From the NCBI GenBank assembly GCA_018650185.1, contig JABIGL010000093.1, positions 1 through 32,761 of the forward strand: a DNA stretch of 32,761 nucleotides, given 5' to 3'. Below, one piece after another: positions 1-32,761 of the stretch. Each line of letters starts with the position of its first letter. The stretch's first letter is position 1. Made by a program: the position numbers and the translations under genes. The DNA comes from Chloroflexota bacterium (GTDB lineage Bacteria; Chloroflexota; Dehalococcoidia; Lucifugimonadales; Lucifugimonadaceae). The notes beneath the pieces were generated by a model. The model was not told the origin of the DNA. It ran no database searches and was given only the letters and a program-made list of their open reading frames with translations.

Positions 1-631
1 AGTAGGCCGGTGTCGAAAAGACGACCACGGTCGGCTTACCGGAAGAAACAGCCTCGTCGAAGCTGATCGCGTAGAACGCCGGATCGGGATCAAGGTCGCT
101 CGTGATTAACGCCAGCTCGGCCGTGGTTGTTCCGGTCTTGCTGGGTGTCGACGGCGGCGGCGATCCGATAGACGGTGTTGCGGATGTGGCGTTGACTATC
201 AAGGCAGCGACCCCGTCGATCAGGTCGGGGTTTGAGCGATCACGGACTCGCAACTGCCAGAGACCTTCCGACTCAAACGATAGATGAGCGGTGTAAGCAC
301 CTCCGCGGACAGGCCACGCATGCCAGGTCACGTCGGTTGCGGAGATGGGATCGCCGTCGGAAATGGAATAGGTGACGTCCAGTCTGTCGGCTGAGTCGGT
401 CAAGGTGCCGCCATTCAGGGTCTTGACCACAAACTGCACCCGGTTTTCGCCGGGAGTCAGGTCAGACGCTGCCGCAAATACGATCAGCCCGTCGAGTTCT
501 TCCGGGGTCGATGTGGGCGATGGAGGCGGATCACCACCGGAGCACGCGATCACAAGAAATAGCGATGCTGCAAAGATGGCCAACATGAGTTGCGGGATCG
601 AGCGAAAGAGGCGCTGCATTATGAACGGCAT
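1..631 (-). CDS. Lipoprotein, thioredoxin-like C-terminus (partial)
   Basis: The gene runs off the left edge of the window, so only the first 210 codons are present. Reading the minus strand from an ATG at 631 gives a hydrophobic signal segment (residues 13-29) ending in a lipobox VIAC with the lipidated Cys at position 30. A Pro/Ser/Thr-rich linker follows, then a beta-rich region (about 45-150), then a second linker. The last visible residues (FYAISFDEAVSSGKPTVVVF, then STPAY) look like the start of a thioredoxin fold: a helix, then GKPTVVVF, where a Cys would be expected next. The role is probably an exported, membrane-anchored redox or thiol protein; the catalytic Cys lies outside the window. 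A second in-frame ATG at 619 is an alternative start; neither has a clear Shine-Dalgarno. Plus-strand ORFs here are shadows. Confidence 0.7.
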   Translation of the reverse strand, partial: MPFIMQRLFRSIPQLMLAIFAASLFLVIACSGGDPPPSPTSTPEELDGLIVFAAASDLTPGENRVQFVVKTLNGGTLTDSADRLDVTYSISDGDPISATDVTWHAWPVRGGAYTAHLSFESEGLWQLRVRDRSNPDLIDGVAALIVNATSATPSIGSPPPSTPSKTGTTTAELALITSDLDPDPAFYAISFDEAVSSGKPTVVVFSTPAY

Positions 632-730
632 GTCAATAATTTTGCGCCCCGTCGCGTGAGCAGTCGGTGAATCGAATCACCCGGAACGTGAAGATGCTGT
701 GAGACCGGTCATTCGTAGGTCTGATAAATG

Positions 731-1141
731 TTACGGAGTGACCGATTCAATGCCACAACCGTCTGCTTGAACCAGCAGACGTGGCGCAGGTTCGTTCTCT
801 GTTGCGACATGTTCACAAAGGACGTTCCCTGACGGGTCGGTTACGACAATCCGGGCGCTCGTATCGTTCGTGATCTCCACCAGTTCCGTCTGATACATCG
901 TGTCGAACGGGATGGCCGCTGTTCGTGACTCTCCTTCCTCCAACGGCTTGTCGTCCGGCACCTCGGTAATCTCCACACTCAATGCGCCTACTGTGAGGTT
1001 CTCGATGGCCAGTAAGTCAGGGTCACCGCCGCACGCGATAGCTATAACCGGGATCAACCCGAGGATTAATGCCGCTAGCTTAATTTTTCGGACAGACAAC
1101 GGAGAAGTTACTTGCGGGGCAGACAAATGGAAGCTAGGCAA
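731..1141 (-). CDS. Small lipoprotein of unknown function
   Basis: 136 codons. The N-terminus has basic residues (SVRKIK), a hydrophobic stretch and a lipobox-like IAIAC with Cys 37, followed by GGDPD, so it is a likely lipoprotein exported and anchored on the outer face of the membrane. The remaining 100 residues are acidic and predicted beta-rich (VGALSVEITEVPDD, ARIVVTDPSGNVLCEHV) with two further cysteines near the end that could form a disulfide. I do not recognise a family. The start is uncertain: TTG at 1141 has an AGGGA 11 bases upstream, while TTG at 1099 would give a more usual signal peptide length. It faces away from the kinase gene at 1454 and lies just upstream of the other lipoprotein, so the two may be co-transcribed. 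Confidence 0.6.
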   Translation of the reverse strand: MPSFHLSAPQVTSPLSVRKIKLAALILGLIPVIAIACGGDPDLLAIENLTVGALSVEITEVPDDKPLEEGESRTAAIPFDTMYQTELVEITNDTSARIVVTDPSGNVLCEHVATENEPAPRLLVQADGCGIESVTP

Positions 1142-1453
1142 TTCGTTTGGAGTCCCTGAAGTTCCTGGGGATTATCGTGATCCCTGGTTCGTTATCGAAT
1201 CTGTCATATAAATCTACGCCACCCTGTGCGCCCACAGGTGTGTGTATGCGTACGTGCGCACGGTGAATGTACGGATGTCATGGTCGACGACAGTCCGTAG
1301 CGTTACCGGTGAAGGTGTTTTGGATTAAAGGCGTTAATCGCCATCTGGCAACGACCGTACGGCGCGAGAAGCTAAGTTTTCACGCGGCGTATGCACGCGT
1401 CTCACAGGTGTATGTGAGCGAGACCTATCTGTCATCCTCCTGGAGGCAGAGCC
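1142..1453. promoter_or_regulatory. Divergent intergenic region, lipoprotein / protein kinase
   Basis: This 312-base gap separates two divergent genes and must hold both promoters. A perfect 6-base inverted repeat, GATTAA-AGGCG-TTAATC, lies at 1323-1339 and overlaps a second small palindrome (GGCG-TTAAT-CGCC). It is the best operator candidate. A TATAT-containing A/T patch around 1204-1213 could serve as the -10 region for the minus-strand lipoprotein. I found no convincing -35/-10 pair for the kinase. The kinase ribosome site GGAGG is at 1442-1446. Confidence 0.35.
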
Positions 1454-3145
1454 GTGGTTGATGGGATGATTGGGCCGTACAGGCTCCAGAGCAAGGTGGC
1501 TTCGGGTGCTCAGGCGACCGTGTACCGGGCTACGGACACGCGCAACAAGCAACTGGTTGCCCTCAAGGTGCTGGACCAACGACTCGCGTCCGACGCATCT
1601 CAGCGCAAACGGCTTGAGCGCGAAGCACGTCTCGCCGCATCCCTTGACCACCCGAACATCGTCCGGGTTCTCGACATCGGAGAGGCAGACGGGATCCCGT
1701 ATATCGCCATGGAGTACCTGTGGCGAAGCCTTGACGAAGTCATCGCTCAGGAGACACGCATTCCTGAGGACCGGGTACGGCAGATCGCCATCAACATCGC
1801 TGCTGGACTTGAGGCCGCTCATGGCGCCGGTATTATTCACCGTGACATCAAGCCCCACAACGTACTTCTCACGACCGACGGCGTCGCGGAACTGACCGAC
1901 TTCGGTATAGCCCACGCGAGGGATCTAACAGCACTGACCCGCACGGGCGCACGGCTCGGTACGCCGCACTACATGTCGCCCGAGCAGGTCGACGGCGGAT
2001 CTGCTGACGAGCGATCAGACATCTACAGCCTAGGCTGCGTGATGTATCACATGCTTACCGGCGCTCCGCCCTTCAAGGCTGAATCTGCGATGGCCGTGAT
2101 GCGGATGCATCTGGACGCATCACCCGCGCCGCTGGATGCCCGGGGTGGTTCAGGTCTCGCCAGGATCGTTGAACGATGCATGGCTAAGGATCCAGCTGAC
2201 AGGTATATGACTGCGGCGGAACTTCAACGGGCGTTGTCCGGGAATACAGACGCATTAAAATACGACTCTGAATGGCCCGGCGTGCAGCGCTATGAGCTGG
2301 GCGACGATGACGGAGAGCTGGAAGAGGCGCTAACGCCCCGGGAACTGGCACATCTGCTCAGACCGGATGACGAAATACCTTCGGACTCTGACAAGGTTTG
2401 CCGAAATTGCGGCCTTGGCGCTCAGGATGACCGTCTTTACTGTCTGCGTTGCGGGTTCTCCGAATGGCGAGCCTGGGGGCAGTCGGTTTTCGCTGACCCC
2501 TACACGATGACGGGTGCGGAGAATCTGGGGCGTAAAGACAAGCTCCCGGAACAGGCGCTCTACACGAAAGTCGTCCTGCTCTCGCTGCTCGCCATCGTTC
2601 TGTCGCTCGGGATGGCGGCGGGGCTCGTCTGGAGCGAACGGGGCGGATCAGCATCTGCCGGTTTCGAGGATCTCGATGTTGCGAGCGCCAAACTGGATCT
2701 ACCCATCGTTAAACGGGTGGACACGGCGTTCGGCAACGGCGAGACGCGGGTCGATCTGACGAACGTGGAGGCCCATCTGACCGGGTTCGACGTCGTATCG
2801 TTCCGGGCCAGGTTTGGTGGGGTCGAGACTGCGATAGCGATTTTGCCTATCGACGGGATCGACGATGACTCTGCTCCGGAGCCCATCTACAGGCAGTTCA
2901 AGGTGGACGTTTTCGCAACCCCAGATATCGGAGCGGAGCGCTTCATAGTGCGCTTCCAGATACCGATCACCTGGCTGGAGCTAAACGGCATAGACATGCC
3001 GGACGTGCGGCTCTGGACAAAGACCACAGAGTGGGGTCCGCTTGAGACCTTCAACATATCTATCGAGGACGGCGTTGCCACGTTCCTGGGCTTCTCCCCG
3101 AAGGCCGGAGAGTTCGCCATCGGGGCGGTTAACCAGACACCCTGA
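1454..3145 (+). CDS. Membrane Ser/Thr protein kinase with zinc ribbon and PGF-pre-PGF-like outer domain
   Basis: A Hanks-type kinase of 563 residues. The GTG start is set by GGAGG seven bases upstream. The cytoplasmic kinase domain covers about residues 7-265: a degenerate glycine loop (VASGAQATVY), ATP-binding Lys 38 in VALKVL, catalytic HRD at 129-131, DFG at 149-151 and SPEQ as the APE equivalent. After an acidic linker come four cysteines, C316xxC319 and C330xxC333, a zinc-ribbon pattern. One membrane helix follows at about 371-394. The outer part (395-563) is beta-rich and ends in a stretch with IPITWLELNGI, DVRLW, W and GEFAIGA, which resembles the PGF-pre-PGF domain of archaeal and some bacterial surface proteins. 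The kinase may sense something outside the cell through this domain. No substrate or phosphatase gene is adjacent. It converges with the dehydratase gene, 16 bases away. Confidence 0.9.
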   Translation: MVDGMIGPYRLQSKVASGAQATVYRATDTRNKQLVALKVLDQRLASDASQRKRLEREARLAASLDHPNIVRVLDIGEADGIPYIAMEYLWRSLDEVIAQETRIPEDRVRQIAINIAAGLEAAHGAGIIHRDIKPHNVLLTTDGVAELTDFGIAHARDLTALTRTGARLGTPHYMSPEQVDGGSADERSDIYSLGCVMYHMLTGAPPFKAESAMAVMRMHLDASPAPLDARGGSGLARIVERCMAKDPADRYMTAAELQRALSGNTDALKYDSEWPGVQRYELGDDDGELEEALTPRELAHLLRPDDEIPSDSDKVCRNCGLGAQDDRLYCLRCGFSEWRAWGQSVFADPYTMTGAENLGRKDKLPEQALYTKVVLLSLLAIVLSLGMAAGLVWSERGGSASAGFEDLDVASAKLDLPIVKRVDTAFGNGETRVDLTNVEAHLTGFDVVSFRARFGGVETAIAILPIDGIDDDSAPEPIYRQFKVDVFATPDIGAERFIVRFQIPITWLELNGIDMPDVRLWTKTTEWGPLETFNISIEDGVATFLGFSPKAGEFAIGAVNQTP

Positions 3146-3161
3146 TGGGGTGGGGACCGAT

Positions 3162-4463
3162 CTAAGGCCGGACAACGCTCCCGTCCGCGCGTCTCGGGGC
3201 AGACCACGCGCCGCCGTAAGCGCGCTCCTCAAATGGGAATTTAGCGGCTAGATCCTCGTCGATATCGATGCCCAGGCCCGGCTTGCCGTTCGGCCACATG
3301 TAGCCGTCGTGAACCTCCGGGCTGCCCGGGAACACCTCACGCGTTCGGTCGCCAAAGATCGAGTATTCCTGAATCCCGAAGTTACTTGTGTTGAGATCGA
3401 GTGCCAGGTTGGCTGCGTGACCCACTGGCGACGTGTCACCCGGGCCGTGCCATGCTGTTCGTACGCCGAACGCTTCGCACAGTGCAGCCAGCTTCCGTGC
3501 CGGTGTGAGTCCGCCGATCTGCGATATGTGGACCCGCATGAAGTCCAGCAGTCGATCCTTCACCATCGGCGTCATCTCGTGCGGGTTGTTGTAAAGCTCC
3601 CCCATGGCGATCGGAGTCGACGTCTGCTCACGCACCATCCGGAAATACTCCTGGTCCTCGGGCGGGAACAGGTCCTCAAGGAAGAAGAGTTGATACTGCT
3701 CAACCTCCTTCGCCAGCCAGACGCCGAGGATCGGAGGGATGCGCTCGTGGACGTCGTGGAGAAGCTCGACATCGAACCCGATGTTGGAGCGCAGGTGATC
3801 AAACAACCCCAGTGCCGCACGCATGTAGGGCCGTGGCTCGAAAACGCCGCCGGGGTGTGCATATTTAACGTTCGGGTCGCGTTCCTCGATGCGTTGCGTG
3901 ATCCAGCGCGGGCCCTCGTCGGGCTTCGTGCCGCTGGTCTCGATATTTGCAGAGCCGCGACCGCCGGTGCCGTACGTGGAGAATCCACCGGGCGTTTCGA
4001 TCTGCACGCGGATGTGGTGATAGCCCTCGGCCATGAAGCCACGGACTTCATCTTCGACCTCGGAGTTGCCGGCACCCTTGGCGTGTACGTAGACGGCCGC
4101 AGCCTCGCGGGCCTTGCCGCCGAACAGGTCATACACCGGCATGTTGGCCATCTTGCCCTTGATGTCCCAAAGCGCCTGATCGACCCCGGATATGGCGTTG
4201 TTCAGGACCGGTCCATTGCGCCAGTAGGACGAGATGTAACTCGTCTGCCAGATGTCTTCGATGTCGTCGACACCCTTGCCGATGAGCAGCGGCCTCAAGT
4301 AGTCATCCAGCGCCACCTTCACCGCCGTCGGCCTCTGCGTGAAGGTCGCACACCCGATCCCGTACAGCCCCGGCTCCGAAGTCTCTATCTTCACGATCAC
4401 GAGCCTGATCCCGTCCGGCTCGGTGAAGATGGTCCTGATATCTCGGATCGTGACGTTACTCAT
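3162..4463 (-). CDS. Enolase-superfamily sugar-acid dehydratase (RspA/ManD-like)
   Basis: 433 residues, the usual length for the RspA / D-mannonate dehydratase branch of the mandelate racemase group. The N-terminal capping domain carries the typical block IEDIWQ...YWRNGPV...AISGVDQALWDIKGK. In the barrel, D237 with H239 (LLHDVHE), E263 (FLEDLFPPED) and E289 (MGELYNNP) are the expected Mg ligands; H339 (AWHGPGD) and E366 fit the ManD active site. Family members dehydrate D-mannonate or D-gluconate to 2-keto-3-deoxy acids, but many characterised members have low or no activity, so the substrate is open. The start ATG follows GGGAGC by five bases. The metallohydrolase gene is 109 bases upstream on the same strand, and a dehydrogenase and a DapA-type lyase elsewhere in the window could act on related sugar acids. 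Alternative: another acid-sugar dehydratase. Confidence 0.9.
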   Translation of the reverse strand: MSNVTIRDIRTIFTEPDGIRLVIVKIETSEPGLYGIGCATFTQRPTAVKVALDDYLRPLLIGKGVDDIEDIWQTSYISSYWRNGPVLNNAISGVDQALWDIKGKMANMPVYDLFGGKAREAAAVYVHAKGAGNSEVEDEVRGFMAEGYHHIRVQIETPGGFSTYGTGGRGSANIETSGTKPDEGPRWITQRIEERDPNVKYAHPGGVFEPRPYMRAALGLFDHLRSNIGFDVELLHDVHERIPPILGVWLAKEVEQYQLFFLEDLFPPEDQEYFRMVREQTSTPIAMGELYNNPHEMTPMVKDRLLDFMRVHISQIGGLTPARKLAALCEAFGVRTAWHGPGDTSPVGHAANLALDLNTSNFGIQEYSIFGDRTREVFPGSPEVHDGYMWPNGKPGLGIDIDEDLAAKFPFEERAYGGAWSAPRRADGSVVRP

Positions 4464-4572
4464 TCGTGCTCCCGGGAGAGTAGCCCCCTCTTGAAGTTGG
4501 AGGGAAGCGGCGTGGTTGTTGAGTGCGGCAAGAATTTTACAGCGGCATGGTTGCTATTGGAGGTGGGACTCC

Positions 4573-5442
4573 CTACTCCCACGGCACCTCGAGCAGTTCG
4601 TCTCCCCAGACCACCGGGCCGTCGTAGATGCTGGTCACCTCTTTCAATGCCTGCGCGTGCATCACCGGTTCGTCCATCGCCGGTACCTGGTGAACCAATG
4701 CGAGACGCTTCACACCTGCGTCCTTTGCCGTTTGTCCTGCCCCGTATGTTCCGGTTTCACTGTCGCCGAACGCATTGCCCTCATGCTCCCGTTCCAACCG
4801 GATACATTCCATCACCAGTAGGTCGGCTCCGTGGGCAAGATTGGTCAGGGACGCGCATGGCCGGGTGTCGCCGGAGAAGACTATCGAGCCCTCATCGGAG
4901 TCGATCCGATATGCGAGCGAGTCGAGATAAGGCTGGACATGATCGACTGGGGCGGCCGTGATCTCCCAATTCTTGCCGGTTGCCACGGTTCCGGGTCCGA
5001 TGTCTCGTGCGTTAATTTTCGGGGGCTTCCGGGGCAGCTTGCCGCCGCGCTGTTCGTATGCGCCAAGCGATAGAGGGTGGTTGGTGCGCGCCACGATGTC
5101 GTGCCAGAACGCTCCGACACCCTCGCCGAGCAAGCGTTCTGTGAGCTGTTCTGTGAGCGTCGGGCCGTAAACGTTTAGCTCCTTTTCCTTGCCGATCGAC
5201 ATGTCGAACCGGGTGAGCAGGAAAGATGGGTAATCGGCATCGTGGTCCGAGTGGTGGTGGGTGAAGAACAGGTTGTCCACCTGGGTCGCCATGAAGCCGG
5301 CTTTGGCCAACTTGTAGGTGGCGGCGAAACCACAGTCGAACATCATCCACTCATCCCCGATCCCGACCAGGAACGAGGTTCCCCAGCGGGCCGTGTGTGG
5401 AGTGGGCGTACCCGATCCAAGAATGATTACGCGAGGAGCCAT
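4573..5442 (-). CDS. Metallo-beta-lactamase-fold hydrolase
   Basis: 289 residues. The N-terminus (VIILGSGTPTP) and the metal motif THHHSDHD (H62, H64, D66, H67) are those of the RNase Z / arylsulfatase-like branch of the metallo-beta-lactamase superfamily. Further ligands are likely the His of APVDHV, the Asp of FSGDTRP and the His of LVHQVP. No signal peptide is present, so it acts in the cytoplasm. It lacks any tRNA-binding exosite I can recognise, so true RNase Z activity is not implied; hydrolysis of a small ester, lactone or phosphodiester is as likely. The ATG follows GGAGA by six bases. It is upstream of, and co-directional with, the RspA-like dehydratase, and divergent from the dehydrogenase at 5686. 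Confidence 0.85.
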   Translation of the reverse strand: MAPRVIILGSGTPTPHTARWGTSFLVGIGDEWMMFDCGFAATYKLAKAGFMATQVDNLFFTHHHSDHDADYPSFLLTRFDMSIGKEKELNVYGPTLTEQLTERLLGEGVGAFWHDIVARTNHPLSLGAYEQRGGKLPRKPPKINARDIGPGTVATGKNWEITAAPVDHVQPYLDSLAYRIDSDEGSIVFSGDTRPCASLTNLAHGADLLVMECIRLEREHEGNAFGDSETGTYGAGQTAKDAGVKRLALVHQVPAMDEPVMHAQALKEVTSIYDGPVVWGDELLEVPWE

Positions 5443-5468
5443 AGAGATTCTCCGGGGTCAGTATGAAA

Positions 5469-5497
5469 CCTCTCCCGGGAGGGAGAGGGTCTGAGTG
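5469..5497. repeat. Dispersed C/T-rich palindrome, copy A1 (degenerate)
   Basis: CCTCTCCC (5469-5476), loop GGGA, GGGAGAGG (5481-5488), followed by a degenerate tail GTCTGAGTGTGG. It has the same palindromic core as the copies at 10475, 12611 and 20418. It sits in the divergent gap between the metallohydrolase and the dehydrogenase. No T-run follows, so it is not a classic intrinsic terminator. Confidence 0.6.
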
Positions 5498-5643
5498 TGG
5501 GTCGTAACAAACGCACTCAGTTAATGCTCCATGGTGATGAGGAGCACTGTCTGCGAGAGTCTACAGATCGCCCAACCACTCACATGCGCGCAACCCGGCC
5601 CCGCCGCGCGATACTCCCCTCTAAATCTTTGACCACCCGGTAT

Positions 5644-5671
5644 CTGGCACCTCACTCGAATTTAGTGCCAG
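5644..5671 (+). promoter_or_regulatory. Inverted repeat just upstream of the dehydrogenase RBS
   Basis: CTGGCAC (5644-5650) and GTGCCAG (5665-5671) are perfect 7-base arms around a 14-base spacer. The repeat ends two bases before the Shine-Dalgarno AAAGGAG (5673-5679) of the TTG start at 5686. It could be a repressor operator or an RNA hairpin that hides the ribosome site. Which of the two cannot be told from sequence. Confidence 0.4.
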
Positions 5672-5685
5672 CAAAGGAGACCCAG

Positions 5686-6687
5686 TTGAAAGCGTGTACA
5701 TGGCTCGGCGGCGGTGACTTTGAATATGGCGACGTCCCTGATCCGGTAATCGGTCCGGACGACGTGATGGTCCGTATCGGCACCGTTGGCGTATGCGGCA
5801 CGGACGTCCACATTACCCAGGGCCTATTCCCTTCAACTCCGCCGCAGATCCTTGGCCATGAGGCTTCGGGAGAAATAATCGACGTCGGCCAGAACGTAAG
5901 CCGGGAGCGTATTGGCGAGAGCGTGGTGCTAAACCACACCACGACTTGTGGAGAGTGCGAGAGCTGTCGCACGTGGACGGTGTCACGATGCGAGCGCAGT
6001 ACGCAGAAGCACGAGTTCTTTGCCGAACTGGCGTCGGTTCCGAACGCTTCTGCCGTACCGATTCCAGAGGGATTGGACGTAGAAGTCGCCTCTATTACCG
6101 AGCCTGCCTCCTGTTGCTTATCAGGGGTAAGTCGATTACGGGTTGATGATGGTGCGGTAGGTCTGGTGATCGGCGGCGGGATGATGGGGCTAATGACGGC
6201 GGCCTTCATGAAGACAAGTGGTGTCGAGACGGTCGCGTTGACGGAACCGGTGGGTTACAGGAGAGATTTTGCGACGCAGCTCGGGATAGACGTGGTGCAC
6301 GACCCTTCCCAATCCAGCGTCGATGATTTTGTTGCGGATCTAACGAACGGACGGGGGCTACACATCGCAGCAGAGGCCGTGGGCAAAGCGGAGCTCGTTG
6401 CCAAGTGTGTCGAGCTTGTCCGTCCACGCGGCCAGGTGTTGATGATCGGCGTTGCTCCGGCAGGTGCGCCACTCCCGGTGGACCTGTACGACATGCAGTA
6501 TCGAGAGGTCGTCCTTCAATCAGGCTTCGGTCGCGGCGACGTGTTCAACCGCACCCCGGCAGAGCTGGCAAAGTTGAACATGGACGGCGTGATAACCGGC
6601 CGTTACGAGCTAAAAGACGTCCCGCAAGCGATCATCGACTCCGGCGAAGGCAAGGGCGTTAAGTTGGTCATCAAGCCGAACAGGTAG
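5686..6687 (+). CDS. Zinc-dependent alcohol / polyol dehydrogenase (MDR family)
   Basis: 333 residues from a TTG start chosen because AAAGGAG lies six bases upstream and the product then begins at the usual family N-terminus. The longer in-frame ORF from 5497 adds 63 residues without family character that run through a repeat and an inverted repeat. Catalytic zinc ligands are C37 (GVCGTDVH) and H57-E58 (GHEASGE). The structural-zinc lobe has C88, C91, C94 and C102. The nucleotide-binding region (GLVIGGGMMGLMTAAF) is a Rossmann fold. It resembles sorbitol/threonine dehydrogenase-type enzymes that oxidise a secondary alcohol with NAD(P)+. It is divergent from the metallohydrolase and RspA-like dehydratase genes, so a role in sugar or sugar-acid oxidation is a reasonable inference. 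Confidence 0.88.
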   Translation: MKACTWLGGGDFEYGDVPDPVIGPDDVMVRIGTVGVCGTDVHITQGLFPSTPPQILGHEASGEIIDVGQNVSRERIGESVVLNHTTTCGECESCRTWTVSRCERSTQKHEFFAELASVPNASAVPIPEGLDVEVASITEPASCCLSGVSRLRVDDGAVGLVIGGGMMGLMTAAFMKTSGVETVALTEPVGYRRDFATQLGIDVVHDPSQSSVDDFVADLTNGRGLHIAAEAVGKAELVAKCVELVRPRGQVLMIGVAPAGAPLPVDLYDMQYREVVLQSGFGRGDVFNRTPAELAKLNMDGVITGRYELKDVPQAIIDSGEGKGVKLVIKPNR

Positions 6688-6727
6688 GTAGCTCGGCTGT
6701 CAGCGGGCTAGCGTATATCCTTTTGGA

Positions 6728-7456
6728 ATGAACCTTGAATACGACGAGACGCCATTCGTCGCAATCCTGAGAGAGGCTTTCGCAAACCACAGTAATCTTC
6801 CCGAGCGCTGCGCAATCAATCTTGCCTACGAGGTCAACCAAGAAGACTTCAGTGATGTGGTCGAAATCGTAAGCCGATGTGGAGCTCGGGAAGGGCTGGT
6901 CGCGCGTTTGCGCACTACGCATCCAGTAGGGCCCAACCATCTTGGACAATATGATCGGCATTTCTGGACCGTCTGGACCGAAGCCTGTGCTTTCGCATGG
7001 GCGAAAAACGTTGCTGGTTTCGACAGGCCACGTTTCACCGACGATAGAGGAAAACCAGACCTTCTAGTCGGATCGAGCATGTGGTTAGAGGCGAAGACCG
7101 TCGAGCGATCCCCTGACGAACGTCGGGCGCTAGATCAAATGGCCGAAGCATCTGATCGGGGGAGGCCGCAATACCGTATGACTTATGGATTTTCTGTTCC
7201 GCATCCCACGATTGTTAAGAAATTCAACGATGGTCTGAGTGACGCCTTAACCAAATTGGCACGTCAGGGTTTTGGTGAGATCATCGTCTACTTCGAACTA
7301 GATGGCATTGATTGGGGTACGGACGAGCATGCAGCTCTCAAGGCGATAGATGAGTGGTCGGCAACGGAGTCCTCTAACACGGGAGCTCGAATCGTGGTGA
7401 CCCGTGGTGGGCGATGGCGCGAGCCATTGATAGACCACATACCACCCGCCATTTGA
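6728..7456 (+). CDS. Putative PD-(D/E)XK nuclease-fold protein
   Basis: 242 residues, not assigned to a named family. The middle of the protein has GKPDLLVGSSMWLEAKTV: P110-D111, then nine residues, then E121-A-K123. This is the metal-binding PD...ExK signature of restriction-type and related nucleases, and an upstream Glu (E85 in WTEACAFAWA, likely helical) fits the fold. The flanking regions look alpha/beta with no membrane segment. No methylase, helicase or toxin partner is adjacent: upstream is the dehydrogenase (40 bases away), downstream is the convergent sulfatase. The end of the gene is more A+T-rich than its neighbours (47% G+C in the 60 bases from 7201 by hand count, against about 60% just downstream), hinting at acquisition. 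It could be a lone defence or repair nuclease, or a non-catalytic relative. Confidence 0.65.
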   Translation: MNLEYDETPFVAILREAFANHSNLPERCAINLAYEVNQEDFSDVVEIVSRCGAREGLVARLRTTHPVGPNHLGQYDRHFWTVWTEACAFAWAKNVAGFDRPRFTDDRGKPDLLVGSSMWLEAKTVERSPDERRALDQMAEASDRGRPQYRMTYGFSVPHPTIVKKFNDGLSDALTKLARQGFGEIIVYFELDGIDWGTDEHAALKAIDEWSATESSNTGARIVVTRGGRWREPLIDHIPPAI

Positions 7457-7490
7457 TCACACGCCTTGCGGAATCCCCTGATCCCGGCGT

Positions 7491-8948
7491 TTACGTATCC
7501 CGCAGGAACACCACGTCTTGTGCGAACGGGTCTGGCCTACCAACAAGGTCCATCTGGCCACGCCCTTTCACGGCTTGATGCCGACCGTCCCGGTCCGCCT
7601 CCGTGTAACGCTTGAACCACTGTTCAAGCTGTCCGCGCAACTCAGCAACGGACGCCGCAAACGAGGGGTTGTCGATCTCGTTGACCATCTCCTCCGGGTC
7701 GCCCACGAGGTCGTACAGCTCGTAAGGACCATCCGGATACCGATGCACATACTTTAGAGAATCTGTCCGAATCATCCGCGTCGGACCGTACTCGTCCAGG
7801 ACAACGACCGGTCGATTTGCACCCATCGAATCGCCACCAATGATCGGCACGAAACTGTTCCCAGGTCGCTCGCCGTCGGTCGGATACATGTCTGCCAATC
7901 CCGCGTACTCCAGCAGCGTCGGCATGAAGTCGTAATGGCTCAGCAGACTTTGCTCGACCACACCCTCCGGCACATGCCCCGGCCGAGACATCAGCGTCGG
8001 CACCTTCACAGCCGTGTCGAACATGTTCGGCGGATAGGTGCCGTTGCCTTTGCCCCAGATACCGTGATGACCCATATTCATGCCGTTGTCGGCCGTGAAC
8101 ACTATCAATGTGTTCTCACGGAGGCCGTTTTCCTCCAGCCAGTCGATTAGCCGACCTATGTTCGTATCCATCCCGGTGATCGCTGCAAAGTAACCACTTA
8201 ATAACTGGCGACGTTCTTCTTCCGTGGTTCCAACACTCCCCGACGAACCCTCTTTCGCAAGGTGATTCGGGTGGATCGGATCCCAGCGCACTGATTCAAA
8301 CCCACAGTTCTCAAAGTAGTCGTCGTAAATCTCGGATGGGTGCTGCTCCGGTCCCCACGGCGCATGAGGAGCGGTGAAATGAACGTTTAGCGAGAAAGGA
8401 TCGGACGACCCGAGTTGGCCTTCCATGAACTCAATAGCGTTGTTGGTGATCACGTCGCTGAAATAACCGTCAGCTGTGTACAGCTCACCGTCCTTAAACA
8501 TCGGCGGGTCGTAGTAATCACCGGAGCCGGTTGCATGCACATTCCAGTACTCGAACCCGGTCTGTGGCGTCGCCGAATCTCCGATGTGCCACTTACCGCT
8601 AAGTCCACACGCGTACCCGTTGTCCGACAGAATCTCGGTATAGGTCGTGCGGCCTTCCAAGTACTGCACCGTTTTGCCATCACCTGGCAGATTCACCGAG
8701 TTTCCGGCCCTCAGAAAATCCTGAACGCCGTGCTGGGAAGGCATCTGCCCGGTGAGGATCGACGCACGAGCCGGGGAGCAGACAGGCGAGGCGCAGAAGA
8801 AGTTCTCGAATCTGATGCCGGTTTCGGCCAGTCGGTCGAGGTTGGGCGAACGTAACTCCGGAGTCCCGGCGCAGTTCATGGCCCAGTAACCCTGATCGTC
8901 GCTCAGGATGAACAGGATGTTTGGACGGCTCGTATCGGTGCTTGCCAC
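7491..8948 (-). CDS. Sulfatase (formylglycine-dependent)
   Basis: 485 residues, a type I sulfatase. The signature C57-S-P-A-R61, followed by ASILTGQMPSQHG, is the C-x-P-x-R motif in which Cys is converted to formylglycine. The N-terminal ILFILSDDQG provides the paired Asp (17-18) metal ligands, and FTADNGMNMGHHGIWGKG supplies the later Asp/Asn ligands. The C-terminal block (YDLVGDPEEMVNEIDNP) is the usual sulfatase end. It hydrolyses a sulfate ester or acts as a related phospho/sulfonate hydrolase; the substrate is unknown. No signal peptide is visible, so it is probably cytoplasmic and acts on an imported molecule. The GTG start has AGGAG six bases upstream. It is divergent from the MFS transporter at 9141, a possible importer or exporter partner. 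The formylglycine-generating enzyme is not in this window. Confidence 0.93.
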   Translation of the reverse strand: MASTDTSRPNILFILSDDQGYWAMNCAGTPELRSPNLDRLAETGIRFENFFCASPVCSPARASILTGQMPSQHGVQDFLRAGNSVNLPGDGKTVQYLEGRTTYTEILSDNGYACGLSGKWHIGDSATPQTGFEYWNVHATGSGDYYDPPMFKDGELYTADGYFSDVITNNAIEFMEGQLGSSDPFSLNVHFTAPHAPWGPEQHPSEIYDDYFENCGFESVRWDPIHPNHLAKEGSSGSVGTTEEERRQLLSGYFAAITGMDTNIGRLIDWLEENGLRENTLIVFTADNGMNMGHHGIWGKGNGTYPPNMFDTAVKVPTLMSRPGHVPEGVVEQSLLSHYDFMPTLLEYAGLADMYPTDGERPGNSFVPIIGGDSMGANRPVVVLDEYGPTRMIRTDSLKYVHRYPDGPYELYDLVGDPEEMVNEIDNPSFAASVAELRGQLEQWFKRYTEADRDGRHQAVKGRGQMDLVGRPDPFAQDVVFLRDT

Positions 8949-9140
8949 GGTCGCTCCTCGAAATGCTGTGTGAGAACCGGGATTCTAGCTGGTAGGTCGT
9001 CACGTTGGGTTCAGGCGTCATTCCCGCCTACTGGGGAGTGACGGTGGAGAAACGGTCACACAACACCTGAGCCATCCGTGATGACCAACTCGTCGTTTCA
9101 CAATGGCGTTACCCATCCTTAGCCAGCACAATGAAACGTC

Positions 9141-9965
9141 ATGGCCGAAAACGCCGGGAGCCGGGGGACATTTGGAGTCGCGCCTGTCGCGTCGGAACTG
9201 CCGCACGTCCTCCGTCAAAGCCAATTCGTGCGATTCGTGCTCGTCACATTGACATGGAGCACGGGCCACATGCTCGTGCTTATCTCGAACAGCTTCCTGA
9301 TCTACGACATGACCGGCTCGGGACTGTGGCTTGCTGCGCTCGGTGCCTCCCTGGCCATACCGCAATTCATCTTCGCCGGGGTTGGCGGGGTGCTGGCTGA
9401 CCGGCTACCACGCAGGGTGATGCTCGTTTCCGGGTCTGTAATTGGCGCAGCGACGATGGTGATACTGGCGGCGCTTAGCTTTGCCGACCTGTTGGAACCG
9501 TGGCATATCGTCGCGGCGGGCGTGTCGTTTGGAGCCGCGCTTGGAAACGACTGGTCAGCGCGACAGGCCTTCATCGCAAACCTGGTGCACAGAAGCCAGT
9601 TGGTTCGAGCCGTTTCATTCGACCAGACCTCGTTCCATATCTCCCGCGTAACGGCGCCGCTGATGGGAGGTGTGTTGCTGGCGAGTACGGGCAGCGAGGG
9701 GACCTTTACGCTTGGTGCCGTCTCTTTCTTAATCGCTGCGTTACTTCTGATGACGCTAAATCCACGGCAAGATATAGAGGAACATAGCCCGCCGGTCTGG
9801 GAGGGTATTTCCGAGGCCATTCAGAAGCTACGCAGCGATTCTGTTGTGAGTGTCGTGATCGTGTTCACCGCCGTGAACGCCCTCTTTCTAGGCGGTTTCA
9901 TCTACCTGGCCCCGGTGTTCGCGACCGATGTGCTGAATGGTGGATCGATCGAGCAAGGAACGTGA
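9141..9965 (+). CDS. MFS transporter, N-terminal part (frameshifted)
   Basis: 274 codons encoding about seven membrane helices of a major facilitator of the MFS_3/EntS type. The conserved loop between helices 2 and 3 is seen in GGVLADRLPRRVMLVSG, and the DQTSFHISRVTAPLMGG block is typical of helix 5. The frame ends at a TGA (9963-9965) in the middle of helix 7-8. The rest of the transporter continues at once in another frame (9962-10396). Together they would make about 418 residues and 12 helices, the normal size. One extra base at 9960-9962 would restore a single frame, reading GT-V-TGMGIG. This is either an inactivating mutation, a sequence error, or two chains. The start has only a weak ribosome site. 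It is divergent from the sulfatase. Confidence 0.75.
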   Translation: MAENAGSRGTFGVAPVASELPHVLRQSQFVRFVLVTLTWSTGHMLVLISNSFLIYDMTGSGLWLAALGASLAIPQFIFAGVGGVLADRLPRRVMLVSGSVIGAATMVILAALSFADLLEPWHIVAAGVSFGAALGNDWSARQAFIANLVHRSQLVRAVSFDQTSFHISRVTAPLMGGVLLASTGSEGTFTLGAVSFLIAALLLMTLNPRQDIEEHSPPVWEGISEAIQKLRSDSVVSVVIVFTAVNALFLGGFIYLAPVFATDVLNGGSIEQGT

Positions 9966-10396
9966 CCGGTATGGGCATCGGCGCTGTCGTAGGTGCGCTG
10001 TGGTTGGGATGGCGTGGGAATGTGCGGCGGGCCGGATTGGCGATGCTGGTGACGAACGTGCTGACGGTACTGGCGATTGCGATGTTTACCTTCTCAACTG
10101 TGCTGGCTGCATCGGCCGTCCTTGCGGTGATCGCAGGAGTGGTAAACGCGGTCCATATCACGCTGGGTACGGTGGCAATTCAGACCCGGGTCGAGGACGA
10201 AATGCGGGGCAGGATGTTCGGTATATACGAGATGGCCTGGGGATTCTTCCCGGCGGGCGGAATAGTGTTCGGCGGACTGGTAGCAGCGTTGAGCCCGGAG
10301 GTTTCGCTGATGATCGGGGTGATCGGCACCGGAGTGGTTACTGTGGCGATCTGGATTTTCAGCAGGGCCACACGCAACTACACGCTGGATCAATAG
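9962..10396 (+). CDS. MFS transporter, C-terminal part (frameshifted)
   Basis: 144 codons holding about five membrane helices, the continuation of the MFS protein encoded from 9141. The GTG at 9962 overlaps the upstream TGA by four bases (GTGA), which could let it be translated by coupling, but there is no ribosome site of its own. A family-typical helix-10/11 block is visible (VEDEMRGRMFGIYEMAWGFFPAGGI), which in MFS_3 proteins follows the PxxxRGR pattern. Alone it would be a half transporter. No homopolymer or slippery heptamer precedes the break, so programmed frameshifting is unlikely. Read it as the end of one gene interrupted by a one-base deletion unless resequencing shows otherwise. 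Confidence 0.7.
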   Translation: MTGMGIGAVVGALWLGWRGNVRRAGLAMLVTNVLTVLAIAMFTFSTVLAASAVLAVIAGVVNAVHITLGTVAIQTRVEDEMRGRMFGIYEMAWGFFPAGGIVFGGLVAALSPEVSLMIGVIGTGVVTVAIWIFSRATRNYTLDQ

Positions 10397-10405
10397 GTTG
10401 TGGTT

Positions 10406-10454
10406 GTAGGGCCGATCACCATCGACCCCCGGGCGGATAGTCATTCGCCCCTAC
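10406..10454. repeat. Dispersed GTAGGG...CCCTAC repeat, copy B1
   Basis: Outer arms GTAGGGCCGA (10406-10415) and TCGCCCCTAC (10445-10454) are inverted with one mismatch; the middle has two smaller G/C-rich blocks (GACCCCC, GGGCGGAT). Related copies occur at 22272-22321 and, in part, at 18228, 18149 and 20557. It lies just after the transporter stop. Confidence 0.55.
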
Positions 10455-10474
10455 GATGTTGCCGGTTAACAATG

Positions 10475-10511
10475 CCCCCTCTCCCCGACGAGGGAGAGGG
10501 CTGGGGTGAGA
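10475..10511. repeat. Dispersed C/T-rich palindrome, copy A2
   Basis: CCCTCTCCC (10477-10485), a six-base loop CGACGA, and GGGAGAGGG (10492-10500) form a perfect 9-base stem. The tail CTGGGGTGAG (10501-10510) is shared with copies A3 and A4. It lies between the convergent transporter and GNAT genes, where a bidirectional transcription stop would make sense, but no T-run flanks it. Confidence 0.75.
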
Positions 10512-10552
10512 AGGATCGCCGATAGGCGATTCGCCTGCAAATGCGCGGCCCA

Positions 10553-10590
10553 CCCCGACAGGCTCAGCACAGGCTTCGAGAGCCTCAGGG
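10553..10590. repeat. CAGGCTCAG/CAGGCTTCGAGAGCC repeat element (C)
   Basis: The stretch holds CCCGACAGGCTCAGCACAGG followed by CTTCGAGAGCCTCAGGG. It resembles the short repeat ending in GACAGGCTCAGGACAGGC that is scattered through many bacterial genomes. With copies A2 and B1 it makes the 205-base gap 10397-10601 almost entirely repeat DNA. A small hairpin ATCGCC-GAT-AGGCGAT-type palindrome lies at about 10515-10530 between them. There is no gene in the gap. Confidence 0.5.
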
Positions 10591-10601
10591 CACTTGCGTC
10601 T

Positions 10602-11549
10602 TTACGCGCCTTTAACGTATCTCGGGTCCAGCCGACGCACCATGGTGTAGAGCAATGGCGTGAATCCCGCCGGACCCAGCCAGAAACCTGATCCCTCGGG
10701 GTTGGACGTCTCAAAATCTACGGTTGCCGACTTCCAGCCGGAATCATCGATCCACTCGAAAAGCGCAGTCAGTAGGGAACTCGCGGCACCCGTCCCACGC
10801 GCCTCTGGTGTCAAAAATGCACCGGTGATGTGCGGTACCGGCGGTGACATAAGTGACTTCGGATCCTGTGCGCCGGCCTCGGCACTGATGAAGCCGGTGA
10901 TCTGGCCTTTGGACCGACTAACAAACAACCCACGGGACGGCCGTTCGATCCAGGTTTGGTCATACACATGACCACCACCCGGCGACTTCGGACGCCAGAT
11001 CGGTGCTGCGTCCAGATGAGCGTGGAGTCTCGCCTCCATCTCGTTGGCGACGTCGAGTTCTTCCATGGTCGGGCGAGAAACCTCAACGCGGTTGTCGGGT
11101 GATTCTGAAGTCTCGACGGCCCGCCCGCCGTCAATCAGGTGGCGGCCAAACCCCGTCTGTACCAGGCAGTCGTGGCTCGCAACGTCATCCGCAAAAATGA
11201 TCGCCATATGCAGCGTCGTTTCAGGACGACCGGTCAGGCGGCACCACGCCGTATACATCTCGGAAAACAACGTCGTAGGCGCATCGAGTCGGGTCGCGTG
11301 CGCCCACTCCCACATGAAGGACATACGAATGCCGCCGAGGCCGCTGACGGCCCGTCCCGTCAGGTAGCCAAGTAATTGCCCATCACGCTCAGCAACTATG
11401 CCCTCACCAGTTGATAGCCAGTCAGACAGAAGCTGCCCGACCACGTCCGGTGTATCGAGATTCGCCGGGTACAGCGAGTTGGCGGCGCGCCGAACAGCAT
11501 GACGTTCCACAAATAGCTCGGAACATGCGACGACATCGGCCGTCGTCAT
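10602..11549 (-). CDS. Tandem GNAT acetyltransferase
   Basis: 315 residues with two GNAT-like halves. The N-terminal half has AERDGQLLGYLTGR (strand 4 to 5 region) but a poor acetyl-CoA loop. The C-terminal half has ITGFISAEAG, ITGAFLTPEARGTGAASSLL (the RGxGxA/G acetyl-CoA loop) and ATVDFETSNPEGSGFWLGPAGF, a good match to the family. It would transfer an acetyl group from acetyl-CoA to an unknown amine. The ATG at 11549 has no ribosome site. The frame stays open upstream (encoding AALRPMTTADV, a more usual GNAT start), so translation may begin at CTG 11573 or overlap the end of the nitrile-hydratase alpha gene. It is the last gene of the 14639-10602 run and may be made by translational coupling. 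Confidence 0.82.
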   Translation of the reverse strand: MTTADVVACSELFVERHAVRRAANSLYPANLDTPDVVGQLLSDWLSTGEGIVAERDGQLLGYLTGRAVSGLGGIRMSFMWEWAHATRLDAPTTLFSEMYTAWCRLTGRPETTLHMAIIFADDVASHDCLVQTGFGRHLIDGGRAVETSESPDNRVEVSRPTMEELDVANEMEARLHAHLDAAPIWRPKSPGGGHVYDQTWIERPSRGLFVSRSKGQITGFISAEAGAQDPKSLMSPPVPHITGAFLTPEARGTGAASSLLTALFEWIDDSGWKSATVDFETSNPEGSGFWLGPAGFTPLLYTMVRRLDPRYVKGA

Positions 11550-11575
11550 TGGGCGAAGTGCAGCAGACGCCAGCG

Positions 11576-12274
11576 CTAATCCGTCCCCGGCTCTGTTGCC
11601 GCCGCTACGCCGATCATGCTGTTGCGGTTAACCAGATCTGCTAGTTGCTCCACGCTCCAGCCTTCGGTCCCTTCCGGACGGCGAGGGATGACTAAAAATC
11701 GAAGCTCTGAGTTGCTGTCCACAACCCGAACCTCTGTTTCCTCTTCAAGCTCCAACCCGAACTCCGACATCACCTTTCGCGGCTCCGTCACGGCGCGAGA
11801 GCGGTAGGAGAAACTCTTGTACCAGTCCGGTGGCGGGCCCAGCAGGGCGGTGGGGTAGCAGGAACAGAGCGTGCATACGACCATGTGCTGCACGTCCTCT
11901 GTGTTTTCCAGCACGATGACGTCTGCGTTGTGCTCGGGAACAAACCCGCTCTCGATAACGGTCTCTTTCGGGTGTTCAAGAAGTCGTTTCTTGAACTCCG
12001 GATCAGCCCAGGCCTTCGCCACCAACGTTGCGCCGTTGGATGGAACACGCTCGCTCCAGGCCTCGATCGCCTCCTCGACTTCGTTCTCGCCGAGGACACC
12101 CTTCTCGACCAGCAGCTCGTGCATGGCGAGAGCGCGTGAGGCTCGGACACCCAGGCCTACGTCTTCCTGTAATCCGGGGTGCTCGTGTGGTCGTCCATCT
12201 TCGTCCCGATGAACGTCCCCGCTGGGACGCCATCCGGTGTCGAAGAACCCGCCATGATCTTTGTTATCACTCAT
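11576..12274 (-). CDS. Cobalt-type nitrile hydratase alpha / thiocyanate hydrolase gamma-like subunit
   Basis: 232 residues. The metal-binding claw VCTLCSCY (C134, C137, C139, with Thr 135) is that of cobalt nitrile hydratases and of the thiocyanate hydrolase gamma subunit; iron enzymes have Ser in place of Thr. The following block (GPPPDWYKSFSYRSRAVTEPR) is the family's metal-site partner region, including the Arg residues that hold the oxidised cysteines. Nitrile hydratases turn R-CN into the amide; thiocyanate hydrolase turns SCN- into carbonyl sulfide and ammonia. The ATG has AAGGG about seven bases upstream, and the beta-like C-terminal gene ends 10 bases before it. No separate cobalt chaperone gene is seen nearby. 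The 3' end abuts or overlaps the GNAT gene. Confidence 0.92.
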   Translation of the reverse strand: MSDNKDHGGFFDTGWRPSGDVHRDEDGRPHEHPGLQEDVGLGVRASRALAMHELLVEKGVLGENEVEEAIEAWSERVPSNGATLVAKAWADPEFKKRLLEHPKETVIESGFVPEHNADVIVLENTEDVQHMVVCTLCSCYPTALLGPPPDWYKSFSYRSRAVTEPRKVMSEFGLELEEETEVRVVDSNSELRFLVIPRRPEGTEGWSVEQLADLVNRNSMIGVAAATEPGTD

Positions 12275-12284
12275 AAGAATTCCC

Positions 12285-12563
12285 TTAAGCCGGTATCAGC
12301 CAGTGCTCGTACAGGTCGATCCACAACTTGTCGGATGCCGACTCTTTGTACTCCGGCCACAGGTAACTCTGGTCAAACTCCACGCGATACATCGGCAGCT
12401 TCGGCAGGCCGTCTCCGCCATGTGCACGAGTTTCTGAGTTCAGCCAGTCACCTATGTACTCGACAACCACACCTTGCCGACCTTTGATGTACCAGGGCGT
12501 GCGGTGGTGGTTGGGCGGCGTCTCGTCCTTGACGGTGATGCGGTCGCCGACGGAGAAAGTCAT
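12285..12563 (-). CDS. Nitrile hydratase beta C-terminal-like subunit (thiocyanate hydrolase alpha-like)
   Basis: 92 residues from ATG 12563, matching only the C-terminal SH3-like domain of nitrile hydratase beta: FSVGDRITVKD, PPNHHRTPWYIKGRQGVV, YRVEFDQSYLW and WIDLYEHWLIPA. This domain packs on the alpha subunit and helps shape the active site. An in-frame GTG at 12599 would add 12 residues; it has a GGGAG, but that lies inside repeat copy A3 and is 10 bases away, so I prefer the ATG. It is the middle gene of a three-gene set whose order (beta-N, beta-C, alpha) matches scnB-scnA-scnC of thiocyanate hydrolase. Residues for substrate choice cannot be read reliably by eye. Confidence 0.85.
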   Translation of the reverse strand: MTFSVGDRITVKDETPPNHHRTPWYIKGRQGVVVEYIGDWLNSETRAHGGDGLPKLPMYRVEFDQSYLWPEYKESASDKLWIDLYEHWLIPA

Positions 12564-12610
12564 AGTTGTCTCGGGACTGGTGGGAAGACGATTAGCCACG
12601 ACGATGATTC

Positions 12611-12647
12611 TCCCTCACCCCAACCCTCTCCCGTACGGAGAGGGGGA
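12611..12647. repeat. Dispersed C/T-rich palindrome, copy A3 (inverted)
   Basis: Reverse orientation of copies A2 and A4: TCCCTCACCCCAA, then CCCTCTCC (12624-12631), a loop, and GGAGAGGG (12637-12644). It lies between two subunit genes that should be co-transcribed, so in this position it cannot be a full terminator. It may act as an mRNA-stability or attenuation hairpin within the operon. Confidence 0.7.
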
Positions 12648-12668
12648 TTCTGAAAATTTTAGTGGCGT

Positions 12669-12980
12669 TCATTCAGGGTAGCCCCACTGATCCCGCAACC
12701 CTTTGGCACGCTCATCGATCTCTTCGGTGGTGAGCACACCCTTCTCGACGAGATTTGTCTCGATACTGGCCGACCATCGTTCAAAATAGGTGGAGGCTTC
12801 GTACTCAGCAGGCTCGATGGATTCGATACCCCGACGCAGCTCATCCACGTTCATGATGCCCCTGGAGTCGAGCACTGTGCGGAGCGACTGCGTCTGTCGC
12901 TCCCAGTCAGCCCATTCGTGCTCCTCGCGGTCGATCGGCTCATCGGTGGGCCAGCCACCGCGGTCATGTACTGCCGGCAT
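12669..12980 (-). CDS. Nitrile hydratase beta N-terminal-like subunit (thiocyanate hydrolase beta-like)
   Basis: 103 residues from ATG 12980, which has AGGAG six bases upstream. A longer frame from 13163 overlaps the RraA-like gene and lacks this signal. The protein matches only the N-terminal half of nitrile hydratase beta: MPAVHDRGG at the start (family HDxGG), WADWERQTQSLRTVL, then NVDELRRGIESIEPAEYEAS and YFERW...LVEKGVLTTEEID. With the 92-residue gene downstream it adds to about 195 residues, the size of one normal beta subunit. The beta subunit is therefore split in two, as in three-subunit thiocyanate hydrolase and toyocamycin nitrile hydratase. It starts 19 bases after the RraA-like gene ends, which points to one operon. 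Confidence 0.85.
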   Translation of the reverse strand: MPAVHDRGGWPTDEPIDREEHEWADWERQTQSLRTVLDSRGIMNVDELRRGIESIEPAEYEASTYFERWSASIETNLVEKGVLTTEEIDERAKGLRDQWGYPE

Positions 12981-12999
12981 TGTTTCTCCTGTTGCTCTG

Positions 13000-13815
13000 T
13001 TAACCCTGTCGATTTGCGACCCAATCGTCATAGTCGCGCTGCATATCGGCAGAGAACTCCCGGTCAACCTCGCCCGGCGTATACACGCCCTCTGCGATAC
13101 GTTGCTGACCGAACTCGTCGCGCAATCGTACGCTTTCGGATCTAACGACGACTTCTTCGGCAAGGTGAGGCGGGATGAAAATCACGCCCTCCATCGTTCC
13201 CAGTACCACGTCGCCCGGGATGCAGGTCGCCTGATTTATTCGCGTGACCCCATTGATGTCCGGCATCGTCACACCCGGGATCGCTTCCGGGTGCATCCGG
13301 CGCATGTACACCCCAAAATCAGGGAACTCGATGATCCGTTGCGTGTCCCGGATACCGCCGTCGATCACCATCCCCCGACCACCGTTTGCGACGATAGCGG
13401 CCGTGAGGTTGTCGCCGACGAGGTTCACCCGGCTGAACAAGTCTGCAACCAGTACATCACCGTCCACCATCTCGTCGATCACCCAGGAGTTGAGGAAGCC
13501 TATCCGACCTTCGTCCTCGCCGAGCGCAACTAACGGGTCGTGCAGGTCGGGGCGTATCGGAACCCATCGACAAGTGATGGCGCGTCCCACCATCACCTGC
13601 GTTATCGGCCTCGCGTCAGACGATAGGTCGATGAACTCTCCGACAAAGTTGTGGTGGTATCCATGCGATCGCAGGACTCCCCAGGCCTCTTCGGTGGTCA
13701 CCGCCTTCATGCGGTCCAGGATGTCGTCGGGGACGAGCGGTCGGCCGTGGACATCACGCTCCCCGGACCACTCGGACGTGATGAATCTAATGCGGTCTGT
13801 GTCGGTGATCTTCAT
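13000..13815 (-). CDS. RraA-like aldolase / decarboxylase, paralog 2
   Basis: 271 residues from ATG 13815, chosen because the product then aligns from the first residue with the upstream paralog (MKITDTDRIRFITSEW against MKLTNPELIRSITSEW). An earlier in-frame start at 13854 would overlap that gene. The family's phosphate/oxo-acid site is seen in VGDNLTAAIVANGGRGMVID followed by GGIRDTQ, with the Arg-Asp pair. RraA-like proteins include 4-hydroxy-4-methyl-2-oxoglutarate aldolase, oxaloacetate decarboxylase and the RNase E inhibitor RraA. At about 270 residues with an N-terminal helical extension of some 70 residues this is longer than classic RraA (about 160), so an enzyme role is more likely. 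It starts 11 bases after the paralog ends and lies 19 bases before the split nitrile hydratase. Confidence 0.87.
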   Translation of the reverse strand: MKITDTDRIRFITSEWSGERDVHGRPLVPDDILDRMKAVTTEEAWGVLRSHGYHHNFVGEFIDLSSDARPITQVMVGRAITCRWVPIRPDLHDPLVALGEDEGRIGFLNSWVIDEMVDGDVLVADLFSRVNLVGDNLTAAIVANGGRGMVIDGGIRDTQRIIEFPDFGVYMRRMHPEAIPGVTMPDINGVTRINQATCIPGDVVLGTMEGVIFIPPHLAEEVVVRSESVRLRDEFGQQRIAEGVYTPGEVDREFSADMQRDYDDWVANRQG

Positions 13816-13826
13816 CGTTGGATGAC

Positions 13827-14639
13827 TCAGGCCGGCCCGCGGTTGGCAGACCACTCCGCGAAGTCGCGTTCCATCTCCTCGGAGTATTCCCGGTCAACCT
13901 CGCCCGCCGTGTATACACCTTCAGCGATACGTTGCTGGCCGAACTCGTCTCGCAACCGAACGTTCTCGGAGCTGACCACGACCTCTTCCGCTAAATGGGC
14001 CGGGATGAACATGACTCCCTCCATCGTGCCGAGCACCACGTCACCGGGAAGGCATGTGGCGATTCCTATGCGGATGATGCCATTGATGTCCGGCATCGCT
14101 ACATCATTGATGGCCGATGGGTCCATGCCCCGGATGAAGGCGTTGAACCCCTCCATCTCGTAGATGCGCTGCGTATCCCGCAACCCTCCGTCGATCACCA
14201 TCCCGCGCTTCGTGCTGACCCGGATCGCCGTCGACAGGTTGTCACCTGCAAAGGTGCCGTCAAATATCTTCCCGAACAGGTCCACGACGATCACATCGTC
14301 TTCGACCAGCTCATCGATCACCCAGGAGTTTTGACCGCCGATCCGACCCTCGGTCTCGCCCGTGCGTTCGATTGCATTGTTCAGGTCCGGGCGTGTCGGC
14401 ACAAAGCGGCAGGTGACCGCACGGCCAACGAGGATCCTTTCCGGATGGAGGATGTGAAAATCACCCGCAAAATTGTGGTGATACCCGTTCCGGCGAAGCA
14501 CCCCCCAGGCCTCTTCGCTGGTCACCTTCTCCATCCGACGGACGATGTCAGATTCCACGAGGGGACGGCCGCTGCGGTCGCGCTCGCCCTTCCATTCGCT
14601 CGTAATACTGCGGATCAGTTCGGGATTCGTGAGTTTCAA
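13827..14639 (-). CDS. RraA-like aldolase / decarboxylase, paralog 1
   Basis: 270 residues from a TTG start at 14639 with AGGAC about eight bases upstream. It is a tandem duplicate of the next gene; long blocks are the same in both (EEAWGVLR, GYHHNF, NSWVIDE, VLGTMEGV, LRDEFGQQRIAEGVYT). The active-site region is AGDNLSTAIRVSTKRGMVID then GGLRDTQ. Family enzymes cleave or decarboxylate 2-oxo acids with a divalent metal; the substrate here is unknown. It is the first gene of the minus-strand run to 10602, and the promoter should lie between 14640 and the glutamine synthetase terminator at 14724. The two copies differ in the middle (this one has LFGKIFDGTFAGDN against LFSRVNLVGDN), so they could form a hetero-oligomer. 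Confidence 0.87.
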   Translation of the reverse strand: MKLTNPELIRSITSEWKGERDRSGRPLVESDIVRRMEKVTSEEAWGVLRRNGYHHNFAGDFHILHPERILVGRAVTCRFVPTRPDLNNAIERTGETEGRIGGQNSWVIDELVEDDVIVVDLFGKIFDGTFAGDNLSTAIRVSTKRGMVIDGGLRDTQRIYEMEGFNAFIRGMDPSAINDVAMPDINGIIRIGIATCLPGDVVLGTMEGVMFIPAHLAEEVVVSSENVRLRDEFGQQRIAEGVYTAGEVDREYSEEMERDFAEWSANRGPA

Positions 14640-14723
14640 CGGAGCGTCCTGTCGGGCTGTTGTGGGGGCGTGGTTTGAATATTCGGGCGGGCCGCATTGT
14701 ACCGCCTGTCATGTCGGGCCCAC

Positions 14724-14761
14724 CGATAAATAAAAACGGCGGTGCCACGAAGGCACCGCCG
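14724..14761 (-). terminator. Intrinsic terminator of the glutamine synthetase gene
   Basis: In the minus-strand RNA a perfect 10-base-pair stem (CGGCGGTGCC, loop TTCGT, GGCACCGCCG) is followed at once by TTTTTATTTAT. It lies about 45 bases after the glutamine synthetase stop codon. This is a textbook Rho-independent terminator. It also isolates glnA from the RraA operon downstream. Confidence 0.93.
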
Positions 14762-14805
14762 CTCTTGATTCTCTATTGAGGCCCGGATAAAAGCCCTGTC
14801 GGGGC

Positions 14806-15807
14806 CTATTTGCTGGCCGCTCCGCAGACTGTCTCAATGATAAGACGGGTCACGGTGTACGGGTCACAGTTGGCGTTCGGGCGTCGGTCTTCGATGTAGC
14901 CCTTCTGGTCCTTAACGACCTGCCACGGAATTCGGACGGATGCGCCACGGTCTGACTCGCCGTACGAGTACTGGTCGACTCGCTGGGTCTCGTGCTCACC
15001 GGTCAGGCGCTCCTCGATGCGGTCGCCGTAGTTGGCGATGTGTTCCGCCACGTTGGTGCCGAGTGCTTCCGCTGCGTCGATGCAGGGCTGATAGCTCTCA
15101 CGCATTGCGTTTGTGGAGAAGTTGGTGTGTGCGCCTGCGCCGTTCCAGTCACCCTTGACCGGCTTGGGATCCAGCGTGGCGGAGATGCCGTGCTCTTCTG
15201 CGATTCGGTACAGCAGCCAGCGTGCCAGCCACAGCTCGTCGGCCGCACGAGGCGAGCCTACCGGGCCGATCTGGAATTCCCACTGTCCGGGCATAACCTC
15301 GGCGTTGATTCCAGAGATGTGGATACCGGCTTCCATGCAGGCGTCCATATGGTCTTCAACGACCTCACGTCCGAATACTTCGTCTGCGCCGACGCCGCAG
15401 TAGTACCCACCCTGGGGGGCCGGGAATCCATTGTCCGGCCAGCCAAGCGGCTTGATGCCGTCGAAGAAGGTGTACTCCTGCTCGATGCCGTACCACATGT
15501 CAAACGATGCGTACTTCTCGGAAGCGGCGGCGCAGGCTGCGCGTGTGTTGGTCGGATGCGGCGTCATGTCGGTGAGCAGGGTTTCTGTCATGACAAGCTT
15601 GTGGTCGCCGCCGCGAAGCGGGTCCGGGAGCACGAGCACCGGGCTCAGGACGACGTCAGAGTTGTCTCCCGTCGCCTGCTGTGTGCTTGAACCGTCAAAT
15701 CCCCAGATTCCGGGCGTTTCACCGTCTGCGATTACCTTGGTCTTGGACCGCATTTTGGCCGTCGGCAGGTTGCCGTCGATCCAGATGTATTCAGCTTTGT
15801 AGGGCAT
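14806..15807 (-). CDS. glnA: Glutamine synthetase, short GSII (eukaryote-like) type
   Basis: 333 residues, the length of GSII enzymes rather than the 470 of GSI. Clear family blocks: IWGFDGSSTQQA near the N-terminus, WYGIEQEYTFFD (the E-x-E metal ligands), GINAEVMPGQWEFQIGP, GDWNGAGAHTNFST (the ATP/Glu loop), RGASVRIPWQV and GYIEDRRPNANCDPY. It makes glutamine from glutamate, ammonia and ATP in the cytoplasm. The GSI adenylylation loop is absent, so control is by transcription or feedback. The ATG has GGAGA five bases upstream. It is monocistronic, with a terminator at 14724-14761 and a long upstream region that holds possible regulator boxes (15983-16001). The gene would be named glnII in some genomes. 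Confidence 0.95.
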   Translation of the reverse strand: MPYKAEYIWIDGNLPTAKMRSKTKVIADGETPGIWGFDGSSTQQATGDNSDVVLSPVLVLPDPLRGGDHKLVMTETLLTDMTPHPTNTRAACAAASEKYASFDMWYGIEQEYTFFDGIKPLGWPDNGFPAPQGGYYCGVGADEVFGREVVEDHMDACMEAGIHISGINAEVMPGQWEFQIGPVGSPRAADELWLARWLLYRIAEEHGISATLDPKPVKGDWNGAGAHTNFSTNAMRESYQPCIDAAEALGTNVAEHIANYGDRIEERLTGEHETQRVDQYSYGESDRGASVRIPWQVVKDQKGYIEDRRPNANCDPYTVTRLIIETVCGAASK

Positions 15808-16061
15808 CCGTGTCTCCAGTCAAATAATCACCGTCCGGGCAGTCAGACGGTCCATGTCCACCTGATTCTCGACGGGCATGATATATCGCATGTCGCCGAA
15901 GTCATATCGCGCCCGGACTGTTAAGAGACTTCTATGAAAACCCTGGCACTCCGGGGAGATGGAAACGATCCTAACGCACGAGTGTTTCGAGAATGTTTCG
16001 ACACAGACGAATATTGACGGAATGTGACAGGCCTTGAGGATCTCCGAATATCAGGCCGAAC
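15808..16061 (-). promoter_or_regulatory. Upstream region of the glutamine synthetase gene
   Basis: No gene is seen here. Near the start codon ACCGTC (15830-15835) and GACGGT (15846-15851) form a perfect 6-base inverted repeat in the 5' untranslated region. Around 15880-15890 an A/T patch (GATATATCAT on the minus strand) could be a -10 element, without a clear -35. Further up, TGTTTCGA occurs twice with an 11-base period (15983-15990 and 15994-16001). On the minus strand this reads GAAAC-n6-GAAAC. The one-turn spacing on the same helix face suggests a regulator site. GAAAC is also one of the half-sites in actinobacterial GlnR boxes, but the alternating GTnAC half-site is missing. Confidence 0.35.
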
Positions 16062-16094
16062 GCGAAAAGGGCGCCCCCGGAAAAGGGACGCCCC
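16062..16094 (-). terminator. Probable intrinsic terminator after the small membrane protein gene
   Basis: In the minus-strand RNA GGGCGTCCC (16093-16085) pairs with GGGGCGCCC-type bases (16077-16069), nine pairs with one G-U, around a short T/C loop, and is followed by TTTTCG. It lies about 110 bases after the stop codon at 16207. The T-run is short, so strength is uncertain. The bases from 16095 to 16206 show nothing else. Confidence 0.6.
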
Positions 16095-16206
16095 ATGGTT
16101 CGCCTGGAGTGTAGGCCGTCGCTAAGGACGGTCCGGAGAGGGATCGGAGTACTTCCGCCCGAGACGCGTCGTCCAACCTCCAGCCGATTGAGAGCTCACG
16201 GCGGAG

Positions 16207-16746
16207 TTAGCCCTCGAAAGATTTGGCCTGCGCCCAGTAGATGGACGCTTCATCGATCATCGCCAGCGAAGCCTGTGCCTGCGTGTAATCCGCATCTCCG
16301 GTGACTGCTGCATCGAAGTACGCCCCGACTCCTGTTACGCCCTGCATCGTCAGGTCCATCGCTGCCAGAACCAGTGCGTGCGGCTCGGCCCTACTGACCG
16401 GCGGGACCACTGCGGCCCACTCCGCCCGGATGATTTCCATCTCAGAAATGATCGAGGTCACCTCAGCGCTGGCGTTGGCCGATTGTGCGTCGTAGCTACC
16501 CAGTGAGAAGGTTGCTGTGGCGTTGTGCTCGTTGACGAATGCGTTCCAGTCAGCGACGGCACCGTTGTGCCGTTCGACAACTGGAGCGAGTGTCGTCTCG
16601 TACCGCCCGACCTCGCTCGTGCCATTGCGAAGAGCCAGGATTAGTACCGCCGACATCACTGCCAGGGCTGCGATGAGGATGGTCACTGCGGTTCCAGAGG
16701 TTATCCGGATTCCGCCTCCGGGTAGATGTACTGCTCGTGTAGTCAT
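16207..16746 (-). CDS. Single-pass membrane protein of unknown function
   Basis: 179 residues. A basic N-terminus (TTRAVHLPGGGIRIT) is followed by one membrane helix at about residues 17-40, so the remaining 140 residues should be outside the cytoplasm. That part is Ala-rich and almost all helical, with an RAEWAAVVPP break in the middle, suggesting a four-helix bundle such as an outer sensor domain. I know no family for it. The ATG has AGGGA about eight bases upstream. It starts 38 bases after the LuxR-type regulator gene ends and is very probably co-transcribed with it; the pair may work together in sensing. A probable terminator follows at 16062-16094. Confidence 0.75.
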   Translation of the reverse strand: MTTRAVHLPGGGIRITSGTAVTILIAALAVMSAVLILALRNGTSEVGRYETTLAPVVERHNGAVADWNAFVNEHNATATFSLGSYDAQSANASAEVTSIISEMEIIRAEWAAVVPPVSRAEPHALVLAAMDLTMQGVTGVGAYFDAAVTGDADYTQAQASLAMIDEASIYWAQAKSFEG

Positions 16747-16784
16747 GTCTGTAGTTCCCTGTGTGTGCGTGGAGTTCTAGATGT

Positions 16785-17624
16785 TCAGGCGATTTCGTTG
16801 GTCGGCGGTTCGCTCTGGGCGAATCGCATCGCAAGGTGATAAGTCATCACCGCCCGTACCCGCATGTCCACGCCCGTGTTGGGTTCAATAGCGAGCTTGT
16901 CGTAAAGGGTTTGCTGGATTTCTGACACCTGGTCCAGATCACAGGACATTCGTCCGGCAATCGCCTCGTCGGCGTAGCCAAGTGCCATGAGCCTCAGGGT
17001 CTGCTGCTCGGCGCTTGTTAGTCCGTAAAGCACCACCGTGCCGGAGTCGTTGACCGACGGGTCCACGGTGACCAGACCCCACGCGGCACCGTCGATGGCA
17101 CGCATAAGGGAATCTGAGTTGTCTACGTTCTGTCGTAGCAGGTAGGACCAGCCACCGGCATCCCGGCTGACCTTGTCCTCAATGTATTCGGTTTCTGTGT
17201 CATCAGCGATAACCACGATCCCCGTCTCGGGGCTGGCCTCGCGGATCGCATATGCGGTCTTGATCCAGAGGGATTCGTGGACCGGATCGATACCGATGAT
17301 CGCTACTTCCGGCGCCATACCCTGAGCGAAAGCGACCGCCATGATCGGGTCATCAGTCGCCGCCAGAAGCTCCACACCAAAGGAGCCGTCAAGCTGTTTG
17401 GCCAGTCCGTGCCGCATCTCCTCATCCGAGGTAACGACCACAACGGATACCGAAGGGCTGCCTGCCCTGGAAGTTACCGCTGTTCGTGGTGCAAGACCGA
17501 ACTCGAGGATCTTTCCTCCATCGGAATTGCTGCCGGGAGTCTCGGTGGCCTCGGTGGAAACCACACCGGATTTAACCGGTGCGATCTCGAACGGGATCAC
17601 CTTGGTGTCCTCAGTCATTGTCAT
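16785..17624 (-). CDS. LuxR/NarL-type response-regulator-like transcription factor
   Basis: 279 residues. Residues 1-55 look disordered. Residues 58-190 fit a receiver fold (VSVVVVTSDEEMRHGLAKQL at strand 1 / helix 1), with D113 in IIGIDP at the phosphorylation position, but the usual acidic pair after strand 1 is reduced to SDEE and the LLDxxMP motif is not kept. Residues 202-265 are a LuxR-type helix-turn-helix (LTSAEQQTLRLMALGYADEAIA), which binds DNA. No kinase is adjacent; the NarL-type sensor kinase at 25225 is the only one in the window. The ATG at 17624 (or the ATG two codons later) has GAGGG 11 bases upstream. A structured leader lies upstream. Control by a ligand or by atypical phosphorylation are both possible. 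Confidence 0.82.
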   Translation of the reverse strand: MTMTEDTKVIPFEIAPVKSGVVSTEATETPGSNSDGGKILEFGLAPRTAVTSRAGSPSVSVVVVTSDEEMRHGLAKQLDGSFGVELLAATDDPIMAVAFAQGMAPEVAIIGIDPVHESLWIKTAYAIREASPETGIVVIADDTETEYIEDKVSRDAGGWSYLLRQNVDNSDSLMRAIDGAAWGLVTVDPSVNDSGTVVLYGLTSAEQQTLRLMALGYADEAIAGRMSCDLDQVSEIQQTLYDKLAIEPNTGVDMRVRAVMTYHLAMRFAQSEPPTNEIA

Positions 17625-18257
17625 ATTCCATACCCTCTCTGTCTGGTCATCGTCTCTGGCAGCCGGGCCGTGAATCCCCGTTACGTTCCGCCGTCCGGGG
17701 TGGCGACTGCTTGATGTAGAGAATCGTCCCGCGTGCGCCCCTTCTCAGGGCGCGCCGTGGGTCGCATCTCGAATCTGACCTCTGGCTCTCCTATTGAGCC
17801 AACCGGCTCACGGGTGGCGACCCTTGAGTCGCCTCACCATCCGACACCACATCACCTGCGAGTGGCATGAGGCCACGGGGGTGAGGACAAATGGGGAGGT
17901 GGGACCGCCTTGGTCGCCGCAGGCCCGAATGGACCCACGACGACACGGCGGAAAGTGGGACTGCGGAGCACACAGACCACTTATTGCTAATATCGACCGG
18001 AACTTGTTCGGGAGGTGCGCCGCATGGTTACCGTTTAGATAACCGCCGGGGCCGCGGGAATGACCCGGTCAGATCAGGCACAGTTGGGATCAGAATTTCG
18101 ACGGAGGGCGCGTCTTTATTGGAGAGGGCTATTTGTGCAAGCAAAGTAGGACCGGGGCTTGCTCCGCCCAGTTGCGCGATCAGGAGATGGTTGTGTGACC
18201 GCGCACTGTTGATCTACTGCAACACCCTAGGGGCGAATTCGTATCCGCCCTTGACGC
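17625..18257. other. 633-base intergenic region with structured leader and repeat fragments
   Basis: No convincing gene. The part next to the LuxR-type gene (17731-17834) is a run of strong inverted repeats described separately. The part next to the dehydrogenase stop (18258) holds two repeat fragments: GTAGGACCGGGGCTTGCTCC (18149-18168, then GCCC), which matches the 20557 copy, and TAGGGGCGAATTCGTATCCG (18228-18247, then CCCT), which matches family B. The ORFs of 60-157 codons that can be drawn here in various frames lack ribosome sites, domains or consistent composition. A promoter for the minus-strand LuxR-type gene is expected between about 17850 and 18000, but I could not pick one. Confidence 0.5.
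17731..17834 (-). promoter_or_regulatory. Structured 5' leader of the LuxR-type gene with alternative hairpins
   Basis: Three elements lie 110-210 bases upstream of the start codon. First, GGCGAC (17816-17821) and GTCGCC (17828-17833) form a stem that extends to nine pairs with one bulge. Second, GAGCC at 17796-17800 can pair either with GGCTC at 17805-17809 or with GGCTC at 17784-17788, so two hairpins exclude each other. Third, GTGCGCCC (17733-17740) pairs with GGGCGCGC (17748-17755). This is the layout of an RNA switch. I do not recognise a known riboswitch class, and no T-run terminator follows. Confidence 0.4.
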
Positions 18258-19301
18258 CTAGACCTCTACGTGGACCTTTACCGAGCCACTCGACTTGTCG
18301 TATGCCAGATCAAAGCCCTTCTCGATGTCGTCCAGGGTCACCGTGTGGGTCACGATATCGTTGAACCCGGTGTCCTTCTGGGACAGCATGTTGATCGCAA
18401 CGTCATAGTCGTGCTTCCCGTCGACGATCCCGTAGCAGGAAGACAGTTTGAAGGTCAGCTCACTCAGCATCGGCGGCAGGAACGCGTAGGGAAGCGAGCC
18501 CCTGAATCCACCCACAACGATCACCGTGCCCTGAGACCGCGCCGCACCACATGCCGTTTCCAGTGGCGCCAGCGAGTTACCGCCAACAGTTTCGACGGTT
18601 ACGTCGGCGCCCAGGCCATCTGTCATAGATTGCGCCGCCTCTTCAAGTTCACCCGGCTCGCTGCCAACAACGAGGTCTGCACCGCACCGCTCAGCCATCT
18701 CTTTCTGTTGCGGATACCGTGCGGACGCCACGATCTTTCGTGCGCCCAGTGAACGTGCGGCTGCAATCGCGGCAAGTCCGATAGTCGCTGAACCAACCAC
18801 CGCCACTGTGTCGCCACCCTGCATGCCGCCCCAGCGAACAGCGTGTACGGAAACAGCGAGCGGCTCGACCAGCGCACCGTCCTGCCACGACATGTTGTCC
18901 GCCAGTTTGTGCAGGCCGAGCGGAGTTCGCGTCATGTATTCGGCGAAGGCCCCGCCAGACTCTTCAACTTTGTCGATACAGTGCCGGTACTGGCCGGTGC
19001 GGCAGAAGTAGCAGGTCTCGCAAGCCTTGCCGGAACCGATCGTCTCGATCGCCACGCGGTCGCCCGGCTTGATTCGAACCTCACCCGGCGGTACGTCGAC
19101 CACTTCGCCTGTAGGCTCGTGCCCTGATGGAAGTGTTTGCGGCTCAGATCGCTCGTTGTTCATGTGGAGATCTGAACCACAGATACCGATCTGCTTCAAA
19201 GCGATCAGGGCCGAACCTGGAAATCGCTCGGGCATCGGGCTCTGGTGGATGCTGACGATACCGTTGCCGTCGTCTAGGGCGGCGCGCATCGTGTCTGGCA
19301 T
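18258..19301 (-). CDS. Zinc-dependent alcohol / polyol dehydrogenase (MDR family)
   Basis: 347 residues from ATG 19301, which has AGGAG seven bases upstream; a GTG at 19316 is in frame but lacks this signal. Catalytic zinc ligands lie in IGICGSDLH and SGHEPTGE; the structural zinc lobe CETCYFCRTGQYRHC has all four cysteines. The Rossmann region is VAVVGSATIGLAAIAAARSLGA, with Ser-Ala where GxGxxG would have glycines. It resembles threonine/sorbitol dehydrogenases. The gene is divergent from the DapA-family lyase (171 bases between starts), so both may answer to one regulator and work in the same sugar-acid or hydroxy-acid route. It is distinct from the dehydrogenase at 5686: the two differ in length and in much of their sequence. 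Confidence 0.88.
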   Translation of the reverse strand: MPDTMRAALDDGNGIVSIHQSPMPERFPGSALIALKQIGICGSDLHMNNERSEPQTLPSGHEPTGEVVDVPPGEVRIKPGDRVAIETIGSGKACETCYFCRTGQYRHCIDKVEESGGAFAEYMTRTPLGLHKLADNMSWQDGALVEPLAVSVHAVRWGGMQGGDTVAVVGSATIGLAAIAAARSLGARKIVASARYPQQKEMAERCGADLVVGSEPGELEEAAQSMTDGLGADVTVETVGGNSLAPLETACGAARSQGTVIVVGGFRGSLPYAFLPPMLSELTFKLSSCYGIVDGKHDYDVAINMLSQKDTGFNDIVTHTVTLDDIEKGFDLAYDKSSGSVKVHVEV

Positions 19302-19472
19302 TGGGGTTCTCCTCACATCGGTCGGTCTGGCGTTGGCTTATGGGCCGGATTGTAACCGTCCCCTTTTGGTCCGTCGTCCTCTGGCGACCGTAGCCACTGG
19401 ACATGCCTACTCCTGCCGACCAGAATGACCCCGCCTCGCACGATCTCATTTGCAATTAAAACGGAGCTACAT

Positions 19473-20414
19473 ATGACCAGTGGAGACGCCCAGTGGCGCG
19501 GAGTATTCACCATCCCGGTCACGCCCTTCCACGAGGATGGGTCTATCGATTGGGATAGCCTCCGAAGTTGCGTCGAGTTCTGCATAGAGGCTGGTGCGCA
19601 CGGAATAGTGATGCCGGTCAACGCTTCCGAGTTCTTCACCCTTACCGACGACGAACGGGATGAAGTGGTTCGCGTTGGAGTTGAGGTGACGAACGGAGCT
19701 GTGCCCTTTGTGGCCGGAGCGACCGGTGTTTCACCTCAACATGCCATTGCACGATCTTTAGCTGCAGAGGAAGCGGGTGCGGATTCCGTGATGGTCCTGC
19801 CTCCGCCGCGCATCGCCGGGGCTGCACAGATTGAGGAGCATTATCGTCTTGTGGGCGAGGCGCTCTCGATTCCACTCTTTATCCAGAATCACACGCCGCC
19901 CGCCGGGACGGTGATCCCGAACGATGTGATGATCCGGCTGCTCAAAGAAGTTCCATCGATCCAGTATCTAAAAGAGGAATCGATGCCTCCGGGCCACGTC
20001 ATTAGCGCCGTGATCGAAGGCGCAGGCGAGGCATGTAAGGGAATCATGGGCGGGGTCGGTGGCCGCTACGTTCTTGATGAGTACCGACGTGGTTCCTGCG
20101 GCACGATGCCCGGTTGTCAGATTACGGACGCGGCAGTGGCCGTCTGGGACGCGTTGGAGCGCGGCGGTAAGGATGACCAGGGCAACCAGATCGTCTCCGA
20201 CGAGGCCCGCGACATGTACCAGCAGATCCTCCCGGCCATTACGTTTGAGTCGCTCTATGGAGCGGGCGCATACAAGGCGATCCTCCACAAGCGGGGTGTC
20301 ATAGCGGGCACAACGATGCGCATACCAGCGCGGCGTGTGATGGACGCCCTGGATTTCGAAGAGATAGACGTAATCCTGGACCGGTTGTCGCCGCTACTCA
20401 GCTGGAAGAAGTAG
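19473..20414 (+). CDS. DapA-family lyase (not a typical dihydrodipicolinate synthase)
   Basis: 313 residues from ATG 19473 with GGAG seven bases upstream; an in-frame ATG at 19425 lacks a ribosome site. The TIM-barrel family is clear: GVFTIPVTPF at the start and the Schiff-base Lys 167 in QYLKEES. Two usual DapA positions are changed: the GTTGE motif reads VNASE (50-53), and the catalytic Tyr of YNxPxxxG is Gln 138 in IQNHTPPAG. Relatives with Gln here include 2-keto-3-deoxy sugar-acid dehydratases, so I infer a keto-acid lyase or dehydratase acting in sugar-acid breakdown, not lysine synthesis. It is divergent from a zinc dehydrogenase and followed by repeat copy A4. Confidence 0.85.
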   Translation: MTSGDAQWRGVFTIPVTPFHEDGSIDWDSLRSCVEFCIEAGAHGIVMPVNASEFFTLTDDERDEVVRVGVEVTNGAVPFVAGATGVSPQHAIARSLAAEEAGADSVMVLPPPRIAGAAQIEEHYRLVGEALSIPLFIQNHTPPAGTVIPNDVMIRLLKEVPSIQYLKEESMPPGHVISAVIEGAGEACKGIMGGVGGRYVLDEYRRGSCGTMPGCQITDAAVAVWDALERGGKDDQGNQIVSDEARDMYQQILPAITFESLYGAGAYKAILHKRGVIAGTTMRIPARRVMDALDFEEIDVILDRLSPLLSWKK

Positions 20415-20417
20415 GTT

Positions 20418-20453
20418 CCCCCTCTCCCGGTGGGAGAAGGCTGGGGTGAGGGT
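20418..20453. repeat. Dispersed C/T-rich palindrome, copy A4
   Basis: CTCTCCC (20422-20428), loop GGT, GGGAGAA, then GGCTGGGGTGAGGGT (20439-20453), four bases after the lyase stop codon. The tail is shared with copy A2 and, inverted, with copy A3. There is no T-run. It lies between a plus-strand gene end and a minus-strand gene end. Confidence 0.75.
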
Positions 20454-20554
20454 GGTTCAAGTTTGAGCGTTGACGGTGCTTGCTGGCGACCAACACCTGT
20501 TGGTGAAGATACCTCACCATTCCGGAAACGGGTGGATTGGGCCAACAACGGCAG

Positions 20555-20586
20555 TGTAGGGGTGGGGCTTGGTCCGCCCGCTGTAC
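20555..20586. repeat. Repeat fragment GTAGGGGTGGGGCTTGGTCC
   Basis: The sequence at 20557-20576, followed by GCCC, matches 18149-18168 followed by GCCC in all but a few positions. Both copies lie in gaps next to gene ends. It looks like one half of family B. The rest of the gap 20454-20593 shows nothing else. Confidence 0.5.
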
Positions 20587-20593
20587 GACACTG

Positions 20594-20821
20594 CTAAGTC
20601 CGACGTACCCGCGACCTCCGCGCCCGGCGTAACGCCAGCGCCATTAACCCGATCGGGAATGCCAGCGTCACGATGCCCAACACGACAACTATTGAGACCG
20701 CACTCAGCCCGAATATATCGTCGATCTTGTCGCTGATCCACTCCCACAGGGTTGGATCAACCGACTCAGCGTGGTGCAGTAGCAGGCCCGTAACTGATGC
20801 AAAGGCGTTGCCCATCCACAT
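20594..20821 (-). CDS. Small single-pass membrane protein
   Basis: 75 residues, starting 9 bases after the MFS transporter stop codon on the same strand. The first 40 residues are amphipathic (VDPTLWEWISDKIDDIFG), then a membrane helix at about 41-64 (VSIVVVLGIVTLAFPIGL), then a strongly basic tail (ALRRARRSRVRRT) that should stay in the cytoplasm. No family is recognised. A hydrophobic helix with a positive-inside tail and the close placement support a real gene, although the ribosome site is poor. It may assist the transporter upstream or be a stray membrane peptide. Confidence 0.55.
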   Translation of the reverse strand: MWMGNAFASVTGLLLHHAESVDPTLWEWISDKIDDIFGLSAVSIVVVLGIVTLAFPIGLMALALRRARRSRVRRT

Positions 20822-20830
20822 GTCTTCGCG

Positions 20831-22192
20831 CTAATCCCCGTCGGAAGCCGCGGAGGCAGCCGGTATCGGTGGTAGGGAAGTTGCCTCGGGCATTGGCTGG
20901 TACCGAATCGAATACTTCCGTTCCCGGATGGCGAAACTCGCTAGTCCGGCCAGGCCAAGGAAGATGGCTCCGGCTGCAAACACCGGGTCATACGTATCCC
21001 ATATGTCAAAGACAAAGCCTGCGACGACTACGGCGAGTCCACCGCCCAATTGATGAGCCATGTTGATGAGACCATTGATCGTCCCGACGTTTCTCAAGCC
21101 ATACACATCTGCGGTCAGACCAGTGGTCAATGGCACGGTGGCAAGCCACGACACTCCACCCAGCACGGCGAAGGCCCACAAGGCCGTGGTTCCGGGAAGC
21201 AGCATAAGGGCCAGGAAAGCTAGCCCTCGGACCCAGTAAACGGCTCCTAATAGATATTTGCGCGGCATGAGGTCGGATATCGACCCAACCAGGATTAGGC
21301 CGACACCGTTGATTGCACTCAACACGCCAAAAGCAAGTGCGGCCGTCCCCGCTGAAATATCCTCTGATTCGGCCCACCGCACAAAGTGCACAGCGATCGT
21401 GGCCGTTGTGATCCCGCACACCCAGAACGCTAGCGACAATTGCCACATGGGCGCTGAGTGGAACGAGTCGCGCCAGTTCTTCGTCTCCAGTGGAGGAGCC
21501 ACCCGAATCGTAGGCCTACCGTGCGAGTGTGAATCCTCACCCTCTTCTTCCGGACCACCGTCTTGTTCTAAACCCATGTCCGCCGGGTCGCTCCGGACCA
21601 CTATGGCCAGCAGTGGCAATCCGAGCAGAAGGATGATCGCTCCCATGGCGAGCCAGGCAACCCGCCAATCGGTCGCGATCAACAGATAAGCGGCGAAGGG
21701 GACCATGATGAGTCCGCCGGCCGATCCGCCGGCAGCGACAAAGCTCATCGCTCTTCCGCGCTTGCGCTGGAACCATCGTGACACGACGGATGTCATCGGG
21801 GTCGGGAACACGCCACCGGCGGCAGCAGAAAGGAAAAAGCCGTAGACAGCTATCAACACATACACGTTGGGGACGGCCGCAATAGCGATGGTGCCGACGC
21901 CCATCAAAGCCAGGCTGACTATCAGCACGCGACGCCCGCCAAAGGCGTCAGTTAGTCGGCCTGAGAGAGGCTGAATCAGTCCGTTGACCGTCCAGCCGAT
22001 TCCAGCAGCGACCGAGATCAGTCCAACGCTGACCCCGAAATCCTCTTCCCACACTTTGACGAATACGCCGAAGCCCTGCCTGGTTCCGACACCGATGAAT
22101 GTGGCGAAGAACATCGCTCCGACGATGTACCAGCCGTAAAAGGTGCCTTCACGCTCTTTTACGGGTACGGGATTCTTGTTCTGGTCGTCCAA
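20831..22192 (-). CDS. MFS transporter (monocarboxylate/oxalate-type)
   Basis: 453 residues and 12 predicted membrane helices in two halves split by an acidic, His-rich loop (about 205-235). The TTG start at 22192 has GGAGA seven bases upstream. Family signs include FYGWYIVGAMFFATF in helix 1, GRLTDAFGGRRVLIVSL (the DRxGRR-type loop) and RWFQRKRGRAMSFV, all typical of the monocarboxylate / oxalate-formate antiporter branch. It probably moves an organic acid driven by protons or exchange. It lies directly after three amidohydrolase genes on the same strand (167 bases apart, with repeat B3 in between) and is followed by a small membrane protein gene, so it may import the substrate of those enzymes. 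Confidence 0.9.
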   Translation of the reverse strand: MDDQNKNPVPVKEREGTFYGWYIVGAMFFATFIGVGTRQGFGVFVKVWEEDFGVSVGLISVAAGIGWTVNGLIQPLSGRLTDAFGGRRVLIVSLALMGVGTIAIAAVPNVYVLIAVYGFFLSAAAGGVFPTPMTSVVSRWFQRKRGRAMSFVAAGGSAGGLIMVPFAAYLLIATDWRVAWLAMGAIILLLGLPLLAIVVRSDPADMGLEQDGGPEEEGEDSHSHGRPTIRVAPPLETKNWRDSFHSAPMWQLSLAFWVCGITTATIAVHFVRWAESEDISAGTAALAFGVLSAINGVGLILVGSISDLMPRKYLLGAVYWVRGLAFLALMLLPGTTALWAFAVLGGVSWLATVPLTTGLTADVYGLRNVGTINGLINMAHQLGGGLAVVVAGFVFDIWDTYDPVFAAGAIFLGLAGLASFAIRERKYSIRYQPMPEATSLPPIPAASAASDGD

Positions 22193-22271
22193 GCGGTGTC
22201 TCCGTTCATCAAGCGGGGAGGTTAGTTAGGAAAGTATATTCCGGGATTCGGTTCGTTTACCGCTCGGTCGT

Positions 22272-22321
22272 GTAGGGTCGGATAACGATCCGCCCAAGGG
22301 CGGGCCACCGCCCACCCCTAC
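22272..22321. repeat. Dispersed GTAGGG...CCCTAC repeat, copy B3
   Basis: Outer arms GTAGGGTCGG and CCACCCCTAC are inverted with two mismatches. The middle holds GATCCGCCC and GGGCGGGCC blocks. The layout matches copy B1 at 10406. It lies between the last amidohydrolase gene and the transporter gene, inside a likely operon. Confidence 0.55.
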
Positions 22322-22359
22322 GTTGTTGCGCGAAACGATAACGTGCCACGCACCGTCTT

Positions 22360-23250
22360 CTAGTCCACCCCAAGTATCTCAACAGCGTCCCTGTTGATGA
22401 TCCCCTCAATCTCCTCTTCCGGTATGGCCGGCAGATGGTGGTCCGTGGCGAATTTGGCGAGGCTGCGAAGGCCGTCAATGTTTTCCTGCGGGACTGTAAC
22501 TGGCCAGTCAGATGCGAAAAGTATCTTCTGCGTTGCACCCCACTCGTGGAACAGCCGCATCCCGTTCCAGAACGAATACGGCCGGTAGAACTGGGCCGAC
22601 ACGTCCGCCCACACATTGGGATGTTTGCGCACTACGGCAATGCAGTCCTCGTGCCAGGGGTGTCCGAGGTGTGCCATGACAATACGTAACTCCGGGAACG
22701 CGATGGCGATCTGGTCCATATCAAGCGGGTACGCGTATCGAATTGCAGCGTCTGCCATCGGAGATGTTCCCTGGTGGAACACGACGGGTAACCCGTCTGC
22801 CTCAAGTCGGGCGTACAACCCGAAAGCGTCTTCTCCAAGGGGATCAAACTCTTGATTGTTAGGGACCAGTTTGATCCCCCTGCACCCCAGATCTCCCACC
22901 GCGCGGTCGTACTCGTCGTTCATGCCCGGGTCCATGGGGTGAAGAGACATAAAGGGAATCACTTTGTCTGGTGCGGCTCTGTGCAGCTCTGCTGCGACAT
23001 CGTTGTGATTCTTGCCGTCAGTTTCCAGATCACCTGTGCCCTGTATCAGTGCGCGGTCGTGGTCCCATGGCTGCGGTTCGATTCCGAAGGCGATTGCCTT
23101 ATCGACCGGCGCCATCGCTTCGAGATACTCGGGGATCGAATGGGTCATCGTCACGTTGTCACCGGAACGCATCACGTTTTCGGTGGATTGGTCGGAATCC
23201 GGGACCGTGTCGCGGTGTGTGGGTAGGTGGGTATGTACGTCTACGATCAT
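22360..23250 (-). CDS. Amidohydrolase-2 family metal hydrolase / decarboxylase, paralog 3
   Basis: 296 residues. The N-terminus MIVDVHTHLPTH gives H6-x-H8 metal ligands; other ligands fit H159 (VVFHQGTSPM), the His of MAHLGHPW and the Asp of FASDWPV. This is the amidohydrolase-2 pattern (PF04909) shared by ACMSD, gamma-resorcylate decarboxylase and some lactonases. The ATG has GGAGAG about five bases upstream. It is the third of three tandem paralogs and the most different of them (GIEPQPWDHDRALIQ, MRLFHEWGATQ). The other two are closer to each other. It starts 47 bases after paralog 2 ends. The substrate is unknown; decarboxylation or C-C/lactone hydrolysis of a carboxylate carried by the MFS transporter downstream is the best guess. 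Confidence 0.9.
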   Translation of the reverse strand: MIVDVHTHLPTHRDTVPDSDQSTENVMRSGDNVTMTHSIPEYLEAMAPVDKAIAFGIEPQPWDHDRALIQGTGDLETDGKNHNDVAAELHRAAPDKVIPFMSLHPMDPGMNDEYDRAVGDLGCRGIKLVPNNQEFDPLGEDAFGLYARLEADGLPVVFHQGTSPMADAAIRYAYPLDMDQIAIAFPELRIVMAHLGHPWHEDCIAVVRKHPNVWADVSAQFYRPYSFWNGMRLFHEWGATQKILFASDWPVTVPQENIDGLRSLAKFATDHHLPAIPEEEIEGIINRDAVEILGVD

Positions 23251-23297
23251 CGAAACTCTCCGTCGTCAGGTGCGGGGTGCAGTCAGGGACTTTCTGC

Positions 23298-24194
23298 TTA
23301 CTCCACTCCTAGGATTTCCAACGCATCCCGGTTGATGATGCCCTCGATCTCGGCCTCAGGAATAACCGGCAGGTGGTGGTCCCTGGCGTACTTGGCCAGA
23401 CCGCGCAGTCCATCGATGTTGTCCTTCGGTACGGAGACTGGCCAGTCTGACGCGAGCAGGATCTTCTGCGTCACACCCCATTCGTAAAACGCCATCATGC
23501 CGTTCCAGAACGACCACGGTCGGTAGAACTGCGCCGACACGTCTGCCCACACGTTTGGGTGCTTGCGGACGACGGCCAGGCAGTCGTTCTGCCAGGGATG
23601 ACCGAGGTGCGCCATGACGATCCGCAACTCCGGGAACGCTATCGCCACTTGGTCCATCACGAGCGGCTGGGCATAACGCAGCGGCGCATCTTGCATGGGC
23701 GATGTGCCCTGGTGGAAAACGATCGGCAGGCCGTCTGCTTCGAGTCGCGCGTAAAGCTTGAACGCGGCCTTACCGACGGGGTCGAAGTCCTGGTAGTTCG
23801 GGCCGAGTTTGATTCCCTTGCAACCGAGATCACCGACGGCCCGGTCATACTCATCGTTCATACCGGGGTCCATCGGGTGGAGCGACATGAACGGAATCAC
23901 CTTGTCGGGTGCGGCTTTGTGTAATTCCGCTGCGACATCGTTGAGGTTCTTACCGTCGACTGCGATGTCACCCGGTTGTCCGGTGATCGTCAGCGGCCGC
24001 TCGGACTGCCACGGGCGCGGGGCGATGCCGAAGGCGAATGTCTTGTCCACTGGCTCCATCGCACGGAGGTAATCAACGATGCTGTTGGTCTTCGACACGT
24101 CGGCCCCGGATCGCATCACGTTTTCAGTGCTGCGATCTGAGTCCGGGACGGTGTCGTAGTGGGTCGGAAGATGGGTGTGGACGTCGACGATCAT
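23298..24194 (-). CDS. Amidohydrolase-2 family metal hydrolase / decarboxylase, paralog 2
   Basis: 298 residues from the ATG at 24194, chosen so the product begins MIVDVHTH like its two paralogs; a GTG one codon earlier is in frame. Metal ligands are in the same places: H-x-H at the N-terminus, His in IVFHQGTSPM, His in MAHLGHPW and Asp in LASDWPV. Compared with paralog 1 it is nearly the same from about residue 85 to the end, with differences mostly at 55-82 (here PWQSERPLTITGQPGDI). This pattern is typical of a fairly recent duplication followed by change around one active-site loop. It starts 42 bases after paralog 1 ends. The ribosome site (AAGAAAGA) is weak, so coupling to the gene upstream is likely. 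Confidence 0.9.
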   Translation of the reverse strand: MIVDVHTHLPTHYDTVPDSDRSTENVMRSGADVSKTNSIVDYLRAMEPVDKTFAFGIAPRPWQSERPLTITGQPGDIAVDGKNLNDVAAELHKAAPDKVIPFMSLHPMDPGMNDEYDRAVGDLGCKGIKLGPNYQDFDPVGKAAFKLYARLEADGLPIVFHQGTSPMQDAPLRYAQPLVMDQVAIAFPELRIVMAHLGHPWQNDCLAVVRKHPNVWADVSAQFYRPWSFWNGMMAFYEWGVTQKILLASDWPVSVPKDNIDGLRGLAKYARDHHLPVIPEAEIEGIINRDALEILGVE

Positions 24195-24236
24195 CACGAT
24201 CTTTCTTATTTCAGGCGCTGAGGTGGGACGGTGTGA

Positions 24237-25127
24237 TTAGTCGACGCCCAGAATCTCCAGTGCGTCCCGGTTTATGATTCCCTCGATCTCATCTTCCGGG
24301 ATTACAGGCAGATGGTGGTCTGTGGCGAATTTGGCCAGGTTACGTAGCCCGTCCATGTTGTGCTGTGGAAGGGTTACCGGCCAGTCAGACGCAAAAAGAA
24401 TCTTCTGCGTTACGCCCCATTCGTGGAACAACTGCATGCCGTTCCAGAACGACCATGGCCGGTAGAACTGTGCCGACACGTCTGCCCACACGTTCGGGTG
24501 TTTGCGCACAACGGCCAGACAGTCCGCCTGCCACGGGTGGCCGAGGTGGGCCATCACGATACGTAGTTCCGGGAACGCTATTGCCACCTGGTCCATCACG
24601 AGCGGTTGGGCATAGCGTAGTGGCGCGTCTCGCATCGGAGACGTGCCCTGGTGGAAAACGATTGGCAGACCGTCTGCCTCAAGCCTTGCGTACAGCTTGA
24701 AAGCGTCCTCGCCGACGGGGTCAAAGTTCTGGTAGTTCGGGCCGAGTTTGATCCCTTTGCAGCCCAGATCGCCCACGGCGCGGTCGTATTCGTCATTCAT
24801 CCCGGGGTCTCGCGGATGGAGTGACATGAAGGGGATTACTTTGTCCGGCGCTGCCTTGTGCAGTTCAGCAGCGACATCGTTGTGGTTTTTGCCGTCGACT
24901 GCGAGGTCTCCTTTGCCCTGGATCATCTCCCGCGCAGAGTCCTCCGGACGGGGAGCGATGCCGAAAGCAAAGGTCTTGTCGACGGGCTCCATTGCACGGA
25001 GGTAGTCGGCAATGGTGTTAGTCATCGACACGTCGTCGCCGGACCTCATCATGTTTTCAGACGATCGGTCTGAATCCGGGACTGAATCGCGATGCGTGGG
25101 GAGGTGGGTGTGGACGTCGACGATCAT
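24237..25127 (-). CDS. Amidohydrolase-2 family metal hydrolase / decarboxylase, paralog 1
   Basis: 296 residues from ATG 25127, with CAGGA nine bases upstream; the frame is open to 25154 but the extra nine residues are not shared with the paralogs. Metal ligands: H6 and H8, H159 (IVFHQG), H194 (MAHLGH) and D248 (FASDWP). It is the first gene of a minus-strand run of three amidohydrolases, an MFS transporter and a small membrane protein (25127 to 20594). The promoter should be in 25128-25224, a gap of 97 bases that also separates it from the sensor kinase gene end. Paralogs may act in sequence on one pathway or on related substrates. No dehydrogenase or oxygenase is next to them. Confidence 0.9.
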   Translation of the reverse strand: MIVDVHTHLPTHRDSVPDSDRSSENMMRSGDDVSMTNTIADYLRAMEPVDKTFAFGIAPRPEDSAREMIQGKGDLAVDGKNHNDVAAELHKAAPDKVIPFMSLHPRDPGMNDEYDRAVGDLGCKGIKLGPNYQNFDPVGEDAFKLYARLEADGLPIVFHQGTSPMRDAPLRYAQPLVMDQVAIAFPELRIVMAHLGHPWQADCLAVVRKHPNVWADVSAQFYRPWSFWNGMQLFHEWGVTQKILFASDWPVTLPQHNMDGLRNLAKFATDHHLPVIPEDEIEGIINRDALEILGVD

Positions 25128-25224
25128 TGCGGATTTTCCTGCTTTAAAGGGCACAACCGTTGTATAGGCGGCCCGCAGTGTACGCCCGTACTGCGCTGCG
25201 TCGTAGCGACGCCAGGATAAAGCT

Positions 25225-26973
25225 CTACTGCCCTATTGCATGCGGAAAGTCTGGACCGTCTTCGTCTTCGTTGTCTCCGCTGGTACCGACCTCATGCAAT
25301 GGCGGCGTCCAGTGCATGTTTAGCACTGATCCAATGGCCCCGGGATCTTCAGGTACGTTAAACATCCGCGCCTCTTCGTCCACGAACGGAATCACGACGT
25401 CGACGCCTGTTCCCTCACCGGGGAACGAGGTCACCGACAGGTTTCCGCCGATGGCGTCAACGTAGTCACGGATCGTGAGCAGGCCAAGACCGCTCGGAGC
25501 GCGGGCGTCAGGTTCAAAGCCACGGCCGTCGTCTGTTACCGACAGCTCAAGAAGCTGGCCTTCGCGATCGTAGTGCCAGTGGATGACGGCTTCTGTTGCG
25601 CCGGCATGCTTCACTACGTTTGCCAATGCAGCGTCCGCCACACGGTGTACGGCAAGCCGGACTGACTCAGGAATCCTGCTGTCACCCGCTGGTTCAAGCG
25701 CCTCTACTTCTTCACCGACATCCAGCTCGACCGGGATGGTCGACTCGTAGAACTCCTGGAGCGACCTGAGTCCCGCAAGCGCGCTTACACGAACGATACT
25801 CGGATGGAGTCGGTGCGAAAGCAGTCGTATGTCGTCCTCACGTATGCGGTCAAGCTGATCGAGCGCATCGTCCAGGGACGTTGCGAGCGTCTCGGTATCA
25901 AAATTCTCGGCGTCCATGTTGGACCGGATCATGCTCAACGCGTGCCAGATCATGAGCAACTTGGTCTGCACCGGCCCGTGCAACTCTTCCGCTATTGATT
26001 GCCGGGCGGCTTCGTCTGCGTTGAGCAATCGCTCCCGAGAGCGCCGGATGATCTCGTTCTGGGCCTCAAGCTGTTCATTCATAGAGGCCAGTTTTCGTTG
26101 TGTGTCCTCGAGCGCCTGTTTCTCTGCCGCCACTCGCATTCGAGACACGCGCTCCTCACCCACCCGGATCACCTGTGAACGGTATCGAGCGCCGCCGATG
26201 GTGAGCGAAACCTCGCTGGCCACCAGCGCTATCAGATCGGTGTCATGCTCAGTAAACGCGTTTGAAGTCCGACTCCGTAGCTCGATGTAACCGGTCGGAT
26301 TGTTTCTACTACCCAGTTGCACGCGTAGCCCGGATTTCAGCCCGGCTCCAAGAAAAGACGTATTGGACTCCGGCCGAACTCCGCCGCCGGTGAGCAGATG
26401 TACCCGCCCGTCGCTTACCGATTTCCAGCCGTCCTCATCCACAACGAGCGGAGCGGTATCACCGGTTACGCGGTCAGGCACAAATACACCGGAGGCAAAG
26501 GCGACCTCTAGCTCATCGTCACCCGGTCGTTCAACGACGATGGCGAAACGATCAACCGGTAGGTATGCCTTGAGAGCCTCGTAGATATCTTCGTAAACCC
26601 GGTCCAGAAGCGCGCTGGAACTGGAGGCAGCTCGAATCCGTTCAAGAAGTCGTCGCTCTGATGCCCGTTCATGGAAGCGAGAAGTAACGTAGATGGACAC
26701 GAACGCAGCGGAAAGTACCAGCGAACTCTCGATGACGGTACGAGGCACGCCATCTATTCCGAATTCGGTCCAGTAGGTGATGCCCAGGGCCGTTCCGGCG
26801 GCGATGGCGAACGCTAATGCAAGTGGAACGGCAAGGAATGAAGTGGTTAGCGCCACGATAGGCAGCAGCAACAATCCGGCAGGAGTTGTGCTGTCGCCAG
26901 ATAACGCAACGATGCCGATGGACAACGCCGCGCCCAGCACGCCGGGGAGAATTACCCAATTACGACGGGTCAT
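25225..26973 (-). CDS. NarL-type sensor histidine kinase with GAF-like domain
   Basis: 582 residues. Residues 5-100 hold about four membrane helices. Residues 118-260 look like a GAF domain (YLPVDRFAIVVERPG, then GYIELRSR and FTEHDTDLIALVASEVSL). A coiled coil follows (265-320). The dimerisation/phospho-acceptor helix reads IAEELHGPVQTKL with H332; the usual acidic residue after His is Gly 333. The ATPase domain has N452 (LANVVKHAG), D481-G-R-G (DDGRGF) and GLGLLTIRDYVDAIGG. The C-terminal 50 residues are acidic and disordered. It would phosphorylate a LuxR-type response regulator. None is adjacent; the LuxR-type gene at 16785 is a distant candidate. It faces the same way as the cys operon, 250 bases downstream of cysN. 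Confidence 0.9.
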   Translation of the reverse strand: MTRRNWVILPGVLGAALSIGIVALSGDSTTPAGLLLLPIVALTTSFLAVPLALAFAIAAGTALGITYWTEFGIDGVPRTVIESSLVLSAAFVSIYVTSRFHERASERRLLERIRAASSSSALLDRVYEDIYEALKAYLPVDRFAIVVERPGDDELEVAFASGVFVPDRVTGDTAPLVVDEDGWKSVSDGRVHLLTGGGVRPESNTSFLGAGLKSGLRVQLGSRNNPTGYIELRSRTSNAFTEHDTDLIALVASEVSLTIGGARYRSQVIRVGEERVSRMRVAAEKQALEDTQRKLASMNEQLEAQNEIIRRSRERLLNADEAARQSIAEELHGPVQTKLLMIWHALSMIRSNMDAENFDTETLATSLDDALDQLDRIREDDIRLLSHRLHPSIVRVSALAGLRSLQEFYESTIPVELDVGEEVEALEPAGDSRIPESVRLAVHRVADAALANVVKHAGATEAVIHWHYDREGQLLELSVTDDGRGFEPDARAPSGLGLLTIRDYVDAIGGNLSVTSFPGEGTGVDVVIPFVDEEARMFNVPEDPGAIGSVLNMHWTPPLHEVGTSGDNEDEDGPDFPHAIGQ

Positions 26974-27223
26974 ATCTATCCGTCCTGGTCAGGTTCTTAG
27001 CCAGGCGCGCGATCCCGAGCGCGCGAGTTACGCGCGCACGTTCGTCGTGTCTCTTCAGGCAGATTGCGTGCAGCATCTCAGACTGAAGGTACCGCCCAGG
27101 TCCGGGTTGCCGCATCCGGCGGTCCACGCAGCCCACATGGGAGGATCACGCGGGGTGCGCTCACACAGGCAGACCTGAAGATGTGCGCTAACGAAGCAAA
27201 GCCAGGTCAGCTGGTACCCGGAT
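26974..27223. promoter_or_regulatory. Gap between cysN and the sensor kinase gene
   Basis: 250 bases without a gene. Around 27004-27037 are two overlapping G/C-only palindromes (CGCGCG-ATCCCGAG-CGCGCG and CGCGC-GAGTTA-CGCGCG). They lie 30-60 bases upstream of the kinase start codon and could be an operator or a transcript-end hairpin for cysN, without a T-run. Nothing else stands out. The ORFs drawn here lack ribosome sites. Confidence 0.3.
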
Positions 27224-28498
27224 TTACCCGATAGAAAAGTCGCCAAAGGCGGGGCTACCGATCATTCCGGCAGCTACGGTTTCGTTGGTGGACTCATCGA
27301 TCAGAATGAAGCTGCCCGTCGTGCGGTTGTAGTTGTAGTCGTCACAGACCAACGGCGCGCTTGTACGGATCGATACCCGTCCGATGTCGTTCAGACCCAA
27401 TGACGCGCATCCCGAAACCGGCGACAGCGTGTTGATATCTATCTCGCAGTCGAGGCCAGTGATCATCGCCTTTGCCGTGCGCGTCGTGTGCTTGATGCGC
27501 AACATTGTCCCCTGGCGTAGCTCGGTTGAGTCGCTCATCCAGCAAACTGTCGCATCGAAGGTTTGTGTGGTTCGCGGGGAGTCCACAACGGCACTAATCA
27601 TGTCGCCCCGAGAGACGTCAAAGTCATCCGTGAGCCGAATCGATACGGCAGTTTGGGCTGAAGCTTCCTGCGCCTCACCGTCCGGCGTCTCGATGGCGGC
27701 AATGTGTGAGACCTTCCGGGACGGAAGAATCTCGACCTCCTGTCCGACGCGGACAACACCATCGGCTATCGTCCCAGCATAGCTCCGGTAATCGTGGAAC
27801 TCTTGTCGCAAGGGACGGACCACGTACTGCACCGGCAAACGGAGTGGCCGTTCTTTGAGGTCCCGGTCGGTATCGAAATCCTCCAGATACGAAAGCAGCG
27901 GGCCGTCCGAGTACCACGGCATGCGGTCGGAATCGGTCACCACATTGTCGCCCTCAAGTGCGGAGATCGGGAAGAATCGGGCGTCGTTTACGTTCAGGTT
28001 GTCCAGGAGTCCCTGGAACTCGTCCCTGATTGAGGCAAACGTGCCGTAGTCGTAATTGACAAGGTCCATCTTGTTCACACACACGGCCATGTGCCGGATA
28101 CCGAGCAGTGACGCAATCACCGCGTGTCGACGCGACTGCTCAACAACGCCGTTTCGTGCGTCGATGATGATGAGCGCCAGATCCGCGGTGGATGCGCCGG
28201 TCACCATGTTGCGGGTGTACTGCACATGCCCCGGGGTGTCGGCGAGGATGAACTTGCGCTTAGGGGTCGAGAAGTAGCGATACGCTACGTCAATCGTGAT
28301 GCCCTGTTCACGCTCAGCCCTTAGCCCGTCAGTCAGGAGGGCTAGATTGAAATACTCACCGCTCTGCCGCTTGCTGACCTCTTCTGCGGACTCCAGCACA
28401 TCGTCGTATATAGCCTTTGAGTCGTACAAGAGGCGGCCGATAAGGGTGCTTTTGCCGTCGTCTACCGACCCGGCTGTGGCGATTCGAAGCAACTCCAT
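27224..28498 (-). CDS. cysN: Sulfate adenylyltransferase subunit 1 (GTPase)
   Basis: 424 residues. This is the elongation-factor-like GTPase of ATP sulfurylase. The P-loop GSVDDGKSTLIGRLLYD, the switch region DTPGHVQYTRNM, and CVNKMDLV are all present. The protein ends without a fused APS kinase (CysC) domain. With CysD it makes APS from sulfate and ATP, using GTP hydrolysis to drive the reaction. Its ATG overlaps the CysD stop codon (ATGA/TGATG), the usual translational coupling of cysDN. It is the last gene of the operon begun at 30183. No other cys genes (cysC, sulfite reductase, sulfate permease) are in the window. Confidence 0.96.
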   Translation of the reverse strand: MELLRIATAGSVDDGKSTLIGRLLYDSKAIYDDVLESAEEVSKRQSGEYFNLALLTDGLRAEREQGITIDVAYRYFSTPKRKFILADTPGHVQYTRNMVTGASTADLALIIIDARNGVVEQSRRHAVIASLLGIRHMAVCVNKMDLVNYDYGTFASIRDEFQGLLDNLNVNDARFFPISALEGDNVVTDSDRMPWYSDGPLLSYLEDFDTDRDLKERPLRLPVQYVVRPLRQEFHDYRSYAGTIADGVVRVGQEVEILPSRKVSHIAAIETPDGEAQEASAQTAVSIRLTDDFDVSRGDMISAVVDSPRTTQTFDATVCWMSDSTELRQGTMLRIKHTTRTAKAMITGLDCEIDINTLSPVSGCASLGLNDIGRVSIRTSAPLVCDDYNYNRTTGSFILIDESTNETVAAGMIGSPAFGDFSIG

Positions 28499-29430
28499 CA
28501 GAAGTAACCCTCTCGTTTCCGGTCTTCCATGGCAGCTTCGGAGGTCCGGTCATCCGCCCGGCTCGCGCCGCGTTCGGATGTTCGGGTCGCCGCGATCTCT
28601 GCGATCACATGGTCCAACGTGGTTGCCGTTGATGGCACGGCACCGGTTACCGTCATGTCGCCGACGGTGCGGAAGCGAACGGACTGAACGCTGACCGTCT
28701 CCCCCGGTCCCGGAGTTACGAAGTCAGAGACCGCCATCAGCATGCCGTCCCTCTCAAACACCTCACGTTCGTGGGCGTAGTAGATCGACGGGAGCTCCAG
28801 ATTTTGATCTGAGATGTACTGCCAGATATCCAGCTCGGTCCAGTTAGATATCGGAAACACGCGGATGTGCTGACCGGGGTGGATGAAACCGTTAAACAGG
28901 TTCCAAAGCTCCGGTCGCTGATTCTTCGGATCCCACTGTCCGAACTCGTCCCGGAACGAGTACACCCGCTCCTTGGCACGAGAACGCTCTTCATCCCGGC
29001 GCGCTCCGCCGTACATCGCCCCAAAATCGTGTTCTCGAATCGTGTCCAGGAGCACCGGTGTCTGCAGCCGGTTTCTGGAGCCGCCTCGATCTGAACTCTC
29101 CGGGATGCGACCACTAGCGATGGCGTCAGGAACTGAACCGACGACCAGCTCAAGGCCAAGCCGTTCGACCGTGTTGTCCCGGTACTCGATCACTTCAGGG
29201 AAGTTGTGGCCGGTGTCGATGTGGACGATGGGAATTGGCAGACCGGCCGGTGCCATCGCCTTAACGGCCAGATGGAGCATGACGATCGAGTCCTTGCCGC
29301 CTGAAAACAGCAGGGCAGGGCGATCAAACTCGGCGATCCCTTCCCGAATGATGTGTATGGATTCGGACTCAAGCGCTCTGAGCTGGCCGGCGTCCGGGAG
29401 TGAGGATGTAACGGCGATAGTTGCGTTCAT
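28498..29430 (-). CDS. cysD: Sulfate adenylyltransferase subunit 2
   Basis: 310 residues, the usual length. The N-type ATP pyrophosphatase loop is FSGGKDSIVMLHLA. The blocks ARRDEERSRAKERVYSFRDEF, WDPKNQRPELWNLFNG and VFPISNWTELDIWQYI are typical of CysD. It transfers AMP from ATP to sulfate, together with the GTPase CysN. The ATG is 9 bases after the cysH stop codon with only a partial ribosome site, and its own stop overlaps the cysN start, so the three genes are one unit. No unusual features. Confidence 0.96.
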   Translation of the reverse strand: MNATIAVTSSLPDAGQLRALESESIHIIREGIAEFDRPALLFSGGKDSIVMLHLAVKAMAPAGLPIPIVHIDTGHNFPEVIEYRDNTVERLGLELVVGSVPDAIASGRIPESSDRGGSRNRLQTPVLLDTIREHDFGAMYGGARRDEERSRAKERVYSFRDEFGQWDPKNQRPELWNLFNGFIHPGQHIRVFPISNWTELDIWQYISDQNLELPSIYYAHEREVFERDGMLMAVSDFVTPGPGETVSVQSVRFRTVGDMTVTGAVPSTATTLDHVIAEIAATRTSERGASRADDRTSEAAMEDRKREGYF

Positions 29431-29439
29431 AAGTGTTAG

Positions 29440-30183
29440 TTACCTGGTAGCGGCAGCAATAACGTGAAGACCGCACTCCTTGGCATCCGGGTCGCTCTCC
29501 CACCACCAACGTCCGGCGCGGATGTCTTCATCCGGCTCGACCGCTCGTGTGCAGGGCGCGCAGCCCAGGCTTGGGAAGCCCTTGTCGTGTAGTTCGTTAT
29601 ATGGAACCGAGAACTCGGCGATGTATTCCTTCACCTGTTCAAAGGTCCAGTCCGCGAGGGGACTGATCTTGTACGAGTCGTGCGTAGCGTCCCATTCGAC
29701 GAGATCGATACTCCCGCGGTCCATGCCCTGATCTCGTCGTAGACCGGTAATCCAGCCATCTACGGAATTCAGGGCGCGCCCGAGTGGTTCTACTTTGCGG
29801 ACACCGCAACACATCTTCCGGTTGTCCATACCCTTGTAGAACAGGTTGTAACCCCGCTCCTCGACCATGGCCCTTACCTCGTCCATGTCCGGGTAGAAGG
29901 CCTCGATCCTGGTTCCATACCGGGTGCTTGCCTGGTCGAACAGGGTGTAGGTCTCGGTAGGGAGTCGCTGCGTGTCCAGCGTCATTACTCGGGCGTCAGG
30001 TGTGATGCGCCAGAACATGTCCAGCAGGACCATGTCTTCAAGTCCAAAGCTGGACATGAGCGCCACATCGTTTCCAAGCTCTTCGTGCGCCCACAACAGG
30101 ATTTCCTGCGGATTGGCACCTTCAAGCTCCTGGTTTATTTCCGATAGCCTCTCGGCCGTCGGCGTCTGGATCTGTTTCGTCAC
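29440..30183 (-). CDS. cysH: Adenylyl-sulfate (APS) reductase, assimilatory
   Basis: 247 residues from a GTG start with GAGGA five bases upstream. The core is the PAPS/APS reductase fold (VALMSSFGLEDMVLLDMF, VMTLDTQRLPTETY). C125-C126 (KMCCGVRK) and C208xxC211 (LGCAPCTRA) are the four ligands of the [4Fe-4S] cluster that marks APS reductases and is absent from enteric PAPS reductase. C237 in KECGLH is the catalytic Cys. It reduces APS to sulfite with thioredoxin. Together with the lack of a CysC domain in CysN, this points to the short route sulfate to APS to sulfite, without PAPS. It is the first structural gene of the operon, behind a cysteine-codon leader and terminator. Confidence 0.95.
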   Translation of the reverse strand: MTKQIQTPTAERLSEINQELEGANPQEILLWAHEELGNDVALMSSFGLEDMVLLDMFWRITPDARVMTLDTQRLPTETYTLFDQASTRYGTRIEAFYPDMDEVRAMVEERGYNLFYKGMDNRKMCCGVRKVEPLGRALNSVDGWITGLRRDQGMDRGSIDLVEWDATHDSYKISPLADWTFEQVKEYIAEFSVPYNELHDKGFPSLGCAPCTRAVEPDEDIRAGRWWWESDPDAKECGLHVIAAATR

Positions 30184-30204
30184 ATCGTCCTCTGGTTTTC
30201 AACA

Positions 30205-30250
30205 GGCAATAAAAAACCCCCCGAGACCGGTGAGGTCTTCGAGGGGTTTG
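30205..30250 (-). terminator. Attenuator terminator in the cysH leader
   Basis: In the minus-strand RNA CCCCTCGAAGACC (30246-30234), loop TCACC, and GGTCTCGGGGGG (30228-30217) make a stem of about 12 pairs with one bulged A and one U-G, followed by TTTTTTATT. It lies between the leader peptide stop codon and the cysH start codon (22 bases after the T-run), so it stops transcription before the operon unless it is prevented from forming. The 5' arm CCCCTC (30246-30241) can pair instead with GAGGGG (30301-30296) in the leader ORF, giving an antiterminator; GAG (30295-30293) with CTC (30252-30250) extends that pairing. Confidence 0.85.
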
Positions 30251-30283
30251 AGTCAGCATCCGTTTGCGCTTGTACGCGTTACG

Positions 30284-30352
30284 TCAGGCAGGCTCCCCCT
30301 CTGGGGTCCCACAACACGCACAGGCGCAGTTCTTGTCGATATTCATAAACAT
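30284..30352 (-). CDS. Cysteine-rich leader peptide of the cys operon
   Basis: A 22-codon ORF, ATG 30352 to TGA 30286-30284. The peptide starts MFMNIDKN, residues 9-14 are CACACC, and it ends GTPEGEPA. Four Cys codons in six (TGC, TGT, TGT, TGT) just before paired GC-rich segments and a terminator are the mark of amino-acid attenuation. A ribosome waiting at Cys 14 would cover CCCC (30306-30303), freeing GAGGGG (30301-30296) to hold the terminator's 5' arm, so transcription goes on. A ribosome that reaches the stop codon would cover GAGGGG, and the terminator forms. The product regulates in cis and is probably degraded. No ribosome site is seen; the predicted transcript start is so close that the ORF may be leaderless. 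Cys-codon leaders are known for actinobacterial cys genes. Confidence 0.8.
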   Translation of the reverse strand: MFMNIDKNCACACCGTPEGEPA

Positions 30353-30357
30353 GATGG

Positions 30358-30391
30358 TTCGAGTGTAAGCCACGTAAGGCCTCTTTGCGAA
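30358..30391 (-). promoter_or_regulatory. Candidate promoter of the cys operon
   Basis: On the minus strand TTCGCA (30391-30386) and TACACT (30367-30362) are 18 bases apart and match 4 of 6 bases each of the sigma-70 boxes. A start about seven bases after the -10 would fall at 30353-30356, directly next to the leader ATG at 30352. This is weak evidence and rests on spacing to the leader ORF. Confidence 0.35.
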
Positions 30392-30406
30392 TTTCGTCAC
30401 AAAGAG
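30381..30406. promoter_or_regulatory. Inverted repeat overlapping the cys promoter
   Basis: CTCTTTGCG (30381-30389) and CACAAAGAG (30398-30406) are inverted with 8 of 9 matches and an 8-base spacer. It covers the candidate -35 box and ends five bases before the HtrA-like gene stop. It could be an operator for a second layer of sulfur control, or a weak transcript-end hairpin of the protease gene. There is no T-run. Confidence 0.4.
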
Positions 30407-30410
30407 TCCT

Positions 30411-31718
<1,308 letters not shown>

Positions 31719-32109
31719 TTCATGGGCTCCGTTCCGTTGTCGCTGTTGACCCGGACGCTACCGTGCAACGTCCGGGTCGCGGGGCACATCGGAGAATTTA
31801 CAGGGCCCCGATGTTAGTTAATCAATTTAGTCGGCAGATGTCCGGAAACTGTGAAGATTCTTGAAGAAATTCGGTCATACGTGCTGGTCACACATACAAG
31901 GGACCGATCGGTATCCGTGGACGTAGAAATTGCTCTCCACGCATTTTGCGTGGCCAGGACTTCACGTCTAAGGGGGGCTTTTTCGCGACGCCCTGAGAGC
32001 AACCCTGCACTTCGTCCATGGCTAACCGACCGGCCTCGATGAGTAATACGAAGGATTGTTGCTTCGCGGTTGGGTTGTCCGGAAATATCCTGTTCGAAGC
32101 CGTGAAAAC
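31719..32109. promoter_or_regulatory. 391-base region between SRPBCC and HtrA-like genes
   Basis: No gene. The part next to htrA holds a perfect inverted repeat: GACCCGGACG (31748-31757), 11-base loop, CGTCCGGGTC (31769-31778), 30 bases upstream of the htrA start codon. It would form a strong hairpin in the 5' untranslated region or be an operator. Further on CCACGCA-TTT-TGCGTGG (31937-31953) is a perfect 7-base hairpin after the SRPBCC gene, without a T-run. An A/T-rich patch at 31814-31830 (TTAGTTAATCAATTTAG) is the likely htrA promoter area. The ORFs of 63 and 99 codons here have no ribosome site or domain. Confidence 0.4.
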
Positions 32110-32643
32110 TCAAGTCTGCTCGGGCCCTGAGGCATCATCAGAAGCCAACGTCACCTTCGGTTTTCGTTTGAAAACGTGGCTACGAGCGGCTCGGGCCTCG
32201 ATGGCCTCTTGCATCTCGCGCATGTGCTTTCGCATGACGCGCTCGAACCACCGTTTCGTGATGTTCTTGCCGACGACATCGCCGACGACAGGCCAGCCGA
32301 GCCTGAAGGAGCCGGTGTGCGTCCACTTCGTCTTGTCGTCCGGAAGATCCTCGAAGGTGAACACCTCATCACAGGACTCGAGAGGGCCGTTCAGGTGTTT
32401 GAACGTAATCCGCTCCGGGCTGTAGAGCGTCACCTCTTCCAGCGTCACATAGGTCTTGTAGATGGCATTCGTAGTGAACTCGACAATCAGGTGGTCGCCA
32501 TTTTGCTCGACGATGCGGGACTTCTCTTTTGACCCGGGCAGGTTGCCCCGGCCAAATGCTGTCAACATCTGGAACACCATTTCCCGCGGGGCGTCGACGA
32601 TCGTTTCGTGGGGCGTCAGAACGACGGAACGTAAATTTGTCAC
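32110..32643 (-). CDS. SRPBCC (START-like) family protein
   Basis: 177 residues from a GTG start at 32643. The pattern HETIVDAPREMVFQMLTAFG, then LIVEFTT...TYVTLEEVTLYSPERITFKHL, then CDEVFTFEDLPDDKTKWTHTG and a long C-terminal helix (NITKRWFERVMRKHMREMQEAIE) fits the helix-grip SRPBCC / polyketide-cyclase fold, which binds hydrophobic ligands in a cavity. The ligand is unknown. There is no signal peptide or membrane helix. The last 25 residues are basic then acidic and look disordered. The remaining bases up to the window end (32644-32761) show no gene. Confidence 0.8.
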   Translation of the reverse strand: MTNLRSVVLTPHETIVDAPREMVFQMLTAFGRGNLPGSKEKSRIVEQNGDHLIVEFTTNAIYKTYVTLEEVTLYSPERITFKHLNGPLESCDEVFTFEDLPDDKTKWTHTGSFRLGWPVVGDVVGKNITKRWFERVMRKHMREMQEAIEARAARSHVFKRKPKVTLASDDASGPEQT

Positions 32644-32761
32644 GTCAATAGGATTCCACCATGTGGCGATGAGGCGCGGATGAATCCGTTATTCAGCCGG
32701 GGATCAATTATCCGGCATCCCGGAAAACAAGTCGGGCGCTCCACCGGCTTTCGATAAGAAA

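Follow-up and report, generated by a model that had tools for sequence, protein, structure and literature searches.

A cysteine-codon leader and an intrinsic terminator lie upstream of cysH-cysD-cysN

The window, by which we mean the whole stretch of 32,761 nucleotides that was analyzed, carries on its minus strand a promoter-like TACACT, a short leader open reading frame (ORF), a hairpin followed by a U-run, and the genes cysH, cysD, and cysN, in this order. The features of the locus are as follows.

30362 to 30367, minus strand: −10 box TACACT, assigned by consensus, 9 nt upstream of the leader start
30284 to 30352, minus strand: leader ORF of 22 codons, MFMNIDKNCACACCGTPEGEPA, with its ATG at 30352 and the stop codon TGA at 30286 to 30284 included
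30311 to 30328, minus strand: regulatory codons Cys-Ala-Cys-Ala-Cys-Cys (CACACC, residues 9 to 14), the proposed stall site
30303 to 30306, minus strand: segment 1, CCCC, whose partner is segment 2 in a weakly supported 1:2 hairpin
30295 to 30301, minus strand: segment 2, GAGGGGG (GAGGGG at 30301 to 30296), putative 5′ strand of the antiterminator
30241 to 30248, minus strand: segment 3, AACCCCTC (CCCCTC at 30246 to 30241), common to the putative antiterminator (with segment 2) and the terminator (with segment 4)
30211 to 30222, minus strand: segment 4, GGGGGG (30222 to 30217), and U-run, TTTTTT (30216 to 30211), the 3′ arm and tail of the terminator
30211 to 30248, minus strand: terminator hairpin, AACCCCTCGA...TCGGGGGGTT, with the U-run
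29440 to 30183, minus strand: cysH, (phospho)adenylyl-sulfate reductase, with a GTG start at 30183 and the Shine-Dalgarno sequence AGAGGA at 30193 to 30188
28498 to 29430, minus strand: cysD, sulfate adenylyltransferase small subunit
27224 to 28498, minus strand: cysN, sulfate adenylyltransferase large subunit, whose first base is also the last of cysD

The leader is about 140 nt long, and the ribosome-binding site (RBS) of cysH lies about 20 nt downstream of the U-run. A preliminary description of this DNA had reported the 22-codon ORF and its CACACC cluster as we find them; its coordinates for the four RNA segments and the six T residues that follow also hold, except that segment 4 is GGGGGG and not GGGG. 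A protease gene (30411 to 31718) lies upstream on the same strand as the leader and ends 59 nt before it. Just 3′ of the leader stop (30280 to 30264 in the window), homologous leaders often have a CGCG/GCGC-rich stretch that can form a small hairpin within the 2:3 loop. Elsewhere on the minus strand of the window are two tandem, closely similar amidohydrolase-like ORFs (23298 to 24197 and 24237 to 25154).

The leader and terminator recur upstream of cysH in the genus and family

We found cysH in 29 of 60 related genomes searched. An automatic criterion (three clustered Cys within an upstream ORF no longer than 70 codons) identified a Cys-codon ORF at 16 of these 29 loci, and about five more were recognized by eye. 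The automatically identified leaders usually have 20 to 25 codons from their likely start and end 100 to 190 nt before cysH. Despite diverged sequence, a short Cys-codon ORF and an intrinsic terminator lie upstream of cysH in every one of the five genomes of the genus that have the gene, and the same is true of most cysH-bearing genomes of the GTDB family. Examples from other genera are MRKPQVCPNCACTCRSEHSEGSA, MKMFITRRANMCTCCCPSPAREIG, and MNLEARNAKCFCCTAAGRQAGH. Leaders with two Cys codons and a terminator also occur (L024, with MKNCLCKT before the stop codon, and L028), and one genus has a weaker ECSC leader (L018 to L020). The leader is absent before cysH of two family members (G008 and G018).

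Within the same order, the unit precedes cysH at loci from other families (L026, L027, L028, L030, L201, and L247). Neither some 60 cysH loci from the rest of the class nor 74 of other phyla showed a convincing Cys leader with a terminator, with one locus, L255, being doubtful. The scan covered 450 to 700 nt from cysH, so that leaders heading longer operons would be missed. At one locus in SAR202 cluster bacterium OSU_BB04 (L043, about 1394 to 1724), a TATAAT box and a terminator lie upstream of cysH with no Cys leader, and a short ORF in that region has many Ser codons (VKSQSKMIKSFLSRSRI). Elsewhere in the class, many matches to cysH span one in-frame stop codon that recurs across genomes: TGA in family f61 (e.g., G130, G156, G186, and G287) and TAA or TAG in family f85. 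This may reflect recoding or simply alignments that extend beyond the end of the gene.

Promoter position suggests that the leader mRNAs are leaderless

The hexamer TANNNT is found 5 to 10 nt upstream of the start codon in 46 of 55 leaders, with a mode of 9 nt; 500 shuffled leader sets had it there in 7 leaders on average and in 13 at most. Search patterns that contain a −10 box bias this statistic, and we therefore repeated the count without the leaders found that way, obtaining 35 of 44. An extended −10 element (TGN before the hexamer) is present in 20 of the 46, compared to about 3 expected. None of the 55 leaders has a 5-base Shine-Dalgarno match. Given a −10 box so close to the start codon and no Shine-Dalgarno match, the leader mRNAs are probably leaderless or nearly leaderless, and the promoter position would put the Cys-run ORF right at the 5′ terminus of the mRNA. 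The promoter of the window was assigned by consensus only, and no site passed the threshold of a sigma-70 scan. Within the genus, TTGACA precedes the sulfite-reductase leaders, separated by about 17 nt from a TACGAT- or TAGGAT-like −10 box that lies about 9 nt before RTG; the leader in the genome of the window (contig C185) reads TTGACA-17-TACGAT-9-ATG and encodes MNHFGTKTRACACCGTT, followed by a stop codon and then a terminator. Predictions for some Chloroflexi genomes include leaderless genes with TA signals at such a position (PMC3160421).

Segment 2 covaries with the 5′ arm of the terminator

A terminator hairpin with a U-run follows nearly every leader and places an intrinsic terminator between the leader ORF and the structural gene. 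In the window, the terminator folds at −20.7 kcal/mol (z = −3.46; reached by 0 of 200 shuffles), and the stretch containing segments 2 and 3 adopts the proposed fold at −22.4 kcal/mol (z = −2.0). The 1:2 stem pairs CCCC with GGGG around a 3-nt AGA loop, and flanking pairs extend the fold to −11.8 kcal/mol, which is unremarkable by itself (z = −0.3). Across 19 leaders, the 1:2 hairpin is a plausible fold with modest support, and its mean z of −0.9 makes it the least secure element.

The 2:3 pairing was examined in 54 non-redundant leaders by comparing native with all swapped duplexes between the stretch after the last Cys codon (the segment 2 region) and the 5′ arm of the terminator (segment 3). 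The native duplexes average −14.6 kcal/mol, the swapped ones −11.6 kcal/mol. After removal of row and column effects, the native excess is about −3 kcal/mol, a value reached by 0 of 20,000 permutations. The result was again 0 of 20,000 for one leader per genus and target (n = 19), for GC-rich genomes only (n = 16), and for cysH alone (n = 13). By this comparison, the leaders have an antiterminator that competes for the 5′ arm of the terminator, as expected of a ribosome-mediated transcription attenuator. For example, L030 has CCGCCGGG in segment 2 and CCCGGCGG in the terminator arm in place of the GAGGGG and CCCCTC of the window. In low-GC genera, the 2:3 pairing is weak. In the set of eight orthologous leaders of sulfite reductase, every cell of the terminator stem is paired (100%; slid controls, <58%), with two-sided changes at two pairs; the aligned 2:3 pairs of this closely related set are 89% paired, which is not above shuffles. 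A two-sequence alignment for the window revealed nothing.

The spacing of these elements is also regular. The median distance from the last Cys codon to the start of segment 2 is 7.5 nt, and that from the end of segment 2 to the stop codon is 9 nt. In the window, as in most homologues, segment 2 has its 3′ end about 16 nt past the last Cys codon. The U-run follows the leader stop at a near-constant distance (median, 58 nt; interquartile range, 54 to 62). With ordinary ribosome footprints, segment 2 is free or almost free while a ribosome occupies the Cys cluster and is covered once the ribosome is at the stop codon, which is the geometry of an attenuator; on the very last Cys codon, a ribosome would touch the edge of segment 2.

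The preliminary description had claimed that 1:2, 2:3, and 3:4 can each pair, that the segments suit a ribosome stalled either in the Cys cluster or at the stop codon, and that relatives should retain both ORF and pairing. The two medians agree with the ribosome positions, and the Cys-codon ORF with its terminator does recur before cysH across the genus and family. Covariation bears out 2:3, as the permutations indicate, and also 3:4 (in the sulfite-reductase set), whereas 1:2 is the least supported of the three pairings.

The same unit precedes other sulfur genes

We searched genomes for a Cys-cluster-plus-terminator pattern, TGYNNNTGYNNNTGYN{62,92}GGGTTTTT, and our genome-wide counts of units are based on such pattern searches. 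Across all 76 genomes of the family, the pattern had 67 matches, compared with 4 for a reversed control, while a His-codon version had 5 matches versus 8 for its control. Together with the conservation in relatives, these counts exclude chance. In the wider class outside the family, the Cys pattern was at chance level (8 matches versus 10 for the control).

Besides cysH-cysD-cysN, the genes behind Cys leaders are those of YeeE/YedE sulfur transporters (PF04143) with TusA (PF01206), DUF4395 membrane proteins (PF14340), a peroxiredoxin followed by a DUF4395-like gene, the O-acetylhomoserine/O-acetylserine sulfhydrylase MetY (TIGR01326), TauE/SafE (PF01925), PhyH dioxygenases (PF05721), a ThiF/MoeB-like gene with a CysM-like gene (assigned by sequence reading), and a 44-amino-acid (44-aa) ORF without a family. 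The unit is upstream of the sulfite reductase gene (PF01077) in eight of eight genomes of the genus; the leaders of two of them (G002 and G007) have lost Cys codons, and no cysH was found in either genome. In family genera with genomes of about 1.3 Mb and no detected cysH, the unit precedes the YeeE operon. The genome of the window (G000) has at least three units, located before cysHDN, sulfite reductase (C185), and the 44-aa ORF (C85:11233). The presence of the device before other sulfur genes of the same genome, like the probable leaderless start, goes beyond the preliminary description.

The 44-aa ORF (MATSTHIPSPIRNERPGVFRSSWTRTVSAFRRLINAVDGLGIEP in G000) is the only gene between a Cys attenuator and a second terminator (C85, about 11233 to 10900; L035/L160) and is also found at L149, L150, L159, L182, L185, and L187. 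It has no Pfam or NCBIfam match, yet the four genomes for which the full ORF was read all conserve its C-terminal half. Elsewhere in G000 (C43:9375; L033), a 67-aa ORF starts like the DUF4395-type Cys leaders (TACAAT, then MKFQLLNCAC) and reads on, with no terminator or DUF4395 gene behind it; it is possibly a remnant of such a leader. A −10 pattern match on C66 of the same genome, with no terminator where one would be expected, was set aside as chance. PhyH-type dioxygenases follow Cys-rich leaders and terminators in genus g12 (L193, L197, L198, L227, L231, and L235), and these leaders have a second cluster, CCTC or CRCTC, at their end. Our guess is that these dioxygenases are linked to organosulfur use.

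Because this genome has the unit at sulfite reductase and the 44-aa ORF as well, and the family has it at many other sulfur genes, we suggest that it defines a cysteine regulon that is read by the ribosome and not by a repressor. The best reading is that one Dehalococcoidia family deploys attenuation as a regulon spanning multiple operons.

A probable ribosome-mediated attenuator that would sense charged tRNA-Cys

The computations establish the ORF with its Cys cluster, the terminator, the 2:3 covariation, the promoter position, and the gene associations. We consider it highly likely that the leader is a ribosome-mediated transcription attenuator sensing charged tRNA-Cys, with leaderless initiation, stalling, read-through, and the cysteine response inferred. 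Transcription would start at, or a few bases from, the leader start codon, and a ribosome would load at the 5′ end of the mRNA without a Shine-Dalgarno site. When cysteinyl-tRNA is plentiful, the ribosome would pass the Cys codons to the stop codon and mask segment 2, the 3:4 terminator would form, and RNA polymerase would stop at the U-run ahead of cysH. When cysteinyl-tRNA is scarce, the ribosome would stall in the Cys cluster and mask segment 1, allowing 2:3 to form in place of the terminator and cysH-cysD-cysN to be transcribed. If the leader were not translated, the 1:2 hairpin would leave termination as the default.

The leader could alternatively act on translation, with a stalled ribosome releasing the cysH RBS from structure. 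Mycobacterial polycysteine leaders, which are likewise leaderless, were reportedly tested by Canestrari et al. in 2020 and are said to act by freeing a downstream RBS. This type of control masks an RBS without an intrinsic terminator, whereas here a strong G+C-rich hairpin and a U-run stand at a fixed distance after nearly every leader. Moreover, segment 2 covaries with the 5′ arm of that hairpin and not with a distant RBS, and the cysH RBS comes only after the U-run. We therefore regard translational control as unlikely.

Still less probable, in our judgment, is that the terminator serves the upstream protease gene and that the Cys ORF is either fortuitous or codes for a Cys-rich (metal-binding) peptide with a function of its own. 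The proximity and shared strand of the protease gene would allow this, but the ORF-terminator unit recurs ahead of different genes in different genomes and contigs, the peptides differ outside the Cys cluster, and the bases of segment 2 track the terminator and not a peptide motif. We give the lowest probability to a ligand-binding riboswitch or a T-box that senses cysteine or tRNA-Cys directly, with the ORF being secondary. Although a T-box would also put a Cys operon under terminator control, no Rfam family comes near its gathering score (the best E value, 0.43, is to an unrelated snoRNA), and in so short a leader the sole constant feature is the codon cluster, with no conserved aptamer-like core seen.

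Relationship to known attenuators

In the trp and his attenuators of Escherichia coli, a leader ORF contains codons of the regulated amino acid, and alternative 2:3 and 3:4 pairings control an intrinsic terminator. The ribosome-mediated attenuator proposed here is similar in its leader ORF of cognate codons, in its competing 2:3 and 3:4 pairings, and in the intrinsic terminator before the structural genes. It differs in that cysteine would be sensed, that the ORF is probably leaderless and has no Shine-Dalgarno site, and that many sulfur operons of one genome and family, here of Chloroflexota, are involved. Leaderless leader peptides followed by Rho-independent terminators are also known from Streptomyces lividans, such as LeuL2 and TrpL1 (PMC8079986); these share the hairpin and U-run but concern other amino acids in another phylum and do not form a multi-operon cysteine regulon.

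Leaderless polycysteine short ORFs precede sulfur and cysteine genes at several loci per genome in mycobacteria (PMC4633059), much like the Cys-run ORFs described here. Cys leaders predicted in Actinobacteria have no obvious terminators (PMC1262725), unlike the present leaders with their intrinsic terminator and covarying antiterminator, and no sequence relation between the two is evident. A similar combination of elements is that of uORFC-8-2 of Rhodobacterales, a Cys-codon uORF with an intrinsic terminator for which ribosome-mediated attenuation has been predicted (PMC8632094). However, this alphaproteobacterial uORF has tandem Cys at residues 14 and 15 and precedes cysS, the cysteinyl-tRNA synthetase gene (PMC8632094), whereas the Dehalococcoidia Cys clusters are probably leaderless and precede cysH and other genes of sulfur assimilation and transport.

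The preliminary description had suggested that, if the genome is one of Chloroflexota, as is the case, such an attenuator may be undescribed there, and our literature search, limited to one paper collection, likewise found no report of a Cys attenuator in this phylum. As far as that search reaches, the kind of attenuator is known, and its leaderless-plus-terminator form, its phylum, and its breadth appear to be new. It would be an example from beyond Actinobacteria and Proteobacteria of cysteine control that couples leaderless translation to intrinsic termination, and its resemblance to the leaderless polycysteine leaders of mycobacteria prompts the question whether the two converged or share an old strategy.

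Since most known Dehalococcoidia are metagenome-assembled, their regulation has hardly been tested, and the leaders offer for this class a mechanism readable from sequence together with a list of operons. We think it probable that the sulfur economy of the family is organized as a ribosome-read cysteine regulon, in which dozens of leaderless Cys-codon attenuators with intrinsic terminators control different operons in different genera: sulfate reduction in the large genomes and YeeE sulfur transport in the small genomes without a detected cysH. The regulon would also reach the DUF4395 genes, the orphan 44-aa ORF, and the PhyH dioxygenases, and these genes of unknown role could thereby be assigned to cysteine and sulfur supply.
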